A stretch of DNA of 64,000 nt, taken from Hyphomicrobiales bacterium (GTDB taxonomy: Bacteria > Pseudomonadota > Alphaproteobacteria > Rhizobiales > Beijerinckiaceae). Shown here piece by piece: positions 1 through 64,000 of the stretch; position 1 is the first letter of the stretch, and each line of letters opens with the position of its first letter. The stretch spans positions 1-64,000 of the forward strand of contig CANGPA010000004.1 of assembly GCA_947455645.1 (NCBI GenBank). The letters are read 5' to 3'. A model generated the notes under the pieces. The model had not been told where the DNA came from. It searched no databases and saw only the letters and a program-made list of their open reading frames with translations. A program made the position numbers and the translations under genes.

Positions 1-854
1 AAGAACAGCGTGCATTGATGTTTGATACTATCGGACCAAAATTCACGTGCCGAAAATTTCTCGCGAATGAACACGCTACCGCCGTGAATGAGCACACCCA
101 GAGTCGACAAAATGCCCCCATTCGAATGATACATCGGCAAACAATCATAAAGACGATCCGCTGGTGTGACATTCATAACTGCCGAAAAGCCAAGCGCCAT
201 GGCGCTAACGCGATAATGATTGATATTCGCCGCTTTCGGCATGCCCGTGGTGCCCGACGTATAGACATACACACAGCGATCATCGAGCGTGAGAGAAGCC
301 CGTTCCTCGAGTAACAAAGGTTCTGCGGGATAAGCGTTGATGATCTCTTCGAGTCGATCAGAACGCTCACCACCATGCACGAAAAGTTGTGGCGCATCAT
401 CAAGCGTTTCGACAGCGGTTTGATAGATCTCGAGATAATCAGACGCAACGATGGCGAGTTTTGGTTTGACGATGCCGACGGAATGGTGAAGCGCTTGGCC
501 GGATTGACTCGTGTTGATCAATGCGGTGGCGCCCCCCGCACGCGCGATGCCCAACCAGATGCACAAATAGTCGGGCTTATTGGGCATCATCAACACAACG
601 GAATCGCCTTTTTGGAGTCCTTGCGCGCGCGCCCAACGGGCATAGCGATTGATCCGTTCGTTAAGGTGTTGGTAGGTGAGCGTTTCCTGCGCACTGACAA
701 GGGCGATGCGACCGGCATAGCGCGCGGCGACCAACTCGAGCCGCTCAAGAATTGTGATTTGTGGTGTGGCCTTAATCGGCTTGACGCGGTTGAGGGTACG
801 AAGCGCGCCGCGCAAATAGGCGACCTCGCTTTTCAGGCGCGACAAAGCCCTCAT
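1..854 (-). CDS. Long-chain acyl-CoA synthetase, N-terminal part (runs off left edge)
   Basis: The reverse strand reads without a stop from an ATG at 854 to the window edge, giving about 284 codons of an AMP-binding (ANL superfamily) enzyme. The adenylate-binding P-loop YTSGTTGMPK is visible near residue 200, followed by a region (AANINHYRV, then LPMYHSNGG) typical of FATP/very-long-chain acyl-CoA synthetases. A strong purine-rich ribosome site (GGGGGAGG) sits just before the ATG. The enzyme would activate fatty acids to acyl-CoA with ATP at the inner membrane. The C-terminal half lies outside the window, so completeness cannot be judged. Substrate chain length is inferred from family resemblance only. 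Confidence 0.88.
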   Translation of the reverse strand, partial: MRALSRLKSEVAYLRGALRTLNRVKPIKATPQITILERLELVAARYAGRIALVSAQETLTYQHLNERINRYARWARAQGLQKGDSVVLMMPNKPDYLCIWLGIARAGGATALINTSQSGQALHHSVGIVKPKLAIVASDYLEIYQTAVETLDDAPQLFVHGGERSDRLEEIINAYPAEPLLLEERASLTLDDRCVYVYTSGTTGMPKAANINHYRVSAMALGFSAVMNVTPADRLYDCLPMYHSNGGILSTLGVLIHGGSVFIREKFSAREFWSDSIKHQCTLF

Positions 855-881
855 AAATCGCCTCCCCCAATGATCATCGCT

Positions 882-2036
882 TCAGTTTGTCCGAAGCGAT
901 AATGGATTGTCGAGCATGGCGGAGCGGTCGGGCGTGTCAATCCCCGGTTGGCCGTTCATCGCTGCCCACAGCCGATCGATCGTATTTTTTTCGAGATCGC
1001 GCGTGATGAAAACAAGCCGCGTGCGGTGATCGGAATCAGGCCAAGCCGCCAAACGAAGCGGCGGATGAATGACATGCTGCACGGCATGAATCACCACGGG
1101 TCGTGCAGGATCATCTGTTAGTGATACAAGTCCCTTCAGACGCAAAAGGGCCGGCCCATGCGCGGATTGCAGCAAAGCAAGAAACATCTCGAAGGCTGCG
1201 GGCGTTATGCTGTCGGCGCTGGTCAGACAGAAGGCACGGATGTGATCATCATGCCGATTGACGTCATGGGCTTGGCCAAGATCATGAGGGCGAGGATCAT
1301 GATGGTGGGGATCATGATCGTGATGATGATGATGCTCATGGGGGTGACCGTGATGAGGATCATGGTCTGCATAGGCCTCGATTTTCAACCAGTCCGCGAC
1401 ATCGGGAATTTTTTCAGACAGAGCAAAGGGACCAAGTGCGATCAAGGCAGAGGCGGGCGCTTCGCCTTTTTGCGCATCGAGACGCGGAGCTGCAGGGTTG
1501 AGCGCTTTAAGACGCTCATCAAGCGCGACGGTATCGGAGACGAGATCGGTTTTTGTGATTACAAGACGATCGGCAATCGCGGCCTGTTTCACCGCTTCGC
1601 TGTGATGATCCAACGTGCTCATGCCATTGACGGCATCGATCAAAGTCACGACGCCGTCGAGCGCATAACGTGCAGCGAGATAGGGATGCGCAAGAAGCGA
1701 TTGCAAAACGGGTGCGGGGTCGGCAAGTCCTGTCGTTTCAATCACAATTCGTTTGAATTCATGAAGTACGCCGGTGTCGCGTTTTTTCATCAAGTCAGAC
1801 AGAGTGTCGACGAGGTCGCCGCGAATGGTGCAGCACAGACAGCCTGAAGCCATCAGCACCATGCCATCATCACGCGTTTCGATGAAGAGATGATCGAGCC
1901 CGATGTCACCAAATTCATTGATGATGACAATGGCGTCTGAAAGCGCTTCGTCTTTCAAAAGGCGATTGAGCAGCGTGGTTTTACCTGCGCCAAGAAAGCC
2001 TGTGAGGATGGTAACGGGGACGGGCTTTAAGGCCAT
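882..2036 (-). CDS. CobW/Zng1-family GTP-binding metallochaperone
   Basis: A 384-residue G3E-family GTPase. The Walker A motif GFLGAGKT is at residues 13-20, the metal-binding GCLCC motif at 65-69, ETTGLADP follows as switch/Walker B region, and TKTD gives guanine specificity. A long histidine-rich stretch lies around residues 224-262, before the CobW C-terminal domain. The family delivers metals (zinc, or cobalt in cobalamin synthesis) to client proteins. No zinc-uptake gene or Zur-like site is visible nearby, so the client and metal are unknown. The start lies 2 bp after the stop of the upstream EamA gene, which implies co-transcription and coupled translation. cobS-cobT lie 3 kb away on the other strand, which does not by itself make this CobW proper. 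Confidence 0.85.
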   Translation of the reverse strand: MALKPVPVTILTGFLGAGKTTLLNRLLKDEALSDAIVIINEFGDIGLDHLFIETRDDGMVLMASGCLCCTIRGDLVDTLSDLMKKRDTGVLHEFKRIVIETTGLADPAPVLQSLLAHPYLAARYALDGVVTLIDAVNGMSTLDHHSEAVKQAAIADRLVITKTDLVSDTVALDERLKALNPAAPRLDAQKGEAPASALIALGPFALSEKIPDVADWLKIEAYADHDPHHGHPHEHHHHHDHDPHHHDPRPHDLGQAHDVNRHDDHIRAFCLTSADSITPAAFEMFLALLQSAHGPALLRLKGLVSLTDDPARPVVIHAVQHVIHPPLRLAAWPDSDHRTRLVFITRDLEKNTIDRLWAAMNGQPGIDTPDRSAMLDNPLSLRTN

Positions 2037-2038
2037 GA

Positions 2039-2917
2039 TCAGGATGTTGCTTTTCGCTCGACCGCCATTGTGAGCGCGATGGCCAGAATGACAAGACCTC
2101 CGCCGGCATATTGTATCGGCAAGAGGCGCTCACCCAAGACGATTGCCGATGTGATGGCAGCCACAACCGGCTCGAGACAAAAGACGAGACCGGCAACAGA
2201 AGCGGAAATGGTTTGCAAAGCAAGAATTTGAAACGCAAAGCCCATCACAAATCCCCCAATCGTCAGCCAGATCGGAACTGCAGCGAGAATTTGTGTTTCA
2301 AAGGAAAAGACGCCACCCGTAGCCACAACGGATATCAACGCACCGGGCAGAACAATGGCTTGGGTGATGACAATTTTTGCCGCATTGCCCGTTGCGCGAC
2401 ATCGGGTGCCCGCAAAAAATTGCATTGCAGCCGAAACACTTGCGAGCGCGGCAAGAGCAACGCCCCTTATATCGAGATCGCCACTGGCGGTACCCAACAC
2501 AAGCACAACACCGACAAAGGCAAGAGCAACAATACCGAGCATTGCGGGTGTCAGGCGTTTCTTGTCGACAAATGGACTCGCGACCACGATGAGAATGGGA
2601 AACGTATAAAAGATAACGGCCGCCACAGTGATCGGTATAAAGGCCACCGATGACAAATAGCCGATGGATACGCCCATGCTTCCCAAACCGAGAAGCACGA
2701 GAGGTCCACGATCCGATCGCGGCACGCGCAAGGAGCCGCCGGTGAGCAGCGCAATCGCAAGACCGATGGCGATCATCACGAGCACGCGCTCGGCCACGAT
2801 CATGGGGCCTTGCACACCGAGCTCGGCCGAAATTTTTGCGAATGTTATATTGAACCCGTAGAAAAACGCGCCGATGAGGGCAAAGCCTATTCCACGTCCT
2901 GAATGCGAGGACTCCAC
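2039..2917 (-). CDS. EamA-family (DMT) transporter
   Basis: About 292 residues of alternating hydrophobic segments consistent with ten membrane helices in two EamA repeats, as in drug/metabolite exporters. I chose the GTG at 2917 because GGGGAG lies 7 bases upstream. A TTG start further upstream (2947) would add only hydrophilic residues and lacks a comparable site. The gene is immediately upstream of the CobW GTPase and divergent from a second EamA gene at 3110. The substrate cannot be predicted: the family exports amino acids, nucleotides and other metabolites. Confidence 0.8.
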   Translation of the reverse strand: MESSHSGRGIGFALIGAFFYGFNITFAKISAELGVQGPMIVAERVLVMIAIGLAIALLTGGSLRVPRSDRGPLVLLGLGSMGVSIGYLSSVAFIPITVAAVIFYTFPILIVVASPFVDKKRLTPAMLGIVALAFVGVVLVLGTASGDLDIRGVALAALASVSAAMQFFAGTRCRATGNAAKIVITQAIVLPGALISVVATGGVFSFETQILAAVPIWLTIGGFVMGFAFQILALQTISASVAGLVFCLEPVVAAITSAIVLGERLLPIQYAGGGLVILAIALTMAVERKATS

Positions 2918-3109
2918 GCGTTTCTCCCCTGTCGTGCGCCAAACCAAAAAGTTGTACGGCGCGCCTTTGTTCGTGTGAGCCAGTCCTACGCGGAGTGGGG
3001 TAATGCCTCAACCCTCGATTTCGGAGGGCTCCTCACCCGAAAGTGCGGTTGACCGCATCCGCAAAGGTCCTGAAATAAGCGGACCGCGCACTTTCAAGGA
3101 TGAATACCG

Positions 3110-3997
3110 ATGCTTTGGGCTCTTGCTGCCGTAATCGCCGCCGCCGCGCAAACGGCCCGCAATGCCATGCAACGGAGTTTGACTGCCCGCATTGGCACCG
3201 TGGGTGCCACGCAAGTGCGCTTTTTATACGGTTTTCCCTTCGCCCTTCTGTTTCTGACGGGTGTGGCAAGCGTGACGGGCGAAGGCGTTCCGTCTCCTGA
3301 TCTGCGGTTTTTCGGCTTCGCGCTGGCGGGTGCCGTGGCGCAGATTTTGGCAACGGGCCTAATGCTTCTCGCCATGAAAGAGCGGTCTTTCTCGGTGACC
3401 ACGGCTTACACCAAAACAGAGCCGGTGCAGGTGGCGCTGTTCGGCGCGGCGGTTTTGGGTGACACGCTCTCTGGGACCGGCCTCGCGGCCATTCTGGTGG
3501 CAACGCTGGGCGTGATCATGATGGCGGTAAAGCCGGGCGAACGGCTGACGGCGGCAGGGTTGAGACCCGCTCTTGCAGGGATGGCCGCGGGCGGCCTCTT
3601 TGCGCTGGCGGCTGTGGCCTTTCGGGGCGGTATTTTGGAGCTCGGCGATCGGTCCTTTGTGCTCAGAGCCTCGACCATGCTTGCGTGGTCGCTCGGGTTG
3701 CAGACGCTCATTCTTGTGGCGTGGATGGTCTTGTTCGACCGCAAAGCCCTGACTGCAAGCCTTTCGGTTTGGCGCTCCTCGCTGTTTGCGGGATTTATGG
3801 GGGCTTTTGCCTCACAATTCTGGTTTATCGGTTTTTCTCTCACCGCGGCGGGGAATGTGCGCACGCTCGGGCTTGTCGAAATGATTTTCGCGCAAGTGGT
3901 GACGCGCGGCCTTTTGAGTGAAGCCACAACCAAACGCGAGCTTTTCGGCATGGCGCTGATTCTGATTGGCGTCGCCGCGCTCTTGATGCTCGGCTAG
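3110..3997 (+). CDS. EamA-family (DMT) transporter
   Basis: A 295-residue polytopic membrane protein with two EamA-like halves and roughly ten hydrophobic helices. The ATG at 3110 has AGGA about ten bases upstream. It is transcribed divergently from another EamA gene and shares a 190-bp intergenic region with it. The last four bases overlap the stop of the convergent bolA. It is not a close duplicate of its divergent neighbour by eye: helix sequences differ throughout. Substrate unknown. Confidence 0.82.
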   Translation: MLWALAAVIAAAAQTARNAMQRSLTARIGTVGATQVRFLYGFPFALLFLTGVASVTGEGVPSPDLRFFGFALAGAVAQILATGLMLLAMKERSFSVTTAYTKTEPVQVALFGAAVLGDTLSGTGLAAILVATLGVIMMAVKPGERLTAAGLRPALAGMAAGGLFALAAVAFRGGILELGDRSFVLRASTMLAWSLGLQTLILVAWMVLFDRKALTASLSVWRSSLFAGFMGAFASQFWFIGFSLTAAGNVRTLGLVEMIFAQVVTRGLLSEATTKRELFGMALILIGVAALLMLG

Positions 3998-4254
3998 CCC
4001 GCCCGGGCGGAGATGGCCAATGCATGGAGGCCTTGGGCAAATTCGTCAGCCAACAGCGCATTGATGGCCCGATGCATATCGACACGGGTTTTGCCGGCAA
4101 AGGCCGCGCTCACAATGGTGATTGAAAAATGGGTTTCCCCACCCGGCCGGGCGCCCGCATGACCGGCATGCTGGTGGGAGTCATCCACAACGCTGAGCGT
4201 GATGGGGGTAAAAGCGGCCTTGAGCTTCTCTTCAATCCGGTCGCGCATGGTCAT
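3994..4254 (-). CDS. bolA: BolA-family protein
   Basis: An 86-residue BolA/IbaG-fold protein. Family features visible are the N-terminal helix (RDRIEEKLKAAF), the central strand with GGETHFSI, and the C-terminal helix-turn RVDMHRAINALLADEF with conserved Arg and His. BolA proteins partner with monothiol glutaredoxins in iron-sulfur cluster and iron homeostasis. The ATG at 4254 is preferred because AAGGA lies nine bases upstream; a TTG at 4263 is possible. It is divergent from the J-domain gene that precedes cobS, an arrangement common in Hyphomicrobiales. Confidence 0.9.
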   Translation of the reverse strand: MTMRDRIEEKLKAAFTPITLSVVDDSHQHAGHAGARPGGETHFSITIVSAAFAGKTRVDMHRAINALLADEFAQGLHALAISARAG

Positions 4255-4338
4255 TTTTGACAATCCTTACCTGTGCATCAATTCGCCTCGGGCAAACAAG
4301 ACTTGTTTGAACCCCCAAGCGGCGTCTATTTAGCGCTC

Positions 4339-4953
4339 ATGGATCCGAAGTCGAAACTCTACGATAAGATTCGCATTCCGCCACGCAGCCGCCGGGCCAG
4401 TGCCGAGGCGGAGACGCCGCGTTGCGAACATCCCGGTTGCACTGCGCCCGGACCTCACCGTGCGCCCAAGCGCCGCGGCGAGGAAGGGCGTTTTTGGCAA
4501 TTCTGCATGGCGCATGTGCGGGAATACAACCAATCCTATAATTATTTCGCCGGCATGACCGATGATGCGATCCGCTCCTATCAGAAGGAGGCGCTGATCG
4601 GGCACCGGCCCACGTGGAAACTCGGCGAAAACGCCGCCAGCGGCACAAGACGGTCAAAAAAGAAGGCGGAAGACGTCTATGTCGACCCGTTTGACCTGTT
4701 TGACAGCGCGGATACGAAGAAAACCAAGCGGAAAGCCGAGCCTGAAGGCCCGCGCGTCGGCACGCTGGCGCTCAAGGCCTATGAAACGCTTTCGCTCGAA
4801 GTGGGGTCTGATTCGGCCACTGTGCGGCTGCGCTACAAGGAACTCGTGAAGCGGTTCCACCCCGACGCCAATGGCGGCGACCGCTCGCTAGAGGACCGTC
4901 TCCGAGAGATCATCCATGCGTATAATACATTGAAAGCAGCGGGCCTCGCCTGA
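4339..4953 (+). CDS. J-domain (DnaJ-like) co-chaperone
   Basis: A 204-residue soluble protein with a C-terminal J domain (about residues 145-204) containing the HPD motif in RFHPDANGG, needed to stimulate DnaK ATPase. The N-terminal part is conserved in alphaproteobacterial homologues and contains paired cysteines (CEHPGCTAPG) near residue 30, possibly metal binding. The open frame extends upstream to 4273, but the ATG at 4339 begins the recognisable family sequence (MDPKSKLYDKIR). It lies between bolA (divergent) and cobS (same strand), suggesting a chaperone role linked to cobaltochelatase or iron-sulfur metabolism. That link is context only. Confidence 0.85.
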   Translation: MDPKSKLYDKIRIPPRSRRASAEAETPRCEHPGCTAPGPHRAPKRRGEEGRFWQFCMAHVREYNQSYNYFAGMTDDAIRSYQKEALIGHRPTWKLGENAASGTRRSKKKAEDVYVDPFDLFDSADTKKTKRKAEPEGPRVGTLALKAYETLSLEVGSDSATVRLRYKELVKRFHPDANGGDRSLEDRLREIIHAYNTLKAAGLA

Positions 4954-5075
4954 TAGAGAGAATGTATCGGGTTCGTATGTGAGCCCTTGAAATCCAAATC
5001 CGGACGATCGTGAGCGGTCATCCAGCGGCACCTGGAAGCGGTGTGTCGTTTTCGACATTGATGTGAGGTTCAAGC

Positions 5076-6059
5076 GTGACTGCCACCCATTCTGTTGCCG
5101 GTATGCCGGACATTACGGTTTCTGCACGAGACCTGTTTGGAATCGATTCCGATATCAAGGTGCCGGCCTATTCGGTTGCCGATGCCCATGTGCCGGATCT
5201 TGATCCCGATTATCTGTTCGACAAACAGACAACGCTCGCCATTCTCGCCGGCTTTGCTCGCAACCGCCGCGTGATGGTGTCGGGCTATCATGGCACGGGC
5301 AAATCAACCCATATCGAGCAAGTGGCCGCGCGGCTCAAATGGCCGTGCATCCGTATTAATCTTGACAGCCATGTGTCGCGCCTCGATCTCGTCGGCAAAG
5401 ATGCGATCGTGTTAAAGGACGGCAAACAGGTCACCGAATTTCAAGACGGTATTCTGCCTTGGGCTTTGCAGAATAATATCGCACTTGTGTTTGACGAATA
5501 TGATGCGGGTCGCCCCGATGTGATGTTCGTGATTCAACGCGTGCTGGAAGTGTCCGGCAAGTTGACGCTGCTTGATCAGAAGCGGGTGATCCGTCCGCAT
5601 GGTGCGTTTCGCTTGTTTGCCACCGCAAACACGGTTGGCCTTGGCGATACGTCGGGCCTTTATCACGGCACGCAACAGATCAACCAAGGACAGATGGATC
5701 GCTGGTCGATTGTTACAACGCTCAATTATTTGCCGCATGACAAGGAAGTTGAAATCGTGCTGGCAAAATCAAAGCACTATCAAACCAAAGAAGGTCGCGA
5801 CACGGTGAACCGCATGGTGCGCCTTGCCGATCTCACACGACAGGCGTTCATGAATGGTGATCTGTCCACCGTTATGAGCCCGCGTACCGTGATCACATGG
5901 GCCGAGAATGCGGAAATTTTTGGTGACATCGGCATGGCGTTCCGCCTGACCTTCATCAACAAATGCGACGAATTGGAACGTCCGCTTGTTGCGGAATTCT
6001 ATCAACGCAGTTTCGGTGAAGATTTGCCGGAAAGCGCGTTGAATGTCGCGTTAAGCTGA
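5076..6059 (+). CDS. cobS: Aerobic cobaltochelatase, AAA+ subunit CobS
   Basis: A 327-residue AAA+ ATPase of the MoxR-like clade. Walker A (GYHGTGKST) lies at residues 70-79 and Walker B (LVFDEYD) at about 137-142. The N-terminal segment with LFGID and [12 protein letters not shown] is characteristic of CobS. CobS assembles with CobT and drives CobN-catalysed insertion of cobalt into hydrogenobyrinate a,c-diamide in the aerobic B12 pathway. Translation starts at GTG, with GAGG upstream. It is followed by cobT after 19 bp, so the two are co-transcribed. cobN is not in the window. Confidence 0.95.
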
Positions 6060-6078
6060 GGCGGAACGGCAAAGCATC

Positions 6079-7959
6079 GTGTCGACCTCAAACCGCAAAC
6101 CCGCACAACCCAAAGAAGCGCCTACCGAGCCGTTCAAGCGTGCGGTGGTGGGTGCCATGCGTGCGATTGCGGGCAAGAGCGAACTTGATGTGACATTTGC
6201 CAATGATCGCCCCGCTCTTTTGGGTGATCGCGCACGCCTGCCCGAACTGCCGCGCAAAATGACAAAGGCCGATGCCGCCATCTTGCGCGGTCATTCGGAT
6301 TCGATGGCGTTGCGTTTGTCTTGCCATAATGATGGCGTGCATCGCCGCCTGTTGCCTGAAGGCCAAACGGCCCGCGCGGTTTATGATGCGATTGAGCAGG
6401 CACGATGTGAATCGATTGGCGCGCGGCGCATGGACGGCGTTGCATCCAATCTCACCGCGATGCTGGAAGACAAATATCATCGCGGCAATTTTGATCAGGT
6501 CACCGAAGTCGCCGATGCGCCAATCGAAGAAGCGCTCGCCATGATGGTGCGTGAGCGGTTAACCGGCGCTCCGCCGCCTGCGGCCGCGCAAAGGCTCGTA
6601 GATCTTTGGCGGCCTTTCATCGAAACAAAGGCCGGAGCAAGTCTTGATGATTTGCAAAGCCGCATCGATGACCAGCGCGCCTTTGCGCGCGTCGTGCGCG
6701 ATCTGCTTGTAAAACTGGATATGGCTGAGGAGGCGGACGCCGACTCAGAAAGCAACGAACAAGACGAAGAGCAAAATTCGCAAAGCGAAAGCGAAGAGCA
6801 AGAAAGCGGCGAGAAGGAAGAGCAAACCTCGACCGAGGAATCGGAATCAAGCTCAGCCGAGGAGTCAGAAGCCGAGACCGAAGACGGTATGGCTGATGCG
6901 GAAGACGGGCCGACCGATGACGAGATGAGCGAAGACGATATGCCGGATACGGATGAGTCGGACTCAACGCCGCGTCCGCCGCCGCCGTCCCGTCCTGAAA
7001 AGCCTGTTTCTGATTATAAAGTCTTTTCGACCAAACATGATGAAACGATTGGTGCGGAAGATTTGTGTGATGGTGAAGAACTCACGCGCTTGCGGGCCTA
7101 TCTCGACAAGCAGATCAATCATCTCTCCGGCGTAGTCGCGCGCCTTGCCAATCGCTTGCAGCGCCGTTTGATGGCGCAACAAAATCGGGCATGGGAATTT
7201 GACCTTGAAGAAGGTGCGCTTGATCCAGCGCGTTTGACACGCATCATCATCGATCCTTACCAGCCGCTCTCGTTCAAACGTGAGAAAGATACGAATTTCC
7301 GCGACACCGTGGTGACGCTGTTGATTGATAATTCAGGATCAATGCGCGGACGCCCGATATCGGTTGCCGCAACATGCGCGGATATTCTCGCGCGGACGCT
7401 TGAGCGTTGCGGCGTGAAGACGGAGATTCTTGGCTTCACGACGCGCGCCTGGAAGGGCGGGCAATCCCGCGAATTCTGGCTGCAATCGGGCAAGCCCAAT
7501 ATGCCGGGTCGCCTGAATGATTTGCGTCACATCATCTACAAGGCCGCGGATGCGCCGTGGCGTCGCGCGCGCAAAAATCTCGGTCTGATGATGCGCGAAG
7601 GATTGCTCAAGGAAAACATTGATGGCGAGGCGCTGGATTGGGCGCATAAGAGATTGTTGGCGCGTCCCGAACAACGCAAAATTCTGATGATGATTTCGGA
7701 TGGCGCGCCGGTGGATGATTCAACCTTGTCGGTGAATCCCGGCAATTATCTTGAAAAGCATTTGCGTTTCGTGATCGATGAAATCGAAAACAGGTCGCCC
7801 GTTGAATTGATTGCCATCGGCATCGGTCATGATGTGACGCGTTATTATCGCCGCGCCGTGACGATCGTTGACGCCGAAGAACTTGGCGGTGCGATGACTG
7901 AAAAGCTCGCCGAACTTTTTGATGATAATGGGCCGGGCGACAAACGCCGCGCGGCGTGA
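6079..7959 (+). CDS. cobT: Aerobic cobaltochelatase subunit CobT
   Basis: A 626-residue protein with the CobT order: an N-terminal helical domain, a very acidic Glu/Asp/Ser linker (about residues 215-300), and a C-terminal von Willebrand A domain. The VWA metal-ion-dependent adhesion site DNSGSM is at residues 417-422, and ISDGAP follows in the same fold. CobT bridges the CobS ATPase ring to CobN. Translation starts at GTG, 19 bp after cobS. Length and domain order match the family, with no sign of damage. Confidence 0.95.
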
Positions 7960-8002
7960 GCCGATAAGCGTCATTTTGTGTTTGCGTTTTGATTTAACAT
8001 AT

Positions 8003-8100
8003 CGTCATGCCTGCTCTTGGGGCGGGTATCCATGACTATCCTTCGATCAAACGAGCATCGTCTCAAGTCGTGGATGGCCGGGCTAAACGCGGCCATGACG
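8003..8100. repeat. Interspersed palindromic repeat of the alphaproteobacterial GGCCATGACG type
   Basis: This non-coding segment starts with CGTCATGCC and ends with GGCCATGACG, so its ends are inverted copies. It contains an inner hairpin (GGCC...GGCC). When translated it gives the peptide pattern MPALxAGIHxx...VDGRAKRGHD, which I recognise as the commonly mis-annotated translation of a repeat found many times in Hyphomicrobiales genomes. Only one copy was seen in this window. It separates cobT from the higBA module. Confidence 0.7.
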
Positions 8101-8150
8101 GATCAGAGAATGACGCATCAAATCATGATGCGTGCGGCGTGAGACTCTTT

Positions 8151-8441
8151 TCAGACAATCGCGATTTTCAATTGTCGGCCAAGCGCCTGCGCGGCGCGGG
8201 ACAATGTGCCAAGAGTCAAGGATTGGTTATCCGGATCGAGTAAGCGGTCCAATTGGCGGCGATCTGTTTTCATCCGCGCTGCCATTTCTGTTTTTGTGAT
8301 GCCTTGTTTTTTCATCGACTCCTCAATTTGCCAAGCAAGCACACGCTTGATCGCAACAGCTTCTGTTTCTGCACGTAGGCCTTGCTCATCAAGAAAATCG
8401 TCAAATGTTTCGGTGCTGATGTTTTTATGTTTTTTACGCAT
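8151..8441 (-). CDS. higA: HigA/XRE-type antitoxin
   Basis: A 96-residue helix-turn-helix protein. The HTH is in the C-terminal half (ITKTEMAARMKTDRRQLDRLL), resembling XRE-family antitoxins. The ATG at 8441 overlaps the last 8 bases of the toxin gene and is preceded by AAGGAG, so the start is well supported; an upstream extension would lie inside the toxin frame. The antitoxin would neutralise the partner toxin and repress the operon by binding the palindrome upstream of higB. Confidence 0.82.
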   Translation of the reverse strand: MRKKHKNISTETFDDFLDEQGLRAETEAVAIKRVLAWQIEESMKKQGITKTEMAARMKTDRRQLDRLLDPDNQSLTLGTLSRAAQALGRQLKIAIV

Positions 8442-8787
8442 CTTCACACTCCTTTTTACGCTTGATCGCGAGCGTAAGGTCATGCTGCGGCGTCGCTTGT
8501 GTCTTCTTTAAAAAGCCATGCAGCAAAATCATCTCACTCTCAATCATCACAAATAAAACTCGTGCAATACGCCCTTGAGTCAGTGAACTTCTCACTTCCC
8601 AAATTCCGTGACCCAAAGAGCGGCATACAGGCATACCGATGGGCCATCCAAACTCAACCGTTTGAATATCTTGCCCGATCATGCGCCGATCATCGCTTGA
8701 AAGATCAAGCAACCATTCCCGCACAGGCTTTGATCCCGTTGCGGTTTGATAAAAACGCGCCGTAACTTTTTTCGGCAGCGAAACCAT
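8434..8787 (-). CDS. higB: RelE/HigB-like toxin (phage Gp49-like family)
   Basis: A 117-residue small basic protein of the RelE/ParE superfamily, Gp49-like branch. Visible features are FYQTATGSKPVREWLLDL at the N-terminus, the GIWEVRSSL strand, IARVLF, and the LLHGFLKKTQ terminus. Family members are ribosome-dependent mRNA interferases. The toxin gene comes first and overlaps higA by 8 bp, the usual higBA order. Catalytic activity is inferred from family membership. The pair sits with a dispersed repeat in an otherwise conserved cobT-rpmB interval, which suggests a later insertion. Confidence 0.82.
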   Translation of the reverse strand: MVSLPKKVTARFYQTATGSKPVREWLLDLSSDDRRMIGQDIQTVEFGWPIGMPVCRSLGHGIWEVRSSLTQGRIARVLFVMIESEMILLHGFLKKTQATPQHDLTLAIKRKKECEDA

Positions 8788-8795
8788 AGATAAGA

Positions 8796-8813
8796 CGTGT
8801 CATTTTTGACACG
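8796..8813. promoter_or_regulatory. Palindromic operator upstream of higBA
   Basis: A perfect inverted repeat CGTGTCA-TTTT-TGACACG lies 9 bp upstream of the higB start. A TTGACA hexamer on the reverse strand lies just beyond it at 8817-8822. Position and symmetry fit an operator bound by HigA or the HigBA complex. No good -10 at standard spacing was found, so the promoter itself is uncertain. Confidence 0.6.
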
Positions 8814-8852
8814 AATTGTCAAGGCAAATTTCAATGCCGCGCGGCGTGCGTT

Positions 8853-9518
8853 TTAGCCAGCCGTTTTCTCGGCGCGTTCCATCGGCAAGATCACACTCAT
8901 CAATGCGCCATAGGGCAGCAGCGCGATGAGCGCGACGAGCATCTTCACCGAGAAGTCGAAGATGGCGAGGCTCTGCCACCGCAAAACCATTTGACCGGCA
9001 ACAGATACGGCTTCGGCCATATAGCTTAAATCATCTGGATTGGTTTGAAGAGCGACATCAAGGAACTGCGGAAAAATAGCTGCGAAAGCGAGTGAGAAGA
9101 AGAGTATCGTATCAAGCGCTGAACCTATGACGCTGCCCACGAAAGGTGCGCGCCACCACGCCTGTCGCCGCAAGCGGTTGAACACCGTGATGTCGAGCAA
9201 TTGACCCACGAGAAACGCCGTGCCCGAAGCCAGCGCAATGCGCGGTGTGGCGAGCCAGATCGACAACACAACAGCAACTGCAAAGCCTGCGACAACCAAT
9301 TGACGGGCGACGCGCGGACCATAGCAACGATTGGTCAAATCTGTGACGAGAAACGCCACCGGATAGGTGAATGCGCCCCAAGTGAGATAATCACCAAGGC
9401 CAAAAGGCTCGAAGGGATATTGAACGAGAATGTTGGAGGCCACGACGACGAGAGTCATGGCCAAGACCGGCAGAATGAGCCGGCGAAGAGGGAGGGAGGT
9501 CATCGCACTGTCCTTCAC
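8853..9518 (-). CDS. yhhQ: Queuosine precursor transporter (YhhQ/DUF165 family)
   Basis: A 221-residue inner-membrane protein with about six hydrophobic helices. The family signature region is visible: GAFTYPVAFLVTDLTNRCYG, then GTAFLVGQLLDI and the FVGSVIGSALDTILFF helix. YhhQ/QPTR imports preQ0/preQ1 for tRNA queuosine synthesis. An internal ATG at 9503 could also be the start. No queuosine genes are adjacent, and I saw no preQ1 riboswitch pattern in the 80-bp leader. The gene lies downstream of rpmB on the same strand. Confidence 0.88.
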   Translation of the reverse strand: MKDSAMTSLPLRRLILPVLAMTLVVVASNILVQYPFEPFGLGDYLTWGAFTYPVAFLVTDLTNRCYGPRVARQLVVAGFAVAVVLSIWLATPRIALASGTAFLVGQLLDITVFNRLRRQAWWRAPFVGSVIGSALDTILFFSLAFAAIFPQFLDVALQTNPDDLSYMAEAVSVAGQMVLRWQSLAIFDFSVKMLVALIALLPYGALMSVILPMERAEKTAG

Positions 9519-9598
9519 GCTGACGGCAAATTACCGACGCAATTTCGTACTCTACGAGCGGCTGACGGCAGAGGCCGACGCCGAAAGAAGGTCTTCAA

Positions 9599-9886
9599 TC
9601 AGTGAGCGGCGAGTTTCTTCTCGATGTCGCGCTTCAAATCGCGCGCATGCTGCGAGAGGTCCTCGACATGAGCCTTGACGAGAAACGCGTCGAGACCGCC
9701 GCGATGCTCAACCGTGCGCAAGGCATTGGCCGACACGCGCAGGCTGACCGAACGGCCGAGCGCGTCTGACTGCAAGGTCACCTGGCAGAGATTGGGAAGG
9801 AATTTCCGCTTGGTCTTGCGGTTCGAGTGGCTGACAAGCTGCCCGCTCAACACGGCCTTACCGGACAATTCGCAACGGCGTGACAT
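9599..9886 (-). CDS. rpmB: 50S ribosomal protein L28
   Basis: A 95-residue basic protein with the bL28 signature: [22 protein letters not shown] at the start, [13 protein letters not shown], then [21 protein letters not shown]. The length is as expected for alphaproteobacteria, where L28 is somewhat longer at the C-terminus than in E. coli. It lies close to cobST, as commonly seen in this group. A 270-bp intergenic region upstream, shared with a divergent gene, should contain its promoter. Confidence 0.97.
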
Positions 9887-10160
9887 GGTTTTCAGTCCTT
9901 ATCGATCGAGGAGCCGCGCCGTCCAAACCCGTCTTCTGAAAAGACGGAGGGCGGCTGATGCCGCCCCAATGACGTCGGACCCCTTCTAGAATTGGGTCGA
10001 GGGTCTATAGGGGACAAGGCGCAGGAGCGTCAAGCGAAACCTGCCCAAAATATGCCATGTCGCTGCGATAAAGACCGACACACAAGCGTCAAATCCTGCA
10101 TTCATCTCTTTTTGCTAAAGAAGATTTGACGATTCACCGCATTTTGGACCAATTGACCCC

Positions 10161-11072
10161 ATGGCCCCTAGGAATTTTGCCCGGCTTTCGCGCGTTTTAC
10201 AGCTTGCGCCTTTGTTGGCTTCTGCGCTGGCGATCGCACCCGCGCGGGCGACCGAGGCCGCGGCACCCGTCATTGTGACCTATGGCGTCTCCATCGCCCA
10301 TGTGCCGATTGGAACGGCTAAATTTTCCGAGACAGTGAAGGACCAGACGTTTCACCTGCATCTGGCTGCCGAATTCTCAGGGCTCGTTCGGATGTTCTTC
10401 GCTCCGGATCTGTCGGCCGACTCCGAAGGCAGTGTCGTCAATGACCGGATCGTGCCCAAGCACTACCAGATGATCGTCAATCATCCCGACGACCCCCAAA
10501 AAGTCTCGATGAGTTTGGTGGGCGGAACCGTGGTTTCAGCCGAACTTCACCCGCCATTGACCGTGCGGGCGGACCGCATTCCGGTTTTGCCAGAGCATAA
10601 ACATGGCGTTGTTGACCCTTTGAGCGGCTTTTTGATCCCAATGAAAATGGGAGCCGATGTCACGCCAGAGCTGTGCACCCGTGTGATCCCGGTGTTTGAC
10701 GGGGGCGGACGCTTTGACATTACGCTTTCCCCCGGATCGGCGGGAACACTCGATATTCCGGGGTATAAAGGGCCCGTTGTGACGTGCCCTGTGCGCTACA
10801 CACCGATTTCCGGCCATCGGGAAAAGAAAAACAATGTCACTTATATGGAAAACAACCGCGACATTTCGGTGACTTTGGCGCCTATGGCGGGCAAGCCCTA
10901 TCTGGTTCCGGTCAAAATTTCGATTGCGACGCTTATCGGCGATATCCGGCTTGAAGCGGAAAAGGTCGATGGCCTCGAGCTGAAACCTGACACAAAGCCA
11001 AGCAACACATCAGCCAGCAGCACGTCAGCCAGCAGCACGTCGGCAAGCAGCACGTCGGCAAGCAGCAATTAG
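10161..11072 (+). CDS. DUF3108 domain-containing exported protein
   Basis: A 303-residue protein with an N-terminal signal peptide (hydrophobic stretch LLASALAIAPARA, probable cleavage near residue 30). A DUF3108-like beta-rich region follows (VTYGVSIAHVPIGTAKFS onwards). This family is periplasmic and of unknown function, common in alpha- and betaproteobacteria. The C-terminus ends in a tandem TSASS repeat encoded by a 15-bp DNA repeat. The divergent neighbour is rpmB, an arrangement also common in Hyphomicrobiales. Confidence 0.82.
   Translation: MAPRNFARLSRVLQLAPLLASALAIAPARATEAAAPVIVTYGVSIAHVPIGTAKFSETVKDQTFHLHLAAEFSGLVRMFFAPDLSADSEGSVVNDRIVPKHYQMIVNHPDDPQKVSMSLVGGTVVSAELHPPLTVRADRIPVLPEHKHGVVDPLSGFLIPMKMGADVTPELCTRVIPVFDGGGRFDITLSPGSAGTLDIPGYKGPVVTCPVRYTPISGHREKKNNVTYMENNRDISVTLAPMAGKPYLVPVKISIATLIGDIRLEAEKVDGLELKPDTKPSNTSASSTSASSTSASSTSASSN
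11007..11066 (+). repeat. 15-bp tandem repeat, four copies, in the DUF3108 gene
   Basis: Four head-to-tail 15-base units of the form ACGTCRGCMAGCAGC encode TSASS four times at the extreme C-terminus of the DUF3108 protein. The last two copies are identical, and the first differs at one base. The unit is a multiple of three, so copy-number changes would keep the frame. Confidence 0.9.
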
Positions 11073-11477
11073 AAGCCTTGACTGGCGATCTGCCGCGTCC
11101 CGATTTGGGAATTTTGCGTCCAAAATACCCTCAATCAAGGCATGACTGCGTGAAAAATCGGCCCCAATCCGCCCAAAAATCACGCCCATTTTCATCAAAT
11201 ACCGCGCATTCGAATCAGAAAATCAGCGATTCGTGCCTGATCCGTTCTTGTTTCGCGCCAATTCTTAACGCGGTGTCTCAAAAGCGGGATCTTGGCTTTC
11301 ATACTTTTTCAACCGACCGATTTCGTGCGCCGCGCAATAGCGATTCGGACGCGATTCGTTCCCCGCCCGTTCAAGCTGTTAATGAAATCTGACGGGACTT
11401 GTCCCATTCTGGGACATTTCCGGTTTGACTTTGGGTCCTCCGCTCGGGCAGGGTCCGCGTCTCACGAAAAGCAAGCC
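11073..11477. other. 405-bp interval with no convincing gene
   Basis: The DUF3108 gene stops at 11072 and the helicase most likely starts at the ATG at 11478. The helicase frame stays open upstream to a TTG at 11292, but the extra residues are unlike a helicase N-terminus. The interval holds four GANTC sites (11212, 11228, 11342, 11353), the CcrM methylation target in alphaproteobacteria. No terminator hairpin was noticed. Confidence 0.6.
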
Positions 11478-14400
11478 ATGCCCCCCTCCCCCCTTCCGCC
11501 CCATTTACGCGCCCGCGGTGTCAACGCCGTTCTGGGTCCGACCAATACGGGCAAAACCCATCTCGCGATCGAGCGCATGCTGGCCCATCCCTCCGGGATT
11601 ATCGGCTTGCCGCTGCGCCTGCTTGCGCGCGAAGTGTATGGACGCATCGTCGACAAAATCGGCGCGCCTGCGGTGGCTCTGATCACGGGCGAAGAAAAAA
11701 TCAAACCGCCCGGTGCGCGCTATTATGTGGCGACTGTTGAGGCGATGCCGCGCGATGTCGATGTGAGTTTTGTGGCGATTGACGAATGTCAGCTCGCTGC
11801 TGATTTTGATCGCGGCCATGTGTTTACCGATCGCGTGCTCAATATGCGCGGGCGCGATGAAACCATGTTGATTGGCGCGGAAACCATCCGCCCTTTGCTG
11901 ATGCAATTGATCCCCGGTGTGCAGACGACAACACGGCCGCGCTTGTCGCAATTGAATTTTGCGGGGGATCGCAAAATCAGCCGTTTGCCGCGTCGCTCAG
12001 CGATTGTCGCGTTTTCCGCGGATGAAGTTTATGCCATCGCCGAGCTTATTCGGCGCCAGAGTGGAGGTGCCGCGGTTGTGCTGGGCGCGCTTTCACCGCG
12101 TACCCGCAACGCCCAAGTTGCGCTCTATCAATCCGGTGATGTCGATTACCTCGTGGCGACCGATGCGATTGGCATGGGGCTTAATCTCGACGTTGATCAT
12201 GTGGCCTTTGCGGGTGATCGGAAATTTGATGGCGCAAAATTTAGGCGCCTCGTACCTGGCGAATTCGGACAGATTGCCGGACGCGCGGGACGCTATCTGA
12301 AAGACGGCACATTCGGATCAACCGGACGCTGCCCTCCGTTTGAAGACGAGTTGGTTGAAGCGCTGGAAGCGCATCAGTTCCAACCGCTCTCGATGCTGCA
12401 ATGGCGCAACCCGCAGCTTTCGTTTGACTCGCTGGCGTCCTTGATCCGGTCGCTTGATCAAACCCCGACCGAAGAAGGGCTCACCCGCGCCCCGCTTGCC
12501 GATGATGTGCGGGCGCTTGAAGCCGCCTCGCGCGATCCGGCGATCCGCGCGGTGGCAAGCGGACGTAAAGCCGTCGAACTGCTCTGGGCCGTGTGTCAGG
12601 TGCCCGACTATCGAAAAGTCTCCCCGCAAGCCCATAGCGACCTTGTGACCACGCTTTATCTACATCTGATGTCCAAAGGCCGCGTGCCGCATGACTGGTT
12701 CGCGCGACAGATTGCGGAGGTCAATCGCACCGATGGTGATATTGATACGCTGTCCGCGCGGATTGCCCAGGTGCGCACCTGGACATTTGTTGCTAATCGA
12801 GAAGACTGGCTGGATGACCCAGCGCATTGGCAGGACGCCACGCGACAGGTAGAAGATGCATTGTCAGATGCGCTCCATGAGCGCCTGGCTCAACGATTTG
12901 TGGACCGCCGCACCAGCGTGCTGATGCGTCGGCTGAGAGAGAATGCGATGCTGGAAGCGGATATTACGGCGACGGGCGAAGTGCTTGTCGAAGCCCACCC
13001 TGTTGGCCGCCTGATCGGCTTCCAGTTCGTGCCCGAGTCAGACACGGGATCAACGGAGGGCAAAGCGCTGCGCGCGGCCGCCCTCAAAGCGCTGGGGCAG
13101 GAGTTTTCAAACCGCGCCACACGCGTGGCAAATGCCGTCGATGAGGCTTTTGCCTTGAGCCATGATGGCGCGTTGCGCTTCCTCGGTGAACCGATTGCGC
13201 GGTTGAGTGCGGGCGAGAAACTGCTCGCCCCGCGGTTTAGGCTTCTGGCCGATGAGCATGTCGAGCCGGCCGACCGTGAAAAAGTTCAGGCGCGGATTGA
13301 TCTGTGGCTGAAGGCGCATGTCGAAAAATTGCTCGGGCCGCTTTTGAAACTCGAAGACTCCGAGGCGCTGACCGGCATGGCGCGCGGCATCGGATTCCAG
13401 ATTGCGGAATCACTCGGCGTGCTTGACCGCGCGAAAGTGCATGAAGAGGTCAAGGGCCTTGATCAGGATGCGCGCGCTGCCTTGCGCGGCCTTGGCGTAA
13501 GGTTCGGCGCTTATCATCTCACAGTGCCCACTTTGTTGAAGCCTGCACCGCGCGCACTTGCGTGCCAGCTCTGGGCTTTGAAAGAAGGCGGCGCCGAGGT
13601 GAAAGGCCTCGATGATATTCTGCATTTGGCAGCATCGGGACGGACCTCGATTCCGGTTAACCCCGACGTGCAAAAGCCACTCTATCGCGCGGCCGGATTC
13701 CGCGTGTGTGGGGATCGCGCGGTGCGCGTTGATATTCTTGAACGTCTTGCGGATCTCATTCGCCCTGCGATTCAGTATCGTCCCGGTATTACGCAAGGTG
13801 AACCACCTGCGGGTGCTGCGGATGGCGAAGGCTTTGTGGTGACCGTCGCCATGACATCGCTTTGCGGCTGTGCGGGTGAAGATTTCAACTCGATCTTGAA
13901 ATCGCTCGGCTATGTGATGGATCGTCGTGCGGGACCCGCGATCAGCGTGCCGCTTGCGAAGCCCGCGGCCACCGAGCCTGTCGTTGCAACACCATCGACG
14001 GAAGGCGCTTCTGCTGAACAAGGGGAAGCAGCGACTGATCAAAGTGATGTGACGGACGCGTCAAGCGTTGAAACGGCATCCGAAGAACAAGCGGCAGAAA
14101 CATCAAGCACTGAAACAACAAGCGTCGAGCTCGCCCATTCAGACACAACACCGGTTGAAGCGGTGCCCGCCGAACCGGTGATGATTGAAGTCTGGCGACA
14201 ACATCGCCATCGTCCGCAAGGGCAGCGTCCGGATCGCCGCAAGCCACAGCACCACAAAGCGCGTGCAGGACAGGCGACAACCGCCGCTGAACCGCAAGCG
14301 ACAGGCGAAGGGGCATCGCAACCGGAACGGCCGCAGCGTCATCATGAAAAGCGCAAGCATGAGGATGGCGAACAGCGGCGTGATCGCAGACCGCATGCAA

Positions 14401-14594
14401 AGAGCGAGCGTGATGACAAGCGCGGACCACGGCCGGAAGGACGCGACCGCACTAAGGATCAACGGCGTCAACCGGACCGGGGGTGGCAAGATCCACCACG
14501 CGCGCGCGAATCCAACAAAGCGCCCGATCCTGATTCACCTTTTGCAAAATTACTGGCGCTGAAAAACCAGATGGAAGGCAAAGACAAAGGCTGA
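11478..14594 (+). CDS. SUV3-like DExH RNA helicase with long disordered C-terminal tail
   Basis: About 1038 residues. Motif I GPTNTGKT is at residues 20-27, motif II DECQ at 102-105, motif V region ATDAIGMGLNLDVDHV and motif VI QIAGRAGR follow, matching the SUV3 branch of superfamily 2 helicases that assist mitochondrial RNA degradation. After the helicase and SUV3 C-terminal regions (to about residue 820), the protein becomes Ala/Glu/Thr/Ser-rich, then highly basic with many Arg, His, Gln and Pro, ending in SPFAKLLALKNQMEG. The tail is probably disordered and RNA- or protein-binding. The start at 11478 places motif I at the expected distance. A role in RNA turnover is inferred from the family. 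Confidence 0.88.
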   Translation: MPPSPLPPHLRARGVNAVLGPTNTGKTHLAIERMLAHPSGIIGLPLRLLAREVYGRIVDKIGAPAVALITGEEKIKPPGARYYVATVEAMPRDVDVSFVAIDECQLAADFDRGHVFTDRVLNMRGRDETMLIGAETIRPLLMQLIPGVQTTTRPRLSQLNFAGDRKISRLPRRSAIVAFSADEVYAIAELIRRQSGGAAVVLGALSPRTRNAQVALYQSGDVDYLVATDAIGMGLNLDVDHVAFAGDRKFDGAKFRRLVPGEFGQIAGRAGRYLKDGTFGSTGRCPPFEDELVEALEAHQFQPLSMLQWRNPQLSFDSLASLIRSLDQTPTEEGLTRAPLADDVRALEAASRDPAIRAVASGRKAVELLWAVCQVPDYRKVSPQAHSDLVTTLYLHLMSKGRVPHDWFARQIAEVNRTDGDIDTLSARIAQVRTWTFVANREDWLDDPAHWQDATRQVEDALSDALHERLAQRFVDRRTSVLMRRLRENAMLEADITATGEVLVEAHPVGRLIGFQFVPESDTGSTEGKALRAAALKALGQEFSNRATRVANAVDEAFALSHDGALRFLGEPIARLSAGEKLLAPRFRLLADEHVEPADREKVQARIDLWLKAHVEKLLGPLLKLEDSEALTGMARGIGFQIAESLGVLDRAKVHEEVKGLDQDARAALRGLGVRFGAYHLTVPTLLKPAPRALACQLWALKEGGAEVKGLDDILHLAASGRTSIPVNPDVQKPLYRAAGFRVCGDRAVRVDILERLADLIRPAIQYRPGITQGEPPAGAADGEGFVVTVAMTSLCGCAGEDFNSILKSLGYVMDRRAGPAISVPLAKPAATEPVVATPSTEGASAEQGEAATDQSDVTDASSVETASEEQAAETSSTETTSVELAHSDTTPVEAVPAEPVMIEVWRQHRHRPQGQRPDRRKPQHHKARAGQATTAAEPQATGEGASQPERPQRHHEKRKHEDGEQRRDRRPHAKSERDDKRGPRPEGRDRTKDQRRQPDRGWQDPPRARESNKAPDPDSPFAKLLALKNQMEGKDKG

Positions 14595-14641
14595 GTCTTT
14601 GTCTGGCATGGTTTCATTTTTAGCGATTGAAATCGACGCCA

Positions 14642-14675
14642 CATAACGCGCGCTTAACGTATCACGCGCGTTATG
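14642..14675. terminator. 11-bp perfect inverted repeat between convergent genes
   Basis: The arms CATAACGCGCG and CGCGCGTTATG are separated by 12 bases and lie between the convergent helicase and MscS-like genes. The right arm contains the MscS stop codon. No clear T-run follows on either strand, so it is at best a weak bidirectional terminator or an mRNA 3'-end stabiliser. Confidence 0.5.
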
Positions 14676-17046
14676 GTGTCTTGTCGTTCACAAGCAGTGT
14701 ACGCGCGACAATGTCGCCCAAACCATGCGCTCGCAAGGCGCGATCAATCGCGAACAAAAGATCCGAGCTGACGCGACCCGCATCATCAACTTCCGCGACA
14801 AAGGCGGTCAATTCAAACTCTTTCGCAGCTTCACCGAGGCGCTTGAATTGTACATGGGGCGCGGGATCGCGCAGCAATTGAGGATGGGCTGTGGCCACCT
14901 CGCCGATCAATTTTGCGACCAGATCCGGATCCGCATCACGCGCAACAGGAACAGCCACAACGACGCGGCTTGTGCGATCATTATGCACGCGGTTCTTGAC
15001 CATGCCGGATACGAGCGAAGAATTCGGAACGATCAAAACCGAGCGATCAAAGGTTTCAATTTCGGTGGCGCGCACATTGATGCGTTTCACATGGCCCTGC
15101 TCTTCGCCGACAACCACCCAATCGCCGACACGAATGGCGCGCTCCCACAAAAGAATTAATCCAGAGACAAAATTATTGACGATGGATTGAAGACCAAAAC
15201 CGATACCGACAGACAAGGCACCGGCCACAATGGTGACCTTCTCAAGGCTCAGACCAAGACCACTGAGAGACACGGCGGCCGCAACAATAAAGCCCGCATA
15301 GCCGATACCGGTGACAATGGAATTACGCAAACCGGAATCAAGATGCGTGCGCGGCAGATAAGTGCCGGTCAACCAGCGCTGCAAGGCACGGGTGAGAAGA
15401 ATACCCACGCCCAACAAGAACACAGCAAACAAGGCCGCGCCGAATGAGATGGTCACTTCGCCAATGGAAAAGCCGAAAATAACCGCTTTCAAAGGCAAAA
15501 GAATATCACCGGAATCAACGCGCCAAGGCGCAAGCGCCAGTGTTACGCCCAAGCCCAGAACGAGCAATTGTGTGAGGCCAGAGAGAATAACCGATAATTG
15601 TTCGAGCGCGGGGCGCGACAGACCTGATGCTGTTTGAATGGTTCGAAATGCGCGTGTGCTCGGCGACAGCAGAAGATTAAAAGAATCTTGAGCAATCTGC
15701 ATGCCCAAAAACGTCAACACGGCGAGAATGACGAGGGTTACGAGTTGATCCGCCAGAAAAGCGGAAAGCGCCGGATACCCAAATACAGCAGACAGCACGA
15801 TGCCCACCGTCATCACCCATCCAAAGAGGCGGGCGAACACAATCCATATCGGACGGCGCTCAGCGGCGGCCTCGCTACGATCTTCCGGCTTTAAACTGTT
15901 GAGACCCACCGCAAGCGCGGCCGCGACAAGCAAAGCGAAAATCGATTTCGAGAGAACCGAAAGGCCAAGCCCCGCAACGATGGCACGATTAATGGCTTCA
16001 ACCACTCGACCTGCAGCAATCAACAAAGCGATGCGTCGTGTGAGGGCTGCGAGTTTTTCGGCTGAACGATCGCCAAGCTCAAGCACACGCCATTCCGGCT
16101 TGGCTGTTGCCAGCAACCCGCCAGCCAGACTTGCGATGAAACTAATGAACACAACCGCACGCAAAAACGCGACCATAACGGGTTCAACGCGATTGGGCAG
16201 AAGTGCGGCACCGTCAATGGCCTGTTCAATCGCAAAAATACCCGCGAAGGGAATCACAAAACCAATGACGCCCAAGGCAACGGCGCGCAAGGCACGTTGA
16301 AGGCGCGTGGGATTACCAAAGCGCGTATTGCGCTCGATCATCGCCAAAACATTTTTGCGCGCAATCAGGGTTGCAAAGGCTGTTGCCGCAAGGCCCAACA
16401 AAATCAAAAGACCGCCGAGAAGGCCCGCAGTTGCCACCGCGCGCTCAATCGTATCGCGCGCAACAATACCTAAAGCGCGCACATCATGTGTGAGATTCAA
16501 AGCGACATCGGACCACAAAGCCGGTGACAGAATGCTTGCGGATTGTGTGAAGAGTTGCTGGGTAAAGAGGGCGCGCCGTTTATCGGAAATGGCTGTCTGG
16601 AGCTGTTCGGATTGAACCGAAAGCGTGCGTGCCAGCTTCACCGTATCATCGACATCTTTCAGAGCCTTTTCGCGGTCGTCGCGCTCTTTGGAAATTTCGG
16701 GACTTTCAGGTGGCGCCTTTTCATCCGGCTTTGGACCCAATTCTTTCAAACGCGAACGAATGGCCTCGGCGCGGGGTGATTGCTCATCGGCAATGGATTT
16801 AACCGATTGCGCAATCACATCGACGCGTTTGCGGCTTTCCTGCAAAGCGGATTCGCCGATGGGCCGCGTGTTGAGCCCTGTCTCAATACTGTCGAGTTCA
16901 AGGCGCAGCGCATCAAGCTGTGACCGGATGGCGGACTGATCCTGCGCAAAGCCGGAAGCGGGGATGAGAAGAAGAATCGTGAGTGCAAAAAGCGCTGATG
17001 CGATGGAACGGATCACACCATAGGATAGTGGTTTGCAAAGCGGCAC
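14671..17046 (-). CDS. MscS-family mechanosensitive channel with DUF3772-type N-terminus
   Basis: A 791-residue protein with a cleavable signal peptide (ending near GFAQ). A periplasmic coiled-coil-like segment follows (about residues 35-190), as in DUF3772 proteins, then about ten membrane helices. The C-terminal MscS core starts with the pore-lining helix region VAGALSVGIGFGLQSIVNNFVSGLILLWERAI and continues into the cytoplasmic beta domain. Such large channels (MscK/YbiO-like) release osmolytes under hypo-osmotic stress. Upstream on the same strand is nothing closely linked; ppa begins a separate unit. Confidence 0.9.
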   Translation of the reverse strand: MPLCKPLSYGVIRSIASALFALTILLLIPASGFAQDQSAIRSQLDALRLELDSIETGLNTRPIGESALQESRKRVDVIAQSVKSIADEQSPRAEAIRSRLKELGPKPDEKAPPESPEISKERDDREKALKDVDDTVKLARTLSVQSEQLQTAISDKRRALFTQQLFTQSASILSPALWSDVALNLTHDVRALGIVARDTIERAVATAGLLGGLLILLGLAATAFATLIARKNVLAMIERNTRFGNPTRLQRALRAVALGVIGFVIPFAGIFAIEQAIDGAALLPNRVEPVMVAFLRAVVFISFIASLAGGLLATAKPEWRVLELGDRSAEKLAALTRRIALLIAAGRVVEAINRAIVAGLGLSVLSKSIFALLVAAALAVGLNSLKPEDRSEAAAERRPIWIVFARLFGWVMTVGIVLSAVFGYPALSAFLADQLVTLVILAVLTFLGMQIAQDSFNLLLSPSTRAFRTIQTASGLSRPALEQLSVILSGLTQLLVLGLGVTLALAPWRVDSGDILLPLKAVIFGFSIGEVTISFGAALFAVFLLGVGILLTRALQRWLTGTYLPRTHLDSGLRNSIVTGIGYAGFIVAAAVSLSGLGLSLEKVTIVAGALSVGIGFGLQSIVNNFVSGLILLWERAIRVGDWVVVGEEQGHVKRINVRATEIETFDRSVLIVPNSSLVSGMVKNRVHNDRTSRVVVAVPVARDADPDLVAKLIGEVATAHPQLLRDPAPHVQFKRLGEAAKEFELTAFVAEVDDAGRVSSDLLFAIDRALRAHGLGDIVARTLLVNDKTP

Positions 17047-17139
17047 GAACCCGATCCTCCGAATTTTTAACTGACCAACACGCCGAGATCAGCGCATGAG
17101 TCTCTCGTAACGCGAAAAATCGGCTGACGCAAAGGTGGA

Positions 17140-17673
17140 TTAGGGCTTGGCTTTTGCGCGCTCGATGCCTTCGAGGATCAAGCGGCGCGCTTCCTCCGCA
17201 TCGCCCCAGCGCACGATCTTGACCCATTTGCCGGGCTCCAGATCCTTATAATGCGCGAAAAAATGTTCGATCTGCTGGATCGTGATTTCGGGAAGATCGG
17301 TGTAATTGCTGACTTTCTCGTAGCGCTTAGTGAGTTTTGCGCTGGGCACAGCGATGATTTTTTCATCACCGCCTGATTCATCTTCCATGATCAGCACGCC
17401 CACGGGACGCACGCTCATAATCGCGCCGGGGATAATCGCGCGGGTATTGGCGACAATCACGTCGCACGGATCGCCATCGTCAGACAGTGTATGCGGAATA
17501 AACCCGTAATTGCCGGGATAGCGCATGGATGTGTAAAGAAAACGATCAACCACAAGGGCGCCGGCTTCTTTATCCATTTCATATTTGATCGGCTCGCCGC
17601 CAATCGGCACCTCAATGACCACATTGACGTCATGGGGCACGTTTTTTCCAAGTGTCACGGCGTTGAGGTTCAT
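17140..17673 (-). CDS. ppa: Inorganic pyrophosphatase (family I)
   Basis: A 177-residue soluble enzyme that hydrolyses pyrophosphate to phosphate. The family I signature DGDPCDV is present, with [15 protein letters not shown] and [11 protein letters not shown] at the N-terminus, giving the acidic metal ligands and active-site Lys/Tyr residues. The length is typical for bacterial hexameric PPases. It stands alone, divergent from a metallo-beta-lactamase-fold gene. Confidence 0.96.
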
Positions 17674-17691
17674 GGCTTCGCTCGCATTCTT

Positions 17692-17717
17692 TCACAATCT
17701 GTGCGCGGAAATTGTGA
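17692..17717. promoter_or_regulatory. Inverted repeat upstream of ppa
   Basis: TCACAAT and ATTGTGA face each other across 12 bases, centred about 30 bp upstream of the ppa start. It could be an operator or a leader hairpin. The resemblance of one arm to part of the lac operator is taken as chance. Confidence 0.35.
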
Positions 17718-17937
17718 GCGGTCGTAAACGGCAGGCGCATGCGACACAAGAAAGACTTTCGGGGGAGAGTGATCGGATCGGGTGCGACCATTGATCACGT
17801 TGGTGTAATCTGCGTGACGCTTTCACTCATCTCTTTGTTTTAACGAGACTTTTTTTCGTGATGACAGAAGAGGCATCGGCAAAGACGATGTAAGTGCTTT
17901 GACAGAGGAAGGGTGCATCGCCATAGTCCGGCGCTCC

Positions 17938-18948
17938 ATGACCGATCACGCATCCTCCCATCGCAAGAGCCGTAACCCCTATTATCGGGGTCCGGTGAGC
18001 GACCATTTTGACGGCGAGCATTTTTTCAACCCAAGCCGCCGCTGGGGAAAATCTGCAGCCGATGTGATGCGCTGGATGATGGAACGCAAGCCTGAGCGTT
18101 GGCCTGATGCGCATCCGAGTCCTTTTTCTGACGTGCCACCCCATCGCGTTGCAGGACGGGACATGCGCCTGTCTTTTGTCGGCCATGCGAGTTTTCTGCT
18201 GCAAACCGGCGGGCTCAATATTCTGATTGATCCCGTCTGGTCGGATCGTGTGTCACCCGTTCGCTTTGCCGGACCCAAGCGCGTCAATCCACCGGGTGTG
18301 CCGTTTGAAAAACTGCCGCCGATTGATGTCGTGCTGGTTTCGCATAATCATTATGATCATCTTGATCTGCCCACATTGCGACGACTTCATGCTGATCACG
18401 CCCCGCGTGTGATCACACCGCTCGGCAATGATACGATCATCCGTGCGGCGCATGCGGGCATTCGCGCCGAGGCACATGATTGGGGCGCACGCGTGGAACT
18501 TGCACCGGGTGTCGTCTTACATTTCGAAGAAGCCTATCATTGGTCCGCGCGCGGCATTCGCGATCGTTTGCGCGCTTTATGGGCTGCTTTTGTGCTCGAA
18601 ACACCGAGTGGCAAAATCTATCATGTCGGCGATACCGGCTATCATGATGGCAAGATTTTTCCGGCAGCGCGCGATAAGCATGGCCGTATTAAACTCGCGA
18701 TCTTGCCGATTGGCGCTTATGAGCCGCGCTGGTTTATGGCGGAACAACATATGAATCCGGATGAAGCGGTTCGTGCGTTTATGGCGCTCGGTGCCGAACG
18801 GGCTGTGGCCCATCATTGGGGCACATTTCAACTCACCAATGAAGCGGTGACGCGGCCGCCGGAAGATTTGAAAAAAGCACTCATCACGCACAAAATCGAT
18901 GAAAAGCGCTTTTCTGTTTTGCGGCCCGGTGAAGCAATTTCACTCTGA
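17938..18948 (+). CDS. Metallo-beta-lactamase-fold hydrolase (NAPE-PLD/UlaG-like)
   Basis: About 336 residues with the zinc-binding motif HNHYDHLDLPTL and later HVGDTGYHDG and HHWGTF. The N-terminal RNPYYRGPVSDHFDG and FFNP are typical of the family related to N-acyl-phosphatidylethanolamine phospholipase D. The bacterial members hydrolyse unknown, possibly lipid, substrates. The start is uncertain: the ATG at 17938 lacks a good ribosome site, while a TTG at 17899 would add 13 residues. No operon partner. Confidence 0.8.
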   Translation: MTDHASSHRKSRNPYYRGPVSDHFDGEHFFNPSRRWGKSAADVMRWMMERKPERWPDAHPSPFSDVPPHRVAGRDMRLSFVGHASFLLQTGGLNILIDPVWSDRVSPVRFAGPKRVNPPGVPFEKLPPIDVVLVSHNHYDHLDLPTLRRLHADHAPRVITPLGNDTIIRAAHAGIRAEAHDWGARVELAPGVVLHFEEAYHWSARGIRDRLRALWAAFVLETPSGKIYHVGDTGYHDGKIFPAARDKHGRIKLAILPIGAYEPRWFMAEQHMNPDEAVRAFMALGAERAVAHHWGTFQLTNEAVTRPPEDLKKALITHKIDEKRFSVLRPGEAISL

Positions 18949-18962
18949 GCGCAGCAGCGCGT

Positions 18963-19700
18963 TTATTTTTTCGGCTGCACGAAGATGTTGATGGTTGTTT
19001 CGGGTGAATTCGATTTTTCACCAAAGGTCACATATTCCTCGATGAAGGCATCCTTCACCACGACGTTCTTCGCATCAAGATAGGCTGTGATTTCCTCATA
19101 GGCCCCATCAATCTCGTCATAAGAGGCGAGATGAACGAAGCGAATGGCTTTGCCCGTCGGCGTTTCACCTAAACGAATATCCGGTGGTAAATCGGCCGAT
19201 TTTGTGGTCGGCTGCACGGCGATGGGCAGCATGATGTCATATGTGAAGCCTGTGTCACTTGTTTCGATAAACAAAGTCAGCGGATAACCCGTCACTGTGA
19301 GATTGGCTTTGTCAGACGCGGTACGCAGGGTGGCGACCACGTCGCGAATATGATCATAGGCCTTTTCCCAGTCAGACTTGCCATGCGCGATCAAAGCCGG
19401 CCGCGGCTCAAGCATCAGCGTATCGGGTAACACAACTTCCATAGCGGGTGGCGCCAGGCTCTTTAAGGCTGCGTTGGGTTGATCCGGTGCTGCCGGAGAA
19501 GCCGGCGCACCCGGTTGCGGGGCAGCGGGCGCATCCAATGCGCCTTTGGGAGCATCAAGCGGGAACGCGGGTGCGGCAGGCAACTCCGGCGGCGGCGCGA
19601 GCAGTGTTTGATCAAGAGCCTGCGCGTAGCTCGGCAAAGGCCCGGCGCCCATAACAAAGGCGAGCCAAAGCGTGAGGGCACAGAAGAGACGCCGTGACAT
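18963..19700 (-). CDS. Exported protein with GyrI-like (effector-binding) domain
   Basis: About 245 residues: a signal peptide ending near SYAQA, then a Pro/Ala-rich linker (about residues 30-85), then a domain with the pattern of GyrI-like/AraC effector-binding folds ([43 protein letters not shown], then EEYVTFG and a terminal beta strand). It would sit in the periplasm, possibly tethered by the flexible linker, and bind a small molecule. No partner is obvious. The start could also be 18 bases upstream. Convergent with the MBL-fold gene and divergent from dapF. Confidence 0.65.
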
Positions 19701-19936
19701 TTGCTCGTTTCCACCCATTTTGTGGCCGTAACCCTGATTCGATGAGGACGATAGACCAGAAGCCCCAAGCGATTAAGGGAAAACCAGATAATCGGGCGGA
19801 TTTGAGACAAAATTATCGAACGATCCATAAACAGACGATGACGATGAAGCGGCACAGCGGAAGCCTCCGCGTCACCGCAATGACTGGCCTGAAGACCAGC
19901 CGCCATGCTAGGAGGCGCTCCATGAGGAGTGGTGTC

Positions 19937-20809
19937 ATGACGAGCCCGTTGGCCGGTCGGCCCTATGTCAAAATGAATGGCGCCGGTAATTCGATTACCG
20001 TGCTTGATTTGCGTGGCACGCCGCTCGGCGTAACGCCCGCGGAAGCGCGCGCGATTGCACGCCAACAAGCAACTTCGTTCGACCAGCTGATGGTGATTTT
20101 TGATCCGGTGACGATTGGCAGCGATGGCTTTCTGCGGATTTTTAATACGGATGGCAGCGAGTCATCAGCCTGCGGGAATGGCACGCGCTGCGTGAGCTGG
20201 CATATGCTTGAAGGCTCGGACAAGACCACTCTTGTTTTGGAAACAAAAGCCGGACGGCTTGATTGCCGCCGCGATAGCGCGTTTGCCTTCACCGTCGATA
20301 TGGGTAAGCCACGCTTTGGCTGGGATGAGATTCCGCTTTCACGCCGTGTGAGTGATATTGATCATATCGATTTTTCGTATCAGACCACAAATGGAAAAAC
20401 ATTGTCTGATCCGGCTTGCGTGAATATGGGCAATCCGCATGCAATCTTTTTTGTCGATGATGTTGAAGCCTATGCGCTCGATATAAACGGACCCATCCTC
20501 GAACATGATCCGTTATTTCCGGAACGGGCGAATATCTCGCTCGTAGAAATGCGGGATCGTGGCCATATCATTCAGAAAGTATGGGAACGCGGTGCCGGTT
20601 TGACGCTCGCCTGCGGATCAGGTGCATGCGCTGCCGTTGTAGCAGCAGCGCGCCGCGCTCTTACAGATCGCAACGTAAAAGTCACATTACCCGGCGGGGA
20701 TTTGGTGATTGAATGGCGAGAATCCGATTCACATGTGTTGATGACAGGACCTGTGGCGCTCGAACATCACGGCGTCTTGGATGAGAGCGTCTTCAAGGAT
20801 ATGAAGTGA
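19937..20809 (+). CDS. dapF: Diaminopimelate epimerase
   Basis: A 290-residue enzyme that interconverts LL- and meso-diaminopimelate for lysine and peptidoglycan synthesis. The two catalytic cysteines are C79 in the [10 protein letters not shown] motif and C226 in ACGSGACAA. The ATG at 19937 is preferred because AGGAG lies about eight bases upstream and MNGAGN follows at the correct distance; the frame is open further upstream but without family similarity. The TGA stop overlaps the mtaB ATG by one base, so the two genes are translationally coupled. Confidence 0.95.
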
Positions 20810-22095
20810 TGAGCGTCTCTCTGGTGACGTTGGGTTGTCGCCTCAATCTCGTTGAATCAGAGGCGATGAAAAATGCCGCGCAAAGCGCGGGGCTCGACGA
20901 TATCGTCATCATCAATACCTGTGCGGTGACGGCAGAAGCGGTGCGCCAAGCGCGACAGACGATCCGAAAAATCAAACGCGAAACACCACATAAGAAAATT
21001 ATCGTCACGGGATGCGCCGCACAAATCGAACCGGAGCGCTTTGCCGCAATGGACGATGTGACTTTGGTTTTGGGAAACGAGACGAAGACGCAAGCGGCAA
21101 CATGGCAAAATTTACGGGACGATTTATCTGCCTCTGCATTTTCCAATCCCGCGCATGAATTTGAGCGTGTGCGCGTGTCGGACATTATGACGGTCAAAGA
21201 ACATGCGCCGCATTTTGTGTCAGCATTTTCAGAAAATACGCGGGCCTTTGTCGAAGTACAAAACGGATGCGATCATCGCTGTACCTTTTGCATTATTCCC
21301 TACGGACGCGGTGTATCCCGCTCTGTGCCCATGGGTGATGTGGTCGATCAAATCGCGAAACTGGTCGATGCTCATCACAAGGAAGTCGTGCTCACCGGCG
21401 TCGATCTGACAAGCTATGGCAGTGACCTGCCCGGCGCGCCCAAATTGGGACGCCTCGTCAAATCGATTTTGCGGCATGTGCCGGAGTTGAAACGACTGCG
21501 CATCTCATCAATTGATTCCATCGAGGCCGATGAGGATTTGATTGAGGCGATTGCGACAGAAGAGCGATTGATGCCGCATCTTCATCTCTCGCTTCAATCA
21601 GGCGATGATTTGATTTTGAAACGCATGAAGCGCCGTCACACACGCGCTGATGCGATCCGTTTTTGTCACGAGATGCGCAAGGCGCGGCCCGATCTTGTTT
21701 TTGGTGCGGATCTGATTGCGGGATTTCCAACGGAAACCGATGAGGCCTTTGAAAATTCACGCGCTCTTGTGGAAGAATGCGGCCTCGCTTTCTTGCATGT
21801 CTTCCCTTATTCGCCACGCAACGGAACCCCGGCCGCGAAAATGCCGCAAGTCAAAGGCGATGCGATTAAAGAACGCGCGCGCCGCTTGCGCGCATGCGGT
21901 GATCACGCCCGCGCAACCCATTTGCAAAATCTGATCGGGACAGAGCAGGAAATTCTGGTCGAACGCGGTGGCGTCGGCCGCACGCGCTGCTTTACGCAAG
22001 TATTTGTGGGATCGCGCTTTGAGCCCGGTTCGCTTGTCACTGCAAAAATTGCGGGACAGGATGGCGAGCGTTTGACGCTCGCGTCTCAAATTTGA
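20809..22095 (+). CDS. mtaB: tRNA t6A37 methylthiotransferase MtaB
   Basis: A 428-residue radical-SAM methylthiotransferase. The N-terminal UPF0004 domain has the three cluster cysteines (GCRLN, NTCAV, TGCAAQ). The radical-SAM cysteines are C154, C158 and C161 (CDHRCTFC), and a TRAM-like C-terminal region follows. It converts t6A to ms2t6A at position 37 of tRNAs reading ANN codons. It lacks features of MiaB and resembles MtaB in its short N-terminus. It is coupled to dapF, as in many Hyphomicrobiales, and lies shortly before ftsY. Confidence 0.92.
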   Translation: MSVSLVTLGCRLNLVESEAMKNAAQSAGLDDIVIINTCAVTAEAVRQARQTIRKIKRETPHKKIIVTGCAAQIEPERFAAMDDVTLVLGNETKTQAATWQNLRDDLSASAFSNPAHEFERVRVSDIMTVKEHAPHFVSAFSENTRAFVEVQNGCDHRCTFCIIPYGRGVSRSVPMGDVVDQIAKLVDAHHKEVVLTGVDLTSYGSDLPGAPKLGRLVKSILRHVPELKRLRISSIDSIEADEDLIEAIATEERLMPHLHLSLQSGDDLILKRMKRRHTRADAIRFCHEMRKARPDLVFGADLIAGFPTETDEAFENSRALVEECGLAFLHVFPYSPRNGTPAAKMPQVKGDAIKERARRLRACGDHARATHLQNLIGTEQEILVERGGVGRTRCFTQVFVGSRFEPGSLVTAKIAGQDGERLTLASQI

Positions 22096-22117
22096 AAGAC
22101 GTTCGCTTCACTTAAGT

Positions 22118-22807
22118 TCAAGGCAAGAAACCGCATGCGTCCAAGCGTGGCAGCATATGCGGGGATGGTGGGGCTTCAACAGCAATAGCGGGTTTGTTTT
22201 TATAAAGCGGCACACTTATGCCGCGCGCATGCAAATGGAGTATTTCTCCGGTTTCTTTGCCATCGCCATAAATCGGATCGCCAAGGATGGGCCAACCCAT
22301 GGCCTGACAATGCACACGCAATTGATGTGTGCGACCGGTTTGGGGTTTGAGCTCAAGCCAGGTCGCGCCCTCGCATCGCCCCATGACGCGCCATCCAGTT
22401 TGAGCCGGCAGGCCTTCAGGATCGGGTTTCATCCACCAGCCTTTCGAGCGGTCCATCTTGCCGAGCGGCATATCGATGAAGCCGTCATTCTCTTGAGGTC
22501 CGCCGCGGACAATGGCCCAATAGGTTTTCTCCATTTTGCCATCACGGAAAAGTCGCGAAAGATCATCAAGCGCCTTGCGATGACGCCCAAGAACGAGACA
22601 GCCGGACGTATCCTTATCAAGCCGGTGCGCCAGCATCGGTGGTTGTGGCAGGCCGAAACTCAAATGCGGGAAGAATTGCTCCATGTGATTGCCGCGGCTC
22701 TTGGCATTGGGATGCGCCTCATGCACCGCAATGCCGGCGGGCTTGTTGATGACAAGCATCATCGCATCGCGATAAAGAATGCGGCCTTGTATGTCTTCTG
22801 GCGTCAT
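22118..22807 (-). CDS. RluA-family pseudouridine synthase
   Basis: About 229 residues. The catalytic Asp is in the HRLDKDTSG motif, preceded by INKPAGIAVHE and followed by LKPQTGRTHQLRVHCQAMGWPILGDPIYG, all characteristic of RluA/RluC/TruC enzymes. It isomerises uridine in rRNA or tRNA; the target cannot be assigned. No S4 domain is visible, so it is a short RluA-like member. The ATG at 22807 fits the family start; the frame remains open further upstream, where it would overlap ftsY. Convergent with mtaB, divergent from ftsY. Confidence 0.88.
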   Translation of the reverse strand: MTPEDIQGRILYRDAMMLVINKPAGIAVHEAHPNAKSRGNHMEQFFPHLSFGLPQPPMLAHRLDKDTSGCLVLGRHRKALDDLSRLFRDGKMEKTYWAIVRGGPQENDGFIDMPLGKMDRSKGWWMKPDPEGLPAQTGWRVMGRCEGATWLELKPQTGRTHQLRVHCQAMGWPILGDPIYGDGKETGEILHLHARGISVPLYKNKPAIAVEAPPSPHMLPRLDACGFLP

Positions 22808-22858
22808 GGGCGCTCTGTAACCCTTCCGTTTGTCGCGGGAAAGCATTATCGAGAAGCC

Positions 22859-23905
22859 ATGAGTGACGAAACGCCCAAAAAGCCCGGATTGATGGCGCGC
22901 CTGTTTGGTGCGGGCACGCCGCCGCAAGCGCCGGACCCAAGCATCGATGTGCCGAAGCTCAGCTGGTGGCAGAAACTCAAAACCGGCTTGTCCCGCTCGT
23001 CATCTTCGATTGGCCAAGGGATCACGGATCTTTTCACCAAGCGCAAACTTGATGCGGCGACTCTTGAAGAGTTTGAGGATGTCTTGATCCGCGCGGATCT
23101 CGGCATAAAAGTGGCCACCCGCATCATCGATGCTGTGGGCAAAGGGCGCTATGGCAAAGAGATCAGCGGCGAGGATGTGAAAGCCATTCTCGCTGAAGAA
23201 GTCACCAAGGCTTTGGCGCCGGTTGCAAAGCCTCTGTTGATTGATGACAGCAAAAAGCCGTTCGTCTTATTGATGGTGGGCGTGAACGGTGCCGGCAAGA
23301 CAACAACAATCGGCAAGCTCGCTTCAAAATTTAAAGCCGAAGGTCGTCATGTGATGTTGGCCGCAGGCGACACATTTCGTGCGGCTGCGATTGAGCAATT
23401 ACAAGCGTGGGGTCAACGCGTGGGTGCGCCCGTCATCACGCGCCCACAGGGCTCGGACGCTTCAGGACTTGTATTCGATGCCCTGGAAGAAGCCACGACT
23501 TCTCATGCCGATATCTTGATGATTGATACGGCGGGACGCTTGCAAAATCGCAGCGAATTGATGGCGGAGCTTGAGAAGGTCATTCGCGTTATCAAGAAGA
23601 AAGACGCCTCAGCGCCTCATGCCGTTCTTCTGGTGCTTGATGCAACCGTTGGACAAAACGCGCTTTCGCAAGTCGAAATTTTCGGTAAAATCGCGGGTGT
23701 CACAGGTCTCGTGATGACGAAGCTTGATGGCACCGCGCGCGGTGGCATATTGGTGGCCCTCGCTGAGAAATTCGCTTTGCCGATTCATTTCATCGGCGTG
23801 GGCGAAGCGGTGGATGATCTAGAACCGTTTCAAGCGGATGAATTTGGGCGCGCTATTGCGGGGCTTGATGAGGCGCCTCAGTCTTCGCCCGCTCCCACGG
23901 CATAA
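22859..23905 (+). CDS. ftsY: Signal recognition particle receptor FtsY
   Basis: A 348-residue SRP-type GTPase. After a short N-terminal segment and the helical N domain, the G domain shows GVNGAGKT (residues 141-148), [26 protein letters not shown] and the C-terminal [12 protein letters not shown]. It docks SRP-ribosome complexes at the membrane. The acidic A domain seen in E. coli is absent, as usual in alphaproteobacteria. The gene overlaps the 3' end of the convergent rlmN by 28 bp. Confidence 0.95.
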
Positions 23906-25146
23906 ACACCTTCCGCACCAATGCCTTCGTCAAGCATAAGACGCGCGCGGGCGCGCAGTTTTTCGGTTTCACTTTTCAGCTGACCGCACGCTGCTAAAAT
24001 ATCACGTCCGCGTGGTGTGCGCACGGGTGAGGCATATCCGGCGTTGAAAATCATATCGGAGAATTTTTCGATCCGCGTCCAGTCCGAACATTTATATTTT
24101 GTGCCCGGCCAAGGATTAAACGGAATGAGATTGATCTTGGCCGGAATGCCTTTGAGAAGGCGAATTAATTCACGCGCATCGGCGGCTGTATCATTCACAC
24201 CATCAAGCATCACATATTCAAATGTGATGCGTCGCGCATTCGACACGCCCGGATAATTGCGGCACGCATCGAGCAAGTCCTTGATCGGATATTTGCGATT
24301 TAAGGGCACAAGTTCGTTGCGCAACTCATCACGCACCGCGTGAAGCGAAATGGCAAGCATCGAGCCAATCTCGTTACCGGCCTTCTCAATCATCGGCACG
24401 ACACCGGATGTTGAAAGTGTGATGCGCCTACGCGACAAGGACAAACCATCACCATCCATCACGGTGGCCATCGCATCGCGCACATGATCAAAATTATAAA
24501 GCGGCTCGCCCATGCCCATAAGCACAATGTTGGACACGGCACGATCCGCGTCCGGTACAAGACCATCGGTTGGGCGTGACGCGCCAGGCCAATCACCCAG
24601 ACGGTCACGCGCGATCATCACTTGCGCAACAATCTCGGCGGCGGTGAGATTGCGAACCAGACGTTGGGTGCCGGTGTGACAGAAAGAACAGGTCAGCGTG
24701 CACCCGACTTGCGACGAAATACACAAAGTGCCGCGGTCGCTCTCCGGGATGTAAACGGTTTCAATCTCCGCACCCTTATCATGCAGCCCCATGGGCGGCA
24801 TGCGGATCAACCATTTGCGCGTACCATCGACGGAAATCTGTTCGGAGACGATGGTCGGACGATCCAATGAATAGGCGTCCGCGAGAGTCGCACGCAATGT
24901 CTTTGAGACATTGAGCATCACATCAAAGGACTGCGCGCCGCGATGATAGATCCAATGCCAGAGCTGATTGACGCGCATGCGCAATTCACGCTCCGGCACG
25001 CCAATAGCGGCCAATTTTTCCGAAAGGGCGGGCCGGCCAAAACCGACAAGCGAAATTTTACCAGCGACAGGCATCGGTGCCGGCGCAAGAATTTCTGCGG
25101 TTTTTTCGATTCCGTCGGCCGCGCGTGCGACGGCGCTGTGGGTCAC
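23878..25146 (-). CDS. rlmN: Dual-specificity 23S rRNA/tRNA adenine-C2 methyltransferase RlmN
   Basis: A 422-residue radical-SAM enzyme. The iron-sulfur cysteines are C149, C153 and C156 (CTLTCSFC). [10 protein letters not shown] and the C-terminal [10 protein letters not shown] carry the conserved GGEP-like loop and the methyl-carrying cysteine. It methylates A2503 of 23S rRNA and A37 of some tRNAs. It follows the ialB-like gene with a 4-bp overlap, so the two form an operon, and is convergent with ftsY. Confidence 0.95.
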
Positions 25147-25742
25147 GGACAGGCCTTTTTCACCTGATCAAGCGCCTGAGCGAAACCGGCCATGGCATAG
25201 GTGTCGGTGAGCGCGTTGCCGCGCTTGGACGTGAGCTTGAGGACCGCTTGCGGCGCTTTTTTCATCTGCTCGATAACAGCCGGATCATCCTGCGGGGACT
25301 TCATCCACGCATTGCCCTGCACTTTCGTACTCACAGCAAACGTCGTCTTACCCAAGACAAGCTGGCCGTCTGCGCCTTCCTTCGGTGGGAAGCCCAGAAC
25401 GAAGCTGATCTCGTCACGCACATTCTCCTTCGGGCGTGAAGAGACAAAGAAATAGGCCTGATCCCGCGTAAGGCCTGCGGGTTGGCGATCCTTCGGCATC
25501 GAAAGCGCATAGCAGACGCGACCGGTTGGCGTGTCGGAGGCATAGACCGCCCAACTGCCAAAGGCTCCAATCTGGGTAGGCTGACCTTGAGTGGCCGGAG
25601 TCTGGACCGGCGCCGGAGTTTGCGCCTTTGGTTTTGGCGTTTCTGGCTTTTTGGTTTGAGCGGACGCGTCCGTTGCCAGCGCGAAAAGGCCCGCAACAAC
25701 GAGTGCACTTGAAAGAAAGGTCCGGACGGAACGACGAATCAT
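25143..25742 (-). CDS. Invasion-associated locus B (IalB) family protein
   Basis: About 199 residues with a signal peptide (cleavage near DASAQ), a Lys/Pro/Thr-rich linker, and an IalB domain starting around [11 protein letters not shown] with cysteine in GRVCYALS and a terminal KKACP. Members are periplasmic or outer-membrane-associated and widespread in Hyphomicrobiales; Bartonella IalB affects erythrocyte invasion, but most homologues have no known role. The ATG at 25742 has GGAG about ten bases upstream. It overlaps rlmN by 4 bp. Confidence 0.88.
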
Positions 25743-25935
25743 GGACGGCCGAGGCTCCAAAACGGGCTATTCCCGCGACAGCGCGATACCCTAAACCGCT
25801 TTGATAGGAAACCAAAATTGTTAAATGATGGCTTGTTCGCCGTTTTCTTCCCCTAAAGATTGTGCCAAACTGTCGCATCCGCACGGACGTAGCGGCGGCG
25901 CTCCGGCGGCAAGACTTTCAGAGGTATCTTTCATA

Positions 25936-26502
25936 GTGTCGATTCAAGAGGAGCTCGGTGCGCTCGTTCTCGCCGTAGCAAAAGATCGTGATCGGGAGGC
26001 CTTCACACGCCTTTTCGACCATTTTAGCCCCCGATTGCACGCCTATCTCCTGCGTTTGGGGTCGGATTCGGGTTCGGCCGAAGAAATCCTCCAAGACGTG
26101 ATGTCCACGCTTTGGAACAAAGCCCATCTGTTTGACCCGAGCAAATCCTCGCTGGCAACCTGGCTCTATCGCATCGCCCGCAACCGACGGATCGATACGT
26201 TGCGGCGCGACCGGCTCGAATATTTTGATCCGATGGATGCGCCGGATGTGCCCTCCGAAGAGGAGGGGGCTGATCGTCGGCTCGATATGAGCCAGCGCGA
26301 AGACCGCATTCGCGAATCACTCGAAGGCCTTCCGCAAGATCAGTTGGTTTTGATTCGCATGGCGTTTTTCGACGATTTGTCACACAGCGAAATTGCCGAA
26401 AAAACCGGCCTGCCCTTAGGCACCGTAAAATCGCGGATCCGCCTCGCCTTTACCAAATTACGCCGCACGCTCGAAGCCAATGGCGTGATTGACGCTGGGT
26501 AA
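25936..26502 (+). CDS. ECF-type RNA polymerase sigma factor
   Basis: About 188 residues with sigma region 2 (FTRLFDHFSPRLHAYLLRLG, then ATWLYRIARNRRIDTLRRD) and region 4 (LPQDQLVLIRMAFFDDLSHSEIAEKTGLPLGTVKSRIRLAFTKLR). The GTG at 25936 is favoured, with AGAGG about 11 bases upstream and sequence typical of the family from SIQEELG on; the frame is open upstream to 25825. Related sigma factors are usually followed by a ChrR-like zinc anti-sigma factor, but here the next gene is convergent phhB, so the regulator is elsewhere or absent. Confidence 0.9.
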   Translation: MSIQEELGALVLAVAKDRDREAFTRLFDHFSPRLHAYLLRLGSDSGSAEEILQDVMSTLWNKAHLFDPSKSSLATWLYRIARNRRIDTLRRDRLEYFDPMDAPDVPSEEEGADRRLDMSQREDRIRESLEGLPQDQLVLIRMAFFDDLSHSEIAEKTGLPLGTVKSRIRLAFTKLRRTLEANGVIDAG

Positions 26503-26505
26503 CAT

Positions 26506-26826
26506 TCAGGCCCCTTCGACACCACAGGCGTGCGCAAGGCGATCAATCGTCTCGGCCAGAACGATATCGCGTTCGGAGACGCCTTTCACATCGTGACTGG
26601 TAAGCACAATATCGACCGTGCGCCAGACATTGGACCATTCGGGATGATGATCCATTTTTTCTGCCGCGAGCGCGACACGCACCATAAAGCCGAAAGCGGC
26701 ACTAAAATCGGAAAATAAAAATCGCTTCTCGATTGCGTCACGTCCTGCACAGTCCGCCCATCCCGAAAGACGTGTGAGAGCGCTCTTGCGCGCGTCGTCG
26801 TTAAGTTTTTCAGCACGGGTCATCAC
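26506..26826 (-). CDS. phhB: Pterin-4a-carbinolamine dehydratase
   Basis: A 106-residue protein with the family active-site pattern [32 protein letters not shown], containing the conserved His-His-Pro-Glu-Trp and the distal His. It dehydrates 4a-hydroxytetrahydrobiopterin formed by aromatic amino acid hydroxylases. No hydroxylase gene is in the window. It follows thpR by 8 bp in the same direction and is convergent with the sigma factor gene, the two stops being 3 bp apart. Confidence 0.92.
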
Positions 26827-26834
26827 AAGATCCT

Positions 26835-27404
26835 TTAAGCGGTTTGGCGCACCGGCATCACAGCATGCGCTTCGATCAAAGGGTATGACGCTTCGATCAC
26901 ATAAGGTCCACCCCCGATTGAGGCGCGTGATGAAAAGACTTCAAACGACTCAGCATCAAACCTTAAGGGCGGAACATGCGCGAGCATGCCGAGATAATTT
27001 GCCAATTCGAAAGGCGACGTATCTCTTAGACGCGCGAGCGTCACATGGGGTGTGAATTTTCTTGTCTCTGGTGCAAGACCAACGCGGCGCATGAGACGCT
27101 CTTGCTCGGCCTGTAACTCCATCAACTGAGGCGTCGGCTGTACTTTCGCGACGAGCGCGCGCGGACGATCGCCACCAAAAACACCAATGCCCTCGATTGT
27201 TACCGGAAAAGCGGTGCGCGACACGCGACCCAACACCATAAAAACATCACGCGCGGTCAGGTCGTCAATATAGCCCATAAAGCGCAATGTGATGTGGTAA
27301 TTATCCGCTGTGATCCATCGTGCGCCTGAAAGTCCGCCACGAAGCGTTGATAAATGATCCGCAATATCATCGGGAATTGCGAGGCCGGTGAAGAGTCGGG
27401 GCAT
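26835..27404 (-). CDS. thpR: RNA 2',3'-cyclic phosphodiesterase
   Basis: A 189-residue 2H phosphoesterase. The two catalytic HxT motifs are visible as HITLRFMG and HVTLAR. The family hydrolyses RNA 2',3'-cyclic phosphates to 2'-phosphomonoesters (formerly called 2'-5' RNA ligase). A textbook ribosome site AAGGAGG lies five bases before the ATG at 27404, which settles the start over an upstream alternative at 27419. It is followed by phhB. Confidence 0.92.
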
Positions 27405-27542
27405 GGATGCCTCCTTCATCAGTCAGCACGCCGTGCACGTCATGACGGCCTGCGAATCAACCAAGTGAAGTCGAACATACGATGCCGCGTCGCACAAGAG
27501 CGGAAGGATGCACAGGCATCTCTATGACATAAACCTTAATCG

Positions 27543-28436
27543 TCACGGTGTGACGATTCGTCTTGCGCGCAGTGCCTCGACAAAGACCAATCCGATTCCG
27601 CTTACGAGGATGAACGCGGCGCCGATAAAGACGGGAAAAGGCGGCCAATCCCCCCAAATCAAAAAGCCCCAACCAAAAGCCCAGACCAATGTGATGTATT
27701 CGAAAGGGGCGATGGCGGAAGCAGGTGCAAGGCGAAAGCCTTCGAACATAAAATACTGACCCGATGCGCCTACAAAACCCAAAAGCAAAAGCAAAAGGCA
27801 CTCGAATGATGTTGGTGTGAGCCACACAAAAGGCAGTGTCGATGCGCACACCAAAACAACAATGGCGTTAGATGCGAGCATCAAACTCAACGAACCTTCT
27901 TTGCGGCCGATCAAGCGAACAAGAATATTGGTTGCAGCCCAACAGAGCGCTGCGAATAGAACGAGAAGAACAGGAACGATATGGGTCGTGTCACCCGGTT
28001 GTGCGGCAATGACAACGCCGACAAATCCCAAAATCGTTGCCGCCCAACGCGCAAGACCCACGGTCTCTTTCAAAAAAACAATCGACATGATGACGGCGAA
28101 GATGGGTGTTGAAAAATAGATGGTGACCATCTCGGCAAGATGCAGCGAGCGTGATGCGGTGAAATAAGACAACCAAGCCATCAAGATGAGGGATGAACGC
28201 AATAAGAGCTGATTGCGACTTGTACCCGTCGCAAGCTCACGCACGCGCGCAGGACCCAACAGAAACATACAAAGCGTAACAATCAGAATTGAACGCGAGA
28301 ATAAGACTTCCCAAACAGGCAAGCGCGCCACAAGCCATTTCACAGTGGCGTCTTGAATCGAAAAAATGGAAAAGCCGATGAGCGCATAGCCGATGCCAAG
28401 CATCGTCCTGTTTTGAGGCTCTGCGGATTGGGACAT
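27543..28436 (-). CDS. EamA/RhaT-family (DMT) transporter
   Basis: A 297-residue polytopic protein with about ten hydrophobic helices in two repeats (GIGYALIGFSIFSIQDATVKWLVA at the start; the second repeat begins around CWAATNILVRLIG). Divergent from deoR, from which it is separated by 158 bp, so it may be controlled with the phosphonate genes. That is positional inference only; a role in uptake or export of an amino-phosphonate cannot be shown from sequence. Confidence 0.82.
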   Translation of the reverse strand: MSQSAEPQNRTMLGIGYALIGFSIFSIQDATVKWLVARLPVWEVLFSRSILIVTLCMFLLGPARVRELATGTSRNQLLLRSSLILMAWLSYFTASRSLHLAEMVTIYFSTPIFAVIMSIVFLKETVGLARWAATILGFVGVVIAAQPGDTTHIVPVLLVLFAALCWAATNILVRLIGRKEGSLSLMLASNAIVVLVCASTLPFVWLTPTSFECLLLLLLGFVGASGQYFMFEGFRLAPASAIAPFEYITLVWAFGWGFLIWGDWPPFPVFIGAAFILVSGIGLVFVEALRARRIVTP

Positions 28437-28542
28437 CGACGTTAAGGACTAAACCAGACAGGAGCGGCGCGAAGGGGCCTGCAGAGTGGCGGCAAGCGGC
28501 ACGCGCGACAAGGGGTTTATGTCGTTTTTATTTGCTTCCGTC

Positions 28543-28575
28543 TGGCTTTTGACTAGAAAGCCACATAAAGCCACA
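28543..28575. promoter_or_regulatory. Candidate DeoR operator (AAAGCCACA repeats) upstream of deoR
   Basis: AAAGCCACA occurs twice, at 28557-28565 and 28567-28575, exactly 10 bp apart. The first copy also forms an inverted repeat with TGGCTTT at 28543-28549. The motif read on the other strand (TGTGGCTTT) resembles the TTTGTGGTTT repeats in front of phnW. The cluster ends 19 bp before the deoR ATG. It is a good candidate for autoregulation. Confidence 0.6.
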
Positions 28576-28594
28576 CCAATCGGAGCCTTCTCTG

Positions 28595-29368
28595 ATGTCA
28601 CGTCCGCTCGCCATAGACCGCCACGGGCAGATTCTGCAGGCGCTTGAAGCGCAAGGGTCGGTCAGCGTCTCGGACTTGGCAACCCGCTTTGGCGTTTCGA
28701 TGGAAACGATCCGACGCGATTTGAAGGCGCTCGCTGAAGAAGGCCGGCTCGTCACGGTTCATGGCGGGGCGCATCGTTTGACCAATGAACCGTCCCTATC
28801 GCGCCGAACGATCGACAATGCGGAAGGAAAAGCCGCGATTGGACGTGCGGCAGCCGAGCTTGTGGAAGATGGCATGGCCATCCTGATCGATTCGGGCTCG
28901 ACGACTTTGGGGCTTGCCCAATCGCTGGTCGGGCGGAGCAATTTGACCGTTTTGACAAATTCGCTGCCCATCGGATTGCTGATGGCCCGTACAAGGACCA
29001 TCCGGACCATTTTGCTGGGTGGTGAAATCGAGCCCAATGACGAGGCCGCGTTTGGCCTTGATACACTCGATCTGATCAAGCGCTTTCGCGTCGATCTGGC
29101 CTTTATCGGGGCGGGCGGCATTTCCGAGACAGGCGATTTTACCGATTATACGCGGCTTGCTGCTGAACAAAGGGCGCTGATGATGGCCTGCGGCCAAGCG
29201 GCCTATGTGCTCGCGGACCATACGAAATTTTCAAAACGAACACCGGTTTTGATTACCCCCGCGCCGCAACTGGCCGGCTTGATCACCGACCGCTTGCCCA
29301 GCCAGGAACCGGCCGCAATCGCCGCGTCACAAAAATGGCCTATCCGACTGGCTGGATCCAGCGTCTGA
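28595..29368 (+). CDS. DeoR-family transcriptional regulator
   Basis: A 257-residue repressor-type protein. The N-terminal HTH (GSVSVSDLATRFGVSMETIRRDLKALAEEGRLVTVHGGA) is typical of DeoR/GlpR, and the C-terminal DeoRC sensor domain (AILIDSGSTTLGLAQSL, GGEIEPNDEAAFG, FIGAGGIS, LADHTKFSKR) usually binds a phosphorylated sugar or similar ligand. It is directly upstream of and co-directional with phnW-phnA-phnY, and shared repeats lie in front of both units. The probable ligand is a pathway intermediate such as phosphonoacetaldehyde, which carries phosphorus like normal DeoR effectors; this is inference. Confidence 0.92.
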   Translation: MSRPLAIDRHGQILQALEAQGSVSVSDLATRFGVSMETIRRDLKALAEEGRLVTVHGGAHRLTNEPSLSRRTIDNAEGKAAIGRAAAELVEDGMAILIDSGSTTLGLAQSLVGRSNLTVLTNSLPIGLLMARTRTIRTILLGGEIEPNDEAAFGLDTLDLIKRFRVDLAFIGAGGISETGDFTDYTRLAAEQRALMMACGQAAYVLADHTKFSKRTPVLITPAPQLAGLITDRLPSQEPAAIAASQKWPIRLAGSSV

Positions 29369-29371
29369 CTA

Positions 29372-29411
29372 TTTGTGGTTTATTGACAGATTTTGTGGTT
29401 TTTTCTAACAT
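29372..29411 (+). promoter_or_regulatory. phnW promoter bracketed by TTTGTGGTTT direct repeats
   Basis: An exact 10-bp direct repeat TTTGTGGTTT occurs at 29372-29381 and 29392-29401, start to start 20 bp. TTGACA at 29383-29388 and TAACAT at 29406-29411 are spaced by 17 bp and form a credible sigma-70 promoter. The repeats abut the -35 and fill part of the spacer, so a bound regulator would block RNA polymerase. The first copy begins just after the deoR stop. Confidence 0.7.
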
Positions 29412-29463
29412 CCCATTCATCGCTTCCCGAACCAGACCCTCGCCAAGGAAAAAGAGTTTGCCC

Positions 29464-30612
29464 ATGACCATTCCGTTTCGCGGCCCCGCCGGGCAGGAAA
29501 CCACACCCTATCTTCTGACCCCCGGCCCGCTGACCACAACGCCAGCGGTGAAAGAAGTGATGCTGCGCGATTGGGGTTCATGGGATGCCGACCTGCGCGC
29601 TGTGGTGGCCTCGATCCGGACGCAGTTGCTCGATATTGCCGATGCCTCTCAGGGCTTCGACTGTGTGTTGCTGCAAGGCTCGGGCTCTTACGGTGTGGAA
29701 GCTGCACTCGGCAGCTTCGCGCCAAAAGACAAAAAAACACTGATGCTGACAAATGGCGCTTATGGCGAACGCGCCATCAAAGCGCTCTCTTATATGAATC
29801 GCGATTTTATCTCTTATGAAACGGATGAGCTTGAAGCGCCTTCAGCTGAAGAAGTTGCCGCTCTGCTCAAAGCCAATCCCGATATTGCTGCGGTGTTCAT
29901 GGTGCAATGTGAAACAACGAGCGGCATTGTAAACCCCATCGAAGACATTGCGGCGGTGGCACAAAAGGCCGGTTGCATTGTTATCCTCGATGCGATGTCG
30001 AGTTTTGGTGCGATGGATCTGTCAATGAAGCGCATGGGGCTCGATGTGTTGATTTCATCAGCCAATAAATGCATCGAAGGCGTGCCGGGCTTTACCTATA
30101 TTCTCGCGCGTCGAGATTTGCTTGAAGCCTCTCAAGGGCAATCGCATTCCCTCTCGCTCGATCTGTATGAGCAATGGGCCTATATGGAGAAGAGTGGCCA
30201 GTTTCGGTACACGCCGCCAACCCATACGCTTGTGGCTTTTGCAAAAGCCTTGGAGCAACACGCCGCAGAAGGTGGAGCGCCGGGACGACTCGCACGCTAC
30301 AAGAAAACCGCAAAAGCATTAAGAGACGGCATGCGCCGGATCGGTTTGACGCCCCTTCTTGGCGACAATGAAACCGGACCCATAATTCAAACCTTTGCAA
30401 CGCCGCGCGACCCGCAATTCAACTTCACCTCGTTTTATGAAGGTTTGAAAAAACGCGGTTTTATTATCTATCCCGGCAAGCTTACGAAAAAACCCAGTTT
30501 CCGTGTTGGCAATATGGGGGCGCTTGATCACGAGGTGATGGCGATGCTGGTTGATGCCACCGAAGCAACGCTGAAAGAGCTCGGCGTCAAAGATCTCACA
30601 CCGGCAGAGTAA
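29464..30612 (+). CDS. phnW: 2-aminoethylphosphonate:pyruvate transaminase
   Basis: A 382-residue class V PLP aminotransferase. The N-terminal YLLTPGPLTTTPAVKEVMLRDWGSWD is the PhnW signature and the PLP lysine is K202 in SSANKCIEGVPGF. It converts 2-aminoethylphosphonate plus pyruvate to phosphonoacetaldehyde and alanine. The ATG at 29464 has AAGGAAAAAGAG upstream; an open extension overlapping deoR is not part of the protein. First gene of phnW-phnA-phnY, whose order and function fit oxidation of the aldehyde rather than PhnX cleavage. Confidence 0.95.
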   Translation: MTIPFRGPAGQETTPYLLTPGPLTTTPAVKEVMLRDWGSWDADLRAVVASIRTQLLDIADASQGFDCVLLQGSGSYGVEAALGSFAPKDKKTLMLTNGAYGERAIKALSYMNRDFISYETDELEAPSAEEVAALLKANPDIAAVFMVQCETTSGIVNPIEDIAAVAQKAGCIVILDAMSSFGAMDLSMKRMGLDVLISSANKCIEGVPGFTYILARRDLLEASQGQSHSLSLDLYEQWAYMEKSGQFRYTPPTHTLVAFAKALEQHAAEGGAPGRLARYKKTAKALRDGMRRIGLTPLLGDNETGPIIQTFATPRDPQFNFTSFYEGLKKRGFIIYPGKLTKKPSFRVGNMGALDHEVMAMLVDATEATLKELGVKDLTPAE

Positions 30613-30620
30613 GACGCATC

Positions 30621-31862
30621 ATGACTGCAAAAACACCCGTTACTGTTAACGACCGGTCCTATGCTTGGCCCAAACATCCGCTTGTGGTGATTTGCTTGGA
30701 CGGTTCCGAACCCGCTTATACGGACGAAGCCCGCAAGCGCGGATTGATGCCGAACCTCGAAAAGCTCATTGCAAAAGGCGGCGAGTATCGCGCGCATTCC
30801 GTTGTGCCGAGCTTTACCAATCCGAATAATCTCTCGATCGCAACAGGCCGCCCGCCGGAAGTGCATGGCATTTGTGGCAATTATCTCATTGATCCGGATA
30901 CGGGATCCGAGACGATGATGAATGATCCGAAATGGTTGCGCGCACCAACCATTTTCGCGTCCTTCCAAAAAGCAGGCGCCCGCATTTTGATGGTGACGGC
31001 AAAAGACAAGCTGCGTCTCTTGCTCTCCAAAGGTCTTGTCTATGACGGGAGCGCGATTGCGTTTTCATCCGAGAAGGCCGACAAGGCCACGCGTGCGGAA
31101 AACGGTATTGATAATCCTTGCGCGGCTTTTGATATGGTTTTGCCGGATGTGTATTCAGCCGATCTATCAGAATTTGTTTTTGCGGCCGGCGTAAAACTCA
31201 TCCCCGAATTCAAGCCGGATATCACCTATCTCTCTACGACCGACTTCATTCAGCATAAATATGGACCAACCGAACAGGGCGCGCTCGATTTTTATGCGAT
31301 GTTTGATTCTTATGTCGGCAAGCTTGATGCGCTAGGCGTGACGCTGATTATCACCGCCGATCACGGGATGAATGACAAGCATCTCGCCAATGGCGAACCC
31401 GATGTCCTCTATTTGCAAGACGACCTTGATCGCGCCTTTGGCGAAGGTAAAACAAAAGTGATTTTGCCGATCACCGATCCTTATGTCGTGCATCACGGTG
31501 CACTTGGTTCTTATGCGGCCATCTATACCTATGGCGCTGATCCGAAATCGGTTGCTGCGCATATTGCAACACTCGACGGTATGGATACCGTTTTGGAAAA
31601 GGCCGAAGCCTGCGCGCGGTTTGGCTTGCCACCTGATCGCACGGGTGATGTGGTGGCCGTGTCCGGTGGCAAATCCAAAAGCAAAGTCATCGGCACGTCA
31701 CGATCAAAACATGATTTGTCGGGACTCGATGTCCCCTTAAGATCACATGGCGGCTTGACCGAACAAACCGTACCTTTCTTCATCAACACGAAATCCGCAT
31801 CTCTTCCCGAAGGCTTGCGTAATTTCGATGCTTATTTTGTCGGCTGCAATTGCGCGGAGTAG
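30621..31862 (+). CDS. phnA: Phosphonoacetate hydrolase
   Basis: A 413-residue member of the alkaline phosphatase superfamily. Metal ligand D27 (CLDGSEP) and the catalytic threonine T66 (PSFTNPNN) are visible, with further ligands in [18 protein letters not shown] and the late SHGGLTEQ. It hydrolyses phosphonoacetate to acetate and phosphate in the cytoplasm. It lies 8 bp after phnW and 4 bp before phnY. The acetate product may be used by the acetate kinase encoded 4.5 kb downstream. Confidence 0.93.
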
Positions 31863-31866
31863 AACT

Positions 31867-33309
31867 ATGAGTGAGATCATCAAAGGCGCGATGCGCATCG
31901 GCGGAAAATCGGTTTCAACCGATGAGGTCGTCAACGTCCATTACCCTTACACCAATGAGGTTATGGGCACGGTGCCCGCGGGACGCGCCGAGCATGCACG
32001 CGAAGCGTTCAAAATCGCGGCGAATTATAAGCCCAAACTCACACGCTATGAGCGGCAAAAGATTCTGTTGCGGACTGCGGAATTGATCAACAGCCGCAAG
32101 GAAACGCTTGCGCCTTTGATTACCAGAGAATTGGGCATCTCTTTGAAGGATGCTCTTTATGAATGCGGCCGCGCCTATGATGTCTTCACGCTTGCGGGGC
32201 AATTGGCCATTCTTGATGATGGGCAAATTTTTTCCTGTGATCTAACACCTCATGGCAAGCCACGTAAAATCTATACGAAGCGCGAGCCTGTTCGTGCCAT
32301 CTCGGCGATTACACCCTTCAATCATCCGCTCAACATGGTGTCACACAAAATCGCGCCAGCCATTGCAACGAATAACCGCGTTGTGTGCAAGCCGACAGAA
32401 CTGACACCGCTGACGGCCATCGCTTTAGCGGATATTCTTTATGAAGCGGGTTTGCCGCCGGAGATGTTTCAAATTGTCACCGGCATGCCGGCGGATATCG
32501 GCGATGAAATGGTGACCAATCCCGACATTGAACTCATTACCTTTACAGGTGGTGTGAGCGTCGGAAAATTGATCGCGTCAAAAGCGGGCTATAAGCGTGC
32601 AGCCCTTGAACTTGGCGGCAATGATCCTTTGATCATTTGCGATGATCTCTCGGATGATGATCTTGATCGTGCGGCTGAATTGGCGGTGGCGGGTGCCACA
32701 AAAAATTCAGGACAACGCTGCACGGCGGTCAAACGCATTTTGTGCATGGAAAAAGTCGCGGATGCTTTTGTCGCTAAAGTGCTTGAGAAGGCCAAGAAGA
32801 TTAAATTTGGCGACCCGATGAATCCGGACACGGATCTTGGAACGGTGGTGCATGAACAAGCGGCCGCTCTCTTTGAGCGTCGTGTATTGAAGGCCGCGGA
32901 ACAGGGCGCGAAAATTCTCTATCACCCTGAACGAAAGGGCGCCTTGCTGCCGCCGATCACGGTCGATTTTGTGCCCCATGAAAGCGAACTCGTGATGGAA
33001 GAGACCTTTGGTCCGATCATCCCGATCATTCGCGTGCCCAATGATGTCGAGAAGGTCATTGCTATTTCGAACTCGACGGCCTTTGGGCTTTCATCCGGCG
33101 TCTGCACGAATCGATTTGATCGCATGACCGCCTTCATAGAGGGCCTCAATGTGGGCACCGTCAATATATGGGAAGTGCCCGGTTATCGGATTGAAATGTC
33201 ACCTTTTGGCGGCATCAAGGATTCAGGCAATGGTGTAAAGGAGGGCGTGATGGAAGCGATGAAATTCTTTACCAATGTGAAGACCTATTCGCTGCCTTGG
33301 CCGGCATGA
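31867..33309 (+). CDS. phnY: Phosphonoacetaldehyde dehydrogenase
   Basis: A 480-residue NAD-dependent aldehyde dehydrogenase. The catalytic cysteine is C285 (SGQRCTAV) and the general base E248 (ALELGGND); the NAD-binding [11 protein letters not shown] and FTGGVSVGK are present. It oxidises phosphonoacetaldehyde to phosphonoacetate, supplying PhnA. Assignment as PhnY rests on similarity to that subfamily and on its position. GGAG about eight bases upstream supports the ATG at 31867. A terminator follows. Confidence 0.92.
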
Positions 33310-33330
33310 GCGATGACACAAGCGCAAAAG

Positions 33331-33360
33331 AAAAGGGCCCCGATCGGGCCCCTTTTTATT
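33331..33360 (+). terminator. Rho-independent terminator after phnY
   Basis: A GC-rich hairpin (AAAAGGG...CCCTTTT arms with an inner CCC-GATC-GGG stem) followed by a T-rich tract ends the deoR-phnWAY unit 22 bp after the phnY stop. The A-run on the left could give partial function for the opposite strand. Confidence 0.85.
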
Positions 33361-33379
33361 TCAAACCGCTTTTAACCGA

Positions 33380-34702
33380 TCACAGCGCTTTCATGGTTGA
33401 GCGCATGATGTCGATCATCTGATCGATATGGCTCGTTTCCATGACGAAGGGTGGTGCAACGACAGCGGCGTCACCCGTGGTCTTGATGTGAAGACCCGCT
33501 TCGAACATGCGCTTCTGCCAGAGATAGCCGCGTTGACCGGGACCACCCATCGGTGCCACATCGACGCCACCCATCATGCCGTAACCGCGAATATCTGTGA
33601 CGATCGGCACGTCTTTCAAAGAGAAGAGACCTTCAAGAAAGTAAGCGGACATTTGCGCGGCACGCTCGAAGAGGCGCTCGTCTTCATAGATTTTCAATGT
33701 CGCCAAAGACGCGGCGCATGCCGCCGGATGTGCCGACCATGTATAGCCATGGAAAAATTCGACGACATTTTCAGGTGCGGCACTAATAATCGTGTCGTGA
33801 ATATCACGGCTTGCCGCAACCGCGGCCATAGGCTGAGCGCCATTGGTGATCGCTTTGGCCATGGTGATGAGATCGGGCTTCACGTTGAAGCTATGGGTTG
33901 CAAAGGAACGACCCGTACGACCAAAGCCGGTGATGACTTCATCAAACACCAGAAGAATGCCGTGCTGCGTGCAGAGCTCACGCAAGCGCTTGAGATAGCC
34001 CTTCGGTGGGACAAGCGTTCCTGTCGAGCCGGCGATGGGCTCGACGAAGACAGCGGCGATGTTTTCACCACCGTAATTATTGATGATGCGCGTCAAATCT
34101 TCGGCGAGATCAAGACCATGGTCGCCTTCGCCCATGACGAATTTATTTTCTGGAATATGGGTGTGACGCATATGCACGGCGCTGGGCAATGAATTGCCGA
34201 AGGCGCGACGGTTATTGACCATGCCCGAAAGCGCAACGCCGCCGAAATTCACGCCGTGATAAGCGCGTTCACGCGAGACAAAAATTTGACGATTTCCCTG
34301 ACCGCGAATGCGATGGTAATTCAGCGCCATCTTCATCGCGGTATCGACGGCTTCTGAACCGGAATTGACGAAGAAAATCTTGTCGAGCCCTTCGGGCATG
34401 AAGGCTGCGATTTTTTCTGCAAGCTCGAAGCTCTTGTCATGGCTGCGCAAGAAGCTTGGCGTGAAATCGAGTTCGGACAATTGCTTGTACACGGCTTCGG
34501 CAATTTCACGACGGCAATGACCGGCCGGCGTTGTGAAGAGGCCCGAAGATCCATCGAGGATCTTTTTGCCGTCGCGGTCGTAATAATAAACGCCCTCGGC
34601 TTTGGCAAAAAGCTTGGGATCCTGTTTGAAATCACGATTGGCCGAAAACGGCATCCAGTGATTTTTCATTGCATCGGCGGAAAGGGGTGTTGACGATCCC
34701 AT
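33380..34702 (-). CDS. Class III omega-aminotransferase (omega-amino acid:pyruvate type)
   Basis: A 440-residue fold-type I PLP enzyme. HWMPFSANRDF and SGLFTTPAGHCRREI match omega-amino acid:pyruvate aminotransferases, LVFDEVITGFGRTG holds the PLP-ring Asp, and the PLP lysine is in TMAKAITNGAQPM. Candidate donors are beta-alanine, taurine, putrescine or GABA-like amines. It is divergent from a MocR regulator, the layout of tauR-tpa. A role on hydroxylated aminoethylphosphonate (PbfA-like lyase, also class III fold) is an alternative, but the sequence looks more like a transaminase. The ATG at 34702 excludes an open upstream extension that would cross the regulatory region. Confidence 0.85.
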   Translation of the reverse strand: MGSSTPLSADAMKNHWMPFSANRDFKQDPKLFAKAEGVYYYDRDGKKILDGSSGLFTTPAGHCRREIAEAVYKQLSELDFTPSFLRSHDKSFELAEKIAAFMPEGLDKIFFVNSGSEAVDTAMKMALNYHRIRGQGNRQIFVSRERAYHGVNFGGVALSGMVNNRRAFGNSLPSAVHMRHTHIPENKFVMGEGDHGLDLAEDLTRIINNYGGENIAAVFVEPIAGSTGTLVPPKGYLKRLRELCTQHGILLVFDEVITGFGRTGRSFATHSFNVKPDLITMAKAITNGAQPMAAVAASRDIHDTIISAAPENVVEFFHGYTWSAHPAACAASLATLKIYEDERLFERAAQMSAYFLEGLFSLKDVPIVTDIRGYGMMGGVDVAPMGGPGQRGYLWQKRMFEAGLHIKTTGDAAVVAPPFVMETSHIDQMIDIMRSTMKAL

Positions 34703-34719
34703 GGCGGCAAGCTCCAAAT

Positions 34720-34785
34720 GGTCCAGACTTTGACAATCTGGCACCATCATGGTGGTCTGGGTCAAGTTTGTTAGGACCAGAGGGG
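34720..34785. promoter_or_regulatory. Palindrome-rich divergent control region (aminotransferase / mocR)
   Basis: Between the two divergent starts lie GGTCCAG (34720-34726), CCAGA and TCTGG facing each other across nine bases (34723-34741), a 13-bp palindrome CACCAT-C-ATGGTG (34742-34754) and GGACCAG (34774-34780). A TTGACA hexamer at 34730-34735 points toward mocR. Such symmetry fits binding by the adjacent MocR regulator, whose relatives use CTGGAC-type boxes. AGGGG at 34781-34785 probably serves as the mocR ribosome site. Confidence 0.6.
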
Positions 34786-34794
34786 CGCTTTCGC

Positions 34795-36324
34795 TTGGAA
34801 CACGGAACATTGGCATCGAGCGAGGCGCTGACGAGGATCGCCACTGCGGGTGATGAGCCCGTTATTTGGGATGCGCTGTTTCGTAAATTCTCCCATCAGG
34901 GCCGCTCTCTACAGGTACAGATTCGCCAAATGATTGTGGCCGCGATTGAAGAGCGGCGAATACCTTCTGGCGCGCGCATGCCCTCGAGCCGTGACTTGGC
35001 CGCGATCCTTTCTGTGGCGCGCAACACGGTTGTTCTGGCCTATCAGCAACTGGTCGATGAAGGGTTTTTGGAGAGCCGGGAGCGCAGCGGCTATTTTGTA
35101 AAAGGCGGCGTTACGCAAACGCGCGGCGCACGGCCGGATTTACAACAGACCGAACAAGACGGACCCGAATGGCTGAGCCGGTTTGCTATACGCCCCTCGA
35201 TGCGGCGCAACATTGTGAAGCCGCGGGAATGGCTGCGCTATCCCTACCCTTTTCTCTACGGACAATTTGACCCCGGACTATTTCCAACCAATGACTGGCG
35301 TGAATGCGCACGCGGCGCGTTGAGCGTTCTTGAAATTCACAATTGGGCTCGAGATCTTGTCGATGGCGATGATCCTGAATTGATTGATCAGTTACGTCTG
35401 CATGTGTTGCCGCGTCGTGGGATTTGGGCGAGCCCGGACGAAATCATTGTCACGATTGGAGCGCAACAAGCACTCTATCTTCTGGCGCGTTTGCTGCTCT
35501 CACGTGAGACGACCATCGGCATTGAAAATCCAGGCTATCCCGACGCGCGCAATATATTTGCAACGATGACCGATGATGTGCGCGCCTATCCTGTCGATGA
35601 CGGTGGGCTTATTCTCTCCGATGAACTCGGTGCGTGTGATTATCTTTATGTGACGCCGGGCAATCAATGCCCGACCACGGCAACGATGCCGCTGGAGCGT
35701 CGCAAAGACCTTCTAGCACTCGCAGAAGCGCGTGATGTTGTTATAATTGAAGATGATTATGAAACTGAATTAATGCCGGATGCGCGCGAGACGCCGGCGC
35801 TCAAAAGTTTTGATCAAAGTGGCCGTGTGCTTTATGTCGGCAGTCTTTCCAAAGTGCTCGCGCCGGGCTTGCGCCTTGGCTATATCATCGCACCGCCCAC
35901 CGTGATCCGCGAATTGCGCGCGCTCAGGCGTTTGATGTTGCGCCATCCGCCTTCGAACAATCAACGCGCGGCGGCTTTGTTTCTAGGATTAGGGCATTAC
36001 AAAGCCCATATGCGCCGGCTTGGAACGGCATTGGGGCAACGCGCCGATGTTTTACGAAAGGCTCTTGAACAGCATTTGCCGCAATTTCGTGCGCATCAGG
36101 GCCCTGGTGTTTCGAGTTGCTGGCTTGAAGGGCCAGAGTCGCTCGACGCCAATCTGCTTGTTGCGAAGGCCGAGAAAAAAGGCGTGCTGGTTGAAGCAGG
36201 CGAAGTGTTCTTTATGAGCGACGATCCACCGAAAAATTTCTTGCGTCTCGGCTTTGCTTCGATCCCGCTTGAACGCATCGAGCCCGGCATCGCAGCACTC
36301 GCCGCCGCCTATCACGACCTCTGA
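34795..36324 (+). CDS. MocR/PdxR-family transcriptional regulator (GntR HTH plus aminotransferase domain)
   Basis: About 509 residues. A GntR-type winged helix (RSLQVQIRQMIVAAIEERRIPSGARMPSSRDLAAILSVARNTVVLAYQQLVDEGFL) is joined to a class I aminotransferase-like sensor domain. The PLP lysine is probably in VGSLSKVLAPGLRLGY. Members sense amines or PLP adducts and often activate a divergent gene. No ATG lies near the start: I chose TTG at 34795 because AGGGG is nine bases upstream; TTG at 34810 is also possible. Divergent from the aminotransferase and followed by ackA and the agmatinase-like gene. Confidence 0.88.
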   Translation: MEHGTLASSEALTRIATAGDEPVIWDALFRKFSHQGRSLQVQIRQMIVAAIEERRIPSGARMPSSRDLAAILSVARNTVVLAYQQLVDEGFLESRERSGYFVKGGVTQTRGARPDLQQTEQDGPEWLSRFAIRPSMRRNIVKPREWLRYPYPFLYGQFDPGLFPTNDWRECARGALSVLEIHNWARDLVDGDDPELIDQLRLHVLPRRGIWASPDEIIVTIGAQQALYLLARLLLSRETTIGIENPGYPDARNIFATMTDDVRAYPVDDGGLILSDELGACDYLYVTPGNQCPTTATMPLERRKDLLALAEARDVVIIEDDYETELMPDARETPALKSFDQSGRVLYVGSLSKVLAPGLRLGYIIAPPTVIRELRALRRLMLRHPPSNNQRAAALFLGLGHYKAHMRRLGTALGQRADVLRKALEQHLPQFRAHQGPGVSSCWLEGPESLDANLLVAKAEKKGVLVEAGEVFFMSDDPPKNFLRLGFASIPLERIEPGIAALAAAYHDL

Positions 36325-36335
36325 TCGGATTGTCT

Positions 36336-37526
36336 ATGTCGGGTATGATTCTTGTTTTAAATGCCGGTTCATCAAGCGTGAAATGCGCGTTAATTGAAAC
36401 AAATGGCCATGGTCACGATCATGAAACCGCCCGTGGGTCTGTCGATGGACTTGGGCAAGACGCGCGGTTTCGCTTTTCATTCAGTGATGGACGGCCAAAT
36501 TTACAGTTACCAATTGCTGGGTCAAAGGCCGCGACGCATAAGGACGCGATTGAACTTGTTCTCAAAACGATTGATGACCATTTTGGTTTATCAAGACTGA
36601 TCGCGGCGGGTCATCGTGTTGTTCACGGCGGCGATGAATTTAGAGCGCCAGTTATTCTTGAGTCGCATGCATTGGCCGCACTCAAGAAGCTCATTCCACT
36701 CGCGCCTCTTCATCAGCCACACAACCTGTCTGCCATTGATGCGGTTGGGGCACTCGCGCCTCATCTGCCGCAGATCGCCTGTTTCGATACAGCCTTCCAC
36801 GCGACGATTCCGGCTGTTGCGCGAAATTTTGCGCTGCCGAAAGCGCTGACTGAAAAGGGCATAAGGCGTTACGGTTTCCACGGCATTTCATTTTCCTATA
36901 TTGCGCAGCATTTGCGTGAGACAGAGCCCGAGCTTGCGCATAAAGATGTTGTGATTGCGCATCTGGGTAATGGTGCATCGCTCTGCGCGCTCAAAGGCGG
37001 TCATAGTGTTGCGACCACGATGGGATTTTCTGCACTTGATGGGCTGATGATGGGCACACGCTGCGGCACGATTGACCCCGCAGTGATTTTCTACCTGATG
37101 CGCGATGAGAATATGAGTGCTGAAGCGGTTGAGACCATGCTCTATGGACAATCGGGCCTTCTCGGCGTCTCTGGTCTTTCCAATGATATGCGGGCATTGC
37201 GACAGGCAGCTGCAGATCATGCTGATGCACGCTTGGCGATTGCCATGTTCACCTATCGGATCATTCGGGAAATAGGTTCGATGGCGGCAGCGCTTGGTGG
37301 CCTTGACGGTATCGTCTTTACCGCAGGGATTGGTGAGCATGATTCTGAATTGCGGGAAGATGTTTTGAATGGTCTTGGTTTCCTTGGCTTTTCGGTTGAT
37401 AGAAAAGCAAATGCGCGTCACGATCGCGTTATCAGTGCATCAAGCAGTAATCCGGCCTTGGTGATACCAACCAATGAAGAGGCGATGATCGCGCGGTCAA
37501 CCGCGAAACTAATCACGCCAGTGTAA
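36336..37526 (+). CDS. ackA: Acetate kinase
   Basis: About 396 residues of the ASKHA fold: NAGSSSVKCALIE at the start, GFHGISFSYIA, HLGNGASLCAL, TMGFSALDGLMMGTRCG and FTAGIGEHD are family signatures. It interconverts acetate plus ATP with acetyl phosphate. The ATG at 36336 is chosen over TTG at 36330 or ATG at 36345; no strong ribosome site distinguishes them. No phosphotransacetylase gene is adjacent. Placed 11 bp after mocR and 14 bp before the ureohydrolase, it likely belongs to the same operon, and could activate acetate released by PhnA. Confidence 0.92.
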   Translation: MSGMILVLNAGSSSVKCALIETNGHGHDHETARGSVDGLGQDARFRFSFSDGRPNLQLPIAGSKAATHKDAIELVLKTIDDHFGLSRLIAAGHRVVHGGDEFRAPVILESHALAALKKLIPLAPLHQPHNLSAIDAVGALAPHLPQIACFDTAFHATIPAVARNFALPKALTEKGIRRYGFHGISFSYIAQHLRETEPELAHKDVVIAHLGNGASLCALKGGHSVATTMGFSALDGLMMGTRCGTIDPAVIFYLMRDENMSAEAVETMLYGQSGLLGVSGLSNDMRALRQAAADHADARLAIAMFTYRIIREIGSMAAALGGLDGIVFTAGIGEHDSELREDVLNGLGFLGFSVDRKANARHDRVISASSSNPALVIPTNEEAMIARSTAKLITPV

Positions 37527-37540
37527 AGAGGAGAACGGCC

Positions 37541-38512
37541 GTGACACTTAAAGATTTGAAGCGCTATCCGGAAATGGCGGAACCGCAATTACGGCCACGT
37601 TATTCTGGCGTTGCGACCTTCTTTCGTACGCCCTTGGTTGAGACGCTTACCGGTGTTGATATTGGGGTGATTGGCGTGCCCTTTGATGGTGGGGTGACGA
37701 ACCGCACCGGAACGAGACATGGACCACGCGCCGTGCGCGAACAAACAACTTTGGTGCGCCGTGTGAATCAGGCCACGGGTGTAACCCCCTTTGATCTCGT
37801 TACCGTAGCTGATTGTGGCGATGCGTTTCTTGAAGCGCCTTATGAATTGATGGGCGCGCATAAGGAAATCGAAGATTTTTTTGCAAAGATTAAATCAGCA
37901 GGCACCACGACTCTTGCCGTGGGCGGCGATCATTCGATCTCGCTTCCGATTCTGCGAGCGATTGCGAAAGATGGGCCAGTGGGCATGGTACATATCGACG
38001 CTCATTGCGACACAGGTGATGATTATCTTGGTTCAAAATTTCATCATGGCGCGCCCTTTTCGCGTGCGGTCGAAGAAGGTCTTCTTGATCCCAAGCGGGT
38101 TATTCAAATTGGCATCCGCGGTTCCATCAATCACAAGGACATGTGGAAGTTCAGCCATGATTCAGGGATGCGAGTTGTCTATATGGAAGAGCTGCATGAC
38201 AAGGGCTGGAAATGGGCAGCTGAGGAAGCGCGCAAGATTGTCGGCAATGGAAAAACCTATCTCTCTTTTGATATTGATTCACTTGATCCGGTTTTCGCGC
38301 CTGGCACAGGCACGCCTGAATCGGGTGGTATTACGATGATCGAAGCGCAACGCATGATCCGCGCGCTTGATGGTATCGATTTTATTGGCGGGGATTTGGT
38401 TGAAGTCTCACCACCATTTGACAATGGCACGATCACGGCGCAATGCGGTGCAAATATATTATTCGAAATTCTCTGTGTTCTTGCCAGCGCCCACGCAAAG
38501 CGAAAAAAATAG
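37541..38512 (+). CDS. Agmatinase/guanidino-acid ureohydrolase
   Basis: A 323-residue member of the arginase/agmatinase family. The manganese ligands are visible in GGDHS, HIDAHCDTGDD and SFDIDSLDPVFAPGTGTPE. The family releases urea from agmatine, guanidinobutyrate, guanidinopropionate or similar compounds; the exact substrate is not evident. The GTG at 37541 has a strong AGAGGAGA site. Last gene before a terminator, opposite a polyamine-type ABC importer, which supports a guanidino/polyamine substrate. Confidence 0.88.
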   Translation: MTLKDLKRYPEMAEPQLRPRYSGVATFFRTPLVETLTGVDIGVIGVPFDGGVTNRTGTRHGPRAVREQTTLVRRVNQATGVTPFDLVTVADCGDAFLEAPYELMGAHKEIEDFFAKIKSAGTTTLAVGGDHSISLPILRAIAKDGPVGMVHIDAHCDTGDDYLGSKFHHGAPFSRAVEEGLLDPKRVIQIGIRGSINHKDMWKFSHDSGMRVVYMEELHDKGWKWAAEEARKIVGNGKTYLSFDIDSLDPVFAPGTGTPESGGITMIEAQRMIRALDGIDFIGGDLVEVSPPFDNGTITAQCGANILFEILCVLASAHAKRKK

Positions 38513-38530
38513 GCGGCTCAATTGCTAAAC

Positions 38531-38559
38531 AAAAGCCCCCGGATTTCGGGGGCTTTTTT
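38531..38559. terminator. Bidirectional rho-independent terminator
   Basis: An 11-bp stem (AAAAGCCCCCG paired with CGGGGGCTTTT, loop GATTT) is followed by six T on the forward strand and has an A-run on the left. It lies between the convergent agmatinase-like gene and ABC permease gene, and should end transcription from both sides. Confidence 0.9.
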
Positions 38560-38577
38560 ATTGGCATCAAAAAAATT

Positions 38578-39468
38578 TTACGCGTGGAGCGTCGCATTCT
38601 CGATGGATTGCAGCTCCATCCGTTCGGCCTTGTGCGCGGCATCAAGCCGCTCCTGACGCTTGCGATCTTCATGCCGCTTTACAAGTTCATAAATGATCGC
38701 GCCGGTCACGGTCACCGCGATGATGAGAACCGCCAAGGCGCTGATTGCCGGTGTAGTGCCTTGGCGTACGCGGCCGGCAAGAACCGTAGTTAGTGTTTTG
38801 TCGGCCAAGATGGCGAATGTGGTGGTGTTATAGTTTTCGAATGAAGACAAGAACGCGAGCACAGCGGAAGAAAAAATCGCCGGGCGCAGGAAAGGTAAAA
38901 GAATATGGAAGAAGACTTGCGTCTGCGTTGCACCGAGATCGAGGCCGGCCTCTTCTTGCGCGCGATCAAACCGATTGAGACGCGACATAAACATCAGCAT
39001 CGAATAGGCCGAGATAAAACTTGATTGGCCCAGGACGGTAAGAAACACACCATCATAGAGAAATTTGCTGCCGGTTGTCGTAGTGAGATCACGCCAAAAA
39101 ACGACCGTTGAAATACCGATGATAATGCCCGGCGTCAGAACTGGAGAGACAACGATGACGTAATAGAATGAGCGCGCTTTGTGATAGACTTGGTTCATCA
39201 TCATCGCGCCCGCCAAGCCAAGCGGCACGGATAGAAGAACAACCCACATTCCGATCCAGAGGCTGTTCTTCATGCCATAGACCATATCGCGGTCGCTTAG
39301 CAGCTTATCGAACCAGCTCAACGTAAACCCTTCGATCGGATAGACCTGCGGATAGGTCGAGGTATTAAATGCTGACACGCCCATAATGATGAGCGGACCA
39401 AATAAGAACCCGAAAAACACCGCCATATAGAAGGCGAGCATGACATTCAAAACCGAACGGGAGCTCAT
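38578..39468 (-). CDS. ABC transporter permease (PotC/PhnV-like)
   Basis: A 296-residue inner-membrane permease with about six helices and the binding-protein-dependent transport signature EEAGLDLGATQTQVFFHILLPFLRPAI (EAA loop). It resembles the second permease of spermidine/putrescine and 2-aminoethylphosphonate importers. It overlaps the upstream permease gene by 4 bp. Last gene of a potD-A-B-C type operon. A charged C-terminal extension of about 30 residues is present. Confidence 0.88.
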   Translation of the reverse strand: MSSRSVLNVMLAFYMAVFFGFLFGPLIIMGVSAFNTSTYPQVYPIEGFTLSWFDKLLSDRDMVYGMKNSLWIGMWVVLLSVPLGLAGAMMMNQVYHKARSFYYVIVVSPVLTPGIIIGISTVVFWRDLTTTTGSKFLYDGVFLTVLGQSSFISAYSMLMFMSRLNRFDRAQEEAGLDLGATQTQVFFHILLPFLRPAIFSSAVLAFLSSFENYNTTTFAILADKTLTTVLAGRVRQGTTPAISALAVLIIAVTVTGAIIYELVKRHEDRKRQERLDAAHKAERMELQSIENATLHA

Positions 39469-40481
39469 TTCGCGATCTCCCCGAGGTTAAGACGTCCAAG
39501 GCGCAAGACCAGCAACACAAAGCTCACGCACGTAAGCAACAGAATAAAGGCGTAAGCCGCGCCTTGTGGCCAGTTAAAGGCCTGGAAGAATCGGTCATAG
39601 AGAATCGGCGTGAACCACAAGGACCGTGGGCCGCCCAACACCAAAGGCGCTGCCAAGGAGCCGGCGCTCAACATGAAAACAAGCGTACAACCGGATGCAA
39701 TGCCGGGCTTGGCGAAGGGTATGACGATGAATGCGTGAATGTGCCACCACGGCGCACCGAGATCACGGGCCGCTTCGATCTGTGCGTGATCGAGTGTTTC
39801 AATCGCGTTATAAAGCGAAAAGATCATCATCAGCATATAGGCGTAACCAAGCCCGGTGTAGAGCGCGATGTCATTGCCGATGAAGTCAATCGGTTGATCG
39901 ACCAAACCCGCGGCCATGATGGTTTTATTGATCAATCCCGAGCTTGAAAAAATAATTCTAAATGCAAAGGCGCGTAGAATTTCATTCACCCAATAGGGCG
40001 CAATCAGCAGCAACAGCAAGAAGCGGACGCGTGCCGGCTTGGCGACTTGCGCCATATAAAATGCCAAAGGATAACTCAACGCGAAGTTAAAGAGCGCCGC
40101 GCACACGCTTGCAAAAATAGTGAGCGAAAAAGCTTTGAGATGGAGCCAATTAATGGCGGCATTGCTCGTCGTCGAGCCATAAAGGAAATAGTGATAGTTC
40201 TCGAATGTGTAGAGATCTTTTGGTCCGCCCATTTCAATCGGCGGCAGTTTTGGCCGGAAAGACATCTCGACCATAAAGAGTTGTGGCAGAACAATCATAA
40301 AGATCGCCCAAAACGCAACGGCAACGATCAGATAGATTGCAACGGGTGTACCATTCCGTTCAAAGAAAGAACGCCGTGGTAAGCCCGCTTCTTTCTTTTC
40401 AAACTTCGCCATCAGCCAAAAGGCGGCAATGGCGAGGACGGGGAGCAGGAAGATAAAGGGATGGCCCGTTGAACTTAACAT
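39465..40481 (-). CDS. ABC transporter permease (PotB/PhnU-like)
   Basis: About 338 residues with roughly seven hydrophobic segments and the EAA-loop signature EAARDLGAPWWHIHAFIVIPFAKPGI. The ATG at 40481 is preferred; the frame is open further upstream but overlaps the ATPase gene. The gene starts 10 bp after the ATPase stop and overlaps the next permease by 4 bp. Substrate as for the operon: polyamine-like or aminophosphonate. Confidence 0.86.
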   Translation of the reverse strand: MLSSTGHPFIFLLPVLAIAAFWLMAKFEKKEAGLPRRSFFERNGTPVAIYLIVAVAFWAIFMIVLPQLFMVEMSFRPKLPPIEMGGPKDLYTFENYHYFLYGSTTSNAAINWLHLKAFSLTIFASVCAALFNFALSYPLAFYMAQVAKPARVRFLLLLLIAPYWVNEILRAFAFRIIFSSSGLINKTIMAAGLVDQPIDFIGNDIALYTGLGYAYMLMMIFSLYNAIETLDHAQIEAARDLGAPWWHIHAFIVIPFAKPGIASGCTLVFMLSAGSLAAPLVLGGPRSLWFTPILYDRFFQAFNWPQGAAYAFILLLTCVSFVLLVLRLGRLNLGEIAK

Positions 40482-40491
40482 ATCAGGTGGC

Positions 40492-41556
40492 TCACGCGGG
40501 CAAGACAGTCGCGTCGCGTGATGTAAACGCGAAGCGCACCGAAGAACCGGACTCAGGGAATGCTTTGGCGGTGGCGCCCGCAATCGTGGCGACGACGCTC
40601 GAGCTGTCCTTTGCCTTCATGGTCAAATGGGTGGTGATGCCTTCATAGGCCGCATCAGCCGCATGACCATCGATGATATTTTCACCCTCGCCATCAAACC
40701 GCATCAATTCCGGTCGTACAAATAAAGTGGCCTTTGCGCCAACAGCGAGTGATTTGCGGTTCACGCCATTGAATGTACCGAGTGCAGTCTCAACGGTCGC
40801 GAGGCCATCAGCGACGCGGGTCACCATTCCGGTGAAGCCGTTATTCTCGCCAACGAAAGCCGCGACAAAGGCTGTTTCCGGATTTTCATAAACATCACGA
40901 CCATTGCCAACTTGTTCGATGTGACCGCGATTCATCACCGCAATCCGATCAGACATCGTCAGCGCTTCGCCCTGGTCATGCGTGATATAGATAAAGGTCA
41001 CACCGACGCGACGTTGAATGGCACGCAATTCATTGCGCATATGTTGGCGCAATTTCAAATCAAGCGCGGAGAGAGGCTCGTCAAGCAGCAACACTTTCGG
41101 CTCAACGGCAAGAGCGCGTGCAATGGCAACACGCTGTTTTTGTCCGCCGGACAATTCTTCAATCTTCTTGTTGCCTTGATCACTCAGCGCGATGAGATTC
41201 AAGAGTTCATCTACTTTACGATCACGATCCGCTTTCGGCACGCCGCGCACGCGCAGGCCATAGCCGATGTTTTCAGCAACCGTCATGAGTGGAAACAGTG
41301 CAAGATTCTGAAAGATCAATGCAGTGGGGCGTTGATTTGGACCAATGCCCTGCATGTCCTGCCCGCCAATGCGGATGATGCCCTTGGACGGATCTTGAAA
41401 GCCGGAAATCGTTCTTAATATCGTTGTCTTGCCGCAGCCCGATGGCCCCAGAAAACTGAAAAATTCACCTTGTCGAATTTGCAGCGACACATCCTTGACG
41501 GCTGTGAACAGCCCGAATTGAACCGTGAGGTGATCGATCTCGACAGCGGCCGTCAT
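40492..41556 (-). CDS. ABC transporter ATPase (PotA-like)
   Basis: A 354-residue nucleotide-binding subunit with Walker A GPSGCGKTT, Q-loop, signature LSGGQKQRVAIARAL, Walker B LLLDEPLSALD and switch His (THDQGEA), then a C-terminal TOBE-type regulatory domain. It powers the importer with the two permeases downstream. It is separated from the binding-protein gene by a 120-bp gap containing a terminator. Confidence 0.92.
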   Translation of the reverse strand: MTAAVEIDHLTVQFGLFTAVKDVSLQIRQGEFFSFLGPSGCGKTTILRTISGFQDPSKGIIRIGGQDMQGIGPNQRPTALIFQNLALFPLMTVAENIGYGLRVRGVPKADRDRKVDELLNLIALSDQGNKKIEELSGGQKQRVAIARALAVEPKVLLLDEPLSALDLKLRQHMRNELRAIQRRVGVTFIYITHDQGEALTMSDRIAVMNRGHIEQVGNGRDVYENPETAFVAAFVGENNGFTGMVTRVADGLATVETALGTFNGVNRKSLAVGAKATLFVRPELMRFDGEGENIIDGHAADAAYEGITTHLTMKAKDSSSVVATIAGATAKAFPESGSSVRFAFTSRDATVLPA

Positions 41557-41622
41557 TGATAATCCATTATGTTGAACAATTTAAAAACCGGAGGGTATGA
41601 AACACCAGTCATTCCGGTTTGG

Positions 41623-41652
41623 AAGAAAACCCCGGCGCACGGCGCCGGGGTT
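41623..41652 (-). terminator. Internal terminator between binding-protein and ATPase genes
   Basis: On the reverse strand a stem of about ten base pairs (AACCCCGGCG paired with CGCCGGGGTT) is followed by TTTTCTTCC. It lies between the binding-protein gene and the ATPase gene of one operon. Partial termination here would make binding protein in excess over the membrane subunits, a common arrangement. Confidence 0.75.
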
Positions 41653-41676
41653 CGTTGCTTGCGTAAGGTAAGCCGA

Positions 41677-42846
41677 TCAGGCGGCCTTGAACTTTTCCGC
41701 ATACTGCGTGCGCAGTTCGGCGAACCATGATGGCTCGAGCGGACGCTGCCAGAGACGTGACAATGCGTCTTCTGGATAGGCTTCCTGGAAGTTCTTCTTT
41801 GCTGCAGGCGAGAGAAGCTCGTCGGCGCCCTTGGCAACGGGATTATAGCCCGAGCCATCAGCAACCTTCGCAGATGCTTCTTTCGAGTGAACATATTTGA
41901 GCCAAGCATAAGCCTGATCGATGTTCTTAGCGCCCTTCGAGAGAGCCCAACCGTCGAGCCAGGTGATCGCGCCTTCCTGCGGAGCCATGTAGGACACAGG
42001 CTTGCCAGCCTTTTTGAGGCCGAGCGGAGGACCATCCCAAGTCTGGCCGATCACAACGCCGTTCTCGAGGAGACCCGACTTGGTGTTATCGGCTGAATCC
42101 CAGAACTGCTTGATCCATGGCTTGTGCGCAACTGCGAAAGCGAGGAGCTTGTCATAGATCGCCTTCATCGATGCTTCGTCCTTATAGGCGTCGAGCATGC
42201 GATTTGACTTCAACTGACCTGTTGCATCCATCCAGAGACCGATGCCGAGGAGGAGCGAGTGCGGACGACCCTGCACCTTGCCCTTATATTCGTCCTTCCA
42301 GAGCGAGCCGTAAGACAACGTCTTGTACTCGATCTTGGTGAGATCGGTACGCCATGAAATGGCTTCCGAACCCCAGGTATGAGGAACATGATACAGCTTG
42401 CCATCCCAACGCCAGAAGCCTTCCGAAATCTTGACCATCGATGGAAGAACTGAATCGAGAGCAAGTTTCTTTTCATCGAACGGTGCGAGAACGCCCAATT
42501 CCTTGAACTGCGGCGCGCGGTCATGTGTTGGCGCGCAAAGATCGAAGCCATCGCCACCAGCGGCTTGAAGCTTGTTGATCTGCTCTTCGTTCTGCGAGAA
42601 CGGAGTCGTCTTGACCTTAATGCCTGTTGCTTTTTCGAAATCAGGAATCACAGGATCTGGAAGCTCGTCGTCCCAGTTCAGAAGGCTCAATTCGCCAGAA
42701 GACGACAATGCGTTGCTAACATACCAAGGGCCAACTGCCGCTGCAGCGCCTGCTGCCACGGCACCCTTCAAGAGAACGCGGCGCGTGAACGAGCCGGCGG
42801 CCTCAAGCGTTGCAACTGTGGAATTCAACTTATTCTTATCGACCAT
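41677..42846 (-). CDS. Extracellular solute-binding protein (PotD-like)
   Basis: A 389-residue periplasmic binding protein. The N-terminus carries a twin-arginine-like signal (FTRRVLLKGAVAAGAAAAVG), then the type II binding fold: LSLLNWDDELPDP, FEKATGIKVKTT, DLCAPTHDR. It resembles spermidine/putrescine binding proteins, and 2-aminoethylphosphonate binding proteins are related, so the ligand is open. The Tat-like signal suggests export as a folded protein. GGGAG before the ATG supports the start. The leader contains a terminator-like hairpin and GGTCCA boxes. Confidence 0.9.
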   Translation of the reverse strand: MVDKNKLNSTVATLEAAGSFTRRVLLKGAVAAGAAAAVGPWYVSNALSSSGELSLLNWDDELPDPVIPDFEKATGIKVKTTPFSQNEEQINKLQAAGGDGFDLCAPTHDRAPQFKELGVLAPFDEKKLALDSVLPSMVKISEGFWRWDGKLYHVPHTWGSEAISWRTDLTKIEYKTLSYGSLWKDEYKGKVQGRPHSLLLGIGLWMDATGQLKSNRMLDAYKDEASMKAIYDKLLAFAVAHKPWIKQFWDSADNTKSGLLENGVVIGQTWDGPPLGLKKAGKPVSYMAPQEGAITWLDGWALSKGAKNIDQAYAWLKYVHSKEASAKVADGSGYNPVAKGADELLSPAAKKNFQEAYPEDALSRLWQRPLEPSWFAELRTQYAEKFKAA

Positions 42847-42860
42847 AAGGATCTCCCTCT

Positions 42861-42890
42861 AAAAAACCGAACTTCGGCTCCCGAAGTCCG
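42861..42890 (-). terminator. Terminator-like hairpin in the leader of the potD-like gene
   Basis: On the reverse strand a stem CGGACTTCGG / CCGAAGTTCG (one G-U pair, loop GAG) is followed directly by six T and then the ribosome site of the binding-protein gene. An upstream GTCCG could pair with CGGAC of the stem as an antiterminator. It could instead simply be the terminator of the aldo/keto reductase gene. Confidence 0.6.
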
Positions 42891-42901
42891 TTTTGGCGGC
42901 C

Positions 42902-43013
42902 GGACCCTTTTGGTCCAACCCCCATCTTCCCCCGCATGACATCATGCGGAAAAATTCGGTCCAGTCTATCCATAAACTTTGGTCCACCACCCTTTCGTGG
43001 CTCCATTTATGGA
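42902..43013 (-). promoter_or_regulatory. Control region of the ABC importer: periodic GGTCCA boxes and palindromes
   Basis: GGTCCA occurs at 42912, 42958 and 42981 on the forward strand, separated by 46 and 23 bp. GGACC at 42902-42906 and GGTCC at 42912-42916 form a small hairpin. An 18-bp perfect palindrome CCGCATGA-CA-TCATGCGG lies at 42932-42949. TCCATAAA (42969-42976) and TTTATGGA (43006-43013) form a wide inverted repeat. The GGTCCA motif also occurs before the aminotransferase gene, suggesting common control by the MocR regulator. Confidence 0.6.
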
Positions 43014-44062
43014 CAGGGATTACAAAAGCGATGATGGATCGCATTGATCCGGGCCTCAAGCTCGTCGGTCATGGGTATGCCAACCGACGCAATATTGGTC
43101 CGAAGTTGCTCCATCGAGGTTGCGCCAATGATATTGGCGCCCAAAAATGACCGTGAATTGACAAAAGCGAGCGCCAATTCCTCCGGTTTAAGCCCGTTTT
43201 CCTGCGCCAAGGCCACATAGGCCTTAATGGCTGGCTCGGCATTGGGCGTTTCATAACGCTGGCCGCGGTTAAATAGAGTGGTCCGGGCGCCGGCTGGGCG
43301 GGCGCCGTCCAGATATTTCCCGGTCAAATAGCCTTGAGCGAGCGGAGAAAACGCCAGAAGCCCGACCTGCTCGCGCATGGAAATCTCAGCCAACCCGACT
43401 TCATAGGTCCGATTGAGCAGATTATAGGCGTTTTGAACCGTATGAACCCGGGGTAGCCCATGTTTTTCAGCCAAATGGAGAAATTGCATCGTCCCCCATG
43501 AACTCTCATTCGAAAGACCGATGAAACGAATTTTGCCCGCTTTGACGAAGTCCTGAAGCGTTTCAAGCGCTTCAAGCATCGAATTCTCCGCGCCTTGATA
43601 GGTGGAGGCCTTAAAAGCGACTGGGTTGGCGCCCCAAGGCACGGGCCGATCCGGCCAATGAATTTGATAAAGATCGATATAATCCGTGCGCAAACGGCGC
43701 AGGCTGCCGTCCAAGGCCTCAATCATCTGAGCGCGCGTGACTTCCGGCGATGATCCGTCCTTGCGCAGCCATGTCATGCCGCCCCGATCGCGCCCGGCGA
43801 CTTTTGACGCGAGGATGACTTTGTCACGCGTGCCGCGCGCCGCGAACCAATTGCCGATATAGGTTTCGGTCAGCCCTTGAGTCTCCGCTTTGGGCGGAAT
43901 GGCATAAAGCTCAGCCGTGTCGAAAAAATTCACGCCCTGATCCAGCGCATAATCCATCTGCGCGAACGCTTCGGCTTCAGTATTCTGTTCGCCCCAGGTC
44001 ATTGTACCAAGGCAGATTGTCGAGACGGAAAGGCCAGTCCGGCCAAGCGGGCGGTATTTCAT
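43007..44062 (-). CDS. Tas-like aldo/keto reductase
   Basis: A 351-residue NADP-dependent oxidoreductase of the AKR superfamily, similar to E. coli Tas throughout (GLSVSTICLGTMTWGEQNTEAEAFAQMDYALDQGVNFFDTAELY, PKAETQGLTETYIGNW). The catalytic Asp, Tyr and Lys (FFDTAELY, ASKVAG) and His (YQIHWP) are in place. The physiological substrate is unknown. The ATG at 44062 begins the family sequence MKYRPLGRTGL. It lies 79 bp after tesA in the same direction, and its 3' end abuts the control region of the importer. Confidence 0.9.
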   Translation of the reverse strand: MKYRPLGRTGLSVSTICLGTMTWGEQNTEAEAFAQMDYALDQGVNFFDTAELYAIPPKAETQGLTETYIGNWFAARGTRDKVILASKVAGRDRGGMTWLRKDGSSPEVTRAQMIEALDGSLRRLRTDYIDLYQIHWPDRPVPWGANPVAFKASTYQGAENSMLEALETLQDFVKAGKIRFIGLSNESSWGTMQFLHLAEKHGLPRVHTVQNAYNLLNRTYEVGLAEISMREQVGLLAFSPLAQGYLTGKYLDGARPAGARTTLFNRGQRYETPNAEPAIKAYVALAQENGLKPEELALAFVNSRSFLGANIIGATSMEQLRTNIASVGIPMTDELEARINAIHHRFCNPCP

Positions 44063-44141
44063 AAAGCAATCAATCTCCGGAAGGCCCCGGTCCAAGCGGA
44101 GCAGTGATGAAGCAAACTCTATGACAGGACGATGACGACCG

Positions 44142-44777
44142 CTAGCGCAGCTTGGCGACAAATGCCTCAATTATAGGCAACATCTTTTGGGCAATTATGT
44201 TCACGCCGACTGGATTGGGATGAAGCCCATCGGTTAAAAGCAAATCCGGTTTGCCCGTCACGCCCTCCAGAAGAAAGGGATAAAGCGGGGCTCCGAAACG
44301 GGTCGCAAGCTCGGGATAAATTCCGTCAAATGCCTCGACATAGGTCGCGCCATAATTGGCTGGCGCTCTCATACCGACCAGTAAAATCGCGATATGACGC
44401 TCTTTAAGACGCTGCATGATTGCCGTGAGGTTGGCACGGGGAATAGCGGGATCGAGCCCGCGCAACATATCATTTGCACCGAGCGCTAAAATGACGCCGT
44501 CGGTTCCATCCGGAATGGTCCAATCAATCCGGGAGAGGCCATCTGCGGTTGTGTCGCCGGAAACACCGCCATTGGCGACCGCAACATCGAGCCCCTTGGC
44601 TTTCAACAGACGCTCAATCACGGCCGGGAGCGCTTGATCTTGCGGCAAAAGATAGCCCGCCGTCAGACTGTCCCCGAAGGCAACGAGCTGGACGGGCCTT
44701 GCCTCACCCAATGCCGGACCAAGACACACCAAGATCATGGAGAGAGCCGCGACGATCAGCCTCGCGCGGAAAGGCAT
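44142..44777 (-). CDS. tesA: GDSL-family esterase/thioesterase TesA
   Basis: About 211 residues with a signal peptide, then the SGNH hydrolase blocks: AFGDSLTAGY (catalytic Ser), NGGVSGDTTADGL, LGANDMLRG and DGLHPN (catalytic Asp/His). Family members are periplasmic thioesterase/arylesterase/lysophospholipase enzymes. The ATG at 44777 is chosen; one at 44813 would lengthen the N-terminus. It is divergent from the ybbA-ybbP pair, exactly as tesA is in E. coli. Confidence 0.9.
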   Translation of the reverse strand: MPFRARLIVAALSMILVCLGPALGEARPVQLVAFGDSLTAGYLLPQDQALPAVIERLLKAKGLDVAVANGGVSGDTTADGLSRIDWTIPDGTDGVILALGANDMLRGLDPAIPRANLTAIMQRLKERHIAILLVGMRAPANYGATYVEAFDGIYPELATRFGAPLYPFLLEGVTGKPDLLLTDGLHPNPVGVNIIAQKMLPIIEAFVAKLR

Positions 44778-44832
44778 GGCTAAATCATCAGAGGAACCAT
44801 AAGTGACATTCATGGCACGCAGGATCGATAGA

Positions 44833-45519
44833 ATGATGGACGAGGTCAAGGCAGTACGGGTCGAAGGGCTTCACATTGCGTTGGGACGGGATGCCTCACG
44901 CGTTCAGGTTCTCAATGGAATCGATTTAACCATTGAAACTGGTGAAGCCGTAGGATTGGTCGGCCCATCGGGTTCCGGAAAGTCAACGCTTCTGATGGCG
45001 ATGGCGGGACTGGAACAGGCGAGCCAAGGGCGCGTGAGCATTGCAGGGCAAGATCTCGGAACGCTAAGCGAAGACCAGTTGGCGCGGTTTCGTGGACAAA
45101 AGATCGGTATTGTTTTTCAATCGTTCCATCTCATTCAAACCATGACCGCGCTTGAAAATGTTGCTGTGCCGCTTGAGCTCGCAGGACATCCCGAACCATT
45201 TGAACGAGCGCGCTGTGATCTTGCCGCTGTGGGCTTACAAAATCGATTGAACCACTATCCGGCAGAATTATCCGGCGGAGAGCAACAGCGCGTTGCCCTT
45301 GCGCGCGCGTTGGTCGCAGACCCCGCTTTGTTGCTGGCCGATGAGCCAACCGGAAATCTTGATGGCGCAACAGGTGCCTCGATTGTTGATATTCTGTTTC
45401 GCCTTCGTGCCGAACGACACATGACTCTTGTGTTGGTGACTCATGATCCATCTCTCGCCGCGCGTTGCGACCGCACATTTCACATGATGTCTGGTCTCAT
45501 CGTGTCGAATGGTGCTTGA
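44833..45519 (+). CDS. ybbA: ABC transporter ATPase YbbA (LolD/MacB type)
   Basis: A 228-residue ATPase with Walker [11 protein letters not shown]-loop FQSFHLI, signature [15 protein letters not shown], Walker [13 protein letters not shown] and the switch THDPS. It belongs to the MacB/LolD group that couples to FtsX-like permeases. AGGA eight bases upstream supports ATG 44833; upstream starts at 44803 and 44812 are possible. Followed after 2 bp by its permease and divergent from tesA. Confidence 0.92.
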
Positions 45520-45521
45520 TC

Positions 45522-48053
45522 ATGGCTCTTGCACCCTTCCGTTTTGCCCTTCGCAATCTCAGACAAGGTCTTTCCGGATTTCGAATTTTTCTGATTTGTA
45601 TCATCCTCGGTGTTACGGCAATTGTCGGAATTGACTCCCTCGCGCGTTCGCTCGCCGATGGATTGTCAGCGGAAGGGCGCACGCTGTTGGGCGCTGATCT
45701 TGTCATTTCCCGCATGCATCGTGAGGCTACGGAAACGGAACAAGATCTTTTCAAATCCAAAGGTATTATTACCGAAGTCATAAGCCTGCGGGGAATGGCG
45801 CGAACAGAAAGTGCGGCCGCTCTCGTTGATATAAAGGCAATTGAACAAACTTATCCGCTTCTTGGAATGCCAACGCTTGATCCGACCATGACTATTGGTG
45901 ACGCCCTTTCAAAACGTGGATATCGTTTTGGGGTTGTCGCCGATGATGCTTTGTTTACACGTCTTGGATTAAAGCCGGGCGATCTTATTACACTTGGAAC
46001 TGCTCAGTTTGAATTGCGCGCGATTCTAAAAGCTGAACCGGATCGGATTGGTGGCGGGCTGACGCTTGGCCCACGCCTCTTGATGAGTGCCGAAGCGTTA
46101 AAAACAACCGGGTTCATTCAAGCCGAGAGTTTGATCCGTTACTCTTATCGCCTTTTGCTTTCGGATCGAAGCGATATCACACTGACGCAAATCGAAACTG
46201 ATCTGACGCGCGCGCTCGCTGATGACGGCTATGAAATTCGATCTCGTTTGAATGCATCGCCGCAATTAACGCGCAATATCGAACGATTCTCGCAATTTCT
46301 GGTTTTGATTGGTCTAACCGCGCTCGTCATCGGCGGAACGGGCGTTGCCAATGCGGTTTCAAACTATGTTGAGCGCCAACGCACAACGATGGCCGTTTTC
46401 AAGGCGCTTGGCGCATCGGGTTCAACTGTCTTTCAGATCGCCTTTATTGAAATCATGATTTTGGCGTTTCTGGGAACGGTTCTTGGATTGGTATTTGGGG
46501 CGACCCTGCCCTATTTGGTTGCAACACTCGCATCCTCATTTTTGCCGTTCCAGCTTGCTCCGCAAATCTATTCTGATCGCCTGATTCTTGGTGCGCTTTA
46601 CGGAATTTTGACAGCGGTATGTTTTTCTTTGCCCGCACTTGGTCGTGTGCATGATTTGCCAGTGGCGGCTTTGTTTCGCGATGACATTGCACCGTCGGCG
46701 ACGTCTTTGAGAAGATCGTATCGCCTTGCCACTGTTATTTCGGCAATCGGACTTGCTGCAACAATTATCATTGTTTCACATGATCGCTTGATCACGATTG
46801 TTGCAATCGCTGGCACGCTGACGGCTTTTGGGCTTTTGCGTCTTGTCTCTCTAGCCATAATGGCAACAGCAAAGCGTTTGCGTCATTTGCATCAAACGGA
46901 GTTACGCCTCGCTCTTGGGAATATTTATAGACCCGGGTCTCTAACACCGACACTCACCCTGGCATTGGGTCTCGGCGTCACACTTCTTGTTGCGATCAGC
47001 GCCGTGCAATCCAATCTCGTGCATCTTGTCACGGCGGGGTTGCCTGCGAAGGCGCCAAGTTTCTTTTTTGTTGATATTCCCGCGCGTGATCGCGACGCAT
47101 TTGATACATTCCTCAAAACACAGGAACCGCGCGCAGCGCTTGTTCATGTGCCGATGTTGCGCGGTCGTATCACCGCATTGAACGACATCAAAGCAAATGA
47201 TGTCAAAGCATCGGAGGACGCAAAATGGGTGCTTGACGGGGATCGGGGCATCACATTTTCAGAAACCATCCCCAATGGATCACGCCTCATTGCAGGAGAA
47301 TGGTGGCCCGCTGATTATGCAGGGCCGCCCGTGGTTTCGTTGGAAGCCGATATTGCGAAAGGACTCGGTCTCTCGATCGGCGATACGATTGCGGTGAATA
47401 GTCTCGGTCGAACCATCCGCGCAAAAATTGCCAATCTTCGCCGGGTTGATTGGCAATCGCTCGGGATCAATTTTGTTATGGTTTTCTCGCCCAACACGTT
47501 CAAAGGCGCGCCAGTAAATTATCTCGCCACTTTGACGGTTGAAGGCAGCGGGCAAACAGCGACGGAAGAAGCATCCCTGTTGGTGTCCACTGCGCGCGCC
47601 TTCCCGAGTGTCACCGCGATCCGCGTCCGCGAGGCGCTTGAAACGGTCCATACACTGCTTGACCAGCTAGCGCTGGCTATTCGAGGGGCTGCGGGCGTGA
47701 CTTTGGTGGCCAGCGTCTTTGTGCTCGCGGGGGCGGTCGGCGCGGGGCAGCGCGGCCGCATTCGCGATGCGGTTATACTCAAAACGCTGGGAGCCACCCG
47801 GCCACGCCTGATAGCGATTTTCTTACTCGAATTTGGGATTTTGAGCGCTTCGGCTGGATTTTTTGGGATGATTGCCGGGCTTTCTGCCGCCTGGGGCATC
47901 ATTCACTTTGCCATGCGGACGGCATTTGAAATTCCCGTAATGGAAGCTCTTGCGACGACACTTACCGCAGCGATGGCCACCATCGGACTCGGATTGCTCG
48001 GTACATGGCGGGTGCTGAACGAAAAACCGGCCCGGCATTTGCGCAATCCGTGA
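45522..48053 (+). CDS. ybbP: FtsX-like permease YbbP
   Basis: An 843-residue permease with an N-terminal helix (FRIFLICIILGVTAIVGI), a large periplasmic domain, and two FtsX/MacB core blocks of three helices each, the last ending near LLGTWRVLNEKPARHLRNP. With YbbA it forms a type VII-like ABC system working on the cell envelope rather than classic transport; the cargo is unknown. The ATG at 45522 follows the ybbA stop by 2 bp. Length fits the YbbP family. Confidence 0.9.
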   Translation: MALAPFRFALRNLRQGLSGFRIFLICIILGVTAIVGIDSLARSLADGLSAEGRTLLGADLVISRMHREATETEQDLFKSKGIITEVISLRGMARTESAAALVDIKAIEQTYPLLGMPTLDPTMTIGDALSKRGYRFGVVADDALFTRLGLKPGDLITLGTAQFELRAILKAEPDRIGGGLTLGPRLLMSAEALKTTGFIQAESLIRYSYRLLLSDRSDITLTQIETDLTRALADDGYEIRSRLNASPQLTRNIERFSQFLVLIGLTALVIGGTGVANAVSNYVERQRTTMAVFKALGASGSTVFQIAFIEIMILAFLGTVLGLVFGATLPYLVATLASSFLPFQLAPQIYSDRLILGALYGILTAVCFSLPALGRVHDLPVAALFRDDIAPSATSLRRSYRLATVISAIGLAATIIIVSHDRLITIVAIAGTLTAFGLLRLVSLAIMATAKRLRHLHQTELRLALGNIYRPGSLTPTLTLALGLGVTLLVAISAVQSNLVHLVTAGLPAKAPSFFFVDIPARDRDAFDTFLKTQEPRAALVHVPMLRGRITALNDIKANDVKASEDAKWVLDGDRGITFSETIPNGSRLIAGEWWPADYAGPPVVSLEADIAKGLGLSIGDTIAVNSLGRTIRAKIANLRRVDWQSLGINFVMVFSPNTFKGAPVNYLATLTVEGSGQTATEEASLLVSTARAFPSVTAIRVREALETVHTLLDQLALAIRGAAGVTLVASVFVLAGAVGAGQRGRIRDAVILKTLGATRPRLIAIFLLEFGILSASAGFFGMIAGLSAAWGIIHFAMRTAFEIPVMEALATTLTAAMATIGLGLLGTWRVLNEKPARHLRNP

Positions 48054-48141
48054 CTTGCCCTTGTTTTTGCCAAAATTACACTCATATTCTTAGGGGTCGC
48101 GGAAATAGGACGCGACGCATGGTTCACAAAAGGGAACGAAA

Positions 48142-48876
48142 ATGGCTAATTACGATCGCAACGCCTCCGCCTGGACGACAGGCGCCGCGCGCGTCGGCGC
48201 TGCGGAGTATGATCAGGGTCTTCGGACCCATATGCTTGGCATTTACAATTACATGACGCTGGCGCTGGGTATTTCGGCGCTCGTTGCGTGGGGTTCTTAT
48301 ATCTCTGGCGTGACGGCAAGCCTGGTTACGTCGCCGGTCGCCATCATCGTTATGTTGGCGCCGGTTGGTTTCGTCATGTTCATGTCTTTTCGCTTCGAGA
48401 AGATGAGCTACTCTTCATTGATGGGAACGTTTCTGGCGTATTCCGCCGTTATGGGTCTCTCCCTCTCGACGATCTTCATCGCTTACAAGGTTGGTAGCGT
48501 TGTACAGGTCTTTGCGATCACGGCCGCGGCTTTTGGCTCACTGTCGCTTTATGGCTACACGACGCGCCGTAACCTTTCGGCGATGGGCTCCTTTCTGGTG
48601 ATGGGTCTTTTCGGCATTGTTATCGCAATGCTGGTGAACATCTTCTTGCAGAGCTCCGCGCTTCAATTTGGCTTGAATGTGCTGGGTTTGTTGATCTTCG
48701 CCGGATTGACGGCTTGGGATACGCAGCGCCTTAAGGACGAATATGATTATGTTGCCGGCGATCAGGAACTTGCGGGCAAGGCTTCGGTGATGGGCGCATT
48801 GACGCTCTACCTCGATTTCGTCAACATGTTCCAATTCTTGCTTGCGCTCTTTGGCCAGCGGAACAACAATAATTGA
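48142..48876 (+). CDS. Bax inhibitor-1 (YccA/YbhL) family membrane protein
   Basis: A 244-residue protein with about seven membrane helices. The family core is seen in YMTLALGISALVAWGSY, GLSLSTIFIAYKV and the C-terminal GLLIFAGLTAWDTQRLKDEYD with its conserved aspartates, as in the pH-sensing calcium-leak protein BsYetJ. The exact role in this organism is unknown. A clear terminator follows 21 bp after the stop. Confidence 0.92.
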   Translation: MANYDRNASAWTTGAARVGAAEYDQGLRTHMLGIYNYMTLALGISALVAWGSYISGVTASLVTSPVAIIVMLAPVGFVMFMSFRFEKMSYSSLMGTFLAYSAVMGLSLSTIFIAYKVGSVVQVFAITAAAFGSLSLYGYTTRRNLSAMGSFLVMGLFGIVIAMLVNIFLQSSALQFGLNVLGLLIFAGLTAWDTQRLKDEYDYVAGDQELAGKASVMGALTLYLDFVNMFQFLLALFGQRNNNN

Positions 48877-48897
48877 CGTTCAATCGTCTCTAATTAG

Positions 48898-48927
48898 AAA
48901 GCCCCGGTTTTCGCCGGGGCTTTTTTT
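48898..48927 (+). terminator. Rho-independent terminator after the Bax-inhibitor gene
   Basis: A 10-bp stem AAAGCCCCGG / CCGGGGCTTT with loop TTTTCG is followed by a run of seven T in total. It separates the YccA-like gene from the convergent DUF2794 gene. Confidence 0.92.
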
Positions 48928-48945
48928 ATGAACAATTTTAGATTG

Positions 48946-49320
48946 TTAAATTGAGACGAGTGAGACGGGCTTATCAAGAACCCGAAGCACGCGATCAAGC
49001 TCATGTCCACGTTTCAAAACCTGACCCGCCGCGGCAATGACCGCATAAGCGCCTTGACGCCGCGCAAGACGTGGATTTTTTTCGATCCGATAAAGCGGGT
49101 ATTCGGCTGAACGTCGGAAAACCGAAAAGACGGCGCGGTCCTTCATGAAATCCATCGCATAATCGCGCCATTCGCCGGCCGCAACTTTGCGACCATAGAG
49201 ACTTAACAGCGCGGATAATTCCTGCCGATCAAAAGCGACGCGACTTTGATCGGCTCCATGATTGTCGGAGGGCCATGGAACGATGGCGGCCATCGGAAAT
49301 CCGTTATCCCCTTCAATCAA
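48946..49320 (-). CDS. DUF2794 family protein
   Basis: A 124-residue cytoplasmic protein matching DUF2794, a family restricted to alphaproteobacteria with no known function. The core AFDRQELSALLSLYGRKVAAGEWRDYAMDFMKDRAVFSVFRR and YRIEKNPRL are visible. GGAGG five bases before a TTG at 49320 supports that start; the ATG at 49293 is an alternative. It stands alone. Confidence 0.82.
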   Translation of the reverse strand: MIEGDNGFPMAAIVPWPSDNHGADQSRVAFDRQELSALLSLYGRKVAAGEWRDYAMDFMKDRAVFSVFRRSAEYPLYRIEKNPRLARRQGAYAVIAAAGQVLKRGHELDRVLRVLDKPVSLVSI

Positions 49321-49442
49321 GTAATCCTCCGTCAGACCGTCATGAATGCGTCATCATCGACATATTTGCGACCCGCTTCAAGCTGAAAAAAGCGAAGGCC
49401 TCCCTGTGGTTCAATGCAGAATTTTTATAAATCATGATTTTG

Positions 49443-49620
49443 CCGCAAAGCGGTCTTTTGATTGCCCAACTGGAAGTGAGAATTGACCATCGAAGCCGGG
49501 GTAGAATCGGTTCCGACCAGACTGCCCCCCAGCCTCACGGAACCATGCGTGATTGGACCTCGGCTTGTCCCTGACTGTTTTCCTGACTTTTTGGGGCCGG
49601 TTCAACCGGCCCCCTTTTTT
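49443..49620 (+). ncRNA. Candidate structured small RNA with its own terminator
   Basis: This 336-bp gene-free interval contains nested complementary segments: AAGCCGGGGT (49493-49502) with ACCTCGGCTT (49557-49566), AATC (49505-49508) with GATT (49551-49554), and GGTTCCG (49509-49515) with CGGAACC (49538-49544), i.e. a long rod with an internal bubble. An orphan terminator follows at 49593. A TATAAA at 49426 could be a -10 element, with a poor -35. The rod-with-bubble shape recalls 6S RNA, but the sequence was not recognised. The boundaries are estimates. Confidence 0.45.
49593..49620 (+). terminator. Orphan rho-independent terminator
   Basis: GGGGCCGG and CCGGCCCC pair around loop TTCAA and are followed by C and at least seven T. 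No open reading frame on the forward strand ends here, so it most likely terminates the small RNA candidate upstream. Confidence 0.88.
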
Positions 49621-49656
49621 TGCCTAAGCCGCCAAGGCCATCATGGCCATACTGAC

Positions 49657-51018
49657 TTAAGGCTCAAGACCGACGGCCCGGAGCGCATCGGCTTGTCGGC
49701 TTGCAACCGTGTCGATTGAAAATGAGTCGATTGCTTCATTGAACAGCTGATAAAAATTTAACTCGGCATCAAGATGTAGAAAGACGCCTCCGAGGCCGAT
49801 GGCTGCGCGATCCATAAAGACAAATTCGCGCGGCACAGTGACAGGCCCTTTTTCCTTGAGCGCCTTGTGGACGGCGAATGCCTCGCGACGCCCATACTCA
49901 CCGGGCTTCACACCATCGGCGACGGTTCGACGACGATCATCAAGCAGCGGCCCATAAATGAAACGGGCCCATAGATTCAACGTCTCGATCAATTCAGATG
50001 TGAGGCCTTTGAAACCCCATGTCTCATAGGCATGCACAATGCGATCACGATCATCGGCGAGTAAGCCGCGATAGAGATCGACAACACCACCAACAAAGCG
50101 CGATGGGAAAATTCGAATACATCCATAATCAAGCAGATTAATGCCCGATGGTGTGCCTTCTTTTTCAAAAACGGTATAATTACCGAGATGAGGATCGCCA
50201 TGAATCACACCAAAGCGGCTAAAGGGTAACCACCAAGCGCGGAACATCGCGGTCGCGAGATGATTGCGTATCTCTTGAGAAGCGTTTTTGTAGTCAAGAA
50301 TTTTTTGACCCTCAAGCCATTCCATCGCCAACAACCGCGACGTTGAAAAGTCCTGTCTAATCTGTGGCACTCTTACAAGGGGTTCATCGGCCAACATGGC
50401 TTGATAGAGTCGCGCATGTTTTGCCTCGCGTTGATAATCGAGCTCCTCGCGAATACGGGCAGCAATTTCCTTGGCTATTTCTCGCGTGTCGACGGCGGAA
50501 TCAAATTGACGATGCAGGGCAAAGAGGAGATCGAGTTGATTAAGGTCGGCCTCAACGGCAGAGGCCATATCGGGATATTGTAATTTTACCGCAAGTGATT
50601 GCCCCGCCAAATCAGTCGCGCGATGCACCTGACCCAGTGAGGCCGCCGCTGTTGGATGAAGATCAAAAGAAGAAAAGCGCTGACGCCAATCCACACCAAG
50701 TTCCGCAATCATACGCCGTTTAACAAAAGCAGCGCCCATGGGCGGAGCATTGCTTTGTAGTGTTGCAAGCTCGGCCGCATAATCTGCCGGTAAAGCATCC
50801 GGTATGGTTGCCAGTAATTGAGCAACCTTCATCAAAGGGCCCTTCAACCCACCCAGCGCTTGCGTTAAAGCGCTTGCGTGTCTTGCATCAGCGTCGTCTT
50901 GCCCCAAAAGACGACTGCCAACGATACGCGCTGCGACGCCGCCAATATTCGTGGCAACACGTGTGTATCGTAACGCCCGCGCCGCCATACGATTTTGTTC
51001 AGAATCTCGCGTCGACAT
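49657..51018 (-). CDS. ABC1/UbiB-family atypical kinase
   Basis: A 453-residue protein of the AarF/UbiB/ADCK superfamily. KVAQLLATIPDALP resembles the family KxGQ motif (here K-V-A-Q), AAASLGQVHRA is the alanine-rich loop, the lysine is in LAVKLQYP, and GVIHGDPHLGNY and NLLDYGC give the catalytic and metal-binding Asp residues. Members support ubiquinone or lipid metabolism by ATPase-like activity. It lies 57 bp after the oligoendopeptidase gene in the same direction. Confidence 0.9.
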   Translation of the reverse strand: MSTRDSEQNRMAARALRYTRVATNIGGVAARIVGSRLLGQDDADARHASALTQALGGLKGPLMKVAQLLATIPDALPADYAAELATLQSNAPPMGAAFVKRRMIAELGVDWRQRFSSFDLHPTAAASLGQVHRATDLAGQSLAVKLQYPDMASAVEADLNQLDLLFALHRQFDSAVDTREIAKEIAARIREELDYQREAKHARLYQAMLADEPLVRVPQIRQDFSTSRLLAMEWLEGQKILDYKNASQEIRNHLATAMFRAWWLPFSRFGVIHGDPHLGNYTVFEKEGTPSGINLLDYGCIRIFPSRFVGGVVDLYRGLLADDRDRIVHAYETWGFKGLTSELIETLNLWARFIYGPLLDDRRRTVADGVKPGEYGRREAFAVHKALKEKGPVTVPREFVFMDRAAIGLGGVFLHLDAELNFYQLFNEAIDSFSIDTVASRQADALRAVGLEP

Positions 51019-51075
51019 TCATGTCCATCCATATTCATTTATGGATATACGCGACATTTGGTGGTGCGGATTGCG

Positions 51076-52929
51076 TCAATCCATCGATTCGAGCTCGATG
51101 ATCATACGCTCAATCAATGAAAGACCGACCTGCCAGAATGCAGGATCACGCGCATCAAGACCAAAGGGCGCCAAGAGTTCTGAATGATGTTTGGTACCGC
51201 CTGCCGACAACATTGCAAGATAGCGCTCCGCAAACCCCTCCGTCGCATTTTCATAAACAGCATAGAGCGAGTTTACGAGGCAATCACCAAAGGCATAGGC
51301 GTAAACATAAAAGGGTGAATGGATGAAATGGGGAATATAAGTCCAAAACGTCTCATAACCATCCCCGAGGCGGATAGACGGCCCAAGACTCTCTTTTTGA
51401 ATTTTCATCCAGATTTCGCCGATTCGTTCAGCGGTTAGTTCACCATCTCGGCGCTCCAAATGAATCTCGCGCTCAAACGTATAGAATGCAATTTGGCGAA
51501 CAACCGTGTTGATCATGTCCTCCACTTTTGACGCAAGCATCGCTTTACGCTCGGCAGGATTGCTGATCCGATCAAGCAATCTGCGGAAGGTCAGCATTTC
51601 GCCAAAGACTGACGCTGTTTCGGCCAATGTTAAGGGAGTCGGCGCCATCAAGGCGCCATTCGGCGCTGCCAATACCTGATGCACGCCATGTCCTAATTCA
51701 TGGGCAAGCGTCATCACGTCGCGCGGCTTGCCAAGATAATTCACCAAAACATAAGGGTGCGCCGAAGGAACTGTTGGATGGGCAAAAGCGCCTGGCGCTT
51801 TACCGGGCCGCACCGGCGCATCAATCCATTGTTTCTTGAAGAAGTCATCCGCGATGGATGCCATGCGTGGCGAGAAATCATGATAGGCATGCAGCACCAT
51901 ATCCTTCGCTTCGAGCCAAGGAATATCGCGCTGTTCAACTTTTGGCAGGGGCGCGTTGCGATCCCAATGATCCAGTTGATCCTGACCAAACCACTTCGCT
52001 TTCAACGCGTAATACCGATGCGATAGCCGGGGATAGGCCTGCCGCACGGCGCTAACCAATGCCTCGACAACTTCACGCTCAACGCGATTGGACAAATGAC
52101 GACTGTCGGCGACATCCTTAAATCCGCGCCACCGATCTGATATTTCCTTATCCTTCGCGAGCGTATTGGTGATCAGCGAAAATGAGCGCAGATTAGCCCG
52201 GAATGTTTTTGCAAGCGCGTCGGATGCTCGGCGGCGTATTGTCTGATCCGGATCTTGAAATTTATTTAAAATGGGCTCGAGGGTTAGCTCCTCGCCATCA
52301 AGATTAAAGCGTAGCGATGCCATCGTATCATCAAAAAGGCGGTTCCATGCGCCAGAGCCCGTGACCGATTTCTCGAGGAAAACCTGCTCTAACCGATCTT
52401 CAAGTTGATAAGGTTTTTCAAGCCGAATATCGATTAGCCATGGCCTATAATGCGCCAGCGGTGATTTTGCAGACGCGGCATCAAGAAGAGCATCGTCGAT
52501 TCGATTGAGTTCAAGCGTAAAAAACAAAAGTTCAGTGCTAATCGTCGTCGCACGATCCTGCGTATCACCGTAAAATTTTGAATGTGCGGGATTGGTCGTA
52601 TCACCCGAATAGACCAGCGCGGCGTAAGAGAGCAATCGGCCGAGTCGGTCATCAATCGCTTCATAGGCGGCAATCGCCTCATAAAGTGAAGCCGATGCGT
52701 TTGCGTCCGAAGCGAGCGCCAGAAGCTTCCCCCGATAGCGCTCAGCGAAAATTTTTGCATCTGCCGTTACACGCACAAAATCATCAGCAAGCTCCTTTGA
52801 ATCGATCGCCGGATAAAGATCCTTCAAATTCCATTCCGGCAAGGAACCAAGATTTTTTATCGGCTCCTGAGCCGTATTGGCGGTTTGGCTTCTAATCAAT
52901 TCGAAGTGGCCAGGCGAGAGAACGCGCAT
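51076..52929 (-). CDS. pepF: Oligoendopeptidase F (M3 family)
   Basis: A 617-residue cytosolic zinc peptidase. The zinc motif HELGH is at residues 410-414, and the third ligand region follows in ASVFGEML. The N-terminal NLGSLPEWNLKDLYPAIDS is typical of PepF/M3B. It degrades short peptides. Upstream is a 200-bp region shared with a divergent regulator; downstream is the ABC1 kinase. Confidence 0.94.
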   Translation of the reverse strand: MRVLSPGHFELIRSQTANTAQEPIKNLGSLPEWNLKDLYPAIDSKELADDFVRVTADAKIFAERYRGKLLALASDANASASLYEAIAAYEAIDDRLGRLLSYAALVYSGDTTNPAHSKFYGDTQDRATTISTELLFFTLELNRIDDALLDAASAKSPLAHYRPWLIDIRLEKPYQLEDRLEQVFLEKSVTGSGAWNRLFDDTMASLRFNLDGEELTLEPILNKFQDPDQTIRRRASDALAKTFRANLRSFSLITNTLAKDKEISDRWRGFKDVADSRHLSNRVEREVVEALVSAVRQAYPRLSHRYYALKAKWFGQDQLDHWDRNAPLPKVEQRDIPWLEAKDMVLHAYHDFSPRMASIADDFFKKQWIDAPVRPGKAPGAFAHPTVPSAHPYVLVNYLGKPRDVMTLAHELGHGVHQVLAAPNGALMAPTPLTLAETASVFGEMLTFRRLLDRISNPAERKAMLASKVEDMINTVVRQIAFYTFEREIHLERRDGELTAERIGEIWMKIQKESLGPSIRLGDGYETFWTYIPHFIHSPFYVYAYAFGDCLVNSLYAVYENATEGFAERYLAMLSAGGTKHHSELLAPFGLDARDPAFWQVGLSLIERMIIELESMD

Positions 52930-53132
52930 TGAAATGACATCTTTCGTTAAGACTTGATTATAGGTTCACATAATCGAGAATCCACACGCTCCTATCATAG
53001 CGTGCGAAATCAATTATCGGAAATGGGATCTTTTCCGCAACCGTGAAATCGGACCGTTAAAGGCGCCTTTACCAAAGCCCGCGACACTGCGACGTGATTC
53101 GGGCGCCAGGCGCCCCGTTTGAATGGGTTATC

Positions 53133-54482
53133 ATGTCGCGTAAAATTTTGGTCATAGACGATGATCCGGTCCATCTCGGACATGTAGAACGGATTCTCGT
53201 CCAACTCGGCTATCAGGCGCTCTGTGTGCCGAGCGGTGAAAAAGGCCTAGATCTGCTTATGGGACCGTCAAAGAGCGGGATCGAGGCGGTTATCTTGGAT
53301 TTAATCATGCCTGAATTGGATGGTATGGCCGTACTTACACGTTTGCAGCGTGCCAACATCCTAATCCCCATCATCGTGCTGGTAAAGCCGTCGGCTCTCG
53401 ATTTGGCCATGAGCGCGATCTCGGCTGGCGCCCAGGATTTCGCGGTCATTCCCGTTGGCAAAGAGCGTTTGACGGTGGCGCTCACAAGCGCCTTCAAATT
53501 TTCAGCCCTCCAGACCTTGACGGTTGAGCGGGACATTGAGGCTGGCCTTTTACCCGATATTGGCGATCTTGACCTGATCGATCCTGAATTAACGCGGCTA
53601 GTACACCGCGCCGGCTCCATTAAACCATCAAAGGAGCCTATCTTGATCGAGGGCGCTGTGGGCAGCGGCCGCACGATGTTAGCTAGCGCCATCCATAAAG
53701 CGTCAATAAATCACGACAAGGGGTTGGTAGTTTTATCCGCCGCTGCACTGAATGAAGCGGCTACGGCGGTTACGCTCAATACCGCCCTTTCAAAAGCGCG
53801 CAACGGCACGCTGGTTATTCAAGAGTGCCACGAGCTCAATTACTCTTCACAAAATCTGTTAATCGAAACGCTCCAAAAGCCCAAACGTCGCGATGCCGCG
53901 CGTCTTATCCTAACAACCAACAACGCTCTCTTCGATCTAGTTAAGTTAGGCATATTTCTTGAAAAGCTCTTTTACCGCATCACTCTATCAACGTTACGCA
54001 TTAGGCCATTACTTGAACGAAAAGACGACTTACTCAAACTCATTCTGAGCGAAATGAGGCGGTTCGCTTCATTGGGCGGTTATAATGATGTCGTTCTAAC
54101 GAATGATGCCAGAAACATAATTTTGAACGCATCTTGGGTTATAAAAAAACGTACCCGTCAATTTATACTCAGAACAATTATAGAGCGATCAGAAAACTTG
54201 GTCATTTCCGGCCAGGACGTTCTTGAATGTGAAAAATTGCGACCAATGGCGCGACACCAAAACGCGTCCGGATTATCGCTTGTAAATGAAGCAGGACATA
54301 TGAGATCGCTGGCGGAAATTGAGCGTGATATTATCGAATTTGCGTTAGAAAAATCAGGTGGCCGCATTGCGGATGTTGCGCAAGAGCTCGGCATTGGCCG
54401 ATCAACACTTTACCGGAAACTGGAAGCCACCGGACAATTCTTTAACGAAGCAAATTCAGATATCATTGGAGACGCGGCATGA
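53133..54482 (+). CDS. Response regulator with degenerate sigma-54-activator core
   Basis: About 449 residues: a receiver domain (ILVIDDDPVHLG; phospho-acceptor Asp in VILDLIMPELDGM), a reduced AAA+ domain, and a C-terminal Fis-type HTH (RIADVAQELGIGRSTLYRKL). The AAA+ part keeps a Walker A-like GAVGSGRT, but the GAFTGA loop that contacts sigma-54 is absent and the Walker B position reads VIQEC instead of the usual acidic pair. It probably regulates transcription without sigma-54 remodelling. The ATG at 53133 fits the receiver start. It overlaps the L,D-transpeptidase gene by 4 bp; no histidine kinase is adjacent. Confidence 0.85.
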   Translation: MSRKILVIDDDPVHLGHVERILVQLGYQALCVPSGEKGLDLLMGPSKSGIEAVILDLIMPELDGMAVLTRLQRANILIPIIVLVKPSALDLAMSAISAGAQDFAVIPVGKERLTVALTSAFKFSALQTLTVERDIEAGLLPDIGDLDLIDPELTRLVHRAGSIKPSKEPILIEGAVGSGRTMLASAIHKASINHDKGLVVLSAAALNEAATAVTLNTALSKARNGTLVIQECHELNYSSQNLLIETLQKPKRRDAARLILTTNNALFDLVKLGIFLEKLFYRITLSTLRIRPLLERKDDLLKLILSEMRRFASLGGYNDVVLTNDARNIILNASWVIKKRTRQFILRTIIERSENLVISGQDVLECEKLRPMARHQNASGLSLVNEAGHMRSLAEIERDIIEFALEKSGGRIADVAQELGIGRSTLYRKLEATGQFFNEANSDIIGDAA

Positions 54483-55942
54483 CTCGCATGTTTATAGCAA
54501 CCGTCATGTTCATTATAGGCTCTTTCGAAATCAGTTATGCAGAACCGTTAATTGAGGGTGATAATCGATTTGAGATATTATCGTCTGAAAATTCAAATCA
54601 AAAAAATGTTATACGAATTGCTAATCAAATTTCGACTATTCGATCAAGCGGCATGTTACCAGCAGTAGCGATAAAATGGCCAAAAGCAGAAAGAGAAAGT
54701 TTTTTGGCGTTTTATGCTCAACGTAATGACGCGCCGATTTGGTATGGCAGCGATGCTTTAGATGAACGCCGGCAGGCTCTTATCGAACAGCTCATATCTG
54801 CTGACGAAGATGGCCTTGACATAAAAGATTACCCCATTCCACCCGCCAATATAGATGCATTGGACGAGCGCAAAATTGCTGAAGCGGATCTGATGCTCTC
54901 TGCGAGTGCTGTTGCTTATGCGCGCGATGCCCGGGGGGCGAGAATCGATCCGGTCAGATTGTCGAAATTGATTACGCCGAAAATGAACATACCCCGTGCT
55001 ACCGCGATTTTGGGAGATTTAATTGGAGCCAAAAGCCCCGCGCTGGCGCTCGCATCGTATCAACCAACATTCGAGGGTTATCGTCTCCTGAAGCAAAAAC
55101 TGGCTGAATTCAAAGATACGACAGCGAGTATTACGCCGACGACGATTTCTAACAGCACGCTCAACAAAAAGCCGTTCCGTACGAATACCGCGATGGTTGG
55201 CGCCGTGGCGCCAAATCAATTTGATATTATTGCAAATATGGAACGGTGGCGCTGGTTACCGGCTGAACTTGGAGAGCGCCATATTTTTGTAAATATACCG
55301 GAGTTCACGCTTCGCCTAATCGATCATGGCCATGTGGCCCATATGACGCGGGCTGTTGTCGGCAAGCCGGATACGGCAACACCGATTTTCTCCTCAATGA
55401 TGCAGTCTTTAATCATCAATCCAAGTTGGCACGTTCCTGAGTCCATTATTCGGAATGAGTTTTTACCAAAAATGGCTGAAGATCCAAATTATGCCGAAAA
55501 AGCGGGCTATGAGGTCACCCAGAATGGAGAGACTGTTTCAATCCGACAACCTCCCGGCGAACGGAACGCTTTGGGCTTTGTTAAATTTAATCTACCAAAC
55601 GAGCACGCAGTCTATCTTCACGATACGCCCATGCGGAAATTATTTGGTAATGCGGAACGCGCCTATTCTCACGGTTGCGTGAGAGTGGAAAATCCTTTCG
55701 CGCTGGCAGCGGCCGTCTTGGCCGACCCCCGCTATCCCGAGGATATGTTAAAGGCTCTTATCGGGCGGGACGAGCGTTCCATTAAACTTGCCGAACCACT
55801 TCCAGTCCATATCGCCTATTTTACGTTAATGCCTGATGAGACAGGGCAACTCCGTCGTTTTGGTGATATTTATGGCTATGATCAGACGATCATCACGGCG
55901 CTCGGCTTGGGACAGACAAAAACTTACGCGGCGCTGCACTGA
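54479..55942 (+). CDS. L,D-transpeptidase (YcbB-like, YkuD domain)
   Basis: A 487-residue exported protein with an N-terminal signal peptide (ending near SYAEP). A YcbB-type scaffold region follows (APIWYGSDALDERRQALIEQL), and a C-terminal YkuD catalytic domain has the motif SHGCVRVENP with nucleophile C400 and H398. It would form 3-3 peptidoglycan cross-links or attach proteins to the wall. A separate peptidoglycan-binding domain is not clear. Translationally coupled to the response regulator, which suggests envelope-stress-linked control. Sequence here is visibly AT-richer than the left half of the window. Confidence 0.9.
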   Translation: MTRMFIATVMFIIGSFEISYAEPLIEGDNRFEILSSENSNQKNVIRIANQISTIRSSGMLPAVAIKWPKAERESFLAFYAQRNDAPIWYGSDALDERRQALIEQLISADEDGLDIKDYPIPPANIDALDERKIAEADLMLSASAVAYARDARGARIDPVRLSKLITPKMNIPRATAILGDLIGAKSPALALASYQPTFEGYRLLKQKLAEFKDTTASITPTTISNSTLNKKPFRTNTAMVGAVAPNQFDIIANMERWRWLPAELGERHIFVNIPEFTLRLIDHGHVAHMTRAVVGKPDTATPIFSSMMQSLIINPSWHVPESIIRNEFLPKMAEDPNYAEKAGYEVTQNGETVSIRQPPGERNALGFVKFNLPNEHAVYLHDTPMRKLFGNAERAYSHGCVRVENPFALAAAVLADPRYPEDMLKALIGRDERSIKLAEPLPVHIAYFTLMPDETGQLRRFGDIYGYDQTIITALGLGQTKTYAALH

Positions 55943-56041
55943 ATAATTTCTGTTCATCCTCGTTTTCGGGTGGTCACATAAGGCTCCTTTGTCTAAACCG
56001 ACGAGCGAAGTAATTTCGCGAATAAGGTCGGTCAAAGCGCC

Positions 56042-56959
56042 ATGCCAGCACATTCAGATTTTCACGCGATCGGTCCAAGGGAATGGGGCCTCTTAACAGC
56101 CTTATCCATCCTTTGGGGTGGGTCCTATCTTTTTATGAAGATCGCGGTCGCCTACCTTCCAGTATTTGTTATTGTCTTCGGGCGGGTTTCAATCGCCGCC
56201 ATAATGCTCGCTTTGATATTGATTATCACGGGTCAAGGATTACCGAAAAAGCGTGAAAATTGGATTGCCTTTTTTGGCATGGGGCTCTTGAACAATGTTC
56301 TGCCGATGAGTTTAATTGTCTTTGGAACCCAATCAATTAATGCGGGGTTGGCATCGATTATTAACGCGATGACACCGCTGTTCACCATTGTTTTAGCGCA
56401 TATTCTGACGCTTGATGAACGTTTGAGCGTCAATAAAATTTTTGGTGTCGTATTTGGACTAGGTGGCGTGATTGTCTTGATTGGACCAGGATTATTATTT
56501 TCGCGTGATGCGAGCACAGTTGGTGAAGTATCTTGTTTATTCGCTGCTCTGTCTTATGCGTCGGCTAATATATTTGGTCGAAGATTTGTACGCCTTGGAT
56601 TGAAGCCGCTGCAGATTGCTTTTGGTCAAGTGAGCGGTTCAACAGTCATTCTGCTCCCAACTTTGTTTTTGCAAGATTGGAACGTTATCTCAGAAAACAT
56701 AACGTGGACACCGATTGCCTGTGTCATAGCGCTTGGCGTTCTTTGTACAGGATTGGCTTATGTATTATTCTTCGCAATCCTAAATCGATCCGGCGCGACG
56801 GCGGTTGCTCTCGTTACTCTTATGATTCCGCCAAGCGCCATTGCGTTGGGTGTAATCGTGTTAAATGAATCTCTGACAATTCAGCAATTGGCGGGAATGG
56901 TTTTGATCGGTGCGGGACTTATCGCGGTTAACCGACGCGCAGCCCAATCACGTGTCTAA
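56042..56959 (+). CDS. EamA-family (DMT) transporter
   Basis: A 305-residue polytopic protein with two EamA repeats: [19 protein letters not shown] begins the first and [19 protein letters not shown] the second. Fourth EamA transporter in the window and not a close copy of the others by eye. The last 12 bases overlap the stop of the convergent rppH. Substrate unknown. Confidence 0.85.
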
Positions 56960-57451
56960 ATGTGCAAAAATTGACACGACTTTTTCATATACGACACGTT
57001 TAAAGGGAATAATTAGAGCCGGCACATCGCTCATAGGTACCCATTTCCAACGATCAAATTCAGGCTTATGCCCGCCCGGCGGCTCGTGGATATTGATTTC
57101 TCGGTCATCACCCTCAAAGCGGAACGCAAACCACTTTTGTGTCTGGCCGCGATATTTACCTTTCCAAGCCGCTTTTGCGACATCGGGTGGGAGATCATAA
57201 GTCAACCAATCTGGCGCTTCGGCTAGAAAAGAGACGCTCGTGACACCTGTTTCTTCGGCAAGTTCACGAAGAGCTGCGGGGTAAGGTTCTTCACCAGCAT
57301 CAATACCGCCTTGGGGCATTTGCCACGAATGCGTAGCATCAACATGTTCAGGGCCCGCTTCGGCGCGGCGACGGCCGACAAACACCTCACTGCGACGATT
57401 GAGCAACATGATGCCAACATTGCGGCGATACGGCAGATCTTCATAACGCAT
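56948..57451 (-). CDS. rppH: RNA pyrophosphohydrolase (Nudix)
   Basis: A 167-residue Nudix hydrolase with box [22 protein letters not shown] at residues 48-69. The start [11 protein letters not shown] and WQMPQGGID match RppH/NudH. It removes pyrophosphate from mRNA 5' ends and so starts RNase E decay. Its ATG overlaps the stop of the YibQ-like gene by one base (TAATG), so it ends the long leftward operon. Confidence 0.94.
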
Positions 57452-58506
57452 TACGACCTCGACTCACGGGTTAGGAGGGCACTTGCCGGCACGAGTCGCA
57501 ACCCTTTCTCGGCAATTTGCATACTCCAACGCTTTATACGCTCTATCGCGAGCGGCGTAATATTCGCAACCCCCAAAGCGGATCCATTTTTTCGTGCCGT
57601 TGCTTCCAGTTGAGAAAGCACAGCATCAAAGGCTTCAGGAGTAAGGTCATTATCGATTGTTACGTGGATGACCGAGCGGAAAAAATTCTGCTTTTCGGCA
57701 TCTGGTTTATTTGGGCCGCTTTCGATTAATCCAAGACCGCGTCCTTCGACTTCTTTTATGATCATATGACGCAAGTTAATCGGGATAACAGCGTCTCCGC
57801 CGATATGACTGAGTATTCCGGCATATCCCGGAAAACGCGTTAACAACCACCGCAATCTTAAATGATTATCTTGCTCATTTAGACTATTCGACAAGGCCTT
57901 TGGACCGGGGTCATCTGTTGCGGACATTGTTTCGGCCAGAGGTAGATCGAGAAAGAGCTCATGGCCTTCATCGCGAATTTCTATCGCCTGACGATCAACT
58001 TCGCTCGCATAAGGTGATAATGCAAAAGAAATTTCGGGCGGCAAGCGTAGCATTGCTTCCGAGGTCATAAGCTGCCCAATGCCGGCGCGACGCATAACAA
58101 TCGCGACCATCGGCACTTGCGGTTGCGATTCGAGGACTGGCGCCGATGGACGGGCATATACGGCGAGGGGTGTTGTGCCATCGGTTGAACGGGCCGGCAA
58201 AACTCCTTCTGGAATAATTTCGATCAGGCGAGGATCGGGCGCTTGGGCCAGACCCTGACTTCGTAATTGATTTCGCGTCGATGACGTCGTGGTCGCTTCG
58301 TCTGGCCATTCCAGTGGGAGAACAGCCACGGGTAAATCGGGGCGCTTGAACCATTCGGCGCGAAGCGCGACGAACAGTGTCACACAGATGATCAGCGCCA
58401 CGCCGCCGAGCAGAGGAAGAATGATACCCGTGCGTCGGGGTTTGAAATTTGTAACCGGATTTATAGCGGCAGACATTGGCGATGCCGCAGCGTGAGACTG
58501 AGTCAT
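57451..58506 (-). CDS. Divergent polysaccharide deacetylase (YibQ/DUF610 family)
   Basis: About 351 residues with one N-terminal membrane helix ([22 protein letters not shown]), a Pro/Ser linker and a deacetylase-like domain ([44 protein letters not shown]). The start is the ATG at 58506; a TTG start would sit inside a hairpin. No ribosome site is visible, only a 13-bp hairpin ending in T5 immediately before the ATG. The family is typically found between ctpA and rppH in alphaproteobacteria; its enzymatic role is unproven. Confidence 0.85.
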
Positions 58507-58507
58507 A

Positions 58508-58541
58508 GAAAAATCCAAGCATCATTGAGCTTGGATTTTTC
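58508..58541 (-). terminator. Perfect 13-bp hairpin with T-run between ctpA and yibQ-like gene
   Basis: GAAAAATCCAAGC (58508-58520) and GCTTGGATTTTTC (58529-58541) pair perfectly around an 8-base loop; on the reverse strand the stem ends with TTTTTC directly followed by T and the ATG of the next gene. It has intrinsic-terminator form and would sharply reduce read-through from ctpA. Confidence 0.8.
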
Positions 58542-58612
58542 TGAACGAAACTGACGAATTTATAGTTAATTTTAATTAGAAATTGCTATCGGGTCGATCA
58601 TAACCGGCCAAA

Positions 58613-59935
58613 TTAATTGGCCGGAGTTTGTGCTTTCGGTGCGCCGGATGCATCGCCCGTTTTTACACCTCTGAGCAAATCAAAGGCATAATTCAACTGC
58701 TTATCAAGCTTTGGATCTTGCGGAACATAGGCTGAAGATCCGCCCTGCTCGTTCTCACCATTCTTGAGATGACCCTTCAAGGCCGCTTCACCCTTGGTCT
58801 CGTCTTTACCCTTAATGTCATCCGGGACGTCTTGGAGAACTTGAATATCAGGATCGATACCCTTTGCCTGTATCGAGCGCCCCGATGGCGTATAATAACG
58901 CGCCGTGGTCAAACGAAGTGCACCATTCGGTCCGAGAGGAATAATGGTTTGAACAGACCCTTTTCCGAACGACCGTGTGCCAATGATGGTCGCACGCTTA
59001 TGATCTTGCAAAGCGCCGGCAACAATTTCGGAGGCGGAAGCGGAACCGCCGTTGATAATAACGATCAACGGCTTGCCACCGGTCAAGTCCCCTGAACGAG
59101 CAACATAGCGTTGCGCATCATCTGGATTGCGACCACGTGTAGAAACGATTTCGCCCTTTTCGAGAAAGGCATCCGAAACGGCAATGGCTTGATCAAGCAG
59201 TCCGCCTGGATCATTTCTCAAATCAACAACATAACCTTTCAGCTTATCGGCTGGTACCGTCTTGCTAGTTTGCTCAATGGCATTTTTCAATCCATCGAAC
59301 GTCTTTTCTGTAAATTGGGTAATCCGGATATAGCCAATATCGGTCTCAATTCGAGTTTTAACTGAGGAAATCTTGATGACTTCGCGCGTCAAAGAGACAT
59401 CGAATGAGTCAGAGCCTTTTCGACTAATTCTCAGTTTCACAGAACTGTTTACAGGACCGCGCATGCGATCCACGGCTTGGTTCAGAGTTAAGCCTTGAAC
59501 AGTGTCGCCATCGATCTCAACGATCAAATCTCCTGCGAGCAGCCCCGCACGCGAAGCCGGCGTATCGTCAATAGGCGTGACAACTTTTACGAAACCCTCT
59601 TCCTGGGTCACTTCTATGCCCAGACCACCAAATTCACCCTTGGTCTGAACCTGCATATCCTTGAAACTTTTTGAATCCATATAGCTTGAATGGGGATCGA
59701 GCCCGGACAACATGCCGCTGATTGCAGATTCGACCAATTTGGCGTCATCCGGCTTTTCGACATAGTCAGTACGAATTTTTTCAAAAACATCGCCAAAAAG
59801 ATTAAGTTGACGATAGGTTTCAGACCCGGCGGCGATTGCACTTCCCGCGCCAACCGACATGCCTTGATACGCGAAGGCGACCATGCCGCCGCCAAACACT
59901 GCGCCCGTCAACAGATAGGCAAATCTGCGCATCAT
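58613..59935 (-). CDS. ctpA: Carboxyl-terminal processing protease CtpA (S41)
   Basis: A 440-residue exported serine protease: an N-terminal hydrophobic anchor, a PDZ domain (GGLGIEVTQEEGFVKVVTPIDDTPASRAGLLAGDLI), and an S41 core with the Ser in GSASASEIVAGAL and Lys in RSFGKGSVQT. C-terminal tail Ala/Pro-rich. It trims envelope proteins, including peptidoglycan hydrolases. Its ATG overlaps the envC stop by 4 bp. Confidence 0.95.
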   Translation of the reverse strand: MMRRFAYLLTGAVFGGGMVAFAYQGMSVGAGSAIAAGSETYRQLNLFGDVFEKIRTDYVEKPDDAKLVESAISGMLSGLDPHSSYMDSKSFKDMQVQTKGEFGGLGIEVTQEEGFVKVVTPIDDTPASRAGLLAGDLIVEIDGDTVQGLTLNQAVDRMRGPVNSSVKLRISRKGSDSFDVSLTREVIKISSVKTRIETDIGYIRITQFTEKTFDGLKNAIEQTSKTVPADKLKGYVVDLRNDPGGLLDQAIAVSDAFLEKGEIVSTRGRNPDDAQRYVARSGDLTGGKPLIVIINGGSASASEIVAGALQDHKRATIIGTRSFGKGSVQTIIPLGPNGALRLTTARYYTPSGRSIQAKGIDPDIQVLQDVPDDIKGKDETKGEAALKGHLKNGENEQGGSSAYVPQDPKLDKQLNYAFDLLRGVKTGDASGAPKAQTPAN

Positions 59936-61281
59936 CCTTTACCCTTTTCGGTCACGCCCGGCACCCACCAGGGTGCAGGATCAATTGGTGTTCCATCCTT
60001 GCGGAATTCGACATAGAGAACCGGCGGCGCCTTGTCGGACCCTCCCTGTTGGGAAGCATCCTTACCGGGATCACTCATAACCGCGACCGGTTCGCCCGCA
60101 AGGACGAATTGTCCGAGACTTACGCTGATCCGGTCCATACCTGCAAGGAGGATATAATATCCGCCGCCAACATTCAGGATTACAAGTTGCCCATAAGTTC
60201 GAAACGGTCCGGCAAAAGCAACCCAGCCATCCGAAGGGGCAGAGACCATCGCGCTTGGCCGCGCCTCAAATGTGACACCGCGTGTTAGGCCACCCACCGG
60301 ATCACGGGCGTTGAACGGTCGTAGCAGAGTTCCGCTTACCGGTTGCGGCAAGAGCCCCTTAAGTTCCGGAAAGCTCACTTTCGGCGCAAGACGCGTTGGA
60401 TCGCGGAATGCGAGAGCAGCCATTCTACTGCGCGCGTCCCGAGCTGCCGGATCCGATGCCGCTTTGACTTCGGCATCCGTTTTAGCGGATGAGAGACGCG
60501 CGTCTTGGGCAGCGCGGGAAACACTGTCGATTTCGCCTTCCAAACGCCCAATCAGATCTTTGAGATTTTGGCTTTTGGCAGCCAGTGCGGCCGCTTTTTG
60601 TGATTGTTCTTCCGCGCGGGTTTCAGCTCCAACAATGTCTTTTTGACGTGCTTCAACAAGCAAAGCGATATCTTGGCGGTCACGAACAAGACTCTGAACA
60701 TCGCGCGCGAGACCATCCCGCTCAGCGGCCGCCGACGTTCGAATCCGCTCTATGGCAGCAAGATCTTTGGCGAGCGTATCAGTTTCTGACTTCAAATCTG
60801 GAACGACGGCGCCCAGCAGAATTGCACTTCTTACATTATCGAGCATCGCATCCGGATCGGAGAAGAGAACCGGCGGCGGCATAGATCCCAAACGCTGAAG
60901 AGCAGCTAAAATATCTGTCACCGTTCCGCTCCGACTTTGCAAAGACGCGCGGGCTTTGGCTTCCGAAGCAGACAATGCGGTCAGACGCTCTTCGACTGCA
61001 TTAATACGCAACTCGGTTGCGCGAATACGATCCGCCGTCTCAATCATGCGTTGTGTCAATCGTGTTCGATCAGATCGGAGCGATTCGATTTCGGCCTCAA
61101 GCCGCGCACGATCCTCGACTCCGCTCTTGATCAGGCGCTCTGTTTCTTCGAGTTCGATGCGGTGTGTCGCGCTTTCCGTTATAGAATCGGAGGCAAATGA
61201 TCCAGAACTTGAATAAGATAATCCTACGCTCATGCAACCAGCAAGAAGGCAACCGCGAGCAAGATTAAAATACGTCGGCAT
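59932..61281 (-). CDS. envC: EnvC-like murein hydrolase activator (LytM/M23 domain)
   Basis: A 449-residue exported protein: signal peptide, long coiled coil (about residues 40-270) and a C-terminal LytM domain (GVTFEARPSAMVSAPSDGWVAFAGPFRTYGQLVILNVGGGYYILLAGM). The zinc-ligand His residues of active M23 peptidases are missing, as in EnvC, so it probably activates amidases at division. It overlaps ctpA by 4 bp and follows rlmH by 18 bp. Confidence 0.9.
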   Translation of the reverse strand: MPTYFNLARGCLLAGCMSVGLSYSSSGSFASDSITESATHRIELEETERLIKSGVEDRARLEAEIESLRSDRTRLTQRMIETADRIRATELRINAVEERLTALSASEAKARASLQSRSGTVTDILAALQRLGSMPPPVLFSDPDAMLDNVRSAILLGAVVPDLKSETDTLAKDLAAIERIRTSAAAERDGLARDVQSLVRDRQDIALLVEARQKDIVGAETRAEEQSQKAAALAAKSQNLKDLIGRLEGEIDSVSRAAQDARLSSAKTDAEVKAASDPAARDARSRMAALAFRDPTRLAPKVSFPELKGLLPQPVSGTLLRPFNARDPVGGLTRGVTFEARPSAMVSAPSDGWVAFAGPFRTYGQLVILNVGGGYYILLAGMDRISVSLGQFVLAGEPVAVMSDPGKDASQQGGSDKAPPVLYVEFRKDGTPIDPAPWWVPGVTEKGKG

Positions 61282-61299
61282 TAAGTCTGCTCATCCATA

Positions 61300-61779
61300 T
61301 CAAACACGATGATAGGGGTGTCCGGTTAACAGCGTCATGCTGCGATAAAGCTGTTCAGATAATACAATACGTACGAGTTGATGGGGCAAGGTCATTGCGC
61401 CGAATGCAAGAATTGATTTAGACGCGTCAAGAATACTCTGATCCAACCCATCGGCTCCTCCAATCACGAAGGTAAGCGTACGCTGGCCTCCATCTCGAAA
61501 ATTCGAAAGCATTTTTGAGAAATCACTGCTGCTTGGCGATAGCCCTTTTTCATCAAGCGCAATAAAAATTTGCCCGTTGACCCGTGATAAAATATCTCGC
61601 GACTCTTCTATTTTGCGGTCGGAAGAACGCGTTGCACGACTCTCGGCAAGTTCAACACTGTCAAATCCTGTAATACCGATCGTGCGGCCTGTATCACGCG
61701 CTCGCTCCAAATAGCGGCTAACAAGGGCCCGCTCTGGACCATCCTTTAAGCGGCCAACGGCAAGAAGCGTAATCTTCAC
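61300..61779 (-). CDS. rlmH: 23S rRNA pseudouridine-1915 N3-methyltransferase
   Basis: A 159-residue SPOUT methyltransferase with FVIGGADGLD in the trefoil knot and the C-terminal MTLLTGHPYHRV characteristic of RlmH. It methylates pseudouridine 1915 of 23S rRNA. The start is taken as GTG at 61779 (KITLLAVGRLKDGPE), since the longer frame overlaps rsfS. It lies 10 bp after rsfS, a usual pairing. Confidence 0.94.
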   Translation of the reverse strand: MKITLLAVGRLKDGPERALVSRYLERARDTGRTIGITGFDSVELAESRATRSSDRKIEESRDILSRVNGQIFIALDEKGLSPSSSDFSKMLSNFRDGGQRTLTFVIGGADGLDQSILDASKSILAFGAMTLPHQLVRIVLSEQLYRSMTLLTGHPYHRV

Positions 61780-61789
61780 AGTGCAACAG

Positions 61790-62212
61790 TCAGGAAGCCG
61801 GGCGCTCTGCCGGTCGATCCGAACCCCACATCTTCTCAAGATTATAGAAGCTGCGGACTTCAGGACGAAATATATGTAAAATCACATCGCCAGCATCAAT
61901 CAAAACCCAATCGCAATGCGGCATACCCTCAACGCGAATACCGGTATGACCTGCTGATTTCAGATTTTCGACGACTTGATTTGCGATCGCTCCAACATGC
62001 CTGTTCGATCGTCCCGTTGTGACGATCATCGCATCTGCAAGCGATGTTTTCCCGGATAGGTTAATAAGGACCGTATCCTCGGCCTTGGCATCGTCAAGCA
62101 TTCCCATTAGCGCCTGAGCCATTTCACCATGAGGCACTTCGACAGCCTTTTTGGTGGATGTCCGGCTTTGTGTCGCGCCGGCTCGAAGAGAGACTTGTGT
62201 CAGTGTTCTCAC
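61790..62212 (-). CDS. rsfS: Ribosome silencing factor RsfS
   Basis: A 140-residue Iojap/RsfS family protein. The conserved block DAMIVTTGRSNRHVGAIANQVVENL and WVLIDAGDVILHIFRPEVRSFYNLEKMW is clear. It binds uL14 and stops subunit joining in poor growth. Located between nadD (48 bp upstream) and rlmH, the classic order. Confidence 0.95.
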   Translation of the reverse strand: MRTLTQVSLRAGATQSRTSTKKAVEVPHGEMAQALMGMLDDAKAEDTVLINLSGKTSLADAMIVTTGRSNRHVGAIANQVVENLKSAGHTGIRVEGMPHCDWVLIDAGDVILHIFRPEVRSFYNLEKMWGSDRPAERPAS

Positions 62213-62260
62213 CCTATTGGTTAGGCCCCCATTGGACCGAACATGAACTTGCCTGAAACT

Positions 62261-62914
62261 TCAGTGATTTTCAATATAATCTTCTTTATCCGCAAAAATA
62301 TGACGTTCGCGCAACGCACTTGATGACAAAGGCGAGCGCCGATCATGGAGAATCACGAAGGCCGGCAATCCTTTGTTGGGAAGACTAGAGCATCGGTGTT
62401 CGGGCAATCTTGCAAATTCGAGAGCTCGAGCGGCATAGGACCGCGCGGCGCGATGGGTGGCGCCGGGACGATCAATCACAGCGATGGGCATAAGCTTCGC
62501 AATATCGCGCCAACGGGTCCAGCGATGAAAATTTTCGAGGTTATCGGCACCCATAAGCCAAACGAAGCGAACATCTGAAGCGCGTGACTTCAAAAGACTC
62601 AGGGAGTCAAACGTAAATCGTGTACCCATCGCCTCCTCAACGCCTGTAACGTGGATGCGCGGGTGATTGGCTATTTTGCGTGCCATGGCCACACGCTCTA
62701 CTGTCGTGGGCAAGCTCGATGTATCCTTTAAAGGATTTCCAGGAGTAACCAGCCACCATATTGCGTCCAAGTGGAGCCGACGAAGTGCAATAAGGCTTAT
62801 GAGTCTATGAGCCGCATGGGCAGGATTGAATGTTCCGCCGAGAATTCCAATTCTTTGCCCCCGGCCATGTGGGGGTAACGCCGGAACGGAGCACGGAGAC
62901 GATAATCGTTTCAT
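62261..62914 (-). CDS. nadD: Nicotinate-nucleotide adenylyltransferase
   Basis: A 217-residue nucleotidyltransferase with GILGGTFNPAHAAH (the HxxH-type active site; GxFxPxHxxH), LVTPGNPLK, WLMGADNLENFHRW and the C-terminal SSSALR motif. It adenylates nicotinate mononucleotide in NAD synthesis. A short N-terminal extension before GQRIGILGG is typical for alphaproteobacteria. It is 58 bp after plsC and precedes rsfS. Confidence 0.94.
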   Translation of the reverse strand: MKRLSSPCSVPALPPHGRGQRIGILGGTFNPAHAAHRLISLIALRRLHLDAIWWLVTPGNPLKDTSSLPTTVERVAMARKIANHPRIHVTGVEEAMGTRFTFDSLSLLKSRASDVRFVWLMGADNLENFHRWTRWRDIAKLMPIAVIDRPGATHRAARSYAARALEFARLPEHRCSSLPNKGLPAFVILHDRRSPLSSSALRERHIFADKEDYIENH

Positions 62915-62972
62915 AAGTTAATTTTGAAGGAGGCAAGATTGTCTGACAAGATTAAACCCATTTATAAATTCT

Positions 62973-63713
62973 CTAAGCCTTGATTGATGCATTTATGTTT
63001 TGTTGCGCTTCGGCCAAAAGACGGTCTGATGCCTCTTCAATTTGCTCTTGGAGTCGCGTAAAAAAATCTTGCCTCTCAAGGCCGGGGGCAATCGGTGATA
63101 AAATATCGACCACAATTGTGCCTTGTCGCAATTTCAACGATCGCCGTGGCCAGAACACTCCGGAGTTCAAAGCAACGGGTAGGCACGGAACATCAAGGCC
63201 CGTGTAGAGTTGAGCAATACCAAACCGGTAAGCGGGTGGTGCGCCCGGGGCTCGACGCGTTCCTTCCGGAAAAAGCAAGATCTGACGTCCCCCATCCGCG
63301 CGAATTTCTTGATGGGCAGCTCTAACAAGTTTTAAAAGTGCTCGCGAACCAGCCTTTCGATCAATTGCGACATTGCGCATTTTTCCAATGAACCACCCAA
63401 AGACAGGAATAAAGGCAAGCTCCTGCTTTAAAATAAAACAAGGATCATCAAAGAGGCTCAAAAGTGCAAAAGTTTCCCAGATGGATTGATGCTTTGCAGC
63501 AACCAAAAGTGGTCCTTTTGGAATATGATTAAGGCCCCGAAATTCTACATGAATGCCACCAATGATGCGGCAAAGCGAAATATAATAGCGGCTCCACGCG
63601 CGGGCGAGCCACGTCATCGCTTGACGCGGAAGAACGAGGACAATCAGGCCTGCAAGCATCCACGCGATCAAGCTCGCATATAAAATTATCATCAAGAAAA
63701 TGGCGCGAATCAA
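62973..63713 (-). CDS. plsC: 1-acyl-sn-glycerol-3-phosphate acyltransferase
   Basis: A 246-residue membrane-anchored acyltransferase. An N-terminal helix is followed by the catalytic motif KHQSIWET (the HxxxxD/E box, with Glu here) and FPEGTRRAPG for phosphate binding. It acylates lysophosphatidate to phosphatidate. It overlaps the upstream YdcF-like gene by 4 bp, an arrangement common in Hyphomicrobiales. Confidence 0.93.
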   Translation of the reverse strand: MIRAIFLMIILYASLIAWMLAGLIVLVLPRQAMTWLARAWSRYYISLCRIIGGIHVEFRGLNHIPKGPLLVAAKHQSIWETFALLSLFDDPCFILKQELAFIPVFGWFIGKMRNVAIDRKAGSRALLKLVRAAHQEIRADGGRQILLFPEGTRRAPGAPPAYRFGIAQLYTGLDVPCLPVALNSGVFWPRRSLKLRQGTIVVDILSPIAPGLERQDFFTRLQEQIEEASDRLLAEAQQNINASIKA

Positions 63714-64000
63714 ATCTTAAGCTCCTGAAGAAAAAGTAAAAATAATCTTTCACTTCTCAATTTTATCCATGCTCCAAAATATTTAATCGCTTCCCAAGCA
63801 AGAGAGCGGAAAAATATCCATTTATTGGAAGAGAGCGATACAGCTAAGGTAGGGCCGGCACGATAAGTTTGAAACTGAATCTGTGGCATTTTTTCCTCAA
63901 ATTCAAGCATGGCTCGAGGAAGGTGAGTGAGTGACGTTACAATAATGAGTGATTTATATCCCAATGCATTTGCCCATTTTTCAACTTCAATCGCATTTCC
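63710..64000 (-). CDS. YdcF/SanA (DUF218) family protein, C-terminal part (runs off right edge)
   Basis: The reverse strand reads openly from the window edge to a stop at 63710, giving 96 C-terminal residues. NAIEVEKWANALGYKSLIIVTSLTHLPRAMLEFEE matches the YdcF/ElyC pattern of a helix, then VTSxxHxPRA. Members are membrane proteins linked to envelope biogenesis. In alphaproteobacteria this gene is often between ftsX and plsC. The N-terminus is outside the window. Confidence 0.85.
   Translation of the reverse strand, partial: GNAIEVEKWANALGYKSLIIVTSLTHLPRAMLEFEEKMPQIQFQTYRAGPTLAVSLSSNKWIFFRSLAWEAIKYFGAWIKLRSERLFLLFLQELKI

Follow-up and report, generated by a model that had tools for sequence, protein, structure and literature searches.

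A conserved small RNA gene divergent from DUF2794, related to BjrC174 and possibly controlled by ChvG-ChvI

An intergenic interval of the 64,000-nt stretch of DNA analysed here (the window) carries on its + strand a three-helix rod with a C-rich apical loop, followed by a short linker and then a strong terminator, between the genes for a DUF2794 protein and an ABC1 kinase. Comparison with relatives, in which the rod, the loop, the side of DUF2794 and a triple upstream repeat recur, shows that a structured RNA gene and a specific element upstream of it are conserved. We assign the locus to BjrC174 (RF02355), which is expressed as a small RNA in Bradyrhizobium, as a diverged homologue, and the evidence for this homology is strong. 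Taking promoter, structure and kinship together, we consider it reasonably probable that this diverged BjrC174 homologue is a ChvG-ChvI envelope-stress small RNA of ~130 nt that acts in trans through its C-rich loop.

Gene organization and architecture of the RNA

The DUF2794 gene (PF10984, profile match E 1.1e-40) occupies positions 48946-49320 on the minus strand, with the + strand Bax1-I gene ending at 48876 ahead of it, and the end of the ABC1 kinase gene (49657-51018, minus strand) bounds the interval on the far side from DUF2794. A sequence-only reading had described 49443-49620 as a structured RNA downstream of DUF2794; because DUF2794 lies on the minus strand, the RNA is instead divergent from this gene and upstream of it. 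The interval itself stands as a structured RNA where it contains the rod and the terminator, on the + strand, whereas its first part, from 49443 to ~49489, would be promoter instead of transcript. The proposed small RNA would thus run for ~130 nt from a putative start near 49490 to the terminator (49490-49621, + strand). Within the 64-kb window we found neither a tRNA or tmRNA nor any Rfam family at its gathering score.

Folding gives a + strand rod at 49493-49566, consisting of an outer helix (49493-49502/49557-49566), a middle helix (49505-49508/49551-49554) and an inner helix (49509-49515/49538-49544), which bears out the three nested complementary segments, with a bulge inside the rod, that had been noticed from the letters. 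The inner helix closes the C-rich apical loop ACCAGACUGCCCCCCAGCCUCA (49516-49537), whose core is conserved more highly than anything else in the family. The linker (49567-49592) contains GUCCCUGAYUGUUUUC in all 10 genus sequences, the Y position apart; it resembles the 3′ part of MmgR and may be a second pairing site. It leads into the intrinsic terminator GGGGCCGGU-UCA-ACCGGCCCC with its U tract (49593-49621), whose stem of nine pairs, eight of them GC, is followed by CTTTTTTT; the U tract is present on the + strand only. That this strong terminator has no gene of its own, as the earlier reading held, was confirmed: there is no convincing + strand gene to own it, and the ORF list has only a 78-codon frame with a TTG start at 49483 that crosses it. 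A small 5′ hairpin, GCCGCAAAGCGGT, spans two units of the upstream repeat; relatives such as L003 have sequences in which it cannot form. Taken by itself, the folding energy carries little weight (z = -2.75 with the terminator, -1.22 without it), whereas conservation is strong evidence. The rod is the minimum-energy structure in 10 of 10 genus sequences, with z values from -0.88 to -4.98 (window copy -1.41).

The neighbouring DUF2794 protein has a predicted structure with a mean pLDDT of 80, for which Foldseek returned no match at E 0.001. VIA-align with the same model placed a Mediator subunit first (Z 7.4, rmsd 3.3, 83 aligned), and its rows at Z 5 to 6 include frataxins and the DNA-binding domain of T4 MotA; by sequence, no PDB entry came below E 0.41. 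We regard none of these predicted similarities as a confident structural match and conclude nothing on the fold. The Brucella homologue BAB1_0087 is tabulated among the genes regulated by MucR (PMC10746212).

Relatives of the RNA and kinship with BjrC174

Beyond the window's own genome, plain DNA similarity recovered the locus in three genomes of its genus, making 4 of the 60 searched. DUF2794 is present in 53 of these 60, the window's own included, and the proposal to look for relatives beside this gene worked: 30 DUF2794 loci have the same upstream design, a long stem with the loop CAGCCCCCCAGCCCC or one near it and often a terminator. Judged by eye, the loop is present in 24 of the 30, with a variant in L029, absence in L022, L024, L027 and L034, and a contig end at L021. 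Of the 12 genomes of the genus, 10 have it, one (L005) a base shorter, and the contig of G011 ends too early. L024, from genome G001 of the same genus, has kept the GCC box, the stem and the terminator and lacks the C-rich loop, in what may be a natural loss of the part presumed to be active.

Applied across the order at E 0.01, the Rfam model of BjrC174, RF02355, matched 69 of 199 genomes, with 14 of them over the cut-off, and one of 14 control genomes, that of Caulobacter vibrioides, below it. Thirty loci found with this model have DUF2794 in 23 cases, divergent in 22; in L050 it shares the strand of the RNA rather than being divergent. An RNA-only pattern, which required neither the neighbour nor the promoter, gave 120 loci from named records, 102 with DUF2794 and 101 with it divergent within 1 kb. 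Among the 80 of these that were listed, the corresponding numbers are 69 and 68, and the record titles name alphaproteobacteria, or just Proteobacteria or Bacterium. The pattern fixes the loop and GTTGCCTC and is uninformative on their conservation; its set also overlaps the covariation set A1, with some species in common and the same rod in L123 and L131 as in L068 and L069.

Set A1 comprises 38 relatives, all from outside the window's genus, drawn from L016-L035 and L045-L074 where the loop was seen by eye. L021, L022, L024, L027, L029 and L034 were excluded for lack of such a loop or because of a contig end, and L046, L048, L049, L052, L060 and L061 because they duplicated retained rows exactly or nearly. 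All 15 consensus pairs, which form two helices, were changed on both sides in this set, so the paired segments are indeed kept among relatives, as had been put up for testing. The doubly changed cells number 76 versus 23.7 in shuffles and the paired cells amount to 88.7% versus 76.7%, values that none of 500 shuffles reached, the shuffles taking no account of relatedness. When the partner was slid by one column, the covariation score fell from 0.500 to ~0.24. Since G-U/U-G cells outnumber A-C/C-A cells (84 versus 10) in the pair table, the + strand is favoured as the RNA, the fold itself having been chosen on that strand. Two other sets were used: A2 has 60 rows, omits several loci including L005, L019, L030 and L035 and uses 23 of the named loci, and A4 consists of the window and 55 of the 69 DUF2794 frames.

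From the 38 sequences of A1 we built a covariance model, R1, whose training rows include the best-scoring RF02355 copies, L045 and L047 (presumably Bradyrhizobium); a second model, R2, had just 6 base pairs and was not used. R1 ranks 49473-49592 first in the window's genome (20.6 bits, E 0.035; runner-up 12.7 bits; 150 of 192 candidates scored) and gives the same copy E 0.0017 over 17 sources. Elsewhere in the genus it matched the rods of L008 and L011, scored lower in L007 and L012, and matched the terminator only in L013, L014 and L015; L009 and L010 had no match in the 17-source search, and a match in L001 was set aside as chance. The score of the window copy is modest and the reach of R1 into the genus marginal; we find membership of the window copy convincing when the R1 rank, the DUF2794 side, the loop and the promoter are taken together. 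RF02355 itself gave no match at the locus even at E 10 (gathering score 45 bits), nor anywhere in the window's genome in the order-wide search at E 0.01. Among 20 sources it exceeded its cut-off in L018, L019 and L020, at the same position beside DUF2794, and matched below it in others. The window copy has in common with BjrC174 a rod with a CAGCCCCCAGCCCC-type loop, a terminator and a place divergent from DUF2794, the last being a membership feature of the present analysis rather than of Rfam; unlike BjrC174, its loop reads CUGCCCCCCAGCC, not CAGCCCCCCAGCCCC, and the Rfam model misses it.

In the class, R1 matched 25 of 385 genomes at E 0.01, which is a lower bound, as the filters were strict and the window's own copy (E 0.035) lies beyond the threshold. 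The 32 places on the class-wide list, 30 of them with loci, were reduced to 28 loci outside the order by dropping L203, which is of the same order, and L213, a match without the loop that is not the RNA; the 28 come from fewer genomes, with G270, G397, G493 and G539 represented more than once. These loci keep the loop and mostly the box, and several keep DUF2794. Members of family f91 (L207, L209, L210, L222-L225 and L227) have a variant loop, AGCCCCCAAGCCC, with up to four R1 matches per genome, and three of the eight loci (L222, L224 and L227) hold DUF2794.

Other identities for the locus are far less plausible. The sequence-only reading had offered a divergent 6S RNA or a new small RNA. A rod with a bulge is the shape of 6S, and this is all that the two share: RF00013 has no match here at E up to 10, the apical loop is C-rich, the large central bubble is absent, and the genome's one true 6S lies on another contig (G000:C6:58431-58587, 72.5 bits, cut-off 46.4), which leaves a divergent 6S exceedingly improbable. 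An unassigned structured small RNA is supported, and novelty holds as far as the Rfam model misses this copy, but the RNA is distantly related to BjrC174, which is already known. The suhB/mmgR family (RF00519) does match the 3′ part at E 0.0016; with 27.5 bits the match stays below the 41-bit cut-off and covers only the end of the rod, the linker and the terminator, and a full copy (70.9 bits) sits on contig C20, so we rejected membership as highly unlikely. A second suhB-like place (G000:C12:39548-39616, 31.1 bits) is likewise below the cut-off. A chance hairpin would be compatible with the ordinary folding energy without the terminator, and a small protein gene with the open 78-codon frame, but the covariation reached in 0 of 500 shuffles and single-base gaps in the relatives L005 and L010 speak against these readings; we give hardly any credence to either.

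A GCC repeat upstream of the rod and its likely reader

Upstream of the rod lies a + strand element, TCA-N7-GCC-N8-GTC-N8-GCC (49432-49466), whose units GCC (49442-49444), GTC (49453-49455) and GCC (49464-49466) follow an 11-bp period. It is followed by a putative -10 hexamer, GAGAAT (49478-49483), suggested by the family profile, which reads TCACA-nnTT-GCC-N8-GYC-N8-GCC, then a -10-like nAnnnT, then the start of the rod. For this profile 107 of 142 loci were kept by box score and distance, so the GCC letters are selected, and GTTGCCTC is fixed in the named loci; the TCA and -10 letters are not fixed, and in these 107 loci chosen by box the second position of the hexamer is A in 83% and the last T in 69%. 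Relative to the putative start, the box would span about -48 to -24. At that distance an OmpR/PhoB-type activator would take the place of the -35 element.

Scoring a box as at least 8 of the 9 letters of GCC-N8-GCC-N8-GCC, against shuffles that preserve base composition only, we found it in 43 of 48 loci (the 38 of A1 and 10 of the genus) versus 1.4 in shuffles. Among the 118 pattern loci with enough upstream sequence it is present in 87 versus 3.1 shuffled and perfect in 62 versus 0.23, while 31 have no good box. In the 80 listed pattern loci there are 59 boxes, 41 of them perfect, and other windows of these loci gave 3 of 78. Outside the order, 26 of 28 loci have the box (0.56 in shuffles), those of L226 and L227 at an unusual distance. 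With periods of 8, 9, 10, 12, 13 or 14, at most 3 of 48, 6 of 118 and 2 of 28 loci reach the box score. The repeat is complete in the family consensus. The window copy has 8 of the 9 letters, and with GTC as its middle unit no neighbouring pair is exactly GCC-N8-GCC. The pattern TCANNNTNNNGCC-N8-GYC-N8-GYC occurs at 2 places in the 2.3-Mb genome (control pattern 1), the second inside a coding frame.

Motif similarity makes control by ChvI likely, and we think it quite probable that this regulator activates the RNA. The ChvI consensus reported for S. meliloti is a 15-bp motif of GCC direct repeats, N-GCC-N8-GCC (PMC9731502, citing Ratib et al. 2018), which the element of the window resembles. 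The motif proposed for Caulobacter ChvI is TTGC-N3-GCAA (PMC9731502), the motifs available for Brucella BvrR differ from GCC-N8-GCC, and an older S. meliloti ChvI motif is 11 bp long; because these published motifs differ, the attribution is likely rather than proven. The window's genome has a ChvG domain (PF13756, 105 bits), and we read the frames beside it as probable chvI and hprK genes (chvI-chvG-hprK). The chvI promoter of this genome contains GCC-N8-GCC, as do 12% of shuffles of that stretch; this match within chance, together with the GTC middle unit in the window, weakens the case. Of the class genomes matched by R1, 24 of 25 carry a ChvG domain, versus 223 of 385 overall (hypergeometric 1.4e-5, a value that ignores relatedness and assumes that both surveys drew the same 385 genomes); the R1 match of G576, counted in the 25, is probably false, and the only genome that lacks ChvG, G599, is 77% complete.

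BjrC174 of B. japonicum is expressed and called abundant, and its start was validated though no promoter motif was mapped; it had the highest promoter activity among the tested starts without a mapped promoter (PMC4842269). Such activity fits an activator-dependent promoter. In the accessible parts of the literature on BjrC174, RF02355, DUF2794 and PF10984 we found no regulator or target of BjrC174, and those on ChvI with small RNAs and DUF2794 with a small RNA contain no visible link between a BjrC174-type RNA and ChvI or DUF2794; the original description of BjrC174 (Madhugiri et al. 2012) may mention the neighbour. A top ChvI ChIP site in Caulobacter is at CCNA_R0088, another RNA gene by its name (PMC9731502, legend to Fig. 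3), and RF02355 has a weak match in Caulobacter vibrioides; the two might be the same place.

Possible mode of action and comparison with known small RNAs

In the mechanism that we propose, phosphorylated ChvI of the ChvG-ChvI system (also ExoS-ChvI or BvrS-BvrR; envelope and acid stress) would bind the repeat at the -35 position and turn the RNA on. More tentatively, the C-rich loop might then pair with G-rich sites close to where translation of envelope or transport mRNAs begins and lower their expression, as the ChvI-controlled and apparently unrelated ChvR does in Caulobacter. By analogy with GsrN and ChvR, we hold such trans action through pairing with G-rich mRNA sites to be about evenly balanced. 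The exact 9-base loop complement, CTGGGGGGC, occurs besides the RNA itself at 3 sites of the genome, all in coding frames and none in a 5′ leader, so that pairing would be shorter or imperfect, or the loop would bind a protein.

The last option, in which the RNA is a decoy without mRNA pairing and its loop binds a protein such as Rho or a C-rich-binding RNA chaperone, would account for a loop core that is kept across the class while the stem varies freely, and for the lack of the complement outside coding frames in this genome. Pairing seeds can, however, reach such conservation, and we know of no protein partner for the loop. Moreover, the alphaproteobacterial stress RNAs ChvR and GsrN act by pairing (PMC6237742, PMC5869019), and we regard a decoy as rather unlikely. 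Nearly the same low probability attaches to the idea that the small RNA is a housekeeping regulator whose GCC repeat either serves a different regulator of the OmpR/PhoB type or belongs to a constitutive promoter. The motif by itself names no protein, and a repeat of this kind could be recognised by other regulators of the OmpR type; the deviating Caulobacter and Brucella motifs and the abundance reported for BjrC174 (PMC4842269) also point that way. Against it, the family repeat agrees in spacing and letters with the S. meliloti consensus (PMC9731502), the RNA co-occurs with ChvG, and CenR is reported to read TGA-N8-TGA instead.

ChvG-ChvI control is the preferred reading. With slightly less confidence than for the locus itself, we favour a widespread, mostly vertically inherited alphaproteobacterial envelope-stress RNA, known until now only as the orphan BjrC174, that would be governed by ChvG-ChvI via the triple GCC box, would act through its C-rich loop and in some lineages would be carried in two to four copies. 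In alphaproteobacteria, symbiosis, virulence and the responses to acid and envelope stress are under the control of ChvG-ChvI. If the reading is right, this system gains a post-transcriptional arm common to many families, the strong BjrC174 start without a mapped promoter motif is explained, and DUF2794 is given a context.

Among known small RNAs of this group, several share single features with the RNA of the window. ChvR of Caulobacter crescentus, the one characterised ChvI small RNA in the literature consulted, represses an outer-membrane receptor mRNA, pairs via its second and third stem-loops and is described as specific to this species and located upstream of recF/gyrB (PMC6237742). It resembles our candidate in its control by ChvI, presumed here, with no shared place apparent; with DUF2794 and ABC1 kinase as neighbours instead of recF/gyrB, we rejected it as a homologue. 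GsrN, a stress small RNA of Caulobacteraceae in which a loop with six cytosines pairs with G-rich mRNA (PMC5869019), likewise has a C-rich loop, the stress role being presumed in our case, and its identity with the RNA is ruled out by the locus. EcpR1 is, like the candidate, a conserved stress small RNA of Rhizobiales; it differs in its location downstream of divK-pleD in S. meliloti (PMC4414408), which rules out identity here as well. With MmgR/suhB, the RNA has in common a pyrimidine-rich linker ahead of the terminator. If ChvG-ChvI does control it, the RNA would play in alphaproteobacteria the part that the sigma-E and OmpR/Cpx small RNAs play in enterobacteria.
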